Assembly: GCA_017504655.1 (NCBI GenBank)
Contig: JAFVQT010000028.1
Location: 1-64,000, forward strand
DNA: 64,000 bases
Reading direction: 5' to 3'
Origin: Clostridia bacterium
GTDB taxonomy: Bacteria > Bacillota > Clostridia > Christensenellales > Borkfalkiaceae
The notes under the pieces: generated by a model
Seen by the model: only the letters and a program-made list of their open reading frames with translations
The model's database searches: none
What the model was told of the DNA's origin: nothing
Shown: piece after piece, positions 1 to 64,000 of the stretch
How positions within the stretch are numbered: position 1 is the first letter of the stretch
Layout of the letters: every line of letters starts with the position of its first letter
Made by a program: the position numbers and the translations under genes

Positions 1-150
1 ATAACTGCGTAGCAATATAACTGCTAAAGCAGTTGGCGTTCGCAACTAAAGTTGCTCGGCAACACTGCGATGCAATATCACAAATCCGTTCACGGATTTA
101 TTTAGTTGCCGAATCCCTTGTAGGGACTCGGCTTTGGCGTAGCATTTTGC
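1..150. repeat. Array of short hairpins downstream of the MFS gene
   Basis: This stretch is a run of short perfect palindromes with stems of about 3-9 bp and tiny loops: CTGC-TAAA-GCAG, GTTGC-TCG-GCAAC, AAATCCG-TTCA-CGGATTT, and a nested CCGA/TCGG around TCCC/GGGA near 107-130. No open frame is present. It lies just past the stop of the minus-strand MFS gene, so it could act as an mRNA 3' structure. The style matches the arrays at 26.86-27.09 kb and 57.06-57.24 kb, although the sequences differ. It may begin before the window. I do not recognise a named family. Confidence 0.6.
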
Positions 151-1416
151 TTACTTTAACTGTAAAAGGTCTGTTTTTTCCTGTTTTTTAAAGTATCGCA
201 TTGCAATTATAACGACTGTTGCACCAAGTATAGGGAAGATAGCCGTTACCAGCATCCCCGCCTTTAAGCCTATTTGCTCTGCGGTAAGACTTAAAGAGGT
301 TGCAAGTCTTGCCCCCAATGCACTTGCACTGACGGTATCCGTCACTATGCCTAAAAGCTGGGGTGCAACAGATGCGCCCAAATCTCCGCTCGCCGCCATA
401 AGCGCGTATGCAGAAACGCCAAGCCTTGGCATTTTTTCTTCCATCATAATAAGCGTGCCCGGCCAAAGCATTGCTACAAACGTGCCTGTTAAAACGCACG
501 CAATAAAGGCTAAAACAAGGCTTGATGAAAGCCCAACTACAAGGTAGCAGACACTCGCGCCCACCATACCTATAAGCAACATGTTAAATATATTTTTACC
601 GAATTTTGAGTATAAAATTCTTGTAAGTCCAAGTAAGATGGCAAAAAGCGCAAGCCCCAAAATATCGCCTAATGCCTTGTCTATCTTAAGTGCCTTTTCC
701 ATAAAGCTCGAAATCCAGTTTGACATTGCGTTTTCGGCGCACGAGCCAAAGAATATGCATGCTACGCAAAGTACAACTCCAACGGTGTTATTTTTAGGTC
801 TTAAACTGCCGTTTTCGGTATGAGCACTGCTCATATCCGGCATGGGTGAGGTCATAAAAAGAACTGCTGCAATTACGGGTAAAAAAGCAAAAAAACCAAC
901 TATCCAAGCCCAATTGTGAGTGCCGAATATTTTTAAAAACACCGTGCTTACCGTTGCTACGGAGAAAACTCCAAACGCATACAGAGAGTGAAGCGCGCTC
1001 ATATCCCTTTGCGGATTGTCAGAGGGAATTGCAGCTATGGTAGGGCTTAACAAAACCTCTGAAAGGCCTGCTGAAACGGAGAAAATCACCGTTCCGATAA
1101 CGAGCCCCAAATATGCAATATTCGGGAAAAGTGTAGGTATAAGCGCGTAAACGAGCAAGCCAAAGGTCGTAACGAGAGGCATTATTCTTACTATTGCTTC
1201 CGTTTTTAGCTTGCCTGACAGCGCAGTAAAAAACAGGTCTACTGCGAGCTGTGTGCAAAAGTTTATCAGTATCAGCGTGCCCAAAAGGGTGTACGACAAT
1301 CCAAAGGTATTTCTAAAGGTTACAAACAGTAGGGGCGGTAAGCAAAATACCGAGGACATTGTAAAGTATGCCGTGTAGCAGGCAAGCTTGGTTCTTTTAA
1401 AGTTTGTCGTAGTCAT
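151..1416 (-). CDS. Major facilitator superfamily transporter
   Basis: A 421-residue polytopic membrane protein with about twelve hydrophobic segments split into two halves by a hydrophilic central loop near residues 195-210. Length, spacing and the basic C-terminal tail fit the major facilitator superfamily (secondary transporters driven by ion gradients). The overall look is closest to the sugar-permease-like branch, but nothing in the sequence fixes the substrate. It starts 12 bp after the stop of the upstream phosphatase gene and has an AGAGGT ribosome site before the ATG, so the two genes are probably co-transcribed. The hairpin array at 1-150 lies directly after its stop. The family call is firm; the substrate is unknown. 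Confidence 0.85.
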   Translation of the reverse strand: MTTTNFKRTKLACYTAYFTMSSVFCLPPLLFVTFRNTFGLSYTLLGTLILINFCTQLAVDLFFTALSGKLKTEAIVRIMPLVTTFGLLVYALIPTLFPNIAYLGLVIGTVIFSVSAGLSEVLLSPTIAAIPSDNPQRDMSALHSLYAFGVFSVATVSTVFLKIFGTHNWAWIVGFFAFLPVIAAVLFMTSPMPDMSSAHTENGSLRPKNNTVGVVLCVACIFFGSCAENAMSNWISSFMEKALKIDKALGDILGLALFAILLGLTRILYSKFGKNIFNMLLIGMVGASVCYLVVGLSSSLVLAFIACVLTGTFVAMLWPGTLIMMEEKMPRLGVSAYALMAASGDLGASVAPQLLGIVTDTVSASALGARLATSLSLTAEQIGLKAGMLVTAIFPILGATVVIIAMRYFKKQEKTDLLQLK

Positions 1417-1428
1417 ATCTACCTCTTT

Positions 1429-2445
1429 TCATCTATAGGTCATTATTTTCCTCAAACCCTCGATTTGAGATTTTGTAACGCCTATAGACAGTAATAAGTT
1501 TTCGGTTTTTTCTGAAAGAGTATCACCAAAGTTGCCGTTAATAAGGCGTTTAAATTTTTCAAACAGTGGCTTAGTCCAGCCGTCGGTTACACTTCTCACT
1601 CCAAAGTAAGAAAAGGAGGTGAATTCATAGTCCTGTATAAGCGTTTTCTCATCTACGCCGAGCAGTGCGTTTATTAAATAACAAATTGTCCCTGTTCTGT
1701 CAGCCCCACCCGTACAGTGAATATATACGGGGTAGTTGTTCCCGTCGGCAAGTATAGAAAAGAGAGCCTTGACCCCGTCGCTATAGTCTGGTAATGCATC
1801 GTATCCTTCTATGCTTGTATATATAAGCCTTGCATCAGGTATCGCGCTTACGCTTCCGCATTCTGCCTCTTGAGGGGTTCTTAAATCTATTTCGGTTTTT
1901 ATACCCAAAGTCTTGCTCATATGCGTCTTACCGCTTAAGGTTAAGCCTACACTTTCATAATCTTTACAGGGGGATAACAGTCCACCTCTAAATATTTTGC
2001 CTTGAGCTGTTGTAAATCCGTTTTGACATTTATACCCGCCGATATCTCTCGTATTGTATATGCCGTCAATTTTTATAGGTCTGGGGCCTAAATCGGTCGT
2101 TTTAAAGGTGCTACGCGCTTTTTCTGTTTTACAGCCGCTGTAATTGGCAACAACCTCAACAAAATAAGTAGCGTCCTTTAAAAGATTGTAAACCCCTATT
2201 TGCCTTTCGCTACCTTTTACAGTTAGAGTGTTACAGCCCTCAAGCATAGTGTCAGTAGAATACTTTACGGTAAAGGACAAAGGACTTTCATCCGTTTGCC
2301 AACCTATCACAATAGGGATTGCTTGATTGATTTCTTCAAACTGATTTTTATAAAAAGTTTTAACGTCGCCCCCATGTAATAGGTACTCTTTAGCAGAATT
2401 CAAATAAGGGAAAACTACGCCGTTTGGTGCAGTGATTCTTAACAT
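1429..2445 (-). CDS. Tyrosine-protein phosphatase with N-terminal fibronectin-like domain
   Basis: A 338-residue protein. Residues about 38-116 look like a fibronectin type III-like beta sandwich. The phosphatase domain follows, with the early NTRDIGGY motif near 131 and the signature HCTGGADRTG, giving the CX5R loop with Cys244 as nucleophile and Arg250 binding phosphate. This matches the Y_phosphatase3 (Wzb-unrelated, Iph/PtpB-like) family, which act on phosphotyrosine, phosphoserine or phosphoinositides. No signal peptide is seen, so it is probably cytoplasmic. It is first in a two-gene unit with the MFS transporter. The start codon sits six bases after a consensus -10 box with no ribosome site, suggesting leaderless translation. 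The substrate cannot be read from sequence. Confidence 0.85.
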   Translation of the reverse strand: MLRITAPNGVVFPYLNSAKEYLLHGGDVKTFYKNQFEEINQAIPIVIGWQTDESPLSFTVKYSTDTMLEGCNTLTVKGSERQIGVYNLLKDATYFVEVVANYSGCKTEKARSTFKTTDLGPRPIKIDGIYNTRDIGGYKCQNGFTTAQGKIFRGGLLSPCKDYESVGLTLSGKTHMSKTLGIKTEIDLRTPQEAECGSVSAIPDARLIYTSIEGYDALPDYSDGVKALFSILADGNNYPVYIHCTGGADRTGTICYLINALLGVDEKTLIQDYEFTSFSYFGVRSVTDGWTKPLFEKFKRLINGNFGDTLSEKTENLLLSIGVTKSQIEGLRKIMTYR

Positions 2446-2451
2446 ATGTTT

Positions 2452-2480
2452 ATTATATACGTTTATACGTGTTAAGTCAA
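2452..2480 (-). promoter_or_regulatory. Consensus promoter giving a probable leaderless mRNA
   Basis: On the minus strand, TTGACT (2480-2475), a 17-bp spacer and TATAAT (2457-2452) form a near-perfect sigma-A promoter. The ATG of the phosphatase begins at 2445, six bases after the -10 box, which is where transcription would normally start. There is no room for a Shine-Dalgarno sequence. Confidence 0.8.
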
Positions 2481-2521
2481 CCGACAGGAGATAAAAAATA
2501 TTCCGTAAAAAAATTTTTAAC

Positions 2522-2541
2522 TATGACAAGCATTTGTCATA
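2522..2541. promoter_or_regulatory. Perfect inverted repeat, possible operator
   Basis: TATGACAA-GCAT-TTGTCATA is a perfect 8-bp inverted repeat in the 142-bp gap between the divergent phosphatase and Sel1 genes. It lies about 46 bp before the Sel1 start and just upstream of a TATCAT box. Its placement suits a dimeric repressor, but no regulator is assigned. Confidence 0.4.
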
Positions 2542-2587
2542 TTAGCAATGTTATCATATACTCACAAAAACCTTTGAGGAGGCATAT

Positions 2588-3103
2588 ATGATAAACAAAA
2601 TGATATTAAAGGGCGCGATAGACGGCGGAGTTGAAAATCAGTTTTTATTGGCGCAAAAATACTATCACGGCATAGGTGAAAGCAAAAACCTTCCGCTTGC
2701 TGAAAGCTGGTATAAGGAGGCTGCAAAAAAAGGACATACTGCTTCTGAATTTATGTACGCTTATATGCTGCTTTGCGGAGAGGCAGGTCATAAGGACATA
2801 AAATTAGGAACTAAATATTTAAAGCGTTCTGCTTTTTCGGGCTACGCAAACGCAGTTTTACTTCTTGCGCGTAATTATTATTATGGCTACGGCGTAAAGA
2901 GAAATGAAAAAAAGGCCTTCAGGCTTTGGTCAAAGGGAGCAAAGCAAGGGCTTGCAGAGGCTGAATATTATTTGGGACTCTGTTATAGCAAGGGCATTTA
3001 TGTAAAGTCAAATGTAAGAAAATCCAAAAAACACCTTTACAACGCCTTGAACAACGGGTTTGAGATTGCAAAAACTGCTATTTCGGATTTGGCGTTTGCA
3101 TAA
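2588..3103 (+). CDS. Sel1-like (TPR-type) repeat protein
   Basis: A 171-residue protein made almost entirely of four Sel1-like helical hairpins. Tell-tale pieces are AQKYYHGIG, AESWYKEAAKKGH, ARNYYYGYGV, AFRLWSKGAKQGLAEA and LGLCYSKGI. Sel1 repeats are alpha-alpha solenoid modules that mediate protein-protein contacts. No signal peptide or membrane segment is visible, so it is likely a cytoplasmic adaptor. GAGGAGG precedes the ATG at good distance. It stands alone between a divergent phosphatase and the SpoIVFA-like gene 74 bp downstream. No partner can be named from the neighbourhood. Confidence 0.85.
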   Translation: MINKMILKGAIDGGVENQFLLAQKYYHGIGESKNLPLAESWYKEAAKKGHTASEFMYAYMLLCGEAGHKDIKLGTKYLKRSAFSGYANAVLLLARNYYYGYGVKRNEKKAFRLWSKGAKQGLAEAEYYLGLCYSKGIYVKSNVRKSKKHLYNALNNGFEIAKTAISDLAFA

Positions 3104-3177
3104 AAAGCGTTCTAATATGAAAAATTCCGTCATACATTATATCAGTAATTGGGCAACGCCCTAAAAGGAGAGTTATT

Positions 3178-3900
3178 ATGAAAGACGGAATTGAATATGC
3201 AGAAATGCTCGGGATGAACGTATCCTCGTGCGACGTGGTTGTAAAGCCTGCAAGAAAAAAGAGAAAAAAAGACGTTAAGGACGATGTTATTGCAAAGGTA
3301 AACGAGAGGGAGCTTGCGGAAGATATAGTAAGAGAATATCAGAATTTAGATGAGTATGAAAACGTAAGCCCAAAAGAGGAGACTCAAAGGGCTAAAAGAC
3401 GAGGCTTTGATATTTTAAAGCTTCAGGGCGTGGCTATATTTGCTCTTATCGTGACCATTTTGTTGACCAATATATTTTGGGAAAACAGCGGTATAAATAC
3501 ACTTATGAAAAGGGTGTTTAAAACAGAGGCTCAAGCAGTAGATGCGAGAAATTATTTAAGCTTCAGCGCGAAAAGTCCTTCAAACGATTTAACCGTAGAG
3601 ATTGAAAACGGAGTTATGACCTTCTCCGGAAAGGGCGCGCTCTATCCTGTTTGTGACGGTACTGTTTCTTCTATCGTAGAAGAAGAGGGGAAGTATACCA
3701 TTACTATAAACCACAGTGATAGCTTTAAAACGGTTATATCCGACGTTGACTATGTATATACGCAAAACGGCGATAACGTTTTTGCCTATGTGCCCGTTTG
3801 CTACGTTGCAGGAGACTCGGCAAAGGTTTACATGTACGATGGAGATACTTTATTGACCAATTATATCGTTGAAGACGGCGTTATTATATGGGAAAGCTAA
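3178..3900 (+). CDS. SpoIVFA-like membrane protein with degenerate M23 domain
   Basis: A 240-residue protein: a charged, lysine-rich cytoplasmic region (1-78), one transmembrane helix near 82-101, and an extracytoplasmic beta-rich domain (about 130-240) with GALYPVCDGTVSSI, which resembles the LytM/M23 fold. The catalytic zinc-binding histidines of active M23 peptidases are not evident. Its stop overlaps the start of the downstream SpoIVFB-like M50 protease by 13 bp. In Bacillus, SpoIVFA is exactly such a partner, holding and inhibiting the SpoIVFB protease in the mother cell. The assignment rests on architecture and pairing, as similarity of SpoIVFA proteins is low. The ATG has an AAAGGAGAG ribosome site. 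Confidence 0.65.
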   Translation: MKDGIEYAEMLGMNVSSCDVVVKPARKKRKKDVKDDVIAKVNERELAEDIVREYQNLDEYENVSPKEETQRAKRRGFDILKLQGVAIFALIVTILLTNIFWENSGINTLMKRVFKTEAQAVDARNYLSFSAKSPSNDLTVEIENGVMTFSGKGALYPVCDGTVSSIVEEEGKYTITINHSDSFKTVISDVDYVYTQNGDNVFAYVPVCYVAGDSAKVYMYDGDTLLTNYIVEDGVIIWES

Positions 3901-4718
3901 GGTTTAAAATTCATCCACTATTTTATATTATAGGAATATACTTTGTCTTTACCGGCAAAGTATTTTCTTTTTTAGTGTATACGCTTTGCGCTCTGATTCA
4001 CGAGATAGGGCATTCTGTTTGCGCGCAAAAGTGTGGCTATAAGCTCGTTAACGTAACTTTAATGCCGTTTGGAGCAGTTGTTACGGGTGATATTTCGGGT
4101 ATGAGCTATAAAGACGAGGTTAAGGTTGCCCTTTCAGGTCCGCTCGTAAATTTTGCTATAAGCGTTTGCCTCGTTGCGCTTTGGTGGGTATTCCCTGAGG
4201 TCTATCCGTATACTGAGCTTGCGGCAGGAGCGGGCTTTGCGCTTTGCCTGATTAATTTGTTGCCTGCCTTTCCGCTTGACGGGGGACGAATTCTGCTTTG
4301 CTCGCTCTCTGCTTTTTTAAAAAGAAGGACGGCAGTATTTATCTGCAAAGCAGTCGGGATAGTGCTTTGTGCAGCATTTACAGCTCTTTACGTTTTTTCA
4401 CTTTTTACAGAGGGCAATCCGTCACTGCTTTTTTTTGCAATCTTTATGCTGCTTGGTGTGATGGATAACGGTAAGGAAAACAGGTTTATAAGGCTTTATC
4501 ACAGTATATCCGACAAGAGCTTGAAAAACGGTAAAAAAATAAGGTCAATCGCGGTCAGCGAGGACTTTACCGTAAAAAAGCTTTACAAAAAAATTGACGG
4601 AGGCTATTTATATAGAATTTACGTTTATGGTGAAGGTGGTATGCTTAAACGAATTTTAGAGCCCCACGACGTAGTTGATATATTGCAATATAAAATGCTA
4701 AACGACAAAATAGTGTAA
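3888..4718 (+). CDS. Site-2 (M50) intramembrane metalloprotease, SpoIVFB-like
   Basis: A 276-residue multi-pass membrane protease. The zinc motif HEIGH is at residues 38-42 and the third-ligand motif NLLPAFPLDGGR at 123-134, both diagnostic of M50/site-2 proteases. The C-terminal region after about residue 200 is soluble and resembles the CBS-like regulatory tail seen on SpoIVFB relatives. In spore formers this enzyme cleaves pro-sigma-K inside the mother-cell membrane. Pairing with the upstream SpoIVFA-like gene (13-bp overlap) supports this, but no sigK gene is in the window, so another membrane substrate is possible. No long leader is present, as translation is likely coupled to the upstream frame. 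Confidence 0.8.
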   Translation: MGKLRFKIHPLFYIIGIYFVFTGKVFSFLVYTLCALIHEIGHSVCAQKCGYKLVNVTLMPFGAVVTGDISGMSYKDEVKVALSGPLVNFAISVCLVALWWVFPEVYPYTELAAGAGFALCLINLLPAFPLDGGRILLCSLSAFLKRRTAVFICKAVGIVLCAAFTALYVFSLFTEGNPSLLFFAIFMLLGVMDNGKENRFIRLYHSISDKSLKNGKKIRSIAVSEDFTVKKLYKKIDGGYLYRIYVYGEGGMLKRILEPHDVVDILQYKMLNDKIV

Positions 4719-4723
4719 AAATA

Positions 4724-4944
4724 TAATAATATAATGGGAAAATAGTTGCAAGTTCCGCGTTTGTGTGATAAAATTAACTTGCGACTCATTTTCAATATTT
4801 AGGTGTAAGTATGCTTCTTGGGTAGAAGTGTATCTTTTCGCGTTACAAAAACTTACACTTAAGTATTTTGGAAAATGTGTCGCAGCAAAGCGGAAGGAGC
4901 ATTTGTATCATGCTGTCTGCTTTGCAGGCGGCATTTTTTTATAA
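4724..4944 (+). ncRNA. Structured leader RNA with competing hairpins and terminator
   Basis: The 241-bp gap before the repeat lipoprotein folds strongly. A long hairpin pairs 4781-4810 with 4851-4883: 13 positions with one mismatch, then 17 pairs with two G-U wobbles. A smaller hairpin sits in its loop. The 5' arm GCGAC (4781-4785) can instead pair in GTTGCAAGTT/AACTTGCGAC (4745-4754 with 4776-4785). Downstream, ATGCTGTCTGC-TTT-GCAGGCGGCAT plus a T run (about 4909-4940) is a terminator. AGCAT and GCAAAGC upstream (4883-4902) can pair with ATGCT and GCTTTGC as an antiterminator. The layout looks like a riboswitch or attenuator, but no known aptamer motif was recognised. A TATAAT-rich stretch at 4724-4738 may be its promoter. 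Confidence 0.55.
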
Positions 4945-4959
4945 AAAGGAGAAGTATTT

Positions 4960-7239
4960 ATGGCAAAGAAGAACGTATTGTTAAAAGGTATCGCGGTATT
5001 AGCATTAATGATTTGTGCATTAATCTGCGTGTCTTGTGCGGCAAAGTGTAAGGTCGATTTTATTGTCGATGGAGAATCTTTTACCTCTGTAATGGTAGAG
5101 AGTGGAAAAACTGTTAATTGTCCTTTAGAGAACCCAGAAAAAGAAGGGTATGTTTTTAAGTGTTGGTGCTATGATGAGGAGTGTCTTAACGAGTATGATT
5201 TTTCAACTACAATCACTAAAGCAACAACTCTTTATGCTAGGTTTGCGGAATTGTTTACAGTATCGTTTGTATATGGAGAAGGGACTTTGTTATCTGAAGA
5301 GGTTGAATACGATACATTATGTGAGATGCCAGAGAACCCACAAGTTGAGGGCTTTATTTTTAAAGGTTGGTATTTAGATGATGATTTCACTGTTGAGTTT
5401 GATTTTTCTTCTCCAATAACAGAGGATTTGACTGTATATGCACGCTTTGAAGTGTTGCACATGGTTACGTTTGTGATAGATGGCGAAGAATATGCGTGTC
5501 AAGAAGTTGAAGATGGAGAGCTTGCCACAGAGCCGGAAAAGCCTATTATAGATGGTTATGTATTAAAGAAATGGTGCCAAGATGAGGCTATGGAATTTGA
5601 GTTTGATTTTGAAACACCAATATTTGAAGATACAACGATATACGGATTTTTAGCAGAAGCATACAAAGTAAACTATGCAGATGAAGGTGGAAATATAACG
5701 TTCTCGGAGAACGTTGAAAAAGGTGTTGCTCCACAAAGACCGTCAGATCCGGAAAAAGAAGATTACAAGCTTTCTGGTTGGTATTTGGATGCTGAGCTTA
5801 CCAATCGTTTTAATTTTGATTATGAAATTGAAGACGGTACAATTTTATATCCTAAATATGAAAAAATTATAGTAATATATACTGCGGATAGCTTAAAAGA
5901 AATAGCAAACAAGCCGAATGGTTATTTCAGGCTTGGCTGTGATATTAATTTGATGGGTGAAGCTTGGACTCCAATTGTTGAGTTTTCTGGAGAATTAGAT
6001 GGAAACGGATATAAAATTGAATATTTTACTATTACAACAGATGCTGGAATTTCTGGCTTTATAGCAACGAATAACGGTATAATAAAAAACATAGTTTTTG
6101 AAGATATCGTTTTAAATGAAACATATAGTGGAGACACGTTATGGTCTGGAACTATAGTAGGTTTAAACAATGGAGTGGTTGAAAACTGCACACTTGAAAA
6201 CTACGTTTCTTCGTATGTAGCAAGTCGCACATCAAATGGTGGTTCAGCTACGTACGTAATAGGAGGTTTCGTTGGTCTTAATTATGGAACGGTAAAAGAA
6301 TGTTCAATAAGTGGAGAATTGCACGTAAACCATGTAGGACACTGTTACCAGACAGGTTATTATGATTGCTATTATTCTTCGTATTCTCATATCGGCGGAA
6401 TGTTGGGTGTAAACGAAGGAGGAAGCGTTATAGGTTGCTATGCAAATGTAAAAATAGCAACTCATTCTAAATTTACAGGCGGGCGTTATAGCTGGGGTAA
6501 TGGTCATTCAAATGGTTATACTAATATAGGTGGTTTCGTGGCACAGAATACAGGGTTGATAGACGAGTGTGGTGTTGATTATTCTATTGCTACAACAGGT
6601 ACTATGGATGGTTATTCAACCTTTACGTTGTGTATAGGTGGTTTTGTAAGAATTAATTCAGAGGGCGGGCAAATTGCTAAAAGCTTTTCAAGAGGAACAA
6701 TAACAGAAAATTGTACTTCTGCTACTGAAAAACATATAGGTGGATTTGTTCAAAATAATCAAGAAATGATAAAAGATTGTTATTCGCAAGCTGAAATTAC
6801 TACTTGCCAAACAGCTACATGTATAGGCGGTTTTGTTGGGAATTCATGCAAAACGATAACTTCTTGTTATTCAGTTGCAAAAATTAATGTTGCAACAGTA
6901 AATAATATAGGTGGCTTTCTAGGATATGCAGCTACAAATAGTACAATCAATGCGTGTGTATCATCTGCAGAAATTTATTACACATCAGCTTCTTGTATAA
7001 ATGTTTTTGCAGGTAAAACAGAATCTGGCGGATGGTATGAAAAATCGTTATACGATTTAGCAAGTGTTATTATGCAAGGGGAAATTGCTATTGAGTATGC
7101 TGAATCATTTTCAGGGATTTTAGGGAAAGAAACTAGTGAACTGTTTTCTGAGGAAACACTTTTTGATGAGTTGTTCTGGAATGTAAAAATTTGGAATTTG
7201 GATGGGGAAAATGCCCCAACCTTAAAATGGGAAGAATAA
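4960..7239 (+). CDS. Surface lipoprotein with InlB-type and GLUG-type repeats
   Basis: A 759-residue exported protein. The N-terminus has lysines, a hydrophobic stretch and CVSC-A, probably a lipoprotein signal, although the -3 position is not the usual leucine. Residues about 29-302 hold four Listeria-Bacteroides (InlB B / Flg_new) repeats, recognisable by GYVFKCW...YDFSTTIT...TTLYARF spacing. Residues about 305-690 hold repeated IGGFV-x-N-x-G-x-I-x-x-C units typical of GLUG/beta-helix surface proteins. Such proteins sit outside the cell and may bind host or polymer ligands. The gene is visibly richer in A and T than its neighbours, hinting at separate origin. It is preceded by the structured leader and followed by a strong terminator. 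Confidence 0.8.
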   Translation: MAKKNVLLKGIAVLALMICALICVSCAAKCKVDFIVDGESFTSVMVESGKTVNCPLENPEKEGYVFKCWCYDEECLNEYDFSTTITKATTLYARFAELFTVSFVYGEGTLLSEEVEYDTLCEMPENPQVEGFIFKGWYLDDDFTVEFDFSSPITEDLTVYARFEVLHMVTFVIDGEEYACQEVEDGELATEPEKPIIDGYVLKKWCQDEAMEFEFDFETPIFEDTTIYGFLAEAYKVNYADEGGNITFSENVEKGVAPQRPSDPEKEDYKLSGWYLDAELTNRFNFDYEIEDGTILYPKYEKIIVIYTADSLKEIANKPNGYFRLGCDINLMGEAWTPIVEFSGELDGNGYKIEYFTITTDAGISGFIATNNGIIKNIVFEDIVLNETYSGDTLWSGTIVGLNNGVVENCTLENYVSSYVASRTSNGGSATYVIGGFVGLNYGTVKECSISGELHVNHVGHCYQTGYYDCYYSSYSHIGGMLGVNEGGSVIGCYANVKIATHSKFTGGRYSWGNGHSNGYTNIGGFVAQNTGLIDECGVDYSIATTGTMDGYSTFTLCIGGFVRINSEGGQIAKSFSRGTITENCTSATEKHIGGFVQNNQEMIKDCYSQAEITTCQTATCIGGFVGNSCKTITSCYSVAKINVATVNNIGGFLGYAATNSTINACVSSAEIYYTSASCINVFAGKTESGGWYEKSLYDLASVIMQGEIAIEYAESFSGILGKETSELFSEETLFDELFWNVKIWNLDGENAPTLKWEE

Positions 7240-7256
7240 ACAATTTAATAAAAAAA

Positions 7257-7293
7257 CAAAGAATCGCTAAAGTAACCCTTTAGCGATTCTTTG
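7257..7293. terminator. Bidirectional terminator
   Basis: A perfect 16-bp hairpin CAAAGAATCGCTAAAG / CTTTAGCGATTCTTTG with loop TAACC, flanked by an A run on the left and T-rich sequence on the right. It separates the convergent repeat lipoprotein and potD genes and can stop transcription from both. Confidence 0.85.
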
Positions 7294-7314
7294 TTTATCT
7301 GACTTATAAAAATT

Positions 7315-8910
7315 TTATTTAATTCTTTCGCTGTTTACAAGCTTGCCGATGTTCTTTTTGCGAAGCCTCAGCGTTTTGCCCTTCTTCTTCAAGAGGATTA
7401 AGACAATTACCAATGCGATGAGAGCTACTGCCGCAATTATTATGATAAGCATAGTAGAATATTTCATATATCCGACCTTTACAGAGTCCCACATATTATT
7501 GAGCTTTTTAAGGGTCTGGGTTTCAACGTGTTCCATAACTACGCACCTGTTCATAGTTTCGGGGGTTGGGTACATTGCAACAAGCTGACGGTTTAGAGAG
7601 TCGGTATAAATTATGCCGTCCCCCTCTATTTTATCACCGAAGAAATGCTTTACACTGTGTGTAAAAATCTCCGTTTCCTCGCACGCGATATTTCCGTCAT
7701 TATCCAAATAAGTCAGTCTATAAGCTAATAAATCGCCATTTTGCACTAAATTTTCTTGAAAATTCGGGTCGTTGCAAATATACACCTCTTCGTAGTAATT
7801 TCCGTTTGCATCTTGATACTCGGTTTCTTCATTGCAAGGTATTAAAGTTGTTAAACCGTAGCTCGAGCAAACGTAAGTGAACACGTCTTCGCCTACCATT
7901 GGTGAAGAGTAGCAAATATAATCGAGGTTTTCAATGGCGTTATCTTCACGATACATAAATTCAAGGAAGATTTGAGCAAGCTCTTTATTTGCACCCTTTG
8001 GCATAACCCAGCCGTCAAAGAAAAGGTTACTACCTTCTACCGGTACGACGTATTCAAGGTAGGTGCCTTCTTCCTCGGCAATATCCATTGCGTAAACAGC
8101 GTCACCGCTCCAGGCAAAGTTTATCCAAAGCTTGCCGGTTGCCATATCCTGCTTACCGCTATCTACCTCAAAGCCGTACAGATTTTGTCTTACTTCACTT
8201 AAAAATACTCTTGCATTTTCAATCGTTTGGTCAGAAAAATCGTTTAACAGGCTGCCGACCTCTTTGTTGTAGTTTTCAGAGTTTGGGTCAAGGGCTAAAA
8301 GCTTTTCTCTGTTAATATAGCCGAGAGCTAAAACATAGCTGTCCCTGACACTGTCTTTAATAGAAAACTTATATTTGTATTTGGGGTTGGTTACAACCGA
8401 CCAGCTTGAAACGTCATCGTACGCTACTTTTTCGGGATTGTAGGTAAAGCCCATTGTTCCCCAGTTGTAGCAGGTTGCGTAATCATACCAACCGTTTTCC
8501 TCGAATAAGTTTTCTATATAAGGAGCAAGGTTGTTGTTATAGTTTACCATTTTAGAGTGGTCAAACTTTTCGCACATGCCCTCTAATATCATCTTTTGAA
8601 TCATATATTCAGATGGGCAAACGAGGTCATAGCTATAAGTTCCGTCTTTCTTTTGGGTAAGCTTAAGCTCGTTGTACATGTTTTCGTTAGTGCCAAAGGT
8701 AGAGTAGTTTACCTTAACCGTTTTGCCGTAGGTTGCTTTATACCAGCTTTCAAATTCAGCAACCATATCGTAAACTTCCTCGTCACATGCTATATAATCT
8801 TCCCAGTTATAAACGTTTAAAACGAGCGAATCTTCTTTTTTGCAAGAGGTGAGCGGGAGAATTGTAAGCATTAAAATTCCGCATAAAAAGAGGGAAAATA
8901 ACTTTTTCAT
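7315..8910 (-). CDS. potD: Polyamine ABC transporter substrate-binding lipoprotein, extended
   Basis: A 531-residue PotD/PotF-family extracytoplasmic binding protein. The signal peptide ends in a good lipobox, LTSC with Cys23. The mature protein begins LNVYNWEDYI, the family hallmark, and later has CEKFDHS and WGTMGFTYN. PotD proteins are usually about 350 residues. This one has extra insertions and a C-terminal hydrophobic helix (about 486-508) followed by a lysine/arginine-rich tail, so it appears fixed to the membrane at both ends. It is last in the xre-potA-potB-potC-potD operon and abuts potC (its ATG overlaps the potC stop by one base). It should capture spermidine or putrescine; which one is not decidable here. 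Confidence 0.9.
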   Translation of the reverse strand: MKKLFSLFLCGILMLTILPLTSCKKEDSLVLNVYNWEDYIACDEEVYDMVAEFESWYKATYGKTVKVNYSTFGTNENMYNELKLTQKKDGTYSYDLVCPSEYMIQKMILEGMCEKFDHSKMVNYNNNLAPYIENLFEENGWYDYATCYNWGTMGFTYNPEKVAYDDVSSWSVVTNPKYKYKFSIKDSVRDSYVLALGYINREKLLALDPNSENYNKEVGSLLNDFSDQTIENARVFLSEVRQNLYGFEVDSGKQDMATGKLWINFAWSGDAVYAMDIAEEEGTYLEYVVPVEGSNLFFDGWVMPKGANKELAQIFLEFMYREDNAIENLDYICYSSPMVGEDVFTYVCSSYGLTTLIPCNEETEYQDANGNYYEEVYICNDPNFQENLVQNGDLLAYRLTYLDNDGNIACEETEIFTHSVKHFFGDKIEGDGIIYTDSLNRQLVAMYPTPETMNRCVVMEHVETQTLKKLNNMWDSVKVGYMKYSTMLIIIIAAVALIALVIVLILLKKKGKTLRLRKKNIGKLVNSERIK

Positions 8911-9713
8911 TATCTTTTACCTCCTTTTTTTGCTCCGTTATTTGCAAGCACATTTTTAACTATAAGCATTATTATAATAACTGCAAAGATTATGGTTGAC
9001 AGGGCTCTGAGAGCAGGAACGTCTGCGCTTCTTCCGCCCTTGGCGTACGCATCGAAAACAAAGGTAGATATAGTATTGAAGGTTGCGGGCTTTGTAAACG
9101 TGGTTATTATATAATCGTCTAAAGAAAGTGTAATAGCAATTAAAAAACCTGAGAATATGCCCGGAAGCACCTGAGGAATAATTACCTTGAAAAGTGCCTG
9201 AGTAGGGGTTGCGCCAAGGTCTAACGCAGCCTCGTAAAGGTTTTTATCCATTTGCTTTAGCTTTGGCGTTACGTTTAGCACGACAAATGGGAAGGTGAGT
9301 ATTACGTGACCTATAAGTAGAGAAACGTAGGTTCTTCCAAAAGCAAACATGGTGCATATAAGAGCGGTCGAAATAGCTGTTACTATTTCAGCGTTTATAA
9401 CGGGTATTTGAGTTACCGTATTCATTGCGTTTCTGACTCTTTTTCTTGAATAGAACATACCTATTGCACCCATCGTGCCGAGCACGGTAGACAGTATGCT
9501 TGATACAAAAGCAAGAATCAAGGTGTTTGCAACGGTAGTCATAAGCTCGTTGCTTGTAAAAAGCTGTTTATAAAGGTCAAAGGACCACTCATTAGACCAT
9601 TGCCCAACTACTTGTGAATTGTTAAAGCTATATACTGCAAGAAGAATGATTGGGGCGTACAGAAAGGCGATTACAAGCCAAATATAGCCTCTTTGGATAA
9701 ATTTCTTTACCAT
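8910..9713 (-). CDS. potC: Polyamine ABC transporter permease PotC
   Basis: A 267-residue inner-membrane permease of the binding-protein-dependent family with about six transmembrane helices. The cytoplasmic EAA loop that docks on the ATPase reads EAALDLGATPTQALFKV, and SLDDYIITTF is a typical PotC/YdcV segment. It forms the channel with PotB. Its start overlaps the potB stop by 7 bp and its stop overlaps the potD ATG by one base, so translation is likely coupled along the operon. The C-terminal half is normal in length. No odd features were seen. Confidence 0.92.
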   Translation of the reverse strand: MVKKFIQRGYIWLVIAFLYAPIILLAVYSFNNSQVVGQWSNEWSFDLYKQLFTSNELMTTVANTLILAFVSSILSTVLGTMGAIGMFYSRKRVRNAMNTVTQIPVINAEIVTAISTALICTMFAFGRTYVSLLIGHVILTFPFVVLNVTPKLKQMDKNLYEAALDLGATPTQALFKVIIPQVLPGIFSGFLIAITLSLDDYIITTFTKPATFNTISTFVFDAYAKGGRSADVPALRALSTIIFAVIIIMLIVKNVLANNGAKKGGKR

Positions 9714-10522
9714 AATCCGCCTCCTCTTGCATCTTGCGAGCCCTCCTCGGAGAATTTGCCCGAGATAAGCATAGTCGCAAATATGAATACGAGAAGAATC
9801 ATTGCAATAGCAGAGCCGGCGTTCCAGTTATACATCGTGCTAAACTGGTTTTCGATGAGCTTACCTATAATCGTTACGTTTCCGTTACCCAAGGTATCGG
9901 ATACTACGTAGCTTGTCATGGTAGGGAGCAAAATCATCGTGATTGCGCTTACTATTCCGGGCATAGAAAGTGGGATAGTAACCTTAAAAAGGGTTTGACT
10001 GCCACTTGCGCCGAGATCTGAGGATGCCTCTAAAATATTTTTGTCTAATTTTTGTAATACCGTGTAGATGGGAAGCACTGCAAACGGAAGATAATCGTAT
10101 ACCATACCGATAAGCGTGTTTATAAAGCTCGTTTTATTTGATTTGAACATGCCGATCGAAAAGAGCAATTCCTTCATTGCGGCAGTTCTTAAAACGAAGT
10201 TAATCCACATTGGGAGTATGAACAAAAGGAGCATAATTCCGTTTTTATTCATATCCGTTCTGGCAAGTATATAGGCCGTGGGATAAGCTATTAAAAGGCA
10301 TATAGCCGTAGTTAATATAGCAAGCGCAAGGCTTATAAACATAGCCGTCAGGTTGGCGTTGCTCGTAAAAAAGTCTATAAAGTTTATAAGGCTTAGCTTG
10401 CCGGTCAAAGGGTCGGTAAATGCGTAATAGATAATTAAAAGCAAGGGGAAAACAACGAACAGTGCCATAAACAGACCGTACGGTATTCCGAGATGCTTTC
10501 TCGAAAATTTAAGAGCTGTCAT
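9707..10522 (-). CDS. potB: Polyamine ABC transporter permease PotB
   Basis: A 271-residue permease with six predicted transmembrane helices. It carries the EAA-loop motif [17 protein letters not shown] near residue 165 and [10 protein letters not shown] after it, as in PotB/YdcU proteins. It pairs with PotC to form the translocation pore and contacts PotA at the membrane face. The ATG overlaps the potA stop by 4 bp. The C-terminus ends in a short soluble tail ([14 protein letters not shown]) that contains the ribosome site for potC. Confidence 0.92.
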
Positions 10523-12024
10523 TTCTGGTTTACCGCCTTTAATTTAAGTTTAATCTTGTCTTTGGGGATTTTTACCGAAACTCTGTCGTTTTCGTTCCAT
10601 ACGTATTCGGTGTCGACGACGAAATCCTCTTCCTCTTCGTCGGTACGTATTATTATTTGATAGTGGTCGCCCTTATAAACTATAGAGATTATAGTTCCGC
10701 AAGCATCACCGTCCTCGTCGTTGTCGATAATTTCAATATCCTTAAGCCCTACCTCAACCTTAACGTCAACGTCGGTAAGGTCTATCTGCTCACCGTTTTC
10801 CAATACGAGATAGCCCTCGTCGTCAAGGTGAGAGTGCTCGTAAAGCTGGGTAACGTCACACTCAAACTCTCCGTCTGCAAAGCAAACTGTATTTCTCTTT
10901 GTAATATATCCGTCGTAACGGTTGCAGTCAAACTCCTTAGCCATTATGTGGATATCGTCGGGGCGAATATGTATAGAGCATCTTTCTCCCTCTTTTCTTT
11001 CAATGGTGTCTTGAATAACGACCTCGGTTTTGCCAACCTTAAAGGTCATTTCGTAGTGAACGCCTTTAAAAATCGAAGAGATGATAACTCCGTCTACCAT
11101 GCCCTTGCCCTCGTCAGCCAAAAATACGTCCTCGGGGCGGACTACGACGTCTACCTTTTCGTTTATTGGAAAATCGTCTACGCAGTCGAAGACCTTATTA
11201 ATAAATCTTACCTTTTTGTCGCCTACCATAGTGCCGGAGAAAATGTTGCTCTCGCCGATAAAGTCTGCAACGAAGGAGTTTTTAGGCTCGTTATAAATAT
11301 CCTTAGGTGTGCCGATTTGCTGAATATCTCCGTCCTTCATAACGACGATGGTATCACTCATCGTAAGAGCCTCCTCTTGATCGTGCGTTACGTATATAAA
11401 GGTTATACCGAGCTTTTGATGCATTTCCTTAAGCTCAAGCTGCATATCCTTTCTCATTTTAAGGTCAAGCGCGCCGAGTGGCTCGTCCAAAAGGAGAATT
11501 TCAGGCTCGTTTACAATAGCTCTAGCTATTGCAATACGCTGCTGTTGACCGCCCGAAAGAGTAGTGACGTCTCTTTTTTCAAACTCTTCAAGGTCAACGA
11601 GCTTTAATACTCTCGAAACCTTTGCGTCTATAACCTCTTTAGAGAGCCTTTCGACTCTTACTCTTTGCTTGCCCTTTTTGTCGACGTACGTGTTTTTAAA
11701 TCTCTTTAATTTAAGACCGTATGCGATATTGTCGTAAACGTTTAGGTGGGGGAAAAGCGCATAGCGTTGGAAAACCGTATTAATTGGACGCTCATACGGT
11801 GGCACGTTAGTTATATCCTTTCCGTTTAACAGTATCTGACCGCTGGTTGGCATTTCAAAGCCCGCAATCATTCTAAGTGTAGTAGATTTTCCACAACCCG
11901 ATGGGCCTAAAAGGGTTACGAATTCGCCCTTTCTTATATATAAATCCATTTTTTCAACGGCAGTTTGACCGTCGAAGATTTTTTCTACGCCCTTAAGCTC
12001 TATAATCTTTTCATTATTATCCAT
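10519..12024 (-). CDS. potA: Polyamine ABC transporter ATPase PotA with enlarged C-terminus
   Basis: An ATPase of 501 residues when started at the ATG at 12024, which follows AAGGAGAAG; a longer frame extends upstream but would overlap the regulator gene. Walker A is GPSGCGKST at 40-48, then the LSGGQQ signature, [11 protein letters not shown] Walker B and VTHDQEEAL switch. A lysine-rich insert lies between Walker A and the signature (around 110-135). The usual PotA is about 360-380 residues. Here the C-terminal part after about 240 seems to hold more than one TOBE-like beta unit: [14 protein letters not shown] and a second [15 protein letters not shown] with the same pattern. These domains normally gate or sense substrate. 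It energises import through PotBC. Confidence 0.92.
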
Positions 12025-12041
12025 CGTACTTCTCCTTACGT

Positions 12042-12575
12042 TTAAAAGGTAGGTGGGGTGCTTACCCAAATAAATTTTGCAGGTCTGTCACCCGTGTTTT
12101 CCACGAAATGACTTTTGCTTGCTGTAAAGTAAAAGCTCTCGCCCTTTTGACATTTGTATTTTTTACTGCCTACGTGTACTATAACCGTACCCGATAAGAC
12201 GTATCCGAATTCTTCACCCTCGTGAGGGAAGTCGTTTTCAGTTTTGCCATGTGGTTTAAGCTCTACCGAAATGGGCTCCATCATATTCTTTTGTGCGTTT
12301 GTCACAAGCCACGAAAGGGTAAAATCATCTGTGTTTTTCTCAATAAAGTCATCGTGAGAAAAGACGATTTTTTCCTCTTGCTCCTCGGCAAAAAACTCTT
12401 TTAAATTTGTACCCAGCGCAGACAAAATGTCAATTAACGTTGCTATAGACGGACTTGTTAGGTCGTTTTCTAGCTGGCTTATGTAACCTTTCGTAAGCTC
12501 ACACCTATTTGCAAGCTCCTCTTGCGTTAAGCCGTATTGATACCTTAAAGCTCGTATCTTTTTACCTATTTGCAT
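12042..12575 (-). CDS. XRE-family regulator with C-terminal cupin
   Basis: A 177-residue regulator when started at the ATG at 12575, which has AAGGAGGG just upstream; an in-frame ATG further out would run into the leader without a ribosome site. Residues about 1-60 form an XRE helix-turn-helix ([20 protein letters not shown]). A cupin fold follows at about 105-175 ([20 protein letters not shown]). This architecture is that of PuuR-like regulators, where the cupin senses a small molecule. It is the first gene of the pot operon, 17 bp before potA, so it probably controls polyamine uptake and itself. The palindromes at 12679-12708 are candidate binding sites. Confidence 0.88.
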
Positions 12576-12678
12576 AACGCCCTCCTTAGAAAATAAAATC
12601 CCCCTAAAACAACGGCTTTGCCACATTTTATACTCTTATAAAAAGTAAAATCACGGGCTATCCGTAAGCATTTAGAGA

Positions 12679-12708
12679 GTTTAAACAAAAAGTTTAATAA
12701 AATTAAAC
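12679..12708. promoter_or_regulatory. Candidate operator for the XRE-cupin regulator
   Basis: Two related palindromes lie just downstream of the pot promoter start point: GTTTAAAC (12679-12686) and GTTTAAT-AAA-ATTAAAC (12692-12708). Both share the GTTTAA half-site. A repressor bound here would block transcription from the adjacent promoter. Confidence 0.5.
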
Positions 12709-12718
12709 CAGTGAGCAT

Positions 12719-12747
12719 ATTATATATATAATGAAAAATATTGTCAA
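12719..12747 (-). promoter_or_regulatory. Promoter of the xre-pot operon
   Basis: TTGACA (12747-12742), exactly 17 bp, then TATAAT (12724-12719) on the minus strand: both boxes match the sigma-A consensus. It leaves a leader of about 135 nt before the regulator ATG. The rest of the 12576-12908 gap is AT-rich and shows no gene. Confidence 0.85.
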
Positions 12748-12908
12748 TCATTTTAAGCAACATTTTCAACAATTTTTTCAAACGTGGAATATGCCTGAAT
12801 ATAGGTGAATAAAAATGATTAAGCAAAATCGCCAAAATACGACTTAATACACGTAAATAAGCCGTTTTTTAGCAGGTAAAAAATGTTAATATTATGGGGT
12901 GAAGACAA

Positions 12909-13664
12909 GTGATAAAAATTAAAAAGCCTTTAGCTGTGATTTTAGCCTTGAGCATTGCCGTTATATGCGCAATCGCATTAAAAGCAACGGGTGCATATAC
13001 CGTATACACCTTTTCGTCCGGTAAGAGAGATTTGCCAATTTACTGTGTGGATACAGACGAGAAAAGGCTTGCTATTTCCTTTGACTGCGCTTGGGGTACG
13101 GAATATACCGATAAGATACTCGACACACTTGATTTTTACAAGGTTAAGTGTACCTTTTTTATGACTCAGTTTTGGGTTGAAAAGAACCCCGATTGCGTAA
13201 AGAAGATATTTGAAAGGGGGCACGAAATCGGTACTCATTCAAAAACTCATCCGGATATGTCTAAGATGAGTAAACAAGAGATTGAAGGTGAGCTGTCAAG
13301 CTCGAAGGATGCTATTGAAAAAATTACGGGTAAGACCGTAGAGCTTTTCCGTCCGCCGTACGGAGATTATAACGACCTGCTTGTATCCACGGCAAGGGAA
13401 ATGGGGCTTTATACAATTCAATGGAGCGTGGACAGCTTGGATTGGAAGGATTTATCCGCAGACGAAATCGCTGCCAGAGTTTTAAAAAAAGCAAAGGAGG
13501 GGAGCATTATTCTATGCCATAATAACGGCTTGCATACTGCAGATTCCCTACCGTTGATTTTTTCGGCTTTGCAAGAAAAAGGGTTTGTTTTTGAACCTAT
13601 AGGCGCACTTATTTATAAGGAAAACTATACCGTTGATCACAGCGGTATGCAAATAAAAACCTAA
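12909..13664 (+). CDS. Polysaccharide deacetylase (NodB domain), PdaB-like
   Basis: A 251-residue protein starting at GTG after GGGGTGAAG. A hydrophobic N-terminal segment (about 7-27) is a signal peptide or membrane anchor. The NodB domain has the metal/catalytic motifs in order: SFDCAWGTEY (catalytic Asp), GTHSKTHPDM (two zinc histidines), RPPYGDYN, and a C-terminal LCHNNGLHT in place of the usual ILxHD..TV. The length and the motif SFDxAWG fit PdaA/PdaB-type peptidoglycan or spore-cortex deacetylases of spore formers. It would remove N-acetyl groups from cell-wall glycans outside the membrane. It begins a cluster with the SSB-like gene 10 bp downstream. Confidence 0.85.
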   Translation: MIKIKKPLAVILALSIAVICAIALKATGAYTVYTFSSGKRDLPIYCVDTDEKRLAISFDCAWGTEYTDKILDTLDFYKVKCTFFMTQFWVEKNPDCVKKIFERGHEIGTHSKTHPDMSKMSKQEIEGELSSSKDAIEKITGKTVELFRPPYGDYNDLLVSTAREMGLYTIQWSVDSLDWKDLSADEIAARVLKKAKEGSIILCHNNGLHTADSLPLIFSALQEKGFVFEPIGALIYKENYTVDHSGMQIKT

Positions 13665-13674
13665 GGAGAGATAA

Positions 13675-14370
13675 ATGATTAACGAAGAAAAGCAAAACAA
13701 CAGAGTATTTTTAAAGGGTACGGTATCGAGCGATGCGAGATTTTCACACGAGGTATACGGAGAGGGCTTTTATGAAATGGACGTTTCGGTAAAAAGACTG
13801 TCAGGTCAAGAGGACGTATTGCCCGTTACCGTTTCGGAAAGGCTTATCGAAAGCAACGGACTTAAAAGGGGCGCAACCGTTTGCGCAATAGGTCAATTCC
13901 GCAGCTATAATAAGCTTGTAGACGGTAAAAGCAAGCTTATGCTGACGGTGTTTGTAAGAGAGGTAGTCAAGGATAACGGTGTGAGAAATCCAAACAACAT
14001 AGTCTTATCGGGTTACATCTGCAAGCCACCCGTTTACAGAACAACACCCTTTTCGCGTGAAATTTCAGACGTGCTGATTGCGGTTAACAGAGCGTATAAT
14101 AAATCCGATTATATACCCTGTATCGCATGGGGAAGAAATGCTAAATTCGTTAAGAATCTTGCAGTCGGCGAGAGAATTGCCTTGGCAGGCAGAATTCAAA
14201 GCAGAGAGTACACTAAAAAGCTATCCGAAACGGAAACGAGGGTGATGACCGCTTACGAGGTGTCAATTTGCAAGCTTGCCGCAAAGGATAACGTGGATTG
14301 CTTTGATTTGGATGAGGAATTTGAGGGAAATTTACATTCTGATACAGATTTACTGACGGAAATCGTTTAG
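13675..14370 (+). CDS. Single-stranded-DNA-binding-like protein with two OB folds
   Basis: A 231-residue protein with two OB-fold halves. The first (about 8-100) contains VFLKGTVSSDARF and LPVTVSERL; the second (about 105-210) contains IVLSGYICKPPVYRTTP, DVLIAVNRAYNKSDYIPCIAWG and GERIALAGRIQSREY, the usual SSB segments. The C-terminus is acidic but lacks the classic DDDIPF tip. Bacterial SSB is normally one OB fold of 110-180 residues. Tandem SSB-like proteins of this kind occur beside ordinary ssb in Clostridia, so this is probably an accessory rather than the housekeeping copy. GGAGAG precedes the ATG. A terminator follows. Confidence 0.75.
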   Translation: MINEEKQNNRVFLKGTVSSDARFSHEVYGEGFYEMDVSVKRLSGQEDVLPVTVSERLIESNGLKRGATVCAIGQFRSYNKLVDGKSKLMLTVFVREVVKDNGVRNPNNIVLSGYICKPPVYRTTPFSREISDVLIAVNRAYNKSDYIPCIAWGRNAKFVKNLAVGERIALAGRIQSREYTKKLSETETRVMTAYEVSICKLAAKDNVDCFDLDEEFEGNLHSDTDLLTEIV

Positions 14371-14410
14371 AGCTCAAATGGGCTGAAGCAAAGTAAATAG
14401 CATGTTTAAC

Positions 14411-14443
14411 AAAGCACCTTTCAGGTGCTTTTATTATTTTTTT
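14411..14443 (+). terminator. Rho-independent terminator
   Basis: AAGCACCT-TTC-AGGTGCTT (14412-14430) is a perfect 8-bp hairpin followed by TTATTATTTTTTT. It ends the deacetylase/SSB-like transcript. Confidence 0.85.
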
Positions 14444-14553
14444 CGCAGGGATTTTATTTCTTCTTTCTTTCAGAAAAGTCGGTTGCCTTAAGATTAAGAT
14501 ATGCTTTTTTAGTGTTAATTTTGTAAAATTGCAACAAAAAGCAAATATATCTG

Positions 14554-14582
14554 TTGTAATTTCACCGTCAGTGTGCTATAAT
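14554..14582 (+). promoter_or_regulatory. Sigma-A-type promoter
   Basis: TTGTAA (14554-14559), 17 bp, TATAAT (14577-14582). It should drive the membrane protein gene at 14628 and probably the following nicotinate phosphoribosyltransferase. Confidence 0.75.
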
Positions 14583-14627
14583 AACTAACGAGTTCTCTAT
14601 GGAATAGAGAAATTTAGGAGGCTTGCA

Positions 14628-15104
14628 ATGAAAGAAACAAAACAAAGGCTTTTAAAGGGCTCGATAGTTCTTGCAATGGCAGTGGTTATTTCTGCGGTCG
14701 TCTTTTTTGTTTTGGCAATTTGTGACGTTTTACCTGCAAATCCCTTTAAGCTCGGCTTTGCAATTTTTGCTTTCGGCATAGGAGGTATATTTGCGCTTTA
14801 CGGCTTAGTGCTGAAGGGTGGCTACGAGCTTGCAACAGGCTATATTTTGATAGTGGTTGGCACGGTTATAGTCTTGATAGGTGTAATAAAATGGTATTTT
14901 ATACTGCTGATAGCACTTTCAATGCTCATTTTAGGTTTGCTTTTACTGATGCTTGTAAAATCTGACAGCCTCACGGTAGAGAGAACGGATGAAAATGTCG
15001 GTTTTAAGCCTTATTCGGAGGTTTTATCAGAGAAAAAGGCGCAAGACGCAATAAAAGAGGCTCAGCCTCTTCCCGAGCTTAAGGATTATTCTAAAGAGGA
15101 TTGA
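14628..15104 (+). CDS. Four-helix membrane protein of unknown function
   Basis: A 158-residue protein with four hydrophobic segments at about 9-34, 40-63, 67-88 and 89-112, then a charged cytoplasmic tail of some 45 residues with several acidic and lysine residues. I do not recognise a family. The ATG follows AGGAGG. Its stop is one base from the ATG of the nicotinate phosphoribosyltransferase gene, so the two are co-transcribed; that does not by itself imply a role in NAD metabolism. No catalytic motif is visible. Confidence 0.75.
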   Translation: MKETKQRLLKGSIVLAMAVVISAVVFFVLAICDVLPANPFKLGFAIFAFGIGGIFALYGLVLKGGYELATGYILIVVGTVIVLIGVIKWYFILLIALSMLILGLLLLMLVKSDSLTVERTDENVGFKPYSEVLSEKKAQDAIKEAQPLPELKDYSKED

Positions 15105-15105
15105 T

Positions 15106-16554
15106 ATGGAAAAAAGAAATCTTACCTTACTTACAGACTTATATGAGCTGACGATGATGAACGGTTATTTTGCAGAGGGTAAAACAGACGAGATAGCCGT
15201 ATTTGACGTGTTTTTCAGACGCAACAATTTAATAACCTACTCGCTTTTCGCAGGGCTTGAGCAAGCTATAGATTACGTTTTAAATCTCAAATTCGGAAAG
15301 GAAGAAATTGAGTATTTAAGGGGGCTCAATCTCTTTAGTGAGGAGTTTTTAAGCTATTTGGCTAATTTAAAATTTACGGGTGACATATACGCTGTGCCCG
15401 AGGGTACGGTAGTATTTCCCGGCGAGCCTATTTTAACTGTAAAAGCACCTGTAATGGAAGCTCAGCTTATAGAAACGGCTCTTTTGAATATTTTAAATCA
15501 TCAAACGCTTATCGCCAGCAAGGCGGCTAAAATTTGCGACTCTGCAAAGGGCGATACCGTTATGGAGTTCGGGCTTAGAAGAGCGCAAGGGCCGGATGCC
15601 GGCATTTACGGAACGAGAGCATCTATAATAGGCGGCTGTAATTCTACCTCGAACGTGCTTGCGGGCAAGATGTTCGACGTTAAGGTTGCAGGTACACATG
15701 CGCACAGCTGGGTAATGAATTTCCCAAGCGAATACGAGGCGTTTAAGGCTTATGCCAACGTTTACCCCGACGCTGTTATATTGTTAGTCGATACTTACGA
15801 TACATTAAATAGCGGTATTCCAAACGCTATAAAGGTATTTGACGAGATGGTAAAAGAGGGCAAGCGTCCCGTGGGTATTAGAATAGACTCGGGCGACCTT
15901 GCTTACCTTACTAAAAAGGCAAGGCAGATGCTTGACGATGCCGGCTACGACTACGTGAAAATTTGCGCATCGGGTGATTTAGACGAAAGGCTTGTTCAAA
16001 GCTTAAAGCTCCAAGGCGCAAAGATAGATACGTGGGGTATAGGAACTAAGCTTATAACGAGTGCCGATATGCCGTCGCTTGGCGGTGTTTATAAGCTTGC
16101 GGGCGTTGTGGAAGACGGACGTGTTATTCCTAAAATAAAGGTTTCGGACAACTCGGCAAAAATTACTAATCCGGGCTTTAAAACCTTTTACCGTATTTAC
16201 GATAAAAGAACGGGCAAGGCAGAGGCAGACCTCATCGCACTCAGGGGTGAGCAAATTGATTTTACAAAGCCGTTGACCTTGTATCATCCTATTGAAAGGT
16301 GGAAAAAGACGACTTATACAGACTATACCGTAAGAGAGCTTCCGATTTGCGTTGTCAGCAAAGGAAAGCCGGTTGCGGATATGCCGTCCGTAAAGGATAT
16401 AGCAAAATACGCTCAGGCTGAAATAAGTAGCTTTTGGGACGAGTACAAGCGTATAGACCAGCCTCAGATTTATAAGGTCGACTTGTCGGACGAGCTGTAT
16501 GAGCTCAAGCACGATATGTTAGAAAAAATCAGAAAGGGCGAAAAATTAAGTTAA
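15106..16554 (+). CDS. pncB: Nicotinate phosphoribosyltransferase
   Basis: A 482-residue enzyme of the NAD salvage pathway that joins nicotinate and PRPP to make nicotinate mononucleotide. The N-terminal LLTDLYELTMMNGYF is the family signature, and EFGLRRAQGPDAG, GTHAHSWVM (conserved phosphohistidine region) and RIDSGDLAYL follow in the expected order. Length matches the NAPRTase family of Firmicutes. It follows the membrane-protein gene by one base. In the 63 bp after its stop, TAAACG and CGTTTA form a small hairpin without a T run, so read-through into lspA is likely. Confidence 0.95.
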   Translation: MEKRNLTLLTDLYELTMMNGYFAEGKTDEIAVFDVFFRRNNLITYSLFAGLEQAIDYVLNLKFGKEEIEYLRGLNLFSEEFLSYLANLKFTGDIYAVPEGTVVFPGEPILTVKAPVMEAQLIETALLNILNHQTLIASKAAKICDSAKGDTVMEFGLRRAQGPDAGIYGTRASIIGGCNSTSNVLAGKMFDVKVAGTHAHSWVMNFPSEYEAFKAYANVYPDAVILLVDTYDTLNSGIPNAIKVFDEMVKEGKRPVGIRIDSGDLAYLTKKARQMLDDAGYDYVKICASGDLDERLVQSLKLQGAKIDTWGIGTKLITSADMPSLGGVYKLAGVVEDGRVIPKIKVSDNSAKITNPGFKTFYRIYDKRTGKAEADLIALRGEQIDFTKPLTLYHPIERWKKTTYTDYTVRELPICVVSKGKPVADMPSVKDIAKYAQAEISSFWDEYKRIDQPQIYKVDLSDELYELKHDMLEKIRKGEKLS

Positions 16555-16617
16555 AAGGTAAATAAACGGCTTGTAGCGCGTCGTTTATGTAAAATTAATA
16601 GGCTATTGGAGTAATTT

Positions 16618-17223
16618 ATGTGGTACGTTGTCATTTTTATATTCGCACTCCTTGCAGACCAGGTGACTAAGCTTTTGGCAAGCTACAGAGCGGGCGGGGT
16701 TGACGGAGTAACGTTTAAAACCGTTATAGACGGATTTTTAGAGTTTACCTATTACGAAAACCGTGACGGTATGATGGGGATTTTCGACGGCTTAGTCAGC
16801 CGTGAATACGTGTTCTTAATTTCAACCTCTGTGATTTTGATAGGTATTTTCATTTATTTGGGTCTTTCAAAAAACAGAAACAAGTGGAGAAACGTTACGG
16901 TTGCCCTTATTTTAGCAGGGGCATTCGGTAATTTCATAGACAGAATTTTAAATTTCTCAGACGGTGCTTACGTAAGAGATATGATTCACGTTATAATCAA
17001 AATCGGTGGCAAGGAATATTTCCCGTATATATTCAACGTTGCGGATATGGCTTTGGTTATAGGCGCGATAATGCTTATTGTAGACCTGTTGTTTATTGAT
17101 AAGGACGCGGTTTTCAGATTTAAAAAGAAATCAGAGGGCGGACAGTCTGTTACGGATAAAGAGGCAGAAGAGTCCCAGCCGGAAGCTGTAGAGCAGGAAA
17201 GCGACGCAGAGGCGATAAGCTGA
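16618..17223 (+). CDS. lspA: Lipoprotein signal peptidase (signal peptidase II)
   Basis: A 201-residue membrane aspartyl protease that cuts the signal peptide of prolipoproteins after lipid attachment. The conserved blocks are present: DQVTKLLA, YYENRDGMMGIFDG, GNFIDRI with the first catalytic Asp, and FNVADMALVIGA with the second. Four transmembrane helices are predicted. The usual length is 150-170; this one has an added acidic C-terminal tail of about 40 residues (rich in E, Q and S). The window encodes likely lipoprotein substrates, including PotD. The stop and the next ATG share one base (TGATG). Confidence 0.93.
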   Translation: MWYVVIFIFALLADQVTKLLASYRAGGVDGVTFKTVIDGFLEFTYYENRDGMMGIFDGLVSREYVFLISTSVILIGIFIYLGLSKNRNKWRNVTVALILAGAFGNFIDRILNFSDGAYVRDMIHVIIKIGGKEYFPYIFNVADMALVIGAIMLIVDLLFIDKDAVFRFKKKSEGGQSVTDKEAEESQPEAVEQESDAEAIS

Positions 17224-18131
17224 TGGAAATATTACGTTTTACGGTAGAAAATGAGCAAAGGCTCGATGTCTTTTTAGCCGGTAAAACTCAAAAAACCCGT
17301 TCTGCAATAAAAAAGCTTTGCGAAGACGGAAGGGTTCAGATTGATGCAAGACCCGTCAAAAAAGCGGGCGAACCCCTAAAGGTGGGCAGTACCGTTCAAA
17401 TTGAAATTCCGGATGCGGTAAGGCTTTCTGCCGAGGCGGAAAATATACCTATAGATATAGTTTATCAGGATGGGGATATTGCGGTTATCAATAAACCGCA
17501 AGGGCTTACCGTTCACACGGGCAATGGAGTGCACGGCTCAACCTTGGTAAACGCGCTTTTATATCATTTAGATAGCTTAAGCGGTATTAACGGAGTGTTA
17601 AGACCGGGTATCGTGCATAGAATAGACAAGGATACCTCCGGGCTTTTGGTGGTTGCAAAAAACGATAGGGCGCATTTGTCACTTTCGGAGCAAATCAAGG
17701 ATAAAACGTGCGCAAGAATTTACCTTGCTTTGGTAGACGGGGTTATGAAAAGCGACAGCGGTACGGTGAATACGTTTATCGGCAGAAGTCAGAAAAACCG
17801 CACGATGATGGCAGTTACCCACGACGGAAGAAGGGCTGTAACTCATTACGAGGTGGTAAAGCGTTACGGTGCGTATACCCTTTGCAGATTTAAGCTTGAA
17901 ACAGGCAGAACTCATCAGATAAGAGTTCATTGCAAGCATTTGGGTTATCCCATCGTCGGTGACCCCGTGTATAATACCAAGAATGATAAGTTTGGGCTTA
18001 AGGGACAGCTTTTGCATGCTGAGAGGCTTGAGCTTACACATCCTACAACGGGCGAGAGAATGACCTTTAACGCTCCGTTACCTGATTATTTTGACACGGT
18101 GTTGAGGCAGTTAGATAAGAAAAACAAATAA
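17223..18131 (+). CDS. RluD-family 23S rRNA pseudouridine synthase
   Basis: A 302-residue protein: an N-terminal S4 RNA-binding domain (about 1-65, RSAIKKLCEDGRVQI) and a catalytic domain with HRIDKDTSGLLVVAKN, whose Asp is the nucleophile that converts uridine to pseudouridine. RTHQIRVHCKHLGYPIVGDP is the second signature. The same lspA-rluD gene order is common in Firmicutes, where this gene is called rluD or ylyB. The precise uridine targets cannot be read here. It overlaps lspA by one base and is followed by a terminator. Confidence 0.92.
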   Translation: MEILRFTVENEQRLDVFLAGKTQKTRSAIKKLCEDGRVQIDARPVKKAGEPLKVGSTVQIEIPDAVRLSAEAENIPIDIVYQDGDIAVINKPQGLTVHTGNGVHGSTLVNALLYHLDSLSGINGVLRPGIVHRIDKDTSGLLVVAKNDRAHLSLSEQIKDKTCARIYLALVDGVMKSDSGTVNTFIGRSQKNRTMMAVTHDGRRAVTHYEVVKRYGAYTLCRFKLETGRTHQIRVHCKHLGYPIVGDPVYNTKNDKFGLKGQLLHAERLELTHPTTGERMTFNAPLPDYFDTVLRQLDKKNK

Positions 18132-18136
18132 AATTA

Positions 18137-18166
18137 AACGCGAGCAAAGGTTGTTCGCGTTTTTTT
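18137..18166 (+). terminator. Rho-independent terminator after the pseudouridine synthase
   Basis: AACGCGAGCAA-AGG-TTGTTCGCGTT followed by a run of T residues. It ends the lspA transcript. Confidence 0.88.
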
Positions 18167-18231
18167 GTGTCCGAAAATTTGCATATTTTTTAAAAAGTTG
18201 TATAAAAACAGTAGAAAGTTATGCGAGGATT

Positions 18232-18240
18232 TGTTATAAT
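18232..18240 (+). promoter_or_regulatory. Extended -10 promoter element
   Basis: TGTTATAAT is an extended -10 (TGnTATAAT) with no convincing -35 box 17 bp upstream. It lies about 70 bp before the DUF4116 gene and is the best candidate start for the module. Confidence 0.5.
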
Positions 18241-18311
18241 AATAGATAACAAAAAATTTATAAGAGGTTAGACTATTTACAGGCTAAAGCTTCTTGCGGT
18301 GATTCAATTAA

Positions 18312-19694
18312 ATGGAAGATATCGGTAAACTCAGCGTAAGACAACTTAATTATTTGACCGAAAAGTATCTTGAGGACGGCCAATTGCAGGCAGACAAGGA
18401 TCTTACGGTAGCCTTGGTAAGGCGCAACCCCGAAATTGTTCAGTATGCAAACGACAGCTTGAAAAAAGACGTAGACGTCGCGTTGGCGTGCGTTAAGTCA
18501 AACGGACGAGCTCTTAGATTTCTACATAGCGAAATGCAAGAAAACGAAGAGGTGGTTTTGTGTGCCGTTGAAAATTTTTGCGCAAGCTTTGCATTTGCAA
18601 GGGGTGAGGCAAGAAAGAGCAAAAGGGTTGCTCTTGCAATAGCAAGGCGTGGCGGTGATACGATAGGTATGCTGAGCGAAGAGCTTTTGGACGACGAGGA
18701 GATAGCAAGGGCAGCGGTAGAGAGGAATCCCAAGGCACTTAGATATTTTTCCGAGAGAATACGCTCCTTAGAGGATATCGTGCTGACGGCGGTAAACAAG
18801 GATCGTACTGCTATAATTTTTGCTTCCGACAGCGCGTTTAAAAGCAGAAGAGTGTTTGAAAAGGCAGTAGGCACGTTAAACGGCAAAATAAGAATTACAG
18901 CCCTTACAAACGCAACTCCCTTAGGTGTGTTTGAGCAGATTGCAAAGAGGGGGCTTAAATTTGCTTTTGCAGGGCAAAGCATAGACCTTTTGACCTTAGA
19001 CAGAGATAAGGCTTTACTTTGTCTTAGCTGTGGCGAGGGAGCAGTAGTAAATAAGGCTGAGCTTTTAAGAAAATACGTCCTTTTACAGGACGTGGAAATT
19101 GTAACGCTTCTTCTTGAAAAGTGCAAATTTTCGCATAAGGCAATTTTAGCTGAAATAAAATTTGCATCCGAAAACAGAAGGATAAGGGTTTTGCCGATAC
19201 TATTAAAGGCAACGCACGGAGCAGGTGCTAAAGAGGTTGACGCAAAAACCGAAAGGATATATCTTTTAAGGTCACTAAGAAGAAAATCTCCAACGGCAAT
19301 AGCCAGATTTAAAGAAAACTTAAGTAAATATATAAACGACGAGGAGCTTGTAACGTCGGTTGCGGTTGCAGACGGCAGTATACTTAAAAATCTTGTCGGT
19401 ACCGACTATTTAAAGAAAGAGGACTTTGTTACGGCTTGTTTAAAAAGCTACGTAGTAAAGCTTAGCGACGGTGCGCTGTTAAACGGCATAAAGATTGATT
19501 TAACAGAGGAGCAGGCATTGCTCGCTTGCAAGCGCGACGGAAGAAACTACTATTATTTAGACGAGAAGTTTAAGCAAATTAAGAAAATAGCAGCAGCTGC
19601 CGTCAGCTCTTCAGAAGAGGTCTACGATATTCTCAGCGAGGAGCTGAAGCAGGATGCTGACATCATAAGGGAGAAGAGATTATGGATAAGATAG
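18312..19694 (+). CDS. DUF4116-type repeat protein
   Basis: A 460-residue cytoplasmic protein. The first half repeats the pattern D-x-x-[VI]-A-L-x-x-x-[KR]-x-x-x-x-[AI]-[LF] about every 25-30 residues (for example DKDLTVALVRRNPEIVQYA, KKDVDVALACVKSNGRALRF, DDEEIARAAVERNPKALRYF). This matches the DUF4116 helical repeat, and the C-terminal third returns to it. The function is unknown; repeats of this kind usually bind proteins. It overlaps the VWA gene by 13 bp and is first in a three-gene unit with a MoxR ATPase, so it may be a scaffold for that system. There is no clear ribosome site next to the ATG. Confidence 0.75.
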   Translation: MEDIGKLSVRQLNYLTEKYLEDGQLQADKDLTVALVRRNPEIVQYANDSLKKDVDVALACVKSNGRALRFLHSEMQENEEVVLCAVENFCASFAFARGEARKSKRVALAIARRGGDTIGMLSEELLDDEEIARAAVERNPKALRYFSERIRSLEDIVLTAVNKDRTAIIFASDSAFKSRRVFEKAVGTLNGKIRITALTNATPLGVFEQIAKRGLKFAFAGQSIDLLTLDRDKALLCLSCGEGAVVNKAELLRKYVLLQDVEIVTLLLEKCKFSHKAILAEIKFASENRRIRVLPILLKATHGAGAKEVDAKTERIYLLRSLRRKSPTAIARFKENLSKYINDEELVTSVAVADGSILKNLVGTDYLKKEDFVTACLKSYVVKLSDGALLNGIKIDLTEEQALLACKRDGRNYYYLDEKFKQIKKIAAAAVSSSEEVYDILSEELKQDADIIREKRLWIR

Positions 19695-20971
19695 AGCAGC
19701 TCTTCAACGAAATTTTAGATCACTCCTTAAAGGAGCTCAGCTCCGAGCTTGTCTATCTTTCGTATCCCCTTGGATTAATGAAGTTTGAAAGGGCTGAAGC
19801 AAACTGCAAGGCTCAGACAAACGGCAAAACCGTTTATCTTAGCGGTGACGAAATTGTAAAGGGCGTAGCAGAAAAGGGTGTCAAGGACGTATACACCGTA
19901 ATATTGCATACGCTTATGCACACTCTGTTTTTGCATCCGTTTAAACGGGTGGAGGACGTTGTCCGATATGATTTTGCAACTGACGTAGCAGTAGGGTACG
20001 TTCTTGACGATCTGGATTGTTTCAGTGGCGAAAGAAGAGATAAGGATATAAGAAAATCGCTATATAAGTCGATTATCGACCGATTTGGCAGTATAAATGA
20101 CGAGCTTTGCCTTGAGTACTGCAAGGGGCTTGAGACAGAGCAAATTGAAAAACTGCACGCGTCGTTTAAGGTCTGCAGTCACGGGCTTTGGGCGCATAGG
20201 CAAGCGTGTGACGGCGGTGAGGACTCGGCTGACGGAATAAACGTGGCGTTCGGTGGCTTAACGGATGACGATATAGAAGGGCTTAAATCGGAGTGGGGTG
20301 CTGTTGCGAGAAACCTGATACCGCAAATAGGCAAGCTTAACCCATGCCTTAAAAGAATAATATCGGTAAGCGTTGGCGAAGAAAAAAATTACAAATCCTT
20401 TTTAAAGGCATTTTTAAGAAGACGCGAAAAAATTTACTCCAGCGACGATGAGTTTGATTATATATATTATTGCTTGGGCTTACAGCTTTACAAAAACGTG
20501 CCCTTGGTTGAGCATCTTGAGTATAGCGACAGAAGAGATTATTCGGACGTTGCGATTGCAATAGACACCTCGGGAAGCACTGACGGCGAGCCGGTAAAGA
20601 GGCTTTTGAAAGAAACCTTTGCGATAATAAAAAGCATGGAAACGGAGTCTAAAAAATTCAGGCTCAGAATTATTCAGTGCGACTTAAAAATTCACCGAGA
20701 GGACGTTATAACATCTTCTGAGGAATTCGCGGCTATGCTCACCGATTACCGCTTGGACGGTGGCGGAGGTACGGATTTTAGACCGGTATTTGAGTATCTT
20801 ACCCATCTTAAAAGAGGGGGAGAAAAGATTGAAGGGCTGATATATATGACAGATGGCGTCGGTATATATCCAAGAGAGGTGCCACCGTATAAAACGTGCT
20901 TTGTCATTTTAGGTGAAAACGAGGGAGTAAGTATCCCACACTTTGCTTACAGAATTAATATAGAGGAATAG
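19682..20971 (+). CDS. DUF2201 metallopeptidase-like / VWA domain protein
   Basis: A 429-residue protein similar in layout to COG3864 predicted metallopeptidases. The N-terminal domain (to about residue 280) has HTLMHTLFLH, which is where relatives carry HExxH; here the Glu is replaced by Leu-Thr context, so zinc protease activity is doubtful. The C-terminal VWA-like domain has AIDTSGSTDGE, a MIDAS DxSxS metal site, plus GGGGTDFRPVF and IYMTDGVG. VWA proteins commonly act with MoxR ATPases, and the MoxR gene begins 2 bp downstream. Together they may remodel or metallate another protein. The target is not known. Confidence 0.8.
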   Translation: MDKIEQLFNEILDHSLKELSSELVYLSYPLGLMKFERAEANCKAQTNGKTVYLSGDEIVKGVAEKGVKDVYTVILHTLMHTLFLHPFKRVEDVVRYDFATDVAVGYVLDDLDCFSGERRDKDIRKSLYKSIIDRFGSINDELCLEYCKGLETEQIEKLHASFKVCSHGLWAHRQACDGGEDSADGINVAFGGLTDDDIEGLKSEWGAVARNLIPQIGKLNPCLKRIISVSVGEEKNYKSFLKAFLRRREKIYSSDDEFDYIYYCLGLQLYKNVPLVEHLEYSDRRDYSDVAIAIDTSGSTDGEPVKRLLKETFAIIKSMETESKKFRLRIIQCDLKIHREDVITSSEEFAAMLTDYRLDGGGGTDFRPVFEYLTHLKRGGEKIEGLIYMTDGVGIYPREVPPYKTCFVILGENEGVSIPHFAYRINIEE

Positions 20972-20973
20972 TT

Positions 20974-22389
20974 ATGAATATTTTAGAGGCTAAAAACGAA
21001 ATAAAATCTGCAATAAGAATTTATCTTGAGAAGGATGAAAACGGCGATTACGTAATACCCGAGGAAAGACAGCGCCCCGTCTTTTTAATAGGCGCACCCG
21101 GTATAGGAAAAACGGCTATTATGAGCAAGATTGCCGACGAGCTTAAAATAGGCTATATAGGCTATACGATAACTCACCATACCCGTCAGTCGGCAATAGG
21201 GCTTCCGTTTATTGCCCAGAAGGAGTATGGAGGAAGAACGTATTCCGTTACCGAATATACTATGAGCGAAATAGTTGCCTCCGTCTACGAGGCTATCGAA
21301 AAGCAGGGCAAAAAAGAGGGAATACTTTTTATCGACGAGATAAACTGTGTTTCGGAAACGCTTGCACCTGCAATGCTCGAGCTTTTGCAAAGAAAGAAAT
21401 TCGGCCCTCATAAAATTCCCGACGGATGGATTTTGACGGCGGCGGGCAATCCCGAGGAATATAACAAGTCTGTAAACGAGCTTGATATGGTTACGCTTGA
21501 CCGTGTAAAAAAGATTGTGGTAGAGCCTGATTACGATGCATTCAAAACCTATGCATACAACAGCGGTATTCACGATTCGGTAATATCCTTTTTATCTCTT
21601 CACAACGAATATTTGTTCAAGGCGGAGAGGTCTGCAAACGGCTTTTACTTTGTAACGCCAAGAGGCTGGGAGGATTTATCCACCGCTATCAGAGAGTATG
21701 AAAGGCTTTCAATTTCGGTCACCGAGCAATTTGTTTCTCAATACGTTCAGCACCCTCAGGCTGCAGCGGAATATATAAGGTTTTATAAAATATACAACCG
21801 TTTTGAAGAGCTTAAAAGCGGTGAAAGAATAGAGAACGGAGAGGTAGAAAGGACCGATCTTAGCAGAGATAACTTTGAGGTTAGATACGCCTTAGCGGAA
21901 ATTTTAAGAGCTAAAGCGGTAAAGATTGCCGAAAAGGCATCGGAAAAGTTAGAGGCTGTAGAGTATATGGACGGGGTTATTGTAAAATCTCAAAAGGACG
22001 CTAAAATTCTTTTGAGCGAAACGGAGACCCTTATAAAAAATCTAAACTCAAACAAGTGGAACAGATACAAAAAGTCTGCTTATAAGCCGATTATTGACAT
22101 TTTTGAGGGTTCGGATTGTCAAAAGGCAGGTGAGGAATATAAAAGGGAATGCCTTGCATACGCAGAAAGGGCTTTAGTCAAAATATCAAATGTTTTGAGC
22201 TTTGGTGAAAAATCGCTCGGACGTAGTCAGGAGTTTGTTGCTCTTACCTCGGGTATGATTGCAAACGAGAGCTTTATCTCGCTTATAACGAGGGTCGGCT
22301 TTGAGGATATCTATAAATATTTTGACGGAGTTGACACATCCAAGGCTAACGAGCTGAAGGAAAGGGCAAAAAGGCTCGTAAAGGGTTGA
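20974..22389 (+). CDS. MoxR-family AAA+ ATPase
   Basis: A 471-residue AAA+ ATPase. Walker A is GAPGIGKTAI, Walker B LFIDEINCVSE, and sensor 1 lies in LTAAGNPEE, as in MoxR-type chaperones. After the AAA core (about 1-300) there is a C-terminal helical region of some 170 residues. MoxR ATPases pair with VWA proteins to drive maturation or disassembly of complexes, and here the VWA gene lies directly upstream. The ABC exporter pair starts 7 bp downstream on the same strand, so it may share the transcript without sharing a function. Confidence 0.88.
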   Translation: MNILEAKNEIKSAIRIYLEKDENGDYVIPEERQRPVFLIGAPGIGKTAIMSKIADELKIGYIGYTITHHTRQSAIGLPFIAQKEYGGRTYSVTEYTMSEIVASVYEAIEKQGKKEGILFIDEINCVSETLAPAMLELLQRKKFGPHKIPDGWILTAAGNPEEYNKSVNELDMVTLDRVKKIVVEPDYDAFKTYAYNSGIHDSVISFLSLHNEYLFKAERSANGFYFVTPRGWEDLSTAIREYERLSISVTEQFVSQYVQHPQAAAEYIRFYKIYNRFEELKSGERIENGEVERTDLSRDNFEVRYALAEILRAKAVKIAEKASEKLEAVEYMDGVIVKSQKDAKILLSETETLIKNLNSNKWNRYKKSAYKPIIDIFEGSDCQKAGEEYKRECLAYAERALVKISNVLSFGEKSLGRSQEFVALTSGMIANESFISLITRVGFEDIYKYFDGVDTSKANELKERAKRLVKG

Positions 22390-22396
22390 CAGATAG

Positions 22397-24106
22397 ATGA
22401 AGAAGATTTTTTCATATTTTTCGGCGTACAAAAAAGAGTGCTTTTTAGCTCCTCTTTTAAAGCTTGCCGAAGCACTGATGGAATTGTTTATTCCGATTTT
22501 GGTAGCTGATATTATAGATAGAGGAATAAACGGTGCAAGCAGCAGCGTGATAATAACAGACGTTTTAATAATGATAGGACTCGGCGCGTTAGGCCTTACG
22601 TTTTCTGTCTGCGGTCAGTATTTTTCGGCAAAGGCGGCAGTAGGGTATTCCTCTGATTTGAGAAGTGCGCTGTATAAAAAGATTGTTGGCTTGCCACTTG
22701 CAAAAACCGACGAGGTTGGCACGTCACGTATGATAACTGCCATGACCAGTGATATAGGCAAGGTGCAAAGCGGTGTAAACCTTGCGCTAAGACTTCTTCT
22801 CCGTTCGCCGTTCGTGGTTATCGGAGCGTTTATAGCTGCGCTTATTATAAACGTAAAAATTGCACTTATTTTCGGTGTGACGATACTTATGCTTGCGCTT
22901 ACGGTAGCAGTTATAATGATGCTTACGATGCCAAAGTTTTCTAAATCTCAGGGAATGCTCGACGGCGCTACTTTGGTAGCGAGAGAGAACTTAACGGGCG
23001 TCAGAGTAATAAGGGCGTTTGGCGTTGAAGACGCAGAGATTGAGGACTACAGAAAAAGAATAAATGCTCTTGAAAAATTTCAAAATTCAACGGGCAAAAT
23101 ATCCTCGCTTTTAAACCCGCTTACCTTTTGCATGGTAAACTTAGCCATAGTTGCCTTGCTGTACTTTGGCGGTGTAAAGGTCAGCCTCGGAATACTCACT
23201 CAAGGTGCGATAATCGCCTTATACGACTATTTATCGCAAATTTTAATCGAGCTTGTCAAGTTCGCAAACCTGGTTGTCAGCATATCTAAGGCAATTGCCT
23301 CGGGTAAGAGAATCAGTAAAACTCTCGAAATTGAGGAAGAAGAAAATTCTCCTAAGGAAGATGAGAGCAGTCAACCCTTTATAAGGTTTAAAAACGTGTG
23401 CGCGTCCTATGGGGGAGGCGAGGTTTTAACGGATATAAACGTATCTGTAGAAAAAGGACAAACGGTAGGTATTATAGGCGGTACGGGTAGCGGTAAGTCA
23501 ACTCTCGTCAACCTTCTTGCAGGGCTTTACACTGCAAAAAGCGGTGCTGTATACGTTGACGGAAGGGATATTTCCGGCTTTAGCGATAGTGAAAAAAGAA
23601 GGTACGTTGCAATAGCCTTGCAAAGACCTGTGCTGTTTAAGGGCACAGTAAAAAGCAATCTTTTGATGGGCAGGCAGGGCGCTACCGACGAGGAAATGCT
23701 TCAAGCTGTAAGGATAGCCCAAGCTGATGACGTGTTAATGGCAAAGGAAAAGGGCTTGGATTCTTCAGTAGAGCAGGGTGGAAGAAATTTTTCGGGCGGA
23801 CAGCGCCAAAGACTTTCGCTTGCAAGGGCAATAGTTGCAAAGCCCGAAATACTCGTGTTGGACGACTCCTCGTCTGCGCTTGATTACGTCACCGACTTAA
23901 ATTTGCGGAGGGCTTTAAAAAATCAGGACCTTAATCAAACGCTGATTATAGTTTCTCAGCGCACCGCATCGGTAAAGGACGCGGACAAAATTATCGTTTT
24001 AGAGGATGGAGAAATCGTCGGTGTGGGCACGCACGGTGAGTTATATGAAACGTGCGAGACATACCGGGAGATAGAGGACTCCCAAAGCAAGGGAGGTGGC
24101 GTATGA
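22397..24106 (+). CDS. ABC exporter subunit with degenerate ATP site
   Basis: A 569-residue half-transporter: a six-helix type I exporter domain (about 1-315) and a nucleotide-binding domain. The NBD has Walker A GGTGSGKST, signature FSGGQRQRLSLAR and Walker B ILVLDDSSSALD, where Asp stands in place of the catalytic Glu after the Walker B. It also has SQRTASV where a switch histidine is expected. That pattern is typical of the degenerate-site member of heterodimers such as TM287/288, LmrCD and BmrCD. Its stop overlaps the partner's start (ATGA). It probably exports a drug, lipid or peptide; the cargo is unknown. Confidence 0.9.
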   Translation: MKKIFSYFSAYKKECFLAPLLKLAEALMELFIPILVADIIDRGINGASSSVIITDVLIMIGLGALGLTFSVCGQYFSAKAAVGYSSDLRSALYKKIVGLPLAKTDEVGTSRMITAMTSDIGKVQSGVNLALRLLLRSPFVVIGAFIAALIINVKIALIFGVTILMLALTVAVIMMLTMPKFSKSQGMLDGATLVARENLTGVRVIRAFGVEDAEIEDYRKRINALEKFQNSTGKISSLLNPLTFCMVNLAIVALLYFGGVKVSLGILTQGAIIALYDYLSQILIELVKFANLVVSISKAIASGKRISKTLEIEEEENSPKEDESSQPFIRFKNVCASYGGGEVLTDINVSVEKGQTVGIIGGTGSGKSTLVNLLAGLYTAKSGAVYVDGRDISGFSDSEKRRYVAIALQRPVLFKGTVKSNLLMGRQGATDEEMLQAVRIAQADDVLMAKEKGLDSSVEQGGRNFSGGQRQRLSLARAIVAKPEILVLDDSSSALDYVTDLNLRRALKNQDLNQTLIIVSQRTASVKDADKIIVLEDGEIVGVGTHGELYETCETYREIEDSQSKGGGV

Positions 24107-25842
24107 AAAAGGGAATTTTGAAAAGACTTTGGAAATACGTTGGTAAATACCGCCTTGCTTTTATACTTTCTATTTTAACTGCCGGTATATACGTCGTGCT
24201 TCAGCTTTATCTGCCAATACTTTTCGGCAGGGCTACAGACCTTATAATCGGCAAGGATAACGTAGACCTAAACGGTGTGCTGAAAATAGGCATAAGTGTG
24301 GCTATATGCGTCTTAATTGCAGGTTTAATGCAATGGCTGACCGAGTTTTTATGCACCGTAATTTCAAACGGTGTGGTAAAAAGACTAAGAGAGGACACCT
24401 TTAAAAAGCTACAAAGGGTACCCTTATCTTATATAGATAAAAGGCCGGTCGGCGACCTCTTAGGCGTTGAAATCGGCGATGCGGACAAGCTTGCAGACGG
24501 CTTACTCTTAGGTTTTTCCAAGCTGTTTACGGGTGTTTTGACCATCGTAGGTACGCTTGTGTTTATGGTGATGATGAATCCCATTATTGCGGGAGTCGTC
24601 GCTTTTATTACCCCCGTTTCGCTATTTACCGCAAAATTTATTACCGGCAAGACGTACAAATTTTTTAAAGGTCAGTCGGAAATATCCGGCAAGCAAACTG
24701 CCATGATAGAGGAAACTCTTGGCAACTTGTCTACCGTTAAGGCTTACTCGCAAGAGAATAGCTTTGTTCAAAGCTTTGACGAGGTAAATGCAGAGTATAA
24801 AAAGACCTCATTTAAAGCGGTATTCTTTTCTTCGCTAACAAATCCTACAACAAGATTTGTAAACTCCTTGGTTTATTCCTCGGTTGCACTTTTGGGCGCG
24901 TTGCTTGCGCTAAACGGCAGTGGCGGAATATTTTCAGTTACCGCAGGCTCGATCTTAGCACTTCTCAGCTATGCAAACAGATATACAAAGCCGTTTAACG
25001 AGATTTCTTCGGTTATGACCGAGCTGTCCGGTGCGACGGCTTGCGCTTCAAGAATGTTTGACGTAATTGACAGTAAAGAGGAGGAATGTTCAGTTGTTCA
25101 GGGCTTTGGCGGTCAGGTAAAAGGCAATGTAGACATTAAAAACGTAGATTTTTCATATCAGGCGGATAAGCCGCTGATTAAGGATTTTAACTTAGGCGTA
25201 AAAGGCGGTCAAAAGATTGCCATAGTAGGACCTACAGGATGCGGAAAAACCACGTTAATCAACCTATTGATGAGGTTTTACGAGGTAAACGAGGGTAAAA
25301 TAGCGGTTGACGGAAGGGATATAACAGAGCTGTCAAGAAAGGAGCTGAGAACATCTTACGGTATGGTTTTGCAGGATACCTGGATAAGAAAGGCAAGCGT
25401 TGCAGACAATATCAGCATTGGCAAAAAGCAAGCCACGAGGGATGAGATTGTTGCTGCGGCTAAACGCTCGCACGCCCACGGATTTATAAAAAGATTGCCA
25501 CAGGGCTACGACACGGTTATAGATGATAGCTCCCTTTCGCAAGGTCAAAAACAGCTTATTTGTATTGCAAGGGTTATGCTTTGTTTGCCCCCTATGCTTA
25601 TTTTAGACGAGGCGACCTCGTCTATCGATACGAGAACTGAGCTGAAAATACAAAGTGCCTTTAACGAGCTTACAAAGGGTAAAACCTCTTTCATAGTTGC
25701 CCACAGACTGTCAACTATAAAAAACGCAGATAAAATACTCGTTATGAAGGACGGAAACGTGATTGAGCAAGGCTCGCACAGCGAGCTTTTGGCAAGCAAA
25801 GGCTTTTATTACACCATGTATAACAGTCAGTTTGAAAGTTGA
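24103..25842 (+). CDS. ABC exporter subunit, canonical ATP site partner
   Basis: A 579-residue half-transporter when started at the ATG at 24103, which follows GGGAGGT and overlaps the partner's stop by 4 bp; an in-frame upstream ATG lies inside the partner gene. Six transmembrane helices (about 20-320) are followed by an NBD with Walker A GPTGCGKTT, signature LSQGQKQLICIAR, Walker B LILDEATSSID with the catalytic Glu, and switch AHRLSTI. The normal site here complements the degenerate one in the preceding subunit. A hairpin terminator follows the stop. Confidence 0.92.
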   Translation: MKKGILKRLWKYVGKYRLAFILSILTAGIYVVLQLYLPILFGRATDLIIGKDNVDLNGVLKIGISVAICVLIAGLMQWLTEFLCTVISNGVVKRLREDTFKKLQRVPLSYIDKRPVGDLLGVEIGDADKLADGLLLGFSKLFTGVLTIVGTLVFMVMMNPIIAGVVAFITPVSLFTAKFITGKTYKFFKGQSEISGKQTAMIEETLGNLSTVKAYSQENSFVQSFDEVNAEYKKTSFKAVFFSSLTNPTTRFVNSLVYSSVALLGALLALNGSGGIFSVTAGSILALLSYANRYTKPFNEISSVMTELSGATACASRMFDVIDSKEEECSVVQGFGGQVKGNVDIKNVDFSYQADKPLIKDFNLGVKGGQKIAIVGPTGCGKTTLINLLMRFYEVNEGKIAVDGRDITELSRKELRTSYGMVLQDTWIRKASVADNISIGKKQATRDEIVAAAKRSHAHGFIKRLPQGYDTVIDDSSLSQGQKQLICIARVMLCLPPMLILDEATSSIDTRTELKIQSAFNELTKGKTSFIVAHRLSTIKNADKILVMKDGNVIEQGSHSELLASKGFYYTMYNSQFES

Positions 25843-25843
25843 C

Positions 25844-25880
25844 AAAAATGCGACGCGTAAAATGGCGCAGCATTTTTATA
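25844..25880 (+). terminator. Terminator after the ABC exporter
   Basis: AAAAATGC (25844-25851) pairs with GCATTTTT (25870-25877), with an inner CGC/GCG stem, followed by T/A-rich sequence. It closes the DUF4116-to-exporter unit. Confidence 0.7.
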
Positions 25881-25907
25881 TATAAAGTCAGTAGTAACTA
25901 CAAAAAC

Positions 25908-25937
25908 TTGACAAAATGCAATTAAATGTGGTAGCAT
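25908..25937 (+). promoter_or_regulatory. Promoter of the phosphoribosyltransferase gene
   Basis: TTGACA (25908-25913), 18-bp spacer, TAGCAT (25932-25937). It is 20 bp before the ATG of the phosphoribosyltransferase-like gene. Confidence 0.6.
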
Positions 25938-25957
25938 AAAGAAAAAGGGGTTATTCT

Positions 25958-26599
25958 ATGCCTGTTGAAAACGTAAAAAAAGTAGCTGTTAAAAACTCAA
26001 ATCTTACACTTCGCGTAGCCGAAGGTCACTTTGCAACCAGCCACAGCCATATAAATTACTATATAGACGTTACAATGCAAAAAACCAGACTTTCCGAGGC
26101 AAAGGCAATAGCATCTGCGTTGGTGTCTTATTACAGAGCAAACACTATGGTTGATACCGTTTTATGCTTGGACGGTATGCAGGTTGTAGGTACATGTCTT
26201 GCAGACGAGCTTACAAAAGGCGGATTTATGAGTGTAAACGCCCACAATACCGTTTACGTTATAACTCCGGAGCATACCTCGGGCAGTCAGCTTTTACTCA
26301 GAGATAACATAATCCCCGCGGTAAAGGGCAAAAACGTTCTTATTCTTGCCGCATCTGTTACTACGGGATATACTGCGGGCGCGGCAATAGAGGCTGTAAA
26401 GTATTACGGCGGCAGCGTTGCAGGCGTAAGTGCAATTTTTGCTACGGTAGACGATTGCTTGGGCTATGAGGTGCATTCTGTTTTCGACCCAAACGACTTA
26501 AAGGAATACGCAAGCTATCCCGCGCATCAATGTCCGATGTGCCGTCAAGGCAGAAAGATAGATGCCTTGGTTAACAGTCACGGCTATTCCAAGCTGTAA
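25958..26599 (+). CDS. Type I phosphoribosyltransferase-like protein
   Basis: A 213-residue protein with the type I phosphoribosyltransferase fold, like orotate phosphoribosyltransferases. The PRPP-loop region reads NVLILAASVTTGYTAGAAIE. The TTG-T-x-G loop is kept, but the two acidic residues that normally precede it (as in VEDVITAG of the true PyrE in this window) are Ala-Ala. The C-terminus has CPMCRQGRKID, a possible metal-binding pair, and ends in SHGYSKL. The true pyrE lies at 34.8 kb, so this is a paralogue with another base or a regulatory role. It has its own promoter and a GGGG-containing ribosome site. Confidence 0.7.
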   Translation: MPVENVKKVAVKNSNLTLRVAEGHFATSHSHINYYIDVTMQKTRLSEAKAIASALVSYYRANTMVDTVLCLDGMQVVGTCLADELTKGGFMSVNAHNTVYVITPEHTSGSQLLLRDNIIPAVKGKNVLILAASVTTGYTAGAAIEAVKYYGGSVAGVSAIFATVDDCLGYEVHSVFDPNDLKEYASYPAHQCPMCRQGRKIDALVNSHGYSKL

Positions 26600-26797
26600 G
26601 CTTTAGCTTGAATGCCGTATATTTTGCCGACTTTTAAGATCAGCACAGTTGGCAGATTATAAAGCTTTATTACTTATAAAAAGAACCCAGCTAAGGGTGA
26701 TGTTCTTAGCGGAGAAATTTGAAAATACAGCTAAGTGCGAGCATCGCATTTGACTGGTCAAACGCAGATTTGGGCTAAGCCCAAACCCTTATTACAA
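26600..26797. other. Gene-free stretch with small palindromes
   Basis: No gene is seen. Several short inverted repeats are present: AAGCTGTAAGCTTTAGCTT just after the phosphoribosyltransferase stop, GCTAAG...CTTAGC near 26691-26720, TGCGA-GCA-TCGCA near 26736, and GGGCT-A-AGCCC near 26773. They may belong to the hairpin array that follows. Confidence 0.45.
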
Positions 26798-26853
26798 ACA
26801 GAAAGAGCAAACACGCAAGACAAAAAATCTTGTATGTTTGCTCTTATTTCTGT
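26798..26853. terminator. Long hairpin, probable terminator or array boundary
   Basis: ACAGAAA-GAGCAAACA-CG-CAAGA (26798-26820) pairs with TCTTG-TA-TGTTTGCTC-TTA-TTTCTGT (26828-26853), a stem of over 20 pairs with two small internal loops. It has no long T run. It may end the transcript from 25958 or mark the edge of the adjacent hairpin array. Confidence 0.5.
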
Positions 26854-27095
26854 CAGTGAAGTTTTTGCTGTCGCAAAAGTGAAGTTGTACCGCGAACCCC
26901 CAAAGCTCATGCTTCGCTTCGGGGAATCCTGTTTCAGTGAAGTTTGTGCTATGCACAAGTGAAGTTAAGTTTGCCCATGAACTTCGCCGTTAGGCGAAAC
27001 TTCACTCACGAAGTGAACTTCACTATCGAAGATAACTTCTCTTGCCCGCAAGGGCAAACTTAGTTATGCGTGTTCTCCGTTAAGGATAACACGCA
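26854..27095. repeat. Array of short hairpins spaced by GTGAAGTT / AACTTCAC
   Basis: The repeated word GTGAAGTT alternates with small hairpins: TTTTGC-TGTC-GCAAAA, TTGTGC-TAT-GCACAA, then on the other half TTCGCC-GTTA-GGCGAA, CACGAAGTG, TATCGAAGATA, TTGCCC-GCAA-GGGCAA and GCGTGTT...AACACGC. In the second half the word occurs as its complement AACTTCAC, so the whole array is itself roughly inverted. No coding frame was found. It resembles the array at 57.06-57.24 kb, which uses a different word (GTTATGA). Confidence 0.6.
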
Positions 27096-27123
27096 TATGC
27101 CGGGGGTATTTTTTATTTTCTGT

Positions 27124-27786
27124 TTATATCATTTTTAATTCTATCGGAAGCGGACCGCATTCAATTACCGTAGCTATTATTTTAGCATCTTGAGCTGTGC
27201 CGATATTGACGATGTGGTAATTTAAACTGTCAATTTTACCGAACACGTAAGGCTTTGAAAGCAGAAAGTCGCCAAGGTAGATGTAGAGCCTGCAATCCTC
27301 GTAAGAGGCTACTTTTTCAGTGAGCGATGCAAATGTTTTTTGACTCTCAGCCGTAAATTCCAAAACGACGATAGGATTACCGTCCTGGTCTTCTCCTGCT
27401 TTTGCGTGTTTGATACTGCCATTAGTTAATAAGGTGGTGTTGTCGTAAGCTCTGAAGGTAAGTTCGCTCTGTGAAAAAAGATACGAAAGTGCCGTTTCAC
27501 TGCAGAGGTCCTTTGGCAGCTCTGCTGTAATTTCACGGCCAGCTACGGATATTTTGTATTGGTTATCCTTAAGACCGAGATGCTTAAGCCTTTCGCGGAG
27601 CTTGTCTGCAGCATCCGCAAGCTCGCCGTCGCTAACGTCCTCACACGGTGTTAATTTGTAAGACTCAGAGTCTGTTAAATCCGCGCTTGTAAAATCTCCG
27701 CTTCTTTGCGTCGTGCACGAAGCCGAGCAGACACAGCAGATAACGGTCAATATGAATATAAGTGCAATCTTTAATTTTTTAATCAT
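27124..27786 (-). CDS. Lipoprotein-like protein resembling the soluble domain of SecD
   Basis: A 220-residue exported protein. The N-terminus has a signal sequence ending in SASC-TT (likely lipoprotein, although the lipobox is imperfect). The mature part matches the order of the large periplasmic P1 domain of SecD: LRERLKHLGLKDNQYKI, ITAELPKD, ELTFRAYD, HAKAGEDQDGNPIVVLEF, LYIYLGDFLLSKPYV and the closing GPLPIELKMI (compare GALPAPLEI in SecD). No transmembrane helices of the SecD channel part follow. The family link is an inference from motif order. It has its own promoter and AAAGGAGA ribosome site. Function unknown; it may act on exported or membrane proteins. Confidence 0.65.
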   Translation of the reverse strand: MIKKLKIALIFILTVICCVCSASCTTQRSGDFTSADLTDSESYKLTPCEDVSDGELADAADKLRERLKHLGLKDNQYKISVAGREITAELPKDLCSETALSYLFSQSELTFRAYDNTTLLTNGSIKHAKAGEDQDGNPIVVLEFTAESQKTFASLTEKVASYEDCRLYIYLGDFLLSKPYVFGKIDSLNYHIVNIGTAQDAKIIATVIECGPLPIELKMI

Positions 27787-27806
27787 ATCATTCTCCTTTG
27801 TGTGCT

Positions 27807-27835
27807 ATGATAGCACTAAAATAAGCTGTTGTCAA
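27807..27835 (-). promoter_or_regulatory. Promoter of the SecD-like lipoprotein
   Basis: TTGACA (27835-27830), 17 bp, TATCAT (27812-27807) on the minus strand, about 20 bp before the ATG. Confidence 0.75.
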
Positions 27836-27908
27836 CATATAAAGAATAAAAAGTAGAGAATTCAAGTGTTTAAATTTAAAAAATTTATTTTATATATAAA
27901 ATATATAA

Positions 27909-27937
27909 TTGACAATGAGAATTAGTTTTGGTATAAT
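27909..27937 (+). promoter_or_regulatory. Promoter of the pyrimidine operon
   Basis: TTGACA (27909-27914), 17 bp, TATAAT (27932-27937), a full consensus. The leader to the pyrC ATG is only about 35 nt and shows no PyrR-type attenuator hairpins. Confidence 0.85.
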
Positions 27938-27978
27938 AATAAAAATCAGTTTTAAAGTTTTAACTTTAAGGAGAACGG

Positions 27979-29196
27979 ATGAAGACAATTAAGGATATGA
28001 TTACCGTTAATAGACAAAGCTCTTTGGGGGCTCTCAGCTCCTTTGAGGGTTTTTCTTTTGATTTCGGCGCATTGTCCTCTAAAATTGATAATTTATGTAT
28101 TTTTCCCGGTTTTTGCGACGTGCACGTGCATTTTCGTGAGCCGGGCTTTTTTTATAAAGAGAGTATAGAAACGGGCTCAAGTGCATCGGCAAGGGGCGGT
28201 TATACTGCTGTTTGTACAATGCCAAACCTAAACCCGGTGCCGGATAGCGCAGAGCATATTTCAGAGCAAACGAAAATAATAGAGAAGACCTCTTGCATAC
28301 ACGTTTATCCGTACGGTTCTATCACGGTAGGGCAAAAGGGAGAGGAGCTTGCCGATATGGAAGGTATGAAGGATATCGCAATAGCCTTTTCGGATGACGG
28401 ACGCGGGGTGCAGTCGGATGAAATGATGAAAAAGGCTATGCTAAAAGCAAAATCTCTCGGCAAAATGATTGTTGCCCATTGCGAAGTAAATTCTCTTTTA
28501 AGGGGTGGATATATTCACGACGGAGAGTATGCTAAGGCTCACGGGCATAGGGGTATCTGTTCGGCAAGCGAATACGAGCAAATTGCAAGGGATTTAGAGC
28601 TTGTTAAAAAGACGGGTGTTTCTTATCACGTTTGTCATATTTCCGCAAAGGAAAGCGTCGAGCTTATAAGAAAGGCGAAAAAAGAGGGGCTTGACGTTTC
28701 TTGCGAAACTGCTCCGCATTACCTCGTTATGGACGATAGCGATTTGCAAGAGGACGGCAGGTTTAAAATGAACCCACCGCTCCGTGGCAGGGAGGATAAG
28801 CTTGCTTTAATCGAGGGCATCAAGGACGGTACCATAGAAATGATTGCAACCGACCACGCACCGCATTCTAAAGAGGAAAAGTCAAAAGGGCTTCAAAGCA
28901 GTGCGTTTGGCATAGTAGGTATAGAAACGGCGTTTCCGGTATGCTATACGAGGCTTGTAAAAACAGGCATAATAACCTTGGAAAAGTTAATAGATTTACT
29001 TGCCATAAACCCAAGAAAGAGATTCAATATACCTCTTGGCAAGGATTTTTCGGTATGGAATTTAAATGAGGAATTCACAGTAAACCCCGAGGAGTTTTTA
29101 TCAAAGGGCAGAGCGACGCCCTTTGAGGGGCAAAGGCTTTTCGGCGTAAACCTTTTAACCGTTTGCGACGGAAGGATAGTTTATAAAAGACAATAA
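27979..29196 (+). CDS. pyrC: Dihydroorotase
   Basis: A 405-residue zinc amidohydrolase that cyclises carbamoyl-aspartate to dihydroorotate. The metal-binding HxH lies in FCDVHVHFREPGF, and ATDHAPHS near residue 295 carries the catalytic Asp. Class I dihydroorotases of Firmicutes are about 420-430 residues; this one is slightly short at the N-terminus, but all motifs are present. AAGGAG precedes the ATG. It opens the pyr operon and is followed by carB after 30 bp with its own GGAGGA site. Confidence 0.93.
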   Translation: MKTIKDMITVNRQSSLGALSSFEGFSFDFGALSSKIDNLCIFPGFCDVHVHFREPGFFYKESIETGSSASARGGYTAVCTMPNLNPVPDSAEHISEQTKIIEKTSCIHVYPYGSITVGQKGEELADMEGMKDIAIAFSDDGRGVQSDEMMKKAMLKAKSLGKMIVAHCEVNSLLRGGYIHDGEYAKAHGHRGICSASEYEQIARDLELVKKTGVSYHVCHISAKESVELIRKAKKEGLDVSCETAPHYLVMDDSDLQEDGRFKMNPPLRGREDKLALIEGIKDGTIEMIATDHAPHSKEEKSKGLQSSAFGIVGIETAFPVCYTRLVKTGIITLEKLIDLLAINPRKRFNIPLGKDFSVWNLNEEFTVNPEEFLSKGRATPFEGQRLFGVNLLTVCDGRIVYKRQ

Positions 29197-29226
29197 TTTT
29201 ACGGATATAAATTTGGAGGAATACAC

Positions 29227-32200
29227 ATGGCAAAGAGAACAGACTTAAAAAAGATTTTAATTATCGGCTCGGGTCCTATCGTAATAGGTCAGGCAGCAGA
29301 GTTTGACTATGCGGGCACACAGGCGTGCCTTGCTCTTAAGGAGGAGGGCTACGAGGTTGTACTCGTAAACTCAAATCCCGCTACGATAATGACCGATACG
29401 ACCATTGCGGACAAGGTATATATGGAGCCGTTGACACTTGAATATATAGCAAAAATTCTCCGCTACGAAAGACCTGACGCTATCGTGCCGGGTATCGGCG
29501 GACAGACCGGTCTTAACCTTGCAATGCAGCTTGAAAAGAAGGGTGTGTTAAAAGAGTGCAGGGTTGAGCTTTTGGGTACCAGCAGTGAAAGTATTGAAAG
29601 GGCTGAAGATAGAGAGATGTTTAAAGAGCTTTGCCAATCTATCGGCGAGCCTACTATTCCTTCCGAAATTACGTATAGCTTAGAAGAGGCTAAAGAGGCT
29701 GCCAAAAGAATAGGCTACCCCGTAGTTCTTCGCCCTGCGTTTACCCTTGGCGGAACGGGCGGTGGCTTTGCTTATAACGAAAAAGAGCTTATCGAAATAG
29801 GTCTTAACGCATTTAAGCTTTCTCCCGTGCATCAGGTTCTTATTGAAAAGAGCGTAAAGGGCTATAAGGAGATAGAATTCGAGGTTATGCGTGACGGTGC
29901 AGATAAGGCAATCACAATCTGCGGTATGGAAAACGTTGACCCGGTTGGCGTACATACGGGCGACTCAGTAGTAGTTGCTCCTATCCTTTCCTTAAGCGAT
30001 AAGGATTTAAAGATGCTCAACGACAGCGCAATCAAGATTATAAGAGAGCTTAAAATCGAGGGTGGCTGTAACGTTCAGTTTGCGCTTAATCCAACCACGA
30101 GTGAATATTACCTCATAGAGGTAAACCCAAGAGTTTCGCGTTCGTCGGCTCTCGCATCCAAGGCGAGTGGATATCCTATCGCAAGAGTTACTGCAAAGAT
30201 AGCCGTCGGTATGACCTTAGACGAAATTCAGGTTGCGGGCACTACCGCAGATCACGAGCCAAGGCTTGATTATATCGTTGCTAAATTCCCAAGATTCCCA
30301 TTTGACAAATTTACGTCTGCATCCAATCAGCTCGGCACTCAGATGAAGGCAACGGGTGAGGTTATGGGTATAGGCTCTACGCTTGACGAGTGTATGCTTA
30401 AGTCTGTTCGTTCACTTGAAATTGGCGTAAACCACTTGTATCTTGCTAAATTTGACAGCTACACCGACGGTGAGCTTTTAGAGTATCTCAAAGAGTTTAA
30501 GTCGGATAATATATTTGCGGTAACCGAGCTTTTAAGAAGGGGAGTGTCTATCCAAAAGCTCCACGAGGTTACTAAAATTACAGAACTTTTCTTAGAGTGC
30601 TTTAAGCGCATCGTTGATATGGAAAATATCTTAAAAGAAAAGAAGGGCGATATAACGGCACTTCATTCAGCAAAGAAGCTTGGCTTTTCAGACCCGTTCA
30701 TTGCTAAGCTTTGGGGTGTAAAGGAAATTGATATTTATAATTTAAGAAGAGAAAACGGTATCAAACCGATATTCAAAATGGTAGACACTCTCTACAGCGG
30801 TGCTTACATACCTTATTTCTATTCTTCGTATATCGGCGAAAACGCATCTATACTTACGGATAAACAAAAAGCCGTAGTATTAGGTGCAGGTCCTATAAGA
30901 ATAGGTCAAGGCGTAGAATTCGACTATTCTACCGTACACTCTGTTCAAACTATCAAAAAGTCGGGCTATGAGGCGATTATTATAAATAATAATCCCGAAA
31001 CGGTTTCTACAGACTACACCACGGCAGACAAGCTTTACTTTGAGCCTTTAACGCCGGAGGACGTTATGAACATCGTCGAATTTGAAAAGCCGGAGGGTGT
31101 AATTGCATCGCTTGGCGGTCAAACGGCAATCAATCTGGCAGAGCCACTTATGAACAGAGGTGTAAAAATTATCGGCACGGATTGCGATGCTATAGATAAA
31201 GCTGAAAACCGTGACAGATTTGAAAAGCTTTTAAAAGATCTCGGTATACCTCAACCCGAGGGAAGAGCTGTTACAAAGATTGAAGACGGTGTTGCTGCCG
31301 CAGCAAAAATCGGTTACCCCGTGCTCGTCAGACCAAGCTTTGTTTTGGGCGGAAGAGCAATGCAAATCGTTTCAAACGAAGAACAGCTTCGCCACTACCT
31401 TAAAACAGCCGTTGAAATAGACGAGGACAAGCCGGTTTTGGTTGATAAATACATTATCGGTAAAGAGGTTGAAATAGATGCTATTTGCGACGGAAGGGAC
31501 GTTTTTGTTCCGGGTATTATGGAGCTCGTTGAAAGAACGGGTATTCACTCGGGCGACTCTATAAGCGTGTATCCAACCTTCAGTATCTCAAATAAGGTAA
31601 AGGGTATAATTTTGCAATACGCTAAAAAGCTTGGCGTAGGCATTGGTATAAAAGGCCTTTATAACATTCAGTTTATCGTAGATAAAGACGAAAAGGTATT
31701 TATAATCGAGGTTAACCCACGTTCTTCAAGAACGGTTCCGTTCCTTTCAAAAGCAACGGGCTACAGCTTGGCTGATATAGCTACCGAAGTTATTATGGGT
31801 AAGACCTTAAAAGAGCAGGGTATATTTGATATCTATCCCGAAGAAAAGCAGAGATGGTACGTAAAGGTTCCCGTATTCTCGTTCAATAAGATAAGGGGAC
31901 TAGATGCATATCTTTCGCCCGAAATGAAATCGACAGGCGAAGCAATCGGTTACGACGACAAGCTTAACCGTGCGCTTTATAAAGCATTACAGGCATCGGG
32001 CATGCACCTTCAAAATTACGGAACGGTATTTGCAACCATTGCAGATAAGGATAAGGAAGAAGCTCTTCCTTTAATTCGCAGATTCTACAATCTCGGCTTC
32101 AATATCGAGGCTACCGCAGGTACTGCAAAATTCCTCAAGGAAAACGGAATAAGAACGCACGTTCTCAAAAAGATTGAAGAGAGCGATGAGATATTCGATT

Positions 32201-32397
32201 CTATCCGTCAAGGTCACATTGCATACGTTATCAATACCAGCAACGTAGGCTCGCCTTCGTCTGCATCAGACGGATATCAAATAAGAAAATATGCAACCGA
32301 ATCAAACGTAACCATCTTCACGTCGCTTGATACAGTACAGGTTCTTCTCGATGTTTTAGAGGAAACGACGCTTTGTATTTCTACTATAGATTCTTAA
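29227..32397 (+). CDS. carB: Carbamoyl-phosphate synthase large subunit
   Basis: A 1056-residue enzyme that makes carbamoyl phosphate from bicarbonate, ammonia and two ATP. Two homologous ATP-grasp halves are visible: GSGPIVIGQAAEFDYAGTQA at the start and GAGPIRIGQGVEFDYSTVHS near residue 558. A C-terminal MGS-like regulatory domain holds the usual allosteric site. The small glutaminase subunit CarA, normally encoded next to carB, is not in the window, so ammonia must come from a CarA encoded elsewhere or from free ammonia. It sits between pyrC and pyrK, serving pyrimidine and arginine synthesis. Confidence 0.95.
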   Translation: MAKRTDLKKILIIGSGPIVIGQAAEFDYAGTQACLALKEEGYEVVLVNSNPATIMTDTTIADKVYMEPLTLEYIAKILRYERPDAIVPGIGGQTGLNLAMQLEKKGVLKECRVELLGTSSESIERAEDREMFKELCQSIGEPTIPSEITYSLEEAKEAAKRIGYPVVLRPAFTLGGTGGGFAYNEKELIEIGLNAFKLSPVHQVLIEKSVKGYKEIEFEVMRDGADKAITICGMENVDPVGVHTGDSVVVAPILSLSDKDLKMLNDSAIKIIRELKIEGGCNVQFALNPTTSEYYLIEVNPRVSRSSALASKASGYPIARVTAKIAVGMTLDEIQVAGTTADHEPRLDYIVAKFPRFPFDKFTSASNQLGTQMKATGEVMGIGSTLDECMLKSVRSLEIGVNHLYLAKFDSYTDGELLEYLKEFKSDNIFAVTELLRRGVSIQKLHEVTKITELFLECFKRIVDMENILKEKKGDITALHSAKKLGFSDPFIAKLWGVKEIDIYNLRRENGIKPIFKMVDTLYSGAYIPYFYSSYIGENASILTDKQKAVVLGAGPIRIGQGVEFDYSTVHSVQTIKKSGYEAIIINNNPETVSTDYTTADKLYFEPLTPEDVMNIVEFEKPEGVIASLGGQTAINLAEPLMNRGVKIIGTDCDAIDKAENRDRFEKLLKDLGIPQPEGRAVTKIEDGVAAAAKIGYPVLVRPSFVLGGRAMQIVSNEEQLRHYLKTAVEIDEDKPVLVDKYIIGKEVEIDAICDGRDVFVPGIMELVERTGIHSGDSISVYPTFSISNKVKGIILQYAKKLGVGIGIKGLYNIQFIVDKDEKVFIIEVNPRSSRTVPFLSKATGYSLADIATEVIMGKTLKEQGIFDIYPEEKQRWYVKVPVFSFNKIRGLDAYLSPEMKSTGEAIGYDDKLNRALYKALQASGMHLQNYGTVFATIADKDKEEALPLIRRFYNLGFNIEATAGTAKFLKENGIRTHVLKKIEESDEIFDSIRQGHIAYVINTSNVGSPSSASDGYQIRKYATESNVTIFTSLDTVQVLLDVLEETTLCISTIDS

Positions 32398-32409
32398 TGA
32401 CGGTGAAAA

Positions 32410-33144
32410 ATGAAACAGATAATTTTTGAAATTTCGGCAACTCGCCGTCTTACCGAAACCGTGTTTGAAATGAAATTGAAAGGCGACGTTTCGGGTATTA
32501 AGTGCGGTCAGTTTGTCAATCTTTTAATAGACGGATTATATCTTCGCCGTCCTATTTCGGTATGCGATTTGGCAGGCGACGAGCTTACTCTGGTTTACAA
32601 GGTAGTAGGTAAAGGCACTGCAAAAATGTCCGAAATGCAAGTAGGACAAAAGATTGATATTTTAACCGAGCTCGGCAACGGCTACGACCTTTCAACAAGT
32701 GGAGATAACCCCTTACTTATCGGTGGTGGTGTTGGTGTTCCCCCTATGTATTTGTGCGCTAAACGACTTATAGAGGGGGGTAAGCGCGTTTCGGTCATTC
32801 TTGGTTTTAACACTAAAGAAGAGGTTTTTTACGAAGAAGAGTTTAAAAAGCTCGGTGCGGACGTTACCGTAACTACGGTAGACGGCTCGTACGGTGTAAA
32901 GGGCTTTGTAACTAACGCAATGCAAGGAAAAGACTACACGTATTTCTATACGTGCGGTCCAGAGCCTATGCTTAAAGCTGTTTACAACGCAAGTAAAACT
33001 AGCGGACAGTTTAGCTTTGAAGAAAGAATGGGCTGTGGCTTTGGCGCTTGTATGGGCTGTTCGTGCAAAACGTTATACGGCAACAAGAGAATATGTAAAG
33101 ACGGCCCCGTGCTTTGCAAGGAGGAAATTATATGGGAGAAATGA
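32410..33144 (+). CDS. pyrK: Dihydroorotate dehydrogenase electron-transfer subunit
   Basis: A 244-residue iron-sulfur flavoprotein that passes electrons from type-B PyrD to NAD. The FAD part has RRPISVCD, the NAD part GGGVGVPPM, and the C-terminus has the 2Fe-2S cysteines in CGFGACMGCSC plus a further Cys-rich end (CKDGPVLC). It overlaps pyrD by 13 bp, as these two subunits form one complex. Length is close to the family's 250-260. Confidence 0.93.
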   Translation: MKQIIFEISATRRLTETVFEMKLKGDVSGIKCGQFVNLLIDGLYLRRPISVCDLAGDELTLVYKVVGKGTAKMSEMQVGQKIDILTELGNGYDLSTSGDNPLLIGGGVGVPPMYLCAKRLIEGGKRVSVILGFNTKEEVFYEEEFKKLGADVTVTTVDGSYGVKGFVTNAMQGKDYTYFYTCGPEPMLKAVYNASKTSGQFSFEERMGCGFGACMGCSCKTLYGNKRICKDGPVLCKEEIIWEK

Positions 33145-34043
33145 AAATAAACCTTTGTGGCATAGAAATTGACAACCCCATAATTCCTGCAAGTGGAACG
33201 TTTGGCTACGGCTATGAATTTGCAGAGTTTTACGATATAAACTGCCTGGGCACCTTCTCTTTTAAGGGAACGACTAAAGACGCGCGCTTTGGTAACCCCA
33301 CACCGAGAATTGCAGAGTGCTACGCAGGTATGATAAATGCAGTTGGACTACAAAATCCGGGCGTTGACAAGGTTATCTCCGAGGAGCTTCCAAGGCTTAA
33401 AAAATGCTTCAATAAAAAGGTAATGGCAAACGTAGGCGGTTTTTCTGTTGAGGAATACGTGCATACTGCAAGCCTTTTAGATAAAGAGGAGCAGGTTGGT
33501 TGGCTTGAAATAAACATAAGCTGTCCCAACGTGCACGCGGGCGGTGTAAACTTCGGTTCGTCTGAAAAAGGCGCTTACGAAATTATAAATGCAGTTAAAA
33601 AGTCGGTCAATAAGCCCGTTATCGCAAAACTTTCGCCCAACGTAACGGATATTACGGCGATTGCAAGGGCAGTAGAGGATGCAGGCGCAGACGGTGTAAG
33701 TCTTATAAATACTCTCCTTGGCATGAGAATTGATTTAAGGACGAGAAAGCCCGTTATAGCAAATAAGATGGGTGGTTTTTCAGGCCCTGCAATTTTCCCA
33801 GTAGCAGTACGTATGGTTTATCAAGTAGCAAACGCTGTTAAAATTCCCGTAATCGGTATGGGTGGCGTTTCTACTGCAGAGGACGTAATAGAAATGATGC
33901 TTGCAGGTGCAACGGCAGTAGAGGTTGGCGCTGCAAATCTTGTAAATCCTTACGCTTGTAAGCAAATCATTGAAGATTTGCCGGGCGTTATGGCAAAATA
34001 TAAAATAGAAAAATTAAGCGACGTTATAGGAGGCGTTAAATAA
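33132..34043 (+). CDS. pyrD: Dihydroorotate dehydrogenase, catalytic subunit (type B)
   Basis: A 303-residue FMN enzyme that oxidises dihydroorotate to orotate, using PyrK and NAD. I chose the ATG at 33132, which follows AAGGAGGA; an in-frame start further upstream inside pyrK is unlikely. Conserved pieces are [33 protein letters not shown] with the catalytic Cys, and [10 protein letters not shown]. Its stop shares a base with the pyrF ATG (TAATG), so translation is coupled. Confidence 0.94.
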
Positions 34044-34741
34044 TGGGTAAAGACGTTATCATCGCTTGCGATTTTGACAGCAAGCAAAAAACTTTGGCTT
34101 TTTTAGACAAGTTTACAGGCAGAAAGCCGTTTGTTAAAATCGGCATGGAGCTTTTTTATGCAGAGGGTCCGTCTATCGTCAGAGAGATTAAGGCAAGAGG
34201 GCACAAAATATTCCTTGACCTTAAGCTTCACGATATTCCTAACACAGTAAAAAAATCAATGGCAGTTCTTTCCCATCTTGACGTTGACATGACTAACCTT
34301 CACGCAGGCGGAACTGTACGCATGATGCAGGCTGCAATCGAGGGACTCACCCGTGAAGACGGCACCCGTCCTCTTTTGATAGCGGTAACACAGCTTACCT
34401 CAACCGATGAAGAAAGCATGAGAAACGATTTATTGATAGAAAAGCCTATTGACGAGGTTGTAATGCACTATGCGGAAAATGCTAAAATCGCAGGGCTTGA
34501 CGGAGTTGTTTGCTCGCCTCTTGAGGCAGGCAAGGTGCACGGAAGATGCGGTGAAAAATTCTTGACGGTAACACCGGGCGTAAGATTTGCAGACGGTGAC
34601 GTAGGCGACCAGAAGCGCGTTATGACCCCTGCCGAGGCAAAGAGAATAGGCTCGGACTACATAGTAGTCGGCCGTCCTATTACTGCAGCAGAGGATCCCG
34701 TTGCTGCGTATGAAAGATGCGTAGCTGAATTTATCGGCTAA
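34043..34741 (+). CDS. pyrF: Orotidine-5'-phosphate decarboxylase
   Basis: A 232-residue TIM-barrel enzyme that decarboxylates OMP to UMP, the last step of the pathway. The catalytic motif is [13 protein letters not shown] (Asp-x-Lys-x-x-Asp), with ACDFDS at the start and [10 protein letters not shown] and YIVVGRPI near the phosphate site. It shares one base with pyrD. A 41-bp gap containing a GGAG site leads to pyrE. Confidence 0.94.
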
Positions 34742-34782
34742 AGGCTCGCTGAGTTTGTATTGAAAACATAGGAGTATGAAAT

Positions 34783-35439
34783 ATGGAAAGCTATAAGAGA
34801 GAGTTTATACAGTTTTTACAAAATGCAGGCGTATTAAAATTTGGCGATTTCACGGCTAAAAGCGGAAGAAAAATCCCTTATTTTATTAACGCAGGCGAAA
34901 TTAAAACAGGCGAAAACATTGCAAAGCTCGGCGAATTTTACGCAAAGAGCTACTTAGATAAAATGGGCGAAAAGAAAGCAGTTTTATACGGCCCCGCATA
35001 CAAGGGTATTTCCATTGCTGTTTCTGCATCTATCGCTCTTTCTAAGTGTGGACTTAACGTTCCGTTCTTCTTTAACAGAAAAGAGGCAAAAGACCACGGT
35101 GAGGGTGGAGTATTCGTTGGCTACAAGCCCACGGCAGGCGAAGAAGTAGTTATCGTTGAAGACGTTATAACCGCAGGTACTGCTATACGTGAAACAATGG
35201 AAATTATGAAGGGCTTAGAGGGTGTAAAGGTTGCTGCAACTTTCGTTATGGTAGACCGTAAAGAAAAAGGTCAAGGCGAAAAGGGTGCAATGGCAGAAAT
35301 CGGCGAAGAATTCGGTTTCCCCGTATATTCGGTAGTTGACGTATACGATATTATCGAGTATTTAGAAGAAGACCCTGCAAACGAAGAAAACGTTGCAAGA
35401 ATTAAAAAGTATCTTGAAGTGTACGGAGCAAAGGCTTAA
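34783..35439 (+). CDS. pyrE: Orotate phosphoribosyltransferase
   Basis: A 218-residue enzyme that joins orotate to PRPP to give OMP. It has the canonical PRPP loop [13 protein letters not shown] with both acidic residues, and [15 protein letters not shown] as the flexible catalytic loop. These residues contrast with the altered loop of the paralogue at 25.96 kb. Its stop lies one base before the pyrB ATG at 35441. Confidence 0.94.
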
Positions 35440-35440
35440 T

Positions 35441-36529
35441 ATGAAAAGAAGTGTAATCGATACCGTTGATTTGACCGTTGAAGAGCTTGACGGGATTATT
35501 CAAACGGCTTGTGACATTATAGACAACCCTAAAAAGTATTCCGAAAAATGCAAGGGCAAAAAGCTTGCAACCCTCTTTTTCGAGCCGTCTACAAGAACAA
35601 GGCTTTCCTTTGAGGCTGCAATGCTTGAACTTGGCGGTAGCGTAATAGGCTTTTCAGAGGCTAGTAGCTCCTCCGCTGCAAAGGGAGAAAGCGTTGCCGA
35701 TACGGCTAAGGTTATAAGTTGTTACGCAGACATAATCGCAATGCGCCACCCCAAAGAGGGCGCGCCTTACGTGGCTGCAAAAAACGCCTCTATTCCTCTT
35801 ATAAACGCAGGGGACGGAAGCCATTGTCATCCCACTCAAACGCTTGCTGACCTTCTGACTATTTATAGAGAAAAAGGCCGTTTAAACGACTTATCGGTTG
35901 GCTTTTGCGGTGATTTAAAGTACGGAAGAACGGTGCATTCACTCATAAACGCGCTTTCAAGATACTCGGGTATTAAAATCGTATTGATTTCTCCCGATGA
36001 GCTCAAACTTCCTAAGTACGTTAGAGAGGGTGTAATCGAAAAGAACGGTATGGAATACGTTGAAACGAGAGATTTAGAGGGCTCGCTAGCTAGCCTTGAT
36101 ATTTTATATATGACTCGAATTCAACGCGAGAGATTTTTTGATGCGGACGAATACGAAAGACTTAAAGATAGCTACGTATTAACGGCTGAAAAAATGCAAC
36201 TTGCAAAAGAAGATACCTGCGTACTCCATCCACTTCCAAGAGTAAATGAAATTAGCGTAAAGGTAGACGACGATAAGAGAGCTTGCTATTTCAAGCAGGT
36301 TTTAAACGGTAAGTATATGCGTATGGCTCTTATTTTAACGCTTTTAGAAGACGCCGAAAACGGAGTTTTACCAACTCACGACGAGAGCCACGTTGTAACA
36401 AACAAAATAAGATGTGTAAATCCAAGGTGTATAACCTCTGTTGAGCAAGAGCTTGACCATAAATTCGAGCCTACCGACAAAGAGGGCGTATACAAGTGTA
36501 TCTACTGCGAAAGCGAACATAAAATTTGA
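35441..36529 (+). CDS. pyrB: Aspartate carbamoyltransferase fused to PyrI-like zinc tail
   Basis: A 362-residue enzyme that condenses aspartate and carbamoyl phosphate. The start at 35441 gives MKRSVID and is coupled to the pyrE stop one base earlier; an upstream in-frame ATG would lie inside pyrE. Catalytic motifs are [24 protein letters not shown] and HPLPRVNEI. The usual PyrB is about 310 residues. Here the last 45 or so contain C-x4-C (CVNPRC) and C-x2-C (CIYC), exactly the cysteine pattern of the zinc domain of the regulatory chain PyrI, but without PyrI's nucleotide-binding allosteric domain. It is the last gene of the operon proper. Confidence 0.93.
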
Positions 36530-36548
36530 TTTATAAAGGAAAAGATTA

Positions 36549-37553
36549 GTGCCTTTACATATTATTAGACAAGATATCACCAAGATAGAATGTGATGCAA
36601 TCGTCAACGCTGCAAACAACTCTTTGTTAGGTGGAGGTGGTGTCGACGGTGCAATTCATATGGCGGCAGGTAGCGAGCTTTTAGAGGAGTGTAAAACGCT
36701 TGGCGGTTGTAAAACAGGCGAGGCTAAAATCACCAAGGGCTATAAACTGCCGTGTAAATACGTTATACATACCGTAGGCCCTATTTGGGAAGGTGGAGCA
36801 AACGGCGAAAAAGAACTACTAACGTCTTGTTATAAAAATTCGCTTGATTTAGCTAAACAAAACGGTTGCGAAACCGTTGCTTTTCCGCTTATTTCTTCGG
36901 GGGCTTACGGCTATCCAAGGGATAGGGCTTTAAGGGTTGCAGTCAATGCCATAAAAGAATTTTTATTCGATAATGAAATGACTGTTTATCTAGTCGTTTT
37001 TGATAAAGCCTCTTACCAAATAAGCAGTATAATTTTTAATAAAGTTCAACGCTACATAGACGATAATTACGTGGATAGACGCGTAAGTATGCAAAAAACG
37101 AGGGGATGGCCTGACGTTTGCATGAGTATGTCTATCCATCCTAAATATTTAGAATTAGATGAGAGATGTGAAAAAAGCATTGAGCTTACTCTTGAGTCTA
37201 TGATAGAACGTATGGACGACAATTTTGCCGTTACCTTGTTAAAGCTTATCGACGTTAAAAATATGACTGACGTAGAGTGCTACAAAAAAGCAAACGTAAG
37301 CAAGCAAACTTGGTGGAAGATAATGAACGAAAAAGACTATAAGCCTAGCAAAAACACGGTTATAGCCTTTGCTATTGCGTTAGGACTTACGTTTGCAGAA
37401 ACTCAAAGTTTGTTGGCAACCGTAGGTTTTACTCTTTCGCACAGTAACAAGTTCGATATAATAATCGAATACTTTTTGAAAAATAGAGTTTACGATATTT
37501 TCATAATCAACGAAACCTTGTTTAAATTCGACCAAGTATGCCTTGGCGTGTAA
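36549..37553 (+). CDS. Macro-domain protein with helical C-terminal domain
   Basis: A 334-residue protein that starts at GTG (family members begin [12 protein letters not shown]). The macro domain (about 1-150) has [23 protein letters not shown] and [17 protein letters not shown], so it should bind or hydrolyse ADP-ribose or its derivatives. The C-terminal domain (about 180-334) has a helix-turn-helix-like pattern ([39 protein letters not shown]) found on other such proteins. It lies 19 bp after pyrB on the same strand with AAAGGAAAAG as ribosome site, but a terminator follows it. A role in ADP-ribosylation signalling or stress is likely but unproven. Confidence 0.85.
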
Positions 37554-37594
37554 GTAAACCGTTGATTGACCAAAACAAAAAAATAATCCTTTAT

Positions 37595-37635
37595 AATATG
37601 GTTGTAAGCTGGTGCTTGCGACCATATTTTTTTTA
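37595..37635 (+). terminator. Rho-independent terminator after the macro-domain gene
   Basis: AATATGGTTGTAAGC (37595-37609) pairs with GCTTGCGACCATATT (37614-37628) over 15 positions with two G-U wobbles, followed by eight T residues. It ends the pyr/macro transcript just 13 bp before the VWA ATG region. Confidence 0.85.
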
Positions 37636-37647
37636 AGGAGTAACGTT

Positions 37648-38352
37648 ATGGAAAAGAAAAATGTAAAAGACAATTGTTTTTGTGGTGGTATCAAGGAGGA
37701 AGAGAACAAGTCGCCAAAGACTACAGAACTCGTATTTATTTTGGATAGAAGTGGTTCTATGGCAGGTATGGAAAAAGATACGATAGGTGGGTTCAATTCT
37801 ATGATAGAAAAACAAAAAGCGCAAGACGGGGACGTTTACGTTTCAACTGTAACGTTTTCAAATTGTTCAACCGTTTTACACGATAGAGAGAAACTTCAAA
37901 GTGTTTTACCACTTACCGAAAATGATTATTGCGTGGGTGGAGGAACAGCCCTTTTAGATGCTGTAGGCGACGCTATAAAACATATACGTAATATACATAA
38001 GTATATTAGAAGAGAAGACGTGCCACAAAAAACACTTTTCGTTATCACCACCGACGGAATGGAAAATGCTAGTAGAAAATACACTTTTAGCCAAATAAAA
38101 GAAATGATACGTCGCCAAGAAGAAGAGTTCGGTTGGGAGTTTTTGTTCGTTGCTGCAAATATCGACGTCGCTCAAACGGCAGAGAGTATGGGCATAAGAA
38201 GAGAGTGCGCTACAAGTTATCGAGTAAAAGAAGATACTACTCTTTTTTACGAAGAAATGAGTGAAACTATTTCTGCATGTAGAGCAGCGGGGACGATAAG
38301 AAGAGATTGGGCAGATAAATTAAAAGAAAACTCTAAAAAAGAAGAAAAGTAA
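37648..38352 (+). CDS. TerY-like VWA-domain protein
   Basis: A 234-residue cytoplasmic VWA protein, starting at the ATG at 37648 after AAGGAG; an in-frame earlier start lies in the terminator hairpin. The MIDAS metal site is complete: FILDRSGSMAG (DxSxS), GGTALLDAV and ITTDGMENAS. The nearest familiar relative is TerY of tellurite-resistance-type gene sets, but no other ter gene is present here. It lies beside a macro-domain protein, an association known in stress-response loci. The promoter is unclear: TATAAT at 37592-37597 overlaps the hairpin and its -35 spacing is too long. Confidence 0.82.
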   Translation: MEKKNVKDNCFCGGIKEEENKSPKTTELVFILDRSGSMAGMEKDTIGGFNSMIEKQKAQDGDVYVSTVTFSNCSTVLHDREKLQSVLPLTENDYCVGGGTALLDAVGDAIKHIRNIHKYIRREDVPQKTLFVITTDGMENASRKYTFSQIKEMIRRQEEEFGWEFLFVAANIDVAQTAESMGIRRECATSYRVKEDTTLFYEEMSETISACRAAGTIRRDWADKLKENSKKEEK

Positions 38353-38375
38353 TTAAAAAACAAAAAGGCGATACA

Positions 38376-38708
38376 ATGAGAAAAGAAACCAAGTTAAAAA
38401 TACAAAAAATAATTATCGAAATCGCAGGGGTGTGCGCTTTGCTTGGGCTGATATGGAGCCCTGGACGACTTATTTTTCACGATATTCCTGCCATAATAAG
38501 AGGGTATGAAAACGTTGCGGTTGAATGGGGTGAAGAAGACGATTATATGGGTATAAATAAAACCGTGGTTACCAAAACGGTAAAAAAGAAGATTACGTTT
38601 GGCGAAGCAATGTCTGAAATTGTCGGGAATTTAATAGTTACGTTTGTTTCCGTAGGCTTTTTTCTTTCAACGCCTTCGTATAAAATTGAAGACGATATTG
38701 AAGATTAG
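38376..38708 (+). CDS. Small membrane protein of unknown function
   Basis: A 110-residue protein with two hydrophobic segments, about 11-33 and 80-100, separated by a charged loop, and an acidic C-terminus (EDDIED). No family recognised. It begins 23 bp after the VWA protein with a weak AAGGCG site and probably shares its transcript. A membrane partner for the VWA protein is possible but is only inference. Confidence 0.65.
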   Translation: MRKETKLKIQKIIIEIAGVCALLGLIWSPGRLIFHDIPAIIRGYENVAVEWGEEDDYMGINKTVVTKTVKKKITFGEAMSEIVGNLIVTFVSVGFFLSTPSYKIEDDIED

Positions 38709-38809
38709 ATAAATAGGCTTAAGATATCCCCAGATTTTATAGTTTTTTTACGGTAAAAATATTACGCTTATTATTTTATAATAAAAATGAAAAATATGTC
38801 GTTTCACGC

Positions 38810-38839
38810 TTGACAACGTTTTAAAAAATATGCTATTAT
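38810..38839 (+). promoter_or_regulatory. Promoter of the purine regulon
   Basis: TTGACA (38810-38815), 18-bp spacer, TATTAT (38834-38839). Transcription from here runs directly into the ZTP riboswitch. Confidence 0.75.
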
Positions 38840-38853
38840 TATATCAACTTAAT

Positions 38854-38940
38854 GGTTTTCTGCGACTGACGGATTACGTGATTAACACGGTGAAACGGAA
38901 AACCAAAAGGAGAAATCCTAATAGCCGACCGTCTGGGCGC
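38854..38940 (+). promoter_or_regulatory. ZTP (pfl) riboswitch
   Basis: The region shows both conserved blocks of the pfl/ZTP aptamer. The first is GCGACTGACGGA (from 38862) inside a stem closed by GGTTTTC (38854-38860) and GAAAACC (38898-38904). The second is GCCGACCGTCTGGGC (38924-38938), matching the family's CCG..CCUGGGC end. It senses the purine intermediate ZMP/ZTP, which builds up when 10-formyl-tetrahydrofolate is short, and turns on purine and folate genes. The 3' block overlaps the left arm of the terminator, so ligand binding would prevent termination. The genes downstream (purE onward, glyA, fhs) are exactly the expected regulon. Confidence 0.85.
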
Positions 38941-38971
38941 ACTTATTCTATAGAATTAGTGCGCCCTTTTT
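38935..38971 (+). terminator. Expression-platform terminator of the ZTP riboswitch
   Basis: GGGCGCACT...AGTGCGCCC (38935-38943 with 38958-38966) plus inner TTC/GAA, followed by TTTTT. The left arm shares bases with the aptamer's conserved GGGC. Confidence 0.88.
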
Positions 38972-38976
38972 AAATT

Positions 38977-39590
38977 CTTATATACTTCGGTATGCGTCGT
39001 TTCTGCAAGATAATTTCCGACTGGGATGACCACAAAGGTCTATCCCATCCGTAAATTCCTTGCGAGCCTAGCCTACCTCGCATCTAAGAATTTAAAACTT
39101 TAAAGACTTATCTACTTCGCTATCCTGCGTTAACTGTTTCGCTTTCAAAACCTTGGTGACCAGCAAGGTCAACCAAGTCTTCTCAAGCTCACGAGCCTTG
39201 GATAGCTCGCATCTAAGAATTTAAAACTTGCTCAATAAGAGTACGGCTAAGCAAGGGTGGAGCGTCACGCTCCTGACCAACAAGGTCTACCAAGTCTTTT
39301 CAAGCTCACGAGCCTTGGTGTGCTCGCATCTAATTCTTTAATTTAAAGGCTTATATACTTCGCACACCTGCGTTTACTGTTTCAAAAACCCGACCACAAT
39401 GACCACAGAGGTCTATTGTGTCCGTCTTTTTTCACGAGCCTTGGTGTGCTCGTATCTAATCCTTTAAATCTCACTTTGTAAGAGTTAGGCTAAATACACG
39501 GATGCAACGTCACGTTGCTGACCAACAAGGTCTACCAAGTCTTTTCAAGCTCACGAGCCTTGGCTAGCTCGCATCTAAGAATTTAAAACG
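38977..39590. repeat. Cluster of three-hairpin repeat elements between riboswitch and purE
   Basis: Five units of about 115-120 nt, three full (from 38977, 39108, 39349) and two with replaced 5' halves (39228-39348, 39471-39590). Each full unit has a small 5' hairpin, a central hairpin with an invariant GACC-(5 nt)-GGTC apex, and a 3' hairpin CGAGC-loop-GCTCG followed by ATCTAA. The 5' and 3' loops are complementary: TATCC/GGATA in unit 2, CACACC/GGTGTG in unit 4. The central stem flanks also co-vary: GGGAT/ATCCC, CTTGGT/ACCAAG, CACAAT/ATTGTG, always with one unpaired base after GGTC. No coding frame or known family was recognised. Confidence 0.7.
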
Positions 39591-39667
39591 CACTTTAAAT
39601 TGCAGGTATACTAATTATTGCAAATAAATTAAACTTAAAAAAATTTCAACTAGGAGATTTTATCATT

Positions 39668-40162
39668 ATGAAAAAAGTAGGAATCGTAATGGGTAGCGAT
39701 AGCGACCTTCCAATCGTAGAAAAAGCAATGAGCACTCTTTCTTCGCTTGGTATTCCGTTTGAGGTGCACGTATATTCAGCTCACAGAACACCGGCCGAGG
39801 CAGGTGATTTTGCAGCAAACGCTAGAGCTAACGGATTTGGCGCAATTATTGCGGCTGCCGGTATGGCTGCACACCTTGCAGGTGCACTCGCTGCGAGAAC
39901 TACTTTACCTGTTATAGGTATTCCTTGTAAATCTTCTAATTTAGACGGCGTTGACGCTCTTTTGTCAACCGTTCAAATGCCTACGGGTATCCCCGTAGCG
40001 ACGGTTGCTATAAACGGGGCTGCTAACGCCGCTTTAATTTGCGCTCAAATCTTTGCTGTAGAAGACGGGGAGCTTGCTAAAAAGCTCGATGCAAAGAGAA
40101 TTGCAGATGCTCAAAAGGTGCTTGCAAAAGATGCTGAAATTTCAGCAAAATATAACGCTTAA
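39668..40162 (+). CDS. purE: N5-carboxyaminoimidazole ribonucleotide mutase
   Basis: A 164-residue class I PurE that moves a carboxyl group to give CAIR in purine synthesis. GSDSDLPIVEKA and SAHRTP are the substrate-binding motifs, and AAAGMAAHLAGALAARTTLPVIGIP completes the core. No purK is in the window, so the carboxylation partner is elsewhere or the reaction uses free CO2. It is the first gene after the riboswitch, about 700 bp downstream because of the inserted repeats. AGGAGA precedes the ATG. Confidence 0.93.
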   Translation: MKKVGIVMGSDSDLPIVEKAMSTLSSLGIPFEVHVYSAHRTPAEAGDFAANARANGFGAIIAAAGMAAHLAGALAARTTLPVIGIPCKSSNLDGVDALLSTVQMPTGIPVATVAINGAANAALICAQIFAVEDGELAKKLDAKRIADAQKVLAKDAEISAKYNA

Positions 40163-40228
40163 CGATAAAAACTCGTTTAGCGTACAAAATCAAAAATAAA
40201 AATTTTACAATATAAAGGAGAAACAAAA

Positions 40229-40921
40229 ATGACAAAGACTCTTGTTTACACCGGTAAAACCAAAGACGTATTCGCACTCGATAACGGAAATTACCTTCTT
40301 AAATTTAAAGACGATTGCACGGGTAAAGACGGCGTATTTGATCCGGGTGAAAATTCGGTAGGTCTTACCATTGACGGAGTAGGCGACGTAAATCTCCGTA
40401 TGTCAATCTATTTCTTTGAAAAGGTTAATGCGGCAGGCATTAAAACTCACTACGTAAGCGCTAACCTTGAAGATACTACTATGGAGGTTCTTCCTGCAAA
40501 GGCATTCGGTAAAGGTCTTGAAGTAATTTGCCGTCATAAGGCAGTTGGTAGCTTTTACAGAAGATACAGTGATTATATCGAAGAGGGCGCAGACCTTCCC
40601 GAATACGTAGAAACTACTTTCAAAAACGACGCTAAGGGCGACCCACTCGTAACTAAAGACGGCTTGGTAGACCTCGGTGTTATGACAGCAGAGCAATACG
40701 ACGATATCAAGTCTATGACTCAAAAAATCACTCGTATCGTAGCAGACGACCTTAAAGAAAAAGGACTTATTCTTTACGATATTAAGTTTGAGTTCGGTTA
40801 TGATAAAGACGGCAAGGTAATGCTTATTGACGAAATCGCATCAGGCAATATGAGAGTCTATAAAGACGGTCAGTATATCGACCCGATGACTCTTTCTAAA
40901 TTATTCTTCGAAAAGCTTTGA
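40229..40921 (+). CDS. purC: SAICAR synthase
   Basis: A 230-residue ATP-dependent enzyme that joins aspartate to CAIR. The N-terminal [12 protein letters not shown], the central [15 protein letters not shown] and [13 protein letters not shown] near the end follow the family order. Length is normal (about 235). The ATG has a good AAAGGAGA site, 66 bp after purE. The neighbouring genes are successive steps of the same pathway. Confidence 0.93.
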
Positions 40922-40967
40922 TTTTATATAGAGGCATACTTAATTACGTAGACTGTTAGGAGGAACA

Positions 40968-42392
40968 ATGGGCGGTTTTTTTGGAATAACCTCTAAAAAA
41001 GAATGTCTTGTAGACGTGTTTTTCGGCGTAGACTACCATTCGCATCTCGGCACGAGAAGGGGTGGCTTGGCTGCGTACGACGAAAAAATAGGTCTGCAAA
41101 GAAAAATACATAATATAGAAAATTCACCCTTTCGTACTAAGTTTGAAGACGACCTAAACGAGATGAGAGGCTCTGCCGGTATCGGCTGTATAAGTGATAC
41201 CGATCCTCAGCCTATGCTTATCCGTTCAAGAAGCGGTGCATACGCTATTTCGACAATAGGCATTATAAACAATGCAAGCGAGCTGATAGAAGAGATTTTA
41301 TCAGACGGCGGACACTTTGACGCAATGACGGCAGGTAGAGTAAACTCAACCGAGCTTGTCGCCGCGCTTATAAACCGTAAAAGCACCTTTGCCGAGGGTA
41401 TTAAATACGCTCAGGATAAGGTTAAAGGCACGCTTTCTATTTTAATGCTTAAAGAAAACGGGCACCTCGTTGCCGCTAGAGATAAGTTGGGTAGAATACC
41501 CATTATAATCGGTAAAGGGGAGGACGGATATAGCGTTACGTTCGAGTCGTTTGCAAATACAAAGTTAGGCTTTACCAACGTGCGTGAGTTAGGACCTGCC
41601 GAAATAGTTGAAATTTCGCCCGACGACGGAATAGTTCAGCTTGCTCCACCTCAAAAGGAAATGAGGGTTTGCGCATTTTTGTGGTCTTATTACGGATTCC
41701 CAACCTCTACCTACGAGGGAATCAACGTTGAGATAATGAGATATAAAAACGGTGAAATTTTAGCGCAATACGACAAAGAAAAGGGTAGGGCGCAAGATTT
41801 AGACTACGTTGGTGGCGTTCCCGATTCGGGCACACCTCACGCGATAGGTTATGCAAATGCAAGCAAAGTTCCTTTCGCAAGACCTTACATTAAATACACT
41901 CCTACGTGGGCGCGTAGTTTTACTCCTGCAAATCAGCTTCAGCGCAGTAAAATTGCAAAGATGAAACAAATCCCCGTACACGACCTTATTGCGGATAAAA
42001 ATTTACTTTTCGTTGACGACTCTATAGTAAGAGGCACTCAGCTTAAAGAAACTGTAGATTTCCTTTATTCGCACGGAGCAAAGTCAGTCCATATGAGGTC
42101 TGCTTGCCCACCTATTATGTACGGTTGTAAATACCTTAATTTCACAAGAGCCACGAGCGATTTGGAGCTTATAACAAGGCGCACTATTTTAGAGCTTGAG
42201 GGTGAAGAAGGTTTTAATCATTTAGAAGAATACAGTAACGCCGAAACCGAGCGCGGTAGAAAGATGAGAGATGCTATTTGCAAAAAATTCAACTTTGCAT
42301 CACTCGAATTTCAGTCTTTAGAAGGACTTATAAAATCAATCGGCTTAGAGCCGTGTAAGCTTTGCACGTATTGCTGGAACGGCAAAGAGTAA
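40968..42392 (+). CDS. purF: Amidophosphoribosyltransferase homologue lacking the N-terminal Cys
   Basis: A 474-residue protein with PurF architecture: N-terminal class II glutamine-amidotransferase-like domain (about 1-235) and a C-terminal phosphoribosyltransferase domain with PRPP loop [15 protein letters not shown]. In active PurF, Met is removed to expose a catalytic Cys (CGIFG). Here the start reads MGGFFGI, with Gly in place of Cys, and the next Cys is at residue 14 in a different context. So glutamine hydrolysis by this chain is doubtful, although the rest of the domain (TRRGG, GIINN) is kept. It follows AGGAGG, 46 bp after purC. The ammonia source is an open question. Confidence 0.88.
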
Positions 42393-42409
42393 ATCAAGGA
42401 GAAAATATT

Positions 42410-43456
42410 ATGCATAAAAATTCTAAATCTGACAGTTATGCAGCAGCGGGCGTTGATATTACAGCCGGCTACAAGGCAGTTGAACTTATGAAAAAACACG
42501 TTGCCAGAACTATCGTTGACGGTGCGGATGCCGATATCGGTGGCTTTGGCGGTCTTTTCCCTCTTGATATTACGGGTATGAAAAATCCGGTACTCGTTTC
42601 GGGAACGGACGGTGTTGGCACTAAGCTTAAAATCGCTTTTCTTATGGATAAGCACGATACCGTCGGTATCGACTGTGTAGCGATGTGCGTAAACGACGTT
42701 ATTTGCTGTGGAGCAAAGCCCCTTTTCTTCCTTGACTATATCGCTTGCGGAAAGAACGTTCCCGAAAAAATTGCAGATATAGTAGCAGGCGTTGCAGAGG
42801 GCTGCGTTCAGTCGGGTAGCAGGCTTATCGGTGGCGAAACAGCCGAAATGCCCGGTTTTTATCCTATCGACGAATACGATTTGGCAGGCTTTTCAGTTGG
42901 CGTAGTTGACCGCGACAAGGTTATAGATAAAAACTCTATGAAAGAGGGCGACGTTATGATAGCTCTTCCTTCCTCGGGCGTACACTCTAACGGATTCTCG
43001 CTTGTAAGAAAGGTTTTCGACGTTGAAAATTGCGACCTTAAAACTCCTGTAGAGGAGCTTGGCGGTAAGTCCTTGGGTGAAACCTTACTTACCCCAACCA
43101 AAATCTACGTAAAGCCTATGCTTGCACTTTTCGAGCAGGTTAAGGTAAAAGGCGTTTCGCATATTACGGGTGGCGGATTCTATGAAAATATGCCACGCTC
43201 AATCCCTGCAGGGCTTGGCGTAAAGATCAAAAAAGAGGACGTCAGAATTCTTCCTATCTTCAAGCTTTTGCAAAAGGTCGGCAATATCGACGAAAGAGAT
43301 ATGTTCAACACCTTTAATATGGGCGTTGGTATGTGTGCTGTCGTTGCTAAAGAGGATGCTGACAAGGCTATCGAAATATTAAAGGCGCACGGCGAAGACG
43401 CTTACGTTATAGGTGAAATCGTTGCAAGCCAAGACGAAGGCGTTATCTTATGTTAA
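42410..43456 (+). CDS. purM: AIR synthase (phosphoribosylformylglycinamidine cyclo-ligase)
   Basis: A 348-residue enzyme that closes the imidazole ring using ATP. The start at 42410 (MHKNSK) follows AAGGAG; an earlier in-frame ATG lies inside purF. Signature segments are [38 protein letters not shown] and [13 protein letters not shown]. Length is typical. It overlaps the purN start by 7 bp, suggesting coupled translation. Confidence 0.94.
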
Positions 43457-44079
43457 AAATAGCAGTGCTCGTTTCGGGTGGCGGAACAAATCTTCAAGCG
43501 CTTATCGATGCTGAAAAAAAAGGAGAGATAGGAAACGGTAAGATTTCTTTGGTGCTTGCATCTAAGCCCGACGTTTACGCTTTGCAAAGAGCAGAGCAAA
43601 ACTCAATTCCGTCTATAGTCGTAGCGCGAAAGGACTATGCAAGTATTGCAGATTACTCAAAAGCCCTTGTAGACGCTTTGGTGTCAAATAATATTGACTT
43701 AGTAGTTTTGGCAGGCTTTTTAACCATTATCGACGAGCAAGTGTATAATAAATTTCCAAACAAAATAATAAATGTGCATCCTGCGCTTATTCCGTCCTTT
43801 TGTGGAAAAGGCTATTATGGGCTTAAAGTCCACGAAGCAGCACTTGAAAAGGGTGTTAAAATATCGGGCGCAACGGTGCATTTCGTAACTCCCGAATGCG
43901 ATGCGGGTCCCATCATTTTACAAAAGGCGGTAGAGGTAAAGGACGGCGATACGCCGGAGATTTTACAAAAGCGCATCATGGAGGAGGCTGAGTGGAAAAT
44001 TCTTCCCCAAGCGGTAAGGCTTTTCTGCGAAGATAAAATAACTGTAAAAAACGATAAAGTATACTTAAAAGGAGAATAA
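43450..44079 (+). CDS. purN: Phosphoribosylglycinamide formyltransferase
   Basis: A 209-residue enzyme that transfers a formyl group from 10-formyl-tetrahydrofolate to [16 protein letters not shown] binds the phosphate and [18 protein letters not shown] carries the catalytic Asn-His pair. [17 protein letters not shown] holds the catalytic Asp. It overlaps purM by 7 bp. The next gene's ribosome site AAGGAG sits in its last codons. Confidence 0.94.
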
Positions 44080-44080
44080 A

Positions 44081-44797
44081 ATGAAGGTTTCAACCATTGC
44101 AAACGAGCTCAACTCGCTTGCTTATCACGGCAGAGGAATTATAATCGGTAAAAGCGCAGACGGTAAAAAGGCAGTAACTGCATATTTCATTATGGGAAGA
44201 AGTGTAAACAGCCGTAACCGTATTTTCGTAGCCGAGGGCGAGGCAATGCGCACTAAGGCTTTCGACGAATCTAAGATGGTAGATCCTCATTTAATAATTT
44301 ACTATCCCGTAAGAGTGCTCGGTAACAAAACGATAGTTACAAACGGTGACCAAACGGACACTATTTACGGGCTTATGGACAGACAAATGACCTTTGAGCA
44401 GGCTCTCAGAACGCGTGAATTTGAAGATGACAAGCCAAACTTCACCCCGAGAATTTCGGGTATTATCCGCCGTGAGGGTGGAGATATGAATTTTGCAATG
44501 TCTATCTTAAAGAGTGCCGAGGGGGACGATAGCTCTTGCGAAAGATTTACCTACGCTTACTCAAGCCCCAAAGCAGGCAGAGCAAAGTTTATACATACCT
44601 ATAACTGTGACGGTAATCCGCTTCCTTCATTCGAGGGTGAACCAAAGACCTTAGAGCTTCCCGACGTATCAATTGACGAGCTTACCGACCTTATATGGAC
44701 AAATCTTAACGAAGACAACAAGGTTTCTCTCTTTGTAAGATATATCGATATCGCAAGTGGTGAAACTCAAACCAGAATAGTAAATAAAAACAAATAA
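44081..44797 (+). CDS. purO: IMP cyclohydrolase of the PurO type
   Basis: A 238-residue protein matching the archaeal-type IMP cyclohydrolase family (PF07826-like), which closes FAICAR to IMP. Recognisable parts are LAYHGRGIIIGKSADGK, YFIMGRSVNSRNRIF and DPHLIIYYPVR at the N-terminus, and PNFTPRISGIIRR in the middle. Most bacteria use the N-terminal domain of PurH for this step. Here the next gene encodes only the transformylase part, so the two genes together replace bifunctional PurH. It begins one base after purN. Confidence 0.85.
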   Translation: MKVSTIANELNSLAYHGRGIIIGKSADGKKAVTAYFIMGRSVNSRNRIFVAEGEAMRTKAFDESKMVDPHLIIYYPVRVLGNKTIVTNGDQTDTIYGLMDRQMTFEQALRTREFEDDKPNFTPRISGIIRREGGDMNFAMSILKSAEGDDSSCERFTYAYSSPKAGRAKFIHTYNCDGNPLPSFEGEPKTLELPDVSIDELTDLIWTNLNEDNKVSLFVRYIDIASGETQTRIVNKNK

Positions 44798-44808
44798 GGA
44801 GAGAAAAG

Positions 44809-45993
44809 ATGAAAGAATTTGCACTTAAATACGGCTGTAACCCAAATCAAAAGCCGTCGAGAATATATATGGCAGACGGAAGCGAGCTTCCCGTAGAAAT
44901 TTTAAACGGCAGACCCGGTTATATCAATTTCCTTGATGCATTCAACTCGTGGCAGCTTGTAAAAGAGCTTAAGGCTGCAACGGGCATGGTATGCGCAACA
45001 AGCTTTAAGCACGTTTCACCAACCTCTGCCGCAGTAGGCAAGGTTTTATCCGACAAGCTTAAAAAGTCTTGCTTTGTAGACGATATCGAGGGCTTGGACG
45101 ATTCTCCGCTTGCCTGTGCATACGCAAGGGCAAGAGGAACTGACAGAATGTCTTCCTTTGGCGACTGGATAGCTCTTTCAGATGAGTGTGACGTAACAAC
45201 TGCAAAGATTATCGCGCGTGAGGTTTCAGACGGTGTTATTGCTCCTGCCTACACCAAAGAGGCTTTAGAAATTCTTTGCGCAAAGAGAAAGGGTACTTAC
45301 AACGTAGTTAAAATTGATCCGGATTTTATTCCTGCCGAAATTGAAACCAAGCAGGTTTACGGTATAACCTTTGAGCAAGGCAGAAACAATTTTAAAATCG
45401 ATCACGACCTTCTTAAAAATATCGTAACGGCAAACAAGAATTTACCCGAGGATAAGGCTATCGACCTTATAATTTCGCTTATCACATTAAAATATACTCA
45501 ATCCAACTCGGTATGCTTTGCAACCGACGGACAGGCAATCGGTGTAGGTGCAGGTCAGCAGTCGAGAATTCACTGCACAAGACTTGCAGCTCAAAAGGCA
45601 GACCTTTGGCATCTTCGCATGCATGACAAGGTTTTAGGTCTTCAATTTGCTGAGGGTGTAGGCAGACCTGAAAAGAACAACATAATCGACATTTATCTTT
45701 CTGACGACTGCGACGAGGTATTGGCAGAGGGCAAGTGGCAACAGTATTTTGCCGTAAAGCCCGAAGAATTCACGAGAGAAGAAAAAGCAGCTTATCTCAA
45801 GACGATAACCGGCGTTTCTCTTGGCTCTGATGCGTTCTTCCCATTCTCAGATAATATCGAAAGAGCATTCCGCAGCGGTGTATCCTACATAGCCGAGCCC
45901 GGTGGCTCAGTCCGTGACGATTTAGTTATCAAAGCGGCTGATGACCACGATATGGTAATGGCATTTACCGGGATGCGTTTATTCCATCATTGA
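44809..45993 (+). CDS. AICAR transformylase (stand-alone, PurH C-terminal part)
   Basis: A 394-residue protein corresponding to the transformylase half of PurH, which formylates AICAR to FAICAR with 10-formyl-tetrahydrofolate. It starts with LKYGCNPNQKPSRIYM, and contains SFKHVSPTSAAVG (catalytic Lys-His) and HCTRLAAQKADLWHLR. The MGS-like IMP cyclohydrolase domain that precedes it in normal PurH (about 200 residues) is absent, and its role is taken by PurO upstream. GGAGAG precedes the ATG. The stop is followed by a cluster of three-hairpin repeats. Confidence 0.9.
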   Translation: MKEFALKYGCNPNQKPSRIYMADGSELPVEILNGRPGYINFLDAFNSWQLVKELKAATGMVCATSFKHVSPTSAAVGKVLSDKLKKSCFVDDIEGLDDSPLACAYARARGTDRMSSFGDWIALSDECDVTTAKIIAREVSDGVIAPAYTKEALEILCAKRKGTYNVVKIDPDFIPAEIETKQVYGITFEQGRNNFKIDHDLLKNIVTANKNLPEDKAIDLIISLITLKYTQSNSVCFATDGQAIGVGAGQQSRIHCTRLAAQKADLWHLRMHDKVLGLQFAEGVGRPEKNNIIDIYLSDDCDEVLAEGKWQQYFAVKPEEFTREEKAAYLKTITGVSLGSDAFFPFSDNIERAFRSGVSYIAEPGGSVRDDLVIKAADDHDMVMAFTGMRLFHH

Positions 45994-45999
45994 CCCTTA

Positions 46000-46350
46000 T
46001 ATACTTCACAAAAGTGTGTTTCTGCTTTGTTTTTCAAACCCCGATGACCACAGAGGTCTATCGTGTCTTGTAAAACAAAGCGAGCCTTCTTTTGCTTGCA
46101 TCTAAGGCTCAATGAAATCGCTTTAAACAGCAAAAACTCACGAGCCTTGGATAGCTCGTTTCTCCACCTTTAATTTAAAGGCGTATAAACGTCGCTATCC
46201 TACGTTACTGCAAGATAATTTCCGACTGGGATGACCGAAAAGGTCTATCCCATCCGTAAATTCCTTGCGAGCCTTGGCTAGCTCGTTTCTCCACTTTTAA
46301 AACACGCTTGAAATAAGTATTAAAACACTAGGGTGGAGCGTCACGCTCCC
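46000..46350. repeat. Second cluster of three-hairpin repeat elements
   Basis: Two full units (about 46000-46105 and 46181-46295) plus a lone 3' hairpin at 46141-46158 and a 3' tail of small hairpins. Unit 6: loops CAAAAG (46009-46014) and CTTTTG (46089-46094) are complementary, and GCTTTGTTTT (46024-46033) pairs with AAAACAAAGC (46072-46081). Its apex is CGAT-GACC-ACAGA-GGTC-T-ATCG. Unit 7 has AACGT/ACGTT around its 5' loop and the GACC-GAAAA-GGTC apex. The tail has GGAGCGT-C-ACGCTCC (46335-46349). It occupies most of the gap between the AICAR transformylase and glyA genes. Confidence 0.7.
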
Positions 46351-46481
46351 AACGTCACGTTGCCGTCACGCTCCATATTTATTCACCCTTAAAAGACAGT
46401 TTTAAGGGTAAATCGTTTGATAACAATGCCAACTCAAAGGGAAAATGATAGATTTTACAAATATTCCACGGGAGAATTAAT

Positions 46482-47720
46482 ATGAATTTTTTTGAAGAAC
46501 TCGAATGCTTTGATAAAGAAGTCCACGAAGCCTGCATGGCAGAGCTTAAAAGACAAAGAGATAACATTGAGCTTATTGCATCGGAAAATATCGTTTCAAA
46601 AGGCGTGCTTTTAGCTGCGGGAACGGTACTTACAAACAAGTATGCAGAAGGATTCCCCGCGCATAGATATTACGGTGGCTGTCAATGTGTAGACGTCGTT
46701 GAAAATATCGCAAGAGAAAGAGCTAAAAAGCTTTTTGGCGCTGAGCATGCAAACGTTCAGCCGCACTCGGGTGCAAGCGCAAACCTTGCAGTATGCTTTG
46801 CTTTTTTAAATCCGGGCGACACCATTATGGGCTTAAGCTTAGCGCACGGCGGTCACTTGACTCACGGCTCCCCCGTTAATATTTCAGGTAAATATTTCAA
46901 TATTGTTCCTTATGAGGTAAACGGCGACAGTGAGGTTTTAGACTACGAAGAAATGAGAAGGGTAGCAATTGAAAATAAGCCCAAGCTCATTATTGCAGGC
47001 GCAAGCGCATATTCAAGAACAATCGACTTTGCAAAGATAAGAGAGATTGCAGACGAGGTCGGCGCCTACTATATGGTAGATATGGCGCATATTGCAGGTC
47101 TTGTGGCGGCAGGGCTTCATCCAAGTCCAGTTCCTTATGCAGACGTTGTAACGACTACGACTCATAAGACGTTGAGAGGACCAAGAGGCGGTCTTATCCT
47201 TTGCAAGGAAAAGTTTGCAAAGCAAATAGATAAAGCAGTTTTCCCCGGCACTCAGGGCGGACCTTTAATGCACATAATCGCAGCAAAGGCAGTTGCCTTT
47301 GGCGAGGCTTTAACCGAGGAATTTAAGGAATATCAAAAGCAAATAGTAAAAAATGCGGCTGCCCTTTGCGAGGCTATGAAGGAGGAGGGCTTCAGAATAG
47401 TTTCGGGCGGTACGGACAATCACCTTATGCTTGTTGACCTTCGCAATTTTGGTGTTACAGGCAAGGACTACGAAAAGATGCTTGACGAGGTACACATAAC
47501 GGCAAACAAAAACACTATTCCAAACGACCCTCAATCTCCGTTTGTAACGAGTGGCTTAAGAATAGGTACTCCTGCAGTTACCTCAAGAGGCTTTAAAGAG
47601 CCCGAGATGAAGCTTATCGCAAGATGGCTCAAGCTCATTGCAGAGGATTTCGAGGGCAACAGAGAAAGGGTTACTCAAGAGGTTGCCGAGCTTTGTAAAA
47701 AATTCCCCATATACGCTTAA
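46482..47720 (+). CDS. glyA: Serine hydroxymethyltransferase
   Basis: A 412-residue PLP enzyme that converts serine and tetrahydrofolate to glycine and 5,10-methylene-tetrahydrofolate. The cofactor lysine is in [14 protein letters not shown], with [10 protein letters not shown] near the start and [11 protein letters not shown] next. Its products feed the GAR and formyl-transfer steps encoded around it. GGGAG precedes the ATG. It starts about 100 bp after the repeat cluster; no separate promoter is obvious there, although read-through from the ZTP transcript is plausible. Confidence 0.95.
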
Positions 47721-47732
47721 AGGAGAAAAGCA

Positions 47733-49007
47733 TTGAAAATACTCGTAATTGGCGGTGGCGGCAGAGAGCACGCCGTTATAAAAGCTTTAAAAAAGAATAA
47801 TAAAATAGAAAAAATTTACGCAGCTCCCGGCAACGGTGGAATATCCTCCGATGCCGAGTGTGTAAATATCGGCGCAAAGGATATTGATAAAATTGTAGAA
47901 TTTGCAGTAGAAAATAAAATCGATTATGCGGTGGTAACACCCGATGACCCACTTGTTTTGGGTGCGGTTGACGCTTTAAACGCAAAGGGTATACCGTGCT
48001 TTGGGCCGAGTAAATCGGCTGCGATAATCGAGGGTAGCAAGGCTTTTTCAAAGGAGCTTATGAAAAAGTACAATATCCCTACGGCGACCTACGAGATATT
48101 CGGCGACGAGGATAAAGCTATAGAATATTTAAAGACTCAGAAATTCCCAATCGTTATAAAGGCAGACGGATTAGCGCTTGGTAAAGGCGTAATCATTGCT
48201 AAAACCTACGCCGAAGCAATAGATGCGGTTAAGTCTATGATGAGTGATAAGGTTTTCGGCGCAAGTGGCGATAACGTTGTTATAGAGGAGTTTTTGACCG
48301 GACCTGAGGTTTCCGTGCTTGCCTTTACAGACGGCAAAACCGTTGTTCCGATGGTTTCTTCAATGGACCATAAAAGAGCAAAGGACGGTGACGAGGGCTT
48401 AAATACGGGCGGTATGGGAACGGTTGCCCCCAATCCGTATTATACCGAGGACATAGCAAGGATTTGTGAGGAAAAGATTTTCCTTCCTACCGTAAACGCT
48501 ATGAACGCCGAGGGAAGAACCTTTAAGGGTTGCTTGTATTTCGGACTTATGATAACTTCCGACGGACCTAAGGTTATAGAGTATAACTGCCGTTTCGGGG
48601 ATCCCGAAACACAGGTAGTGCTTCCGCTTTTGGAAAGTGATTTATTAACGGTTATGCAAGCCGTAACCGAAGAAAGACTTTCCGAGGTTGAGGTTAAATT
48701 CAGCAAAAAGAGTGCTTGCTGTATAATAATGGCGTCGGACGGATATCCGTCGGCTTACGGCAAGGGCTACGAGATAGATATTCCAAGCGAGGTAGAGTCG
48801 TCCGTTTACGTTGCGGGTGCAAGCTTAAAGGGCGAAAAGCTCGTTACGAGCGGTGGCAGAGTGCTTGGAGTTACGGCGGTGGAGAACGATTTGCAAACTG
48901 CAATTTCTTCGGCGTACAAAAAGGTTGAAAAAATTTCATTCGCAAACGCATTTTACCGCAAGGATATAGGGCAAAGGGCTCTCAAGGCTCTTACGGAGGA
49001 CAAATAA
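47733..49007 (+). CDS. purD: Phosphoribosylamine-glycine ligase
   Basis: A 424-residue ATP-grasp enzyme that joins phosphoribosylamine and glycine to give GAR. It starts with TTG after AAAGGAGAAA; the frame begins KILVIGGGGREHAVI, the family hallmark. GPSKSAAIIEGSKAFSK, NTGGMGTVAP and YNCRFGDPETQV follow in order. It is 12 bp after glyA, which supplies its glycine. Its stop shares one base with the purL ATG. Confidence 0.94.
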   Translation: MKILVIGGGGREHAVIKALKKNNKIEKIYAAPGNGGISSDAECVNIGAKDIDKIVEFAVENKIDYAVVTPDDPLVLGAVDALNAKGIPCFGPSKSAAIIEGSKAFSKELMKKYNIPTATYEIFGDEDKAIEYLKTQKFPIVIKADGLALGKGVIIAKTYAEAIDAVKSMMSDKVFGASGDNVVIEEFLTGPEVSVLAFTDGKTVVPMVSSMDHKRAKDGDEGLNTGGMGTVAPNPYYTEDIARICEEKIFLPTVNAMNAEGRTFKGCLYFGLMITSDGPKVIEYNCRFGDPETQVVLPLLESDLLTVMQAVTEERLSEVEVKFSKKSACCIIMASDGYPSAYGKGYEIDIPSEVESSVYVAGASLKGEKLVTSGGRVLGVTAVENDLQTAISSAYKKVEKISFANAFYRKDIGQRALKALTEDK

Positions 49008-52000
49008 TGGTATACAGAATATTCGTTGAAAAGAAGGACGGGCTTGCGCACGAGGCAAATGCTCTTTTAAACGAGCTTACCAATTTAGTTGGCATCAAGG
49101 GCTTAAAAAGTGTAAGAATTTTAAACCGTTACGATGCCGAGCGTATATCGGAAGAGGTTTTTAATCAGTCGGTAAATACCGTATTTTCCGAGCCTCAGTT
49201 AGACGCTGTAACCGCAAATCCCGATTTTAAGGGTGACGCAGTATTTGCAGTAGAATATCTTCCCGGTCAATTTGACCAAAGGGCAGACAGCGCCGCGCAG
49301 TGTATTCAAATTGCATCGCTTGGCGAAAGACCTATTATCCGTTCTGCAAAGGTTTACGTTTTAGGTGGTGAGCTTTCTTCGGCAGACGTTGAAGAGATAA
49401 AAAAATACGTTATCAATCCCGTTGAGGCAAGAGAGGCATCTATGCAAAAGCCCGAAACGTTGGTTGCCGTTTACGACATTCCCGAAACGGTTGCTGTTTT
49501 AGACGGCTTTATTGAATTAGACGAAAACGGCCTTGCCGAGTTTATCAAGAAAAACGGCTTGGCTATGGATATAGACGATATTAAATTCTGTCAGAAATAC
49601 TTTATTTCGGAAAAGAGAAATCCAACCATTACCGAAATTAAAATGATTGACACCTATTGGTCTGACCACTGCAGACACACGACATTCTTAACGACTATCG
49701 ATAGCGTTAAGTTCGAGGACGAGCTTTTGGAAAAGACCTATAACGAATATTTAAACGCGAGAAAGGAGCTTGGCAGAACAAAGCCCGTAAACCTTATGGA
49801 CGTTGCTACTCTTGCGGTTAAATATCTTAAAAAGCACGGCAAATTAGACAAGCTTGACGAGTCTGAAGAAATAAACGCTTGTACTGTAAAAATTGAGGTT
49901 GAAGCAGATGGCAAAAAAGAGCCTTGGCTTTTACTTTTCAAAAACGAAACTCACAACCACCCAACGGAGATAGAGCCGTTCGGTGGCGCAGCAACCTGTA
50001 TAGGAGGAGCAATACGTGACCCACTTTCGGGCAGGTCGTACGTATACGCGGCTATGCGTGTTACAGGCGCAGCCAATCCTTTAAAGCCTATTGATGAAAC
50101 CATCAAGGGCAAGCTCCCTCAAAGAAAAATCGTTCAGACAGCAGCTGCAGGCTATTCGTCATACGGTAACCAAATCGGTCTTGCAACCGGTATGGTAAAC
50201 GAGCTTTATCACGACGGCTACGCTGCAAAGCGTATGGAAATCGGTGCAGTTATTGCAGCAGCTCCTCAAGAAAACGTTAGAAGAGAAAGACCGGAAGACG
50301 GAGATATCGTTATTCTTCTTGGCGGAAGAACGGGCAGAGACGGATGCGGCGGTGCAACGGGCTCGTCTAAAAAGCATACCGTTCAATCGCTTGAAACCTG
50401 CGGTGCAGAGGTTCAAAAGGGTAACGCACCTGAAGAGAGAAAGCTTCAAAGGCTTTTCAGAAACGAGGAGGCAAGCAAGCTTATCAAGCGTTGTAACGAC
50501 TTTGGCGCAGGCGGTGTATCTGTAGCGGTAGGCGAGCTTGCGGACGGATTAGATATCAACCTTAACGCAGTTCCTAAAAAATACGAGGGCTTAGACGGTA
50601 CTGAGCTTGCTATAAGCGAATCTCAGGAGCGTATGGCAGTAGTGGTTGAGGCAAAGGACGTAGAGAGATTTATGGAGCTTGCCTTAACTGAAAACTTGGA
50701 GGCTACGGTTGTTGCTAAGGTTACCGAAGAACCAAGACTCAGAATGCATTGGAACGGTAAAACCATAGTAGATATTTCAAGAGAATTCTTAAATTCAAAC
50801 GGTGCAGAAAAGCATATAGATATAGCTCCTAAAAAGCCCGAGTGCTTTAAAAAGCCAATTCCCGAAAGCTTTGTTGACGGCTACAAGGCGCTAGCAGGCG
50901 ACCTTAACGTTTGTTCTACGAGAGGGCTTTCGGAGAGATTTGACTCGACCATCGGCGCAGGCACAGTTTTGATGCCTTTCGGTGGTAAAAATCAACTTAC
51001 TCCAATTCAAGCTATGGTGCATAAAATCTCTATGGAGAAAAAGCACACAGACGACTGTTCATATATGGCGTGGGGCTACAACCCATTTATCGCAGAAAAG
51101 AGCCCATATCACAGCGCATATCTTGCAGTAGTAGAAAGCGTTGCAAAGATGGTTGCTACGGGTGCGGAATTTAAAGACGTTTACTTAACCTTCCAGGAGT
51201 ATTTTGAAAAGCCAAATAAAGACGGCGCAAGATGGGGTAAGCCTCTTTCTGCACTTCTCGGTGCATTCAAGGCTCAGCTCGATTACGGCATAGGCGCAAT
51301 CGGCGGAAAGGATTCTATGAGCGGTTCGTTTGAGGATTTAGACGTTCCGCCGACACTCGTGTCGTTTGCCGTCACTACGGGTAAAACCGACGACGTTATT
51401 TCAAACGATTTCAAAAAAGCGGGTAGCAAGGTATATCTTGTATCTCCCGAAATTGACGAAAACGGACTTCCCGTTGCAGATAGCGTTATTGCAAACTTCA
51501 ACAAGCTCACGTCTTGGATGAGAGCAGGCAAGGTTCTTTCTTGTTGGACTCCTACCTACGGTGGCGTTGCAGAGGGCGTTTTAAAAATGTGCTTAGGCAA
51601 CGGCTTGGGCTTTGAGTACGAGGACATTTCAAATGAAAAGGTGTTCGGCTACAACTACGGCGCGTTTATAATTGAAGCGAGCGATAATTTAGATGCTGAG
51701 CTTTTAGGTACTGTAAAGGCTGATGCAAATATTATAAAGGGCGGACAATCGGTTAGCCTTGCAGAGCTTAGCAAAGCTTACGAGCAAAAGCTTGAAAGCG
51801 TATTTCCCGTCAAAGAAAACGGCGGTAAGATTTTAGAAAATTTCTCGTACGAGGCAAAAGAGAGAGTTGCTCCTGCAATTAAGGTTGCAAGGCCCAAGGT
51901 GCTTATCCCCGTATTCCCGGGTACAAACTGTGAGTTTGATACTGCAAAGGTAATGGAGGATGCGGGCGCGAAAGCTGAAATTTTTGTAATAAACAACTTA

Positions 52001-52690
52001 ACTCAAGACGGAATTCAAAGAAGTGTAGAGGAGTTTTCTCAAAAGCTCGCTACCTCTCAAATGGTATTCGTTCCGGGTGGATTCTCGGGTGGCGACGAGC
52101 CGGACGGTTCGGGTAAGTTTATAATGGCTTTCTTCAGAAATGCTCAGGTAAAAGAGGAAATAGAGAGATTGCTCGGCAGAAGAGACGGTCTTATGGCAGG
52201 TATTTGCAACGGATTCCAAGCTCTCGTTAAGCTCGGCTTAGTGCCTTTCGGCAAGATAGTAGAGCCAAACGAAAGCAATCCTACGCTTACTTACAACACT
52301 ATTTCCCGTCACCAATCAAAGCTCGTCAGAATAAGAATTGCATCTAACAAATCCCCATGGCTTTCGGCAACTAACGTGGGCGACGTTTTCACAGTTCCCA
52401 TTTCTCACGGCGAGGGTAGATTCTTAGCCGATGAAAAGACGGTACGTCTTTTGGCTGCAAACGGTCAGATTGCAACTCAATACGTTGATTTTAACGGAAA
52501 CGCAACCTCGGATATAAGGTTTAATCCTAACGATTCGGTTTATGCAATCGAGGGTATAACCTCTCCTGACGGCAGAGTGTTCGGCAAGATGGGACACAGC
52601 GAAAGAATAGGAAGAAATCTTTATAAAAACGTTATCGGCGAGTATGATATGAAGATGTTTGAAAGTGCAGTATCGTACTTTAAAAAGTAA
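49007..52690 (+). CDS. purL: FGAM synthase, single-chain with glutaminase domain
   Basis: A 1227-residue formylglycinamidine ribonucleotide synthase in which synthetase and glutaminase are fused. The N- and middle parts have YWSDHCRHTTF, LLFKNETHNHPTEIEPFGG and GGRTGRDGCGGATGSS. The C-terminal class I amidotransferase domain has PGTNCEFDTA, LMAGICNGFQ with the catalytic Cys, and SHGEGRF with the His-x-Glu. Length and fused form match the clostridial large PurL type, so separate PurS and PurQ are not needed. Unlike PurF and GuaA here, it keeps a complete glutaminase. Confidence 0.95.
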   Translation: MVYRIFVEKKDGLAHEANALLNELTNLVGIKGLKSVRILNRYDAERISEEVFNQSVNTVFSEPQLDAVTANPDFKGDAVFAVEYLPGQFDQRADSAAQCIQIASLGERPIIRSAKVYVLGGELSSADVEEIKKYVINPVEAREASMQKPETLVAVYDIPETVAVLDGFIELDENGLAEFIKKNGLAMDIDDIKFCQKYFISEKRNPTITEIKMIDTYWSDHCRHTTFLTTIDSVKFEDELLEKTYNEYLNARKELGRTKPVNLMDVATLAVKYLKKHGKLDKLDESEEINACTVKIEVEADGKKEPWLLLFKNETHNHPTEIEPFGGAATCIGGAIRDPLSGRSYVYAAMRVTGAANPLKPIDETIKGKLPQRKIVQTAAAGYSSYGNQIGLATGMVNELYHDGYAAKRMEIGAVIAAAPQENVRRERPEDGDIVILLGGRTGRDGCGGATGSSKKHTVQSLETCGAEVQKGNAPEERKLQRLFRNEEASKLIKRCNDFGAGGVSVAVGELADGLDINLNAVPKKYEGLDGTELAISESQERMAVVVEAKDVERFMELALTENLEATVVAKVTEEPRLRMHWNGKTIVDISREFLNSNGAEKHIDIAPKKPECFKKPIPESFVDGYKALAGDLNVCSTRGLSERFDSTIGAGTVLMPFGGKNQLTPIQAMVHKISMEKKHTDDCSYMAWGYNPFIAEKSPYHSAYLAVVESVAKMVATGAEFKDVYLTFQEYFEKPNKDGARWGKPLSALLGAFKAQLDYGIGAIGGKDSMSGSFEDLDVPPTLVSFAVTTGKTDDVISNDFKKAGSKVYLVSPEIDENGLPVADSVIANFNKLTSWMRAGKVLSCWTPTYGGVAEGVLKMCLGNGLGFEYEDISNEKVFGYNYGAFIIEASDNLDAELLGTVKADANIIKGGQSVSLAELSKAYEQKLESVFPVKENGGKILENFSYEAKERVAPAIKVARPKVLIPVFPGTNCEFDTAKVMEDAGAKAEIFVINNLTQDGIQRSVEEFSQKLATSQMVFVPGGFSGGDEPDGSGKFIMAFFRNAQVKEEIERLLGRRDGLMAGICNGFQALVKLGLVPFGKIVEPNESNPTLTYNTISRHQSKLVRIRIASNKSPWLSATNVGDVFTVPISHGEGRFLADEKTVRLLAANGQIATQYVDFNGNATSDIRFNPNDSVYAIEGITSPDGRVFGKMGHSERIGRNLYKNVIGEYDMKMFESAVSYFKK

Positions 52691-52744
52691 GCGCGATAAA
52701 AATATAAGAGCTAATTAACATAATAAATTTAGGAGAAAATACAA

Positions 52745-54418
52745 ATGGCATATTTAAGCGATATTGAAATTGCTCAGGCAACCCCAATGAAGCCTATTAC
52801 CGAAATTGCAAAGGTAGTGGGTATTCACGACGATTACCTTGAACCGTACGGTAAATATAAGGCTAAAATTGACTATAACGTTCTCGGTACAACCGGAAGA
52901 AAAAACGGCAAGCTCGTGCTTGTTACCGCAATCACCCCAACTCCCGCGGGCGAAGGTAAAACCACCACGACCATAGGCCTTGCCGACGGACTCAGAAAAA
53001 TCGGCAAAAACTCTGTCGTAGCACTTCGCGAGCCCTCTTTAGGCCCTGTTTTCGGTGTTAAAGGCGGTGCGGCAGGCGGTGGATACGCGCAGGTTGTTCC
53101 TATGGAGGATATTAACCTTCACTTTACCGGTGACTTCCACGCAATCGGCGCAGCAAATAACCTTTTGGCTGCAATGCTTGACAATCATATTTATCAAGGC
53201 AATAAGTTAAACATCGACCCAAGAAGAATTACTTGGAGAAGATGCGTTGACATGAACGACCGTCAGCTTCGTTTCGTAACCGACGGTCTTGGCGGAAGAG
53301 TAAACGGTGTTCCCCGTGAGGACGGCTACGATATTACCGTAGCATCAGAAATTATGGCAGTATTCTGCCTCGCAAGCGATATCGATGACTTAAAGGCAAG
53401 ACTTTCAAGAATCGTAGTAGGATATACCTATGACGAAAAGCCGGTAACGGCAGGTCAGCTTAACGCCGTTGGTGCGATGGCTGCTCTTTTAAAGGATGCT
53501 TTAAAGCCAAACCTCGTTCAGACGTTAGAGGGTACTCCTGCGTTTGTTCACGGTGGACCTTTTGCTAATATTGCGCACGGCTGTAACTCCGTTATAGCTA
53601 CTAAGATGGCTATGGAATTTGGCGACTACGCCATTACCGAGGCGGGCTTTGGTGCTGACCTTGGTGCAGAAAAATTCCTTGATATCAAGTGCAGATACGC
53701 AGGTCTTACCCCTGATGCAGTAGTTATGGTTGCTACGGTCAGAGCATTAAAGATGCACGGCGGAATGCTTAAAACCGAGCTTAATAACGAAAATCTCGAG
53801 GCTCTTGAAAAGGGTATTCCAAACCTTCTCCGTCACGTATCTAACATTAAAAACGTATACAAGCTTCCATGCGTGGTTGCCGTTAACAGATTCCCAACCG
53901 ATACGGATGCAGAAATCAATCTTGTTATCGAAAAATGCAAGACTCTCGGCGTAAACGTAGTGTTATCGACTGTTTGGGCTGACGGTGGCGAGGGCGGTAA
54001 GGCTATGGCTGAGGCCGTTGTTAAGCTTTGCGAAGAACCTAAGGATTTCACCTTCAGCTACGAGCTTGATGAAACAATCGAAAAGAAAATCGAAAACGTT
54101 GTAACTAAGGTTTACGGTGGTGTAGGCGTAAACTTCACGCCAATTGCTAAAAAGCAAATTGCAACCTTAAAGGAGCTTGGTTACGATAAAATTCCCGTTT
54201 GTATGGCTAAAACTCAATACAGCTTCTCGGACGACCCTGTAAAGATTGGTGCGCCCGAGGGGTTCGTTGTTACCGTAAGAAACGTAAAGGTTTCTGCAGG
54301 CGCAGGCTTTATCGTTGTCTTGACGGGTGATATAATGACTATGCCGGGTCTTCCAAAGGTTCCTGCTGCCGAAAGGATTGACGTAGATTCCAGCGGTAAG
54401 ATTTCGGGCTTGTTCTAA
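52745..54418 (+). CDS. fhs: Formate-tetrahydrofolate ligase
   Basis: A 557-residue enzyme making 10-formyl-tetrahydrofolate from formate, THF and ATP. The ATP-binding loop [16 protein letters not shown] is at about residues 64-79, and [22 protein letters not shown] follows in part. It supplies formyl groups to PurN and the AICAR transformylase, and fits a ZTP-controlled regulon, since ZTP signals low 10-formyl-THF. AGGAGA precedes the ATG, 54 bp after purL. A hairpin terminator lies just after its stop. Confidence 0.95.
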
Positions 54419-54427
54419 AGACTAAAA

Positions 54428-54461
54428 AGACAAGTGCCTTTTTAAGGTACTTGTCTCTTTG
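54428..54461 (+). terminator. Terminator-like hairpin after fhs
   Basis: AGACAAGT-G-CCTT (54428-54440) pairs with AAGG-T-ACTTGTCT (54444-54456), followed by a moderate T-rich tract (CTTTGCTTGTTTTG). It may partially separate guaBA from the upstream genes. No strong promoter is seen between it and guaB. Confidence 0.7.
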
Positions 54462-54495
54462 CTTGTTTTGATTACATTAAAAGGAGAAAATTCAC

Positions 54496-56001
54496 ATGGC
54501 AAAATTTATCAATGAACCGTCACATACCTTTAACGAATATTTGCTTATTCCCGGTTATTCTTCTGCAGAGTGTATTCCTGCAAACGTAAGTTTAAAAACC
54601 CCTCTTGTTAAGTATAAGAAAGGTGAAAAACCAGCAATAGAAATGAATATTCCTATGGTTTCTGCTATAATGCAGTCTGTATCGGGAGATAGACTTGCAG
54701 TTGCTCTTGCTACGGAAGGTGGTGTATCTTTCATTTATGGTTCACAATCTATTGAAGACCAAGCAGCAATGGTAAAAAGAGCAAAGACTCATAAAGCAGG
54801 CTTTGTAAAGAGCGATTCTAACGTTCGCCCAGACACAACCTTAGCAGAAGTTGTAGCATTAAAAGAGGCAACCGGTCACTCTACTATCGCTGTAACTGAA
54901 GATGGTACTGCTGACGGTAAACTCGTTGGTATTGTAACCAGCAGAGATTACAGAGTTTCAAGAATGAGCCCCGACACCTTGGTAGAGGATTTTATGACTC
55001 CGTTTGAAAATCTTATCACTGCTCCCGAGGGAACCTCTTTAAAGGAGGCAAACGACATTATTTGGGATCATAAATTAAACTCCCTTCCTATCGTTTCTAA
55101 AGACCAAAAACTTTGCTATTTTGTATTTAGAAAAGACTATGATACACACAAGCAAAACCCAAATGAACTTTTAGATTCTTCTAAACGTTACGTTGTAGGC
55201 GCAGGCATCAATACGAGAGATTATGCGGAGAGAATTCCCGCTCTTTTAGAGGCGGGCGTAGACGTGCTTTGTATCGACTCCTCAGAGGGCTTTTCAGAAT
55301 GGCAAAAGAGAACTATTGCTTGGGTTAGAGAGCATTACGGTGACAACGTTAAAATCGGTGCAGGTAACGTTGTAGACGCAGCAGGCTTTAGATTTTTGGC
55401 AGATTGCGGTGCAGATTTTATAAAGGTCGGTATCGGCGGAGGCTCTATTTGTATCACACGTGAAACTAAGGGTATCGGCCGTGGACAAGCAACTGCACTT
55501 ATCGAAGTATGTGCAGAGCGTGATAGATATTTTGAAGAAACCGGTGTTTATATTCCGGTATGTTCAGACGGTGGTATAGTTTACGACCATCATATTACTT
55601 TATCGCTTGCAATGGGTGCTGATTTCGTAATGCTTGGTAGATACTTTGCAAGATTCGACGAAAGCCCGTCTAACAAGGTTTCTATTGGTGGAACTTACTA
55701 TAAAGAGTATTGGGGCGAAGGCTCTGCAAGAGCAAGAAACTGGCAAAGATACGACCTCGGTGGCGATAAGAAACTTTCTTTTGAAGAAGGCGTAGATTCT
55801 TACGTTCCATATGCAGGTTCACTCAAAGACAACGTTGCAATGTCTCTTGCAAAGGTTCGTTCAACCATGTGTAACTGTGGTGCACTTTCTATTCCGGAAC
55901 TTCAAGAAAAGGCTGTTCTCACCCTCGTTTCTGCAACGAGTATCGTTGAAGGTGGTGCTCACGACGTAATACAAAAGGATACTACAAATAAAATAAAGTA
56001 A
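54496..56001 (+). CDS. guaB: IMP dehydrogenase
   Basis: A 501-residue NAD-dependent enzyme that oxidises IMP to XMP. Two CBS domains (about 95-215) interrupt the TIM barrel. The catalytic loop is [18 protein letters not shown] with the active Cys, and the flap has the Arg-Tyr pair in [12 protein letters not shown]. The codon use is less G/C-rich at third positions than the flanking genes. AAAGGAGA precedes the ATG. GuaA follows 58 bp downstream, giving the complete GMP branch. Confidence 0.93.
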
Positions 56002-56059
56002 GCCTATAAGTCGTTTATTAACAAAATTTAAAGATATTTTTATTCGGAGGATATATTAT

Positions 56060-57061
56060 ATGCAATCTAATATGCGTCCTGACGATATGCAAAGGATAAC
56101 CACAAAAGAACTTGCCGATGCATTTATCGCCGAACAAGTAAAAGAAATTAGAGAACAAGTAGGAGATAAAAAAGTTCTCCTCGCTCTTTCTGGTGGCGTT
56201 GACTCGTCTGTTGTTGCTGCACTTTTAATTAAGGCTATCGGCAAACAACTTATAAGCGTACACGTAAACCACGGTCTTATGAGAAAGAACGAATCTGAAA
56301 ACGTAGTTGAGGTTTTCCGCAACCAGCTTGACGCAAACCTTGTATACGTTGATGCAACTGATAGATTTTTAAATCTTCTTGCTAACGTTTCAGATCCGGA
56401 AACAAAGAGAAAAATTATCGGTAAAGAATTTATAAACGTTTTTGCCGATGAAGCTCGTAAGTTAGAAGGTGTTGAATTCCTTGCTCAAGGAACAATTTAT
56501 CCTGACATTTTAGAGAGTGTTAAGCAAGCAGAAGGCAAAAAGGCAGTAAAATCTCACCACAACGTTGGTGGTCTTCCCGATGACCTTCAATTTGAGCTCG
56601 TTGAGCCTATTAAGCTCCTTTTCAAAGACGAGGTAAGAGTAGTTGGAGAGGCTCTCGGTCTTCCTCACGGTATGGTATACCGTCAACCCTTCCCGGGTCC
56701 GGGGCTTGGCGTAAGATGCTTAGGCGCAATCACCCGTGACAGACTTCACGCTCTAAGAGAGGCTGATGCAATTTTACGTGAAGAATTCGACAAGTGTGGT
56801 TTAGCAGAAAAAGTATGGCAATATTTTGTTATTATACCCGACGTAAAGAGCGTTGGCGTAAAAGACGATAGCCGTTACGAGGGCTGGCCTGCAATACTTC
56901 GTGCAGTTAACACTAAAGACGCAATGAGCGCGTCTATCGAAGAAATCCCATATGCAGTGCTTCATAAAATTACCGCCCGTATCACAAGCGAGGTAGAGGG
57001 AATAAACAGAGTTTTATACGACATTACCCCAAAGCCTACCGGTACGATTGAGTGGGAGTGA
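56060..57061 (+). CDS. guaA: GMP synthase ATP pyrophosphatase subunit (no glutaminase domain)
   Basis: A 333-residue protein equal to the ATP-pyrophosphatase and dimerisation parts of GMP synthase. The PP-loop LALSGGVDSSVVA is near residue 44, and the C-terminal PFPGPGLGVRCLG and ITPKPTGTIEWE are typical. The N-terminal glutaminase domain of about 190 residues, present in most bacterial GuaA, is missing; the arrangement is like archaeal GuaAb. It needs ammonia or a separate glutaminase subunit, not present in the window. The ATG follows GGAGGA. The stop is directly overlapped by the first palindrome of a hairpin array. Confidence 0.92.
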   Translation: MQSNMRPDDMQRITTKELADAFIAEQVKEIREQVGDKKVLLALSGGVDSSVVAALLIKAIGKQLISVHVNHGLMRKNESENVVEVFRNQLDANLVYVDATDRFLNLLANVSDPETKRKIIGKEFINVFADEARKLEGVEFLAQGTIYPDILESVKQAEGKKAVKSHHNVGGLPDDLQFELVEPIKLLFKDEVRVVGEALGLPHGMVYRQPFPGPGLGVRCLGAITRDRLHALREADAILREEFDKCGLAEKVWQYFVIIPDVKSVGVKDDSRYEGWPAILRAVNTKDAMSASIEEIPYAVLHKITARITSEVEGINRVLYDITPKPTGTIEWE

Positions 57062-57240
57062 GTTTTGCTATGCAAAACTCAACTATGATTGCCTGCGGCA
57101 AGTTATCAGTTATGATACGCTTCGCGTAGTTATGATGTGCCTTCGGCACAGTTTGAAGTTACAAGGCAATCATATCATAACGCTTGCATAGCAAGCTCAT
57201 AACATTTGGCAAGCCAAATTCATAACTCTAAACTAAAAAT
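57060..57240. repeat. Array of short hairpins spaced by GTTATGA / TCATAAC
   Basis: The array starts on the guaA stop codon with GAGTTTTGC-TAT-GCAAAACTC (57060-57080), then TTGCC-TGC-GGCAA, TACGC-TTC-GCGTA, GTGCC-TTC-GGCAC, GCTTGC-ATA-GCAAGC and TTTGGC-AA-GCCAAA. The first half uses the spacer GTTATGAT, the second half its complement TCATAAC. TATGATTGCC early and GGCAATCATA later can also pair, giving an outer stem carrying several arms. No open frame is present. Confidence 0.65.
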
Positions 57241-57259
57241 GCTTTTTTGGAGTTTTATT

Positions 57260-57358
57260 ATGTCAGATAGTGTATTAAGAAACAAATCCAAGGAATTCGC
57301 CAAAAGCATTATCTTTCTTTGCCGTGTCGTATGTTTGTTTCATCGGTTACTACATTAA
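57260..57358 (+). pseudogene. Truncated four-helix-bundle (S23-type) protein fragment
   Basis: A 32-codon frame (start at 57260 after GGAG) reads MSDSVLRNKSKEFAKSIIFL and then loses the pattern before a TAA. The opening resembles four-helix-bundle proteins of the S23/intervening-sequence family, which usually run about 115-120 residues (x-L-x-x-K-S-x-x-F-A-x-x-I). The rest of the domain is not found in any frame nearby, and a terminator follows 20 bp later. It is best read as a decayed remnant. A real small peptide cannot be excluded. Confidence 0.5.
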
Positions 57359-57376
57359 AGAAAAAATAAGGCTTTT

Positions 57377-57413
57377 AAGTGGCCCCGAAGCATTATTCAG
57401 GGCCACTTTTTGC
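57377..57413 (+). terminator. Rho-independent terminator
   Basis: AAGTGGCCC (57377-57385) pairs with GGGCCACTT (57400-57408), followed by TTTGC-ATTTTTT. It terminates the gene remnant or read-through from guaA. From 57420 to 57550 I see no gene, only a weak hairpin near 57440-57465. Confidence 0.75.
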
Positions 57414-57550
57414 ATTTTTTGCGTAACATGTGTCGAAAAACCACAGTTCGTTTGAGCCGTGGCTTTCTGATAGAAATGCCTCGCTCTTTTACGGCTCTTT
57501 TTGGCACGAGGGCATATATTTATTGAATGTATCTAAGATCTACAATGCGA

Positions 57551-58405
57551 TTATGATTTTTCGATCTTTGATGTTTTTTCCTTCTTATCCGCTACAACCC
57601 ATATAACGATTGCAATAACAAAAATCATACCGAAATAAAGCAACATTCCATTAGATTTCGGATACGTATCGAATAACGCATTCCAATCGTATATAGCTCC
57701 AATAGAATTTATAAACGAGTGGTATGAAGCACAAGCGACAACGCTCTTGGTTGCTTTGTAAATTGCAGCACTTACAAAAGCCCAAACGAATATCGTAATT
57801 GCAAATCCTATCAAGCTATCGCCGTAGTGATTTGACGATGGCATAGCCCAAATCGGCAAATGCCATACATACCAAATGACAGCGGTAATAGAAGTTGCAA
57901 TTGGGAACGGCAATTTCTTTTCAAGCTCGGGTTGCAAAAATCCTCTCCATCCAACCTCCTCCGCTATACCTACAAGTGGTAACATTATGATAAATCCGAG
58001 TGGCATCATATACCACGGAGAGCCGTTTGGAACACCACAGCAAAGCGCAAATATTAACGCACCTACACAAAACAATCCTGTAATAATAATTGTCGTCAGC
58101 GGTTTAGAAGTATGAATAATTCTCTTGAAATATTCTTTTATAGAGATATTTTCAGTTCTTCGCAAGGTAATCAACAACGCAATAAATGGCGTAGGCGTCG
58201 AGAAGAACATACCGATAACGGCATATATCGCATAACCGAGTGTGAGTTTTCCGTTTTCCATATAGGAAATCGACCACGGCTCTAAAAGGAACAATGTTAA
58301 TTGCACCAATAGAGATACAAATAATGTCCATCCTAAAAATTCTACAATGGGTGCAGGTTTTTCTTTATATTTCCACATGTTTTTTATATACAACCCTCCT
58401 TTCAT
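57551..58405 (-). CDS. CPBP-family intramembrane metalloprotease
   Basis: A 284-residue multi-pass membrane protein of the CAAX protease and bacteriocin-processing (CPBP/ABI) family. The motifs are GIAEEVGWRGFLQP (EExxxR) and VWHLPIW (the conserved His), which build the intramembrane metal site. Such proteins often cleave lipidated or membrane proteins and may give self-immunity to peptides. The start is uncertain: the ATG at 58405 has no ribosome site, whereas AAAGGAGGG lies inside the frame before a second Met at 58378. It is divergent from the ncRNA and sigma gene. Confidence 0.8.
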   Translation of the reverse strand: MKGGLYIKNMWKYKEKPAPIVEFLGWTLFVSLLVQLTLFLLEPWSISYMENGKLTLGYAIYAVIGMFFSTPTPFIALLITLRRTENISIKEYFKRIIHTSKPLTTIIITGLFCVGALIFALCCGVPNGSPWYMMPLGFIIMLPLVGIAEEVGWRGFLQPELEKKLPFPIATSITAVIWYVWHLPIWAMPSSNHYGDSLIGFAITIFVWAFVSAAIYKATKSVVACASYHSFINSIGAIYDWNALFDTYPKSNGMLLYFGMIFVIAIVIWVVADKKEKTSKIEKS

Positions 58406-58473
58406 ATTGGATAAACGCTTATTGTTTCAGATTTACGAAACATTTTGAGGCAATACCTCGCGTCACATAGTAT

Positions 58474-58502
58474 ATTGTATCATACTTTTGAACTTTTTTC
58501 AA
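58474..58502 (-). promoter_or_regulatory. Promoter of the CPBP protease gene
   Basis: TTGAAA (58502-58497), 17 bp, TACAAT (58479-58474) on the minus strand. The -35 region also carries an inverted repeat TTGAA-AAAAG-TTCAA, a possible operator. A GAGG-CAATA-CCTC hairpin lies in the leader. Confidence 0.7.
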
Positions 58503-58563
58503 GTAGTTAAACTAACACTTCGCAAACAAATATAGAAAACACCATTCAATTTTTTCTAACATC

Positions 58564-58592
58564 TTGTATTTATTCTGATTTTATGGTATAAT
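58564..58592 (+). promoter_or_regulatory. Promoter of the structured RNA
   Basis: TTGTAT (58564-58569), 17 bp, TATAAT (58587-58592). The predicted start at about 58599 matches the 5' end of the folded region that follows. Confidence 0.75.
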
Positions 58593-58595
58593 GGA

Positions 58596-58875
58596 TATCG
58601 TAGGATAGCCGTGCTTTCCGGGTGGTATCGTTGATACCGTTTTTTCGCAGACTCCATGGACGAAGCGGAAAAAGGCGGTCAAATCCCCCGAAAAACCGTG
58701 TGGAAAGACCTAATTCACGGGGTATAGCTAATTTAAGCGAGTGGGAATAATCCGTATGTCATAGACGCATAAATCCGTACGGTGCGGAATAATCTGCGTT
58801 GCGGATAATAACGATAATATCAAAGCTATGGCTTAATAAACGCACCTAAAACACGAGCTTTTGGGTGCGTTTTTT
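58596..58875 (+). ncRNA. Unidentified structured RNA of about 280 nt
   Basis: A non-coding unit with its own promoter and terminator. Closing pairs: TATCGT (58596-58601) with ACGATA (58811-58816). Inside are GGTATC-GTT-GATACC, a long arm with CTTTCC/GGAAAG, TTTTTTCGC/GCGGAAAAA, and repeated CCGTA/TGCGG-type short stems in the 3' half. It ends in AAACGCACCTAAAA (58838-58851) paired with TTTTGGGTGCGTTT (58859-58872) and a T run. It lacks the features I would need to call SRP RNA, RNase P, tmRNA or 6S RNA. It could be a stand-alone ncRNA, or a long leader for the sigma gene. Confidence 0.6.
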
Positions 58876-59019
58876 GTAAACGGCTGTTATTTATGCTTTT
58901 TATTGTAAAGTAAAAAAATTTTTTATAATTTTATTAAAATTGTAACCTTTTAATTGCAAAATGCGTGTATATAGGTGAAAGGACCTTTCAGCGCTAAAAA
59001 ATCACAGAGGAGGTGCGAC

Positions 59020-59571
59020 GTGGAAGACTTTAAAATTATAGAGCTGTATTTAAAAAGAAACGAAACGGCTCTTTTAGAAACGCAAAACAAGTATTCAAAA
59101 TATTTAAGCAGTATATCTTATAATATACTAAGGTCACGTCAAGACGCTGAAGAATGTGTAAGCGACACCTATAAAAAGGCTTGGGATACTATTCCGCCCC
59201 AAAACCCTCAAAATTTAGCAACGTATCTCGGCAAAATAGCGAGAAACCTGTCTATAAGTCGATTGTTTTATAACAATGCGCAAAAAAGAGATAAAAGGAC
59301 AGAGTTGCTTTTTAGCGAGGTTGAAGAGATGTTGCCTTCCTCTGACGGTGATATAACAGACGAAATCGCGCTTAAAGAGCTGTTAAACATATTTTTGGCA
59401 AGGCTTGAAAAAACCGAGAGAGTAATTTTTGTGAGAAGGTATTATTACGCAAGCTCGATCAAAGAGATTGCAGATAGCTATGGACTAAACAAAAACAGTG
59501 TAAAGGTGACTCTTTTCAGACTGCGTCAAAAATTAAAAGAATATTTGCAAAGCGAAGGGGTATCAATATGA
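59020..59571 (+). CDS. ECF-type RNA polymerase sigma factor
   Basis: A 183-residue sigma factor. I chose the GTG at 59020, which follows GAGGAGGT at ideal distance; an in-frame start at 58975 has no ribosome site. Region 2 (about 10-80) has RQDAEECVSDTYKKAWDTIPP and LATYLGKIARNLSISR; region 4 (about 120-180) has ARLEKTERVIFVRRYYYASSIKEIA and NKNSVKVTLFRLRQKLKEYL. No sigma region 3 is present. Its stop overlaps the start of the membrane beta-propeller gene (ATGA), the likely cognate sensor or anti-sigma. A weak promoter before it is not obvious. Confidence 0.88.
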   Translation: MEDFKIIELYLKRNETALLETQNKYSKYLSSISYNILRSRQDAEECVSDTYKKAWDTIPPQNPQNLATYLGKIARNLSISRLFYNNAQKRDKRTELLFSEVEEMLPSSDGDITDEIALKELLNIFLARLEKTERVIFVRRYYYASSIKEIADSYGLNKNSVKVTLFRLRQKLKEYLQSEGVSI

Positions 59572-61421
59572 AAATAAAAAAGACGTTGGATGTAATAGGG
59601 CAAATTGACGACAGGTACGTCGAGGAAGCAAGCCCAAATAATGCGAAAAATATTTTCAAGGAAAATAAAAAACAAAAATGGCAAAAGCGCAGATGGATGC
59701 GCTACGGCTTTATTGCCGTCGCGTGCTCACTTTTTATAGCCTTGAATTTGTGGCTGTTTATTCCGTATAACACGTCACCGCCAAGCGTTGCGGAGTTTTC
59801 GTCAAGCAGGTATTATTCGGTTATACAAAAGATAAATCAAGTGCAGTTTAAAAAACCCAGGTACAAAAATAATTTTCAAAAGCTTATAAACGGCGGATTT
59901 TTCCCATTCAAGGCGTCAATGGGTGATATCGGTGCGCCGGAGAATGGGGAATACGTAGAAACTACCGACAACCAGGTCGATGGAATTATAGAGGCAGACC
60001 TAATAAAAAGAACTGATAAATACGCCTTTTATTTAAACAGAAACACGGTAAACGTCTATTCGCTTGAAAAAGAAAATTCTGCGCTTATTACAAGCTATAA
60101 GATAGAAGTTTATGCTGAATACCTTGAGACAGAAGGCGAAATGTTTTTGTCTGAGGACGCTAAAAGACTTAGCGTAATTGTTCCATATTCTAAAAAGGGT
60201 TCAAACCAAAGATTTTTAGACGTAGTGTCGTTAAGTGTTGAAAACCCACAAAATATAACTGAAATAGGAAGAATAACTTTAAATTCGGCATACAATACGA
60301 GCAGACTTGTAAATGGAGATTTGCTTATCGTAGGTTCTTATACCGTTTGGTCTGGAGTAGATTTTAATTGTCAAGAAGATTATATTCCTAGAATTACCGT
60401 TGGAGGAGAAACGACGTATATTCCTATGGAAGATATAGTTGCCCCTGACGTATTGACGAGTTCTAGTTATACGGTGCTTTGTAAAATTGATGAAAAGAGT
60501 TTAGAAGTAGATGATTTTATGGCGTTTTTGTCTTACACGCAAGCCGTATACGTTTCTCACGATTTCGTATACGTCGGCAGAAGTTTTTCCTTAGAGTACG
60601 TAAAGACAAAAAACACTTCGTTACACGTAGATAAAACAGAGATAATTCCGATAGGATATACGGGTGAGGGTTTTGAAGTTGAAAAGTCGGTAGTTGTAGA
60701 CGGCCACGTGAACGACCAATACAGCATGGATGAGTTTGACGGTAATTTAAGGGTTGTTACGACTACGACTCAAAGCGAGTATTATAGCGACGGAAGATAC
60801 AATTCCTTTATTTCTTCTAAAATAAACGCAAGCTTATTCGTTGTGAATTTAACCGATATGCAGATAGTCGCAAGCGTAGAAAGGTTTGCCCCTGAGGGCG
60901 AAAGCGTGAGGTCTGTAAGGTTTGAAAAAAACACGGTTTACGTGTGTACCTCAGTATACGTAAGCGACCCGGTGTTCTTCTTTGATTTGACAGACTTAAA
61001 AGATATAAAAATTAAGGATACCGGCACTATAGCAGGCTTTTCCACCTCCTTGGTTAACTTTGGAGAGGGGTACTTGCTCGGTGTTGGAGTCGGCGAAAAC
61101 GGACAGGATTTAAAAATTGAAATTTACGCAGAGGAGCAGGACGGAGTAGTATCCGTATGTAAATACGAGCAAAACGTAGGGCATTCATCCAGCTATAAGT
61201 CGTACTATATTGACAGAGAGAAGAAAATGATAGGCTTAGGCACTTGGCACCACGTAAGCGGAGATTGTGAGTATCTTCTTCTCAGCTTTAACGGTGAGAG
61301 TCTTACGGTTGTGTTAAACGTTCCTATAAACACTGATTCGTATTTTGTAAGAATGGTTTTAATAGACGGTTACGCGTATATTTTTGGACAAAATGAATTT
61401 TTGGTTAAAAAAGTAGTGTAA
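59568..61421 (+). CDS. Membrane-anchored beta-propeller domain protein
   Basis: A 617-residue protein with a basic cytoplasmic N-terminus (about 1-45), one transmembrane helix near 46-65, and a large extracellular beta-rich part. The latter repeats 'YFV/VYV...D...L' strands and matches the secreted beta-propeller proteins distantly related to WD-40 (COG4880-like): EADLIKRTDKYAFYLNRNTVNVYSLE is a typical segment. It is translationally coupled to the ECF sigma gene, so the N-terminal tail may hold the sigma factor in an anti-sigma manner. The signal sensed is unknown. A strong terminator follows. Confidence 0.75.
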   Translation: MKIKKTLDVIGQIDDRYVEEASPNNAKNIFKENKKQKWQKRRWMRYGFIAVACSLFIALNLWLFIPYNTSPPSVAEFSSSRYYSVIQKINQVQFKKPRYKNNFQKLINGGFFPFKASMGDIGAPENGEYVETTDNQVDGIIEADLIKRTDKYAFYLNRNTVNVYSLEKENSALITSYKIEVYAEYLETEGEMFLSEDAKRLSVIVPYSKKGSNQRFLDVVSLSVENPQNITEIGRITLNSAYNTSRLVNGDLLIVGSYTVWSGVDFNCQEDYIPRITVGGETTYIPMEDIVAPDVLTSSSYTVLCKIDEKSLEVDDFMAFLSYTQAVYVSHDFVYVGRSFSLEYVKTKNTSLHVDKTEIIPIGYTGEGFEVEKSVVVDGHVNDQYSMDEFDGNLRVVTTTTQSEYYSDGRYNSFISSKINASLFVVNLTDMQIVASVERFAPEGESVRSVRFEKNTVYVCTSVYVSDPVFFFDLTDLKDIKIKDTGTIAGFSTSLVNFGEGYLLGVGVGENGQDLKIEIYAEEQDGVVSVCKYEQNVGHSSSYKSYYIDREKKMIGLGTWHHVSGDCEYLLLSFNGESLTVVLNVPINTDSYFVRMVLIDGYAYIFGQNEFLVKKVV

Positions 61422-61430
61422 ATAAGAAAG

Positions 61431-61462
61431 CCCCTTGATAAGTCGATTATCAAGGGGATTTT
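61431..61462. terminator. Terminator between convergent genes
   Basis: CCCCTTGATAA-GTCGA-TTATCAAGGGG (61431-61457), a perfect 11-bp stem, followed by ATTTT. It separates the beta-propeller gene from the convergent ferritin-like gene. Confidence 0.87.
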
Positions 61463-61475
61463 GCATGTTTCAAAT

Positions 61476-62750
61476 TCAATTTTGTTTAAATTTTGTCGAT
61501 TTTGCAGCATCGGGATTAAAGCCAACCTCGGTGTTGTCTTTTGTCCTGCATCTGAGAGCCTCTATCGGGTTTTCTGCTGTTTCAAATCGGTAGTCATTGC
61601 CATTCTTTTTAATATAATCCTCAATCACCCTATGCGAAGCCATGTCCTTAACGGGACAATTTATCTTGGGGTTATAGGTGAAGAACCTTGCGTTTTGCTC
61701 TAAGTTGCAAACGTCCTTATAATCCTCTGAATCGCCCGTGTACTGTACGGTGTTTGCAATTATATCCTTAACGTAATCAATATTGGAGTGAAGAGATAAA
61801 GGCTCGGGGAATTCCGGGTCTAAAATAACCTCTTGATAGTCCTTTTTAGAATATTTCTTTAAAAGCTCTACTGCGCCGTGCAGATGAGAAAGCTCCATTT
61901 CAAAGAAATGCTCCCAAATCTTTTTAATGTTTTTATCGGTTTCGGTCATATAGTTGGACCAGTACACAAAGCACTCTGTATATTCGTGCCAAAGATTGCA
62001 TTCAAGCCAGTCGGGCGAGGTGTCGATTAGCGCACCGTATTGTGTTACGTGCTCTTCCTCGACAAGACAGATTTCCTCAAACAGCTTTCTGCCCAAATCG
62101 TTTATATAAAAGGCAGATTGGTTCATATAATAGTTCATTGTTTGCTGTTCTGCGGCGGTTATAATCATGGTGTTTAAAACCGTCTGAGTTGATGCCTTTT
62201 TGCCGTTAATGCATCTTTTAACGTTGTCGATTGGGTGTCTGTGATGAGAAACGGTAGGTCTTGCAGGGGTTATTTCGGTGTAACCGCCAACCAGCCTTTC
62301 GGCGTGCACACCGTAATCCATATCCAATAGGTTAGAATATCTGTAAAGGTGGTCAAAATCCTCAAGCAGAGCAAAGTCAAGTGCTTTTTTAACGTAAAAA
62401 TCACTTTCCTTTTGCGCCATCTCCGCCGTCAGGTCAACAGCTAACTGCTCGTAAGTAATGGTCGTTTCAAGCACGGTTTCGTTTACGGGCTTTAAGTTTA
62501 CGAGCTTTTGCTGTTGCTGTTTTTCCAAAAAACGGGTAAGAGCAATATCCCTTCTCAAATCTGTATTGGAGATATTGCGGTGCATTTGATGAGAAAACCA
62601 ATTTGCCTCCCACTCTGCACCTGCCGCGAGAATAATCCTCGTTTTGGTATAGGGGTCAACCTGGTTTTTGTCATAGGCCTTGGGGTATAGGTCTTTAAAG
62701 CTTTGCAAGTAATCTTCTTGCGCGTTTACTTTTTCTTTAAACGGATTCAT
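61476..62750 (-). CDS. Ferritin-like (di-iron helical) protein of unknown function
   Basis: A 424-residue soluble helical protein. Several helices carry acidic/His patterns of ferritin-like di-iron folds: ALLEDFDHLYRY near residue 130, EICLVEEEHVTQYG near 235, LWHEYTECF near 258 and HFFEMELSHLHGA near 285 (E...ExxH). No signal peptide. The family has no function I can name. Nothing in the sequence shows an oxidase or mineral core. It lies downstream of the CNNM-type gene on the same strand but after a terminator, so it is likely transcribed separately; GGAGTAC precedes the ATG. Confidence 0.6.
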   Translation of the reverse strand: MNPFKEKVNAQEDYLQSFKDLYPKAYDKNQVDPYTKTRIILAAGAEWEANWFSHQMHRNISNTDLRRDIALTRFLEKQQQQKLVNLKPVNETVLETTITYEQLAVDLTAEMAQKESDFYVKKALDFALLEDFDHLYRYSNLLDMDYGVHAERLVGGYTEITPARPTVSHHRHPIDNVKRCINGKKASTQTVLNTMIITAAEQQTMNYYMNQSAFYINDLGRKLFEEICLVEEEHVTQYGALIDTSPDWLECNLWHEYTECFVYWSNYMTETDKNIKKIWEHFFEMELSHLHGAVELLKKYSKKDYQEVILDPEFPEPLSLHSNIDYVKDIIANTVQYTGDSEDYKDVCNLEQNARFFTYNPKINCPVKDMASHRVIEDYIKKNGNDYRFETAENPIEALRCRTKDNTEVGFNPDAAKSTKFKQN

Positions 62751-62824
62751 ATTGTACTCCTTACGTCCCTAAAAAGGGGTTTGGTAAAATTATACCCATA
62801 AAAGAAAAATTTAAACAAAAAAAT

Positions 62825-62861
62825 AAAACCCTTGCGATAATCAGCTTATCGCGAGGGTTTT
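62825..62861 (-). terminator. Terminator after the CNNM/CorC-type gene
   Basis: AAAACCCTTGCGATAA (62825-62840) pairs with TTATCGCGAGGGTTTT (62846-62861), a stem of 16 positions with one mismatch. It ends the minus-strand CNNM-type transcript. Confidence 0.85.
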
Positions 62862-62870
62862 GGTATTTAA

Positions 62871-64000
62871 TCAGTCTTCGTCCTTTTCTTCCGTTTCTTC
62901 TTCGGACTTGATTATAACCTTGATTTCAAGAACCTTTCTGAGATTTCTCTTGATAACCGTAATTTCAAGATTTCTGAAATTAAAGGTTGCGCCGATAGAG
63001 GGGATTTCGCCAAACTGCTCGATAACCCAACCGGAAACGGTGTTAGAATCCCATTCCTCGTCCTCTTCCTGCTCAAAAAGCTCGCAAAAATCAGAAAGCT
63101 CTGCATTGCCGTCTACGAGATAAGTGGTATCGTCAACCTTAGTAAAGTAGTTTACGACCTCGTCATGCTCATCCCAAATCTCGCCTACAAGCTCTTCTAA
63201 AATATCCTCTAAGGTAACTATACCAAGCGTTCCGCCATACTCGTCGAGAACCGTAGCCATATGAACCTTTTGCTTTTGAAGAGTACGGAGTAAAACTGAT
63301 ATCTTCATATGCTCGGTAGCTATCGCCATAGAGGTTATAATGCCTTTTATGTTTTTAGTACCCTTTAAGTAAGCGTTAAAGAAGTCTTTTTCGTGTATCA
63401 TACCGATAATTGTATCGATAGAGTTTTTGTAAACGGGAACTCTTGAGAATCCGTTTTGTAAAAAGACGTCCTTAATTTCCTCCATAGGCGTGTCCATTTC
63501 AACGGCAATGACGTTTACTCTCGGAACTAAAATATCGCCGACTTCAACGTCGTTAAACTCAATTGCGCCCGAAATAAGCTCGGTTTCGCTCTCGTCTAAC
63601 GTGCCGTCCTCACTCGCTTCCTCTACGTAGGTTAAAAGCTCTTCTTCAGTGATAACGTCAACGCTCTTGAATTTAAACACTTTGGTAAGAATTAGCTTCC
63701 AGCCGGTAAAGAACATGTTCAGAGGGAAGAGTATTACAACTAAAAAGCTTATCAAGCCGCTTGCAAAGCAAGCAAATTTTTCAGGGACCTCTTTTGCAAT
63801 TGTCTTTGGTGTAATCTCGCCGAATATAAGCACGAGAACGGTTGTTGCCGCAGTTGTTACCGTTGCGGCAAGGCTTGCTTGCGATATAAGTGTTGCAAAC
63901 AAAAGACCTGCAATCGTTGTCATAGCGATATTGACTATGTTGTTACCAATCAAGAGGGTAAACAAAAGTCTATCGTAATTTTCGGTAAGAGCAATGGCTT
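62871..64000 (-). CDS. CNNM/CorC-family transporter, cut at the window edge
   Basis: The frame is open to the window's right end, so the true N-terminus lies outside; the visible part begins AIALTENYDRLLFTLLIGNN. It has the DUF21 (CNNM) membrane domain with NNIVNI and FGEITPKTIAKE, then a CBS pair (about 190-310 of the visible part, with FSRVPVYKNSIDTIIGMIH), then a C-terminal CorC_HlyC domain (DEYGGTLGIVTLEDILEELVGEIWDEHDE). Such proteins are magnesium or cobalt effluxers, often called hemolysin-like. A strong terminator follows it. Function beyond the family is not shown. Confidence 0.88.
   Translation of the reverse strand, partial: AIALTENYDRLLFTLLIGNNIVNIAMTTIAGLLFATLISQASLAATVTTAATTVLVLIFGEITPKTIAKEVPEKFACFASGLISFLVVILFPLNMFFTGWKLILTKVFKFKSVDVITEEELLTYVEEASEDGTLDESETELISGAIEFNDVEVGDILVPRVNVIAVEMDTPMEEIKDVFLQNGFSRVPVYKNSIDTIIGMIHEKDFFNAYLKGTKNIKGIITSMAIATEHMKISVLLRTLQKQKVHMATVLDEYGGTLGIVTLEDILEELVGEIWDEHDEVVNYFTKVDDTTYLVDGNAELSDFCELFEQEEDEEWDSNTVSGWVIEQFGEIPSIGATFNFRNLEITVIKRNLRKVLEIKVIIKSEEETEEKDED

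Follow-up and report, generated by a model that had tools for sequence, protein, structure and literature searches.

We describe a family of repeats, previously unlisted and present in gut Clostridia, whose unit is one long imperfect hairpin of about 125 bp, and we conclude that the structure forms in the strand complementary to the one shown here. The window, the whole stretch of 64,000 nucleotides that was analysed, comes from a draft genome of 1.78 Mb, in which it is part of contig C24, and carries on its + strand an array of three full units (1, 2 and 4) and two half units. On one side of the array is the terminator of a ZTP riboswitch and on the other purE (39668-40162; ORF, orthologues). 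The riboswitch aptamer in the purE leader (38852-38945; Rfam RF01750, 46.1 bits) ends about 20 bases upstream of the array, where the first-pass annotation had seen no known family, and its intrinsic terminator (GGGCGCACTTATTC/..GTGCGCCC with a T-run, 38935-38973; inverted repeat I3 in the sequence) runs into the array, since the start of unit 1 falls inside this T-run.

Each full unit contains a pair of facing six-base words, which we call P2, and is matched by our covariance model R1. Unit 1 (38967-39095; 126.8 bits) has the words GTATGC at 38990-38995 and GCCTAC at 39071-39076, unit 2 (39097-39224; 113.5 bits) has CTATCC at 39120-39125 and GGATAG at 39200-39205, and unit 4 (39340-39467; 133.8 bits) has CACACC at 39363-39368 and GGTGTG at 39443-39448. 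The first half unit (39228-39339; repeat family D1, by sequence comparison) joins an unrelated 5' part with the short palindrome GGAGCGTCACGCTCC to a normal 3' half from GACC onwards, and the second (39468-39588; partial R1 match of 21.4 bits at 39484-39570) contains the palindrome GCAACGTCACGTTGC. A further unit starts at the purH stop codon (45991-45993; unit 45986-46113, 114.1 bits) and is followed by the second unit of that array (46172-46300, 123.3 bits). Reading the sequence confirmed much of what had been seen in the first pass: the repeats and complementary words are there, as is the GACC-N5-GGTC apex with its one bulged base, and the imperfect match in unit 1 is indeed GTATGC facing GCCTAC with a single T.C mismatch. 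The words TATCC/GGATA and CACACC/GGTGTG are likewise real, the 3' coordinate of the latter having been placed one base low, but only 1, 2 and 4 are full units, the repeats at about 39228-39339 and 39468-39588 having the 3' half alone after an unrelated 5' part. Two other repeats occur among the units. Short palindromes of a second family (GGTGGAGCGTCACGCTCC, GGATGCAACGTCACGTTGC) lie between and inside units and begin the half units (window 39257-39272 and 39499-39515; locus L091, 6900-7140), and a third repeat (..TTTGCTCC.TTTTCCCAAAAATTCTT..) is inserted directly after the apex GACC in some units (L091, about 6830-6960; L214 and L369 in G001 and G007).

The fold of the unit was derived from an alignment of 40 units (A1), the source of R1, and from 137 distinct units (A2). 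When all column pairs were ranked by covariation the top of the ranking consisted exclusively of nested pairs, with which RNAalifold agrees in part. In the nested structure 89.6% of the cells are paired compared to 69.7% in shuffles, none of 500 shuffles reaching the observed value, and 320 cells are changed on both sides (108 in shuffles), such changes being found in 31 of the 40 pairs of the counted nested structure. Compensatory change is thus strong and genome-wide, as had been claimed, and pairing in one strand is therefore maintained, either by selection or by arm-to-arm copying, be it as RNA or as folded single-stranded DNA. From the base upwards the hairpin consists of P1, a small internal loop, P2, a large conserved internal loop, P3 to P5 and the apex. 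In the genus of the window the unit starts with TTTAAAGG and P1 ends in TTTAAAGGCTTA/TAAGCCTTTAAA; elsewhere P1 is locus-specific. The three-hairpin anatomy of the first-pass annotation is not supported by this analysis, as the words that it took for kissing loops form helix P2, which adjoins P1 across the small internal loop and extends the outer stem. Its 5' hairpin amounts to two base pairs. Its 3' hairpin CGAG/CTCG lacks support, since neither A1 nor the 137 units of A2 contain a case in which both sides had changed together and every change is compatible with G-U, but it may exist as an alternative state. The apex GACC/GGTC, described as invariant, is so in the 40-unit alignment only; it reads GAAC/GTTC at purH (G003, G007) and CGTAC/GTACG in distant families. 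Over all loci read, some 60 distinct P2 word pairs are either fully Watson-Crick or have T.C at position 3 or 4, and beyond these there are about ten apparent chimeras. Half units join at the apex, showing that this is where half-unit exchange occurs.

The two strands are far from equivalent. Stem mismatches of the T.C type on the strand shown, which are G.A on the complement, were counted 344 times in A2 against 395 expected from independent columns, whereas G.A on the strand shown was found 28 times against 190 expected. G-U pairs are rare on the strand shown (45 observed, 387 expected) and also on the complement, where they correspond to A.C on the strand shown (126 observed, 513 expected); in tRNA acceptor stems of the same genomes G-U makes up 5.7%. 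The mismatch count omits one constant T-G pair, and the asymmetry stems in part from the pyrimidine-rich composition of the strand shown, which the expectation already includes. With RNA parameters 134 of the 137 units fold more stably as the complement, with DNA parameters 133, the gap between the strands being at least twice the shuffled difference. Read on the complement, the loops show GA/GAA, single G.A and GA/GT motifs. It is on this mismatch asymmetry and the better folding of the complement that we base the assignment of the structured strand, opposite to the one read in the first pass. As to its chemical nature, the scarcity of G-U leans towards DNA and the A-rich loops towards RNA.

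A blast search with the array gave more than 100 matches in the same genome, some of them 98% identical at other loci and many at contig ends. Searching with R1 we counted 62 units in the genome of the window, 53 to 81 in five genomes of the same genus (G001, G002, G003, G007, G010) and 45 to 54 in each of G021, G031 and G036, which represent three other genera. The distribution is patchy between relatives and many genomes are without R1 units: matches at E 1e-6 or better were found in 19 of 151 genomes sampled from the order and in 6 of 196 sampled from the class (G000 and G020 are in both samples), and weaker homologues occur in other families and orders of Clostridia. Among the matches listed by an exact-pattern scan of named genomes there were only uncultured Clostridia, one of them titled Christensenella sp., from hosts that in this list are largely ruminant and other herbivore guts. 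Rfam 15, at gathering and permissive thresholds and on both strands, matched the ZTP riboswitch only and none of the units; no carrier was found among viral contigs with the search pattern used, and the literature yielded parallels but no account of this repeat family. Many draft contigs of G000 break inside units (ends of C39, C32, C33, C21, C9 and C12), and the true copy number is therefore higher.

Each of the seven species in which the purH end was found has a unit at the stop codon there, with differing sequences and compensations even in the apex, and for this reason the copies cannot all derive from a recent single duplication. The purE leaders carry different arrays in G001, G007 and others and none in G004 and G016, and at another locus G000 and G010 have flanks that are 99% identical with units that differ along both arms. 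From these sequence comparisons and the half units joined at the apex we conclude that sites persist while the units in them are replaced. Three orthologous loci were compared and gave no clean target duplication and no clean empty-site pair, and no parent IS of the units was found.

Units dock at the ends of genes. The left neighbour is co-oriented in 109 of 120 loci; the median distance between its stop codon and the unit is 0 nt, and 79 of these 109 genes end between -20 and +15 nt from it. Most loci away from stop codons start directly after an intrinsic terminator, and a few have the ribosome-binding site of a divergent gene at the unit's start. On the right the next gene begins at a median distance of about 240 nt and is co-oriented with roughly the frequency that genes show overall; the right flanks (140) contain no positional promoter signal, and the flanks hold no promoter or target consensus beyond a few bases. 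Orientation was analysed with 260 units at 191 loci in G001, G007, G021, G031 and G036, an effective number below 191 since species share loci and these are hence not independent. In these five genomes, all of the window's family, 113 of 114 neighbouring loci have their units on the same strand, and the sole flip (G036, contig C4, between 86 and 146 kb) is located where the GC skew changes sign. In this family, the one analysed most closely, units are thus always oriented alike with respect to replication. Measured along the unit, the flanks have positive skew in 105 of 120 loci; the units themselves have negative skew in every locus. Two genomes of other families (G065, G101) have mixed orientation, so the orientation rule is not universal.

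In other families of the order the frame AC-TTCG-CAATAC-..-GCGTT with CCTTGTCTTG-CTCG-..-TCTA recurs, and stems and apex differ. P1 is different there at every locus, pairs, and usually includes the stop codon; at two loci of G101 (L401, L402) it is longer by 11 to 12 pairs, which reach into the end of the coding sequence of the upstream gene. G314, a closed clostridial genome, has homologues immediately before 23S and 5S rRNA in several operons (L420-L424), with the complement in the sense direction and with ends within 4 nt of the rRNA 5' ends: one ends at the base where 23S begins (3203/3204) and another 3 nt before 5S (6365/6368). One more homologue in this genome adjoins a masked stretch. 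Here the structured strand certainly sits inside a transcribed operon, and these homologues could possibly be a pre-rRNA processing hairpin.

We tentatively favour, at somewhat less than an even chance, the view that the units are old, dispersed, non-autonomous hairpin repeats acting as folded DNA. Near-identical copies at separate loci, patchy occurrence between relatives, chimeric word pairs, half units and whole-unit change between near-identical flanks speak for it, as do nested covariation, the scarcity of G-U, the strand asymmetry, docking and the shared orientation, and units may be mobile today. Against it, no transposase or recombinase tracks the family, orientation is mixed in G065 and G101, the persistence of the purH unit at the same spot in seven species resembles function rather than mobility, and the G314 homologues, with their structured strand transcribed, fit RNA. 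The latter also argue for regarding the complement as a structured RNA with tandem G.A motifs, an antisense or processing element that would be a mobile or vertically kept module such as a processing hairpin. The A- and G-rich, better-folding complement with its GA/GAA and GGAG/UGAG-like loops agrees with this, but its G-U pairs are far below G.A, it is antisense to the docked gene in 109 of 120 loci of the window's family, and the 140 right flanks show no positional promoter signal; we consider this explanation unlikely, though by no means negligible. An RNA of the strand shown, in which a hairpin in the 3'-UTR protects or times the mRNA, would account for the many units that begin where a co-oriented gene has its stop codon and for a P1 that often includes this codon, and it has a parallel in the REP termini that supply TAG stops (PMC3733652); we consider it improbable, as folding is poorer and G-U tolerated least on this strand, and about a quarter of the loci follow terminators or adjoin divergent genes.

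Pairing could also be kept without any function. Quasipalindrome correction, the copying of one arm onto the other during replication, keeps arms complementary and would leave few G-U pairs, a P1 specific to each locus and even extended into coding sequence as in L401 and L402, and a link between orientation and replication. Such copying would however erase the fixed T.C mismatches and the internal loops, which are conserved across families and which distant families keep although flanking neutral DNA is saturated, so neutral upkeep appears quite improbable. The originally proposed RNA of three hairpins with kissing loops is highly improbable: counting G-U as a pair, the 3' hairpin can form in nearly every unit, but the outer hairpins lack compensatory change and the nested pairs explain all covariation.

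Among known systems, chromosomal integrons resemble the units in behaviour: in 25 of 30 the attC strand that folds is found on the leading-strand template (PMC5371416), where the better-folding complement of the units is located as well. Unlike attC sites the units have no cassettes and no invariant AAC/GTT pair and are dispersed over the chromosome. The integron integrase model TIGR02249 exceeded its cut-off in none of 20 genomes, a count subject to some doubt as the genomes are incomplete, and since the integrase is missing the likeness is one of behaviour and not of membership. An integron integrase was rejected as the mover, as the only matches were weak ones, to tyrosine recombinases that occur with and without units and were matched in every control genome too. 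Hairpins at IS200/IS605 ends serve as single-stranded substrates at the replication fork (PMC6006769); the units differ in carrying no IS and in showing no correlation with tnpA. REP/BIME elements with their TnpA-REP (RAYT) are similarly high-copy intergenic palindromes, mostly behind genes, that often supply or touch the stop codon (PMC3733652). A REP measures 20-40 bp, has a GTAG foot and comes with a RAYT gene, and the units measure 125 bp and lack such a foot, so that REP membership fails on size, foot and transposase. Y1_Tnp (PF01797) is absent from the unit-rich G001, G003, G010, G021 and G031, and RAYT/IS200 was discarded as the mover as transposase and units do not correlate. On contig C15 of G007 a unit (159-286) and an IS200-type transposase gene (526-882) lie about 240 bases apart. 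ERIC elements share the size, the single long imperfect hairpin and the dispersed intergenic spread, and EFAR elements have a mosaic build. To our knowledge neither strict replication orientation nor a strand-specific mismatch code occurs in ERIC, EFAR or MITE-like families. EFAR of Enterococcus (cited in PMC3733652) and other MITE-like palindromes resemble the units in intergenic spread. The locus-specific P1 of distant families had suggested insertion into terminator stems in the manner of EFAR, a reading rejected as many loci have a complete terminator immediately to the left of the unit. A further source drawn on is PMC11023631.

If the units act as folded DNA, an enzyme supplied in trans might recognize the folded complementary strand and move or recombine them. 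Their orientation would be kept because the strand that folds better then lies on the template of the leading strand, as it does in chromosomal integrons, and we propose that copies land flush with stop codons and terminators and persist there because they do least harm or because a target is exposed at these positions. More broadly, and with rather lower probability, they could belong to an ancient Clostridia-wide element, DNA or RNA, that docks as a folded strand at stop codons, terminators and rRNA 5' ends, with stems free to vary as long as they pair, a fixed code of G.A mismatches and a dedicated enzyme reading it. If the folded-DNA view is right, uncultured Clostridia would be found to have a large and structurally strict family of hairpin repeats, oriented with the replication fork and positioned by gene ends. 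It would account for many contig breaks in these genomes, point to an enzyme that reads folded single strands, and offer natural data on how cells keep strongly folding DNA off the lagging-strand template.
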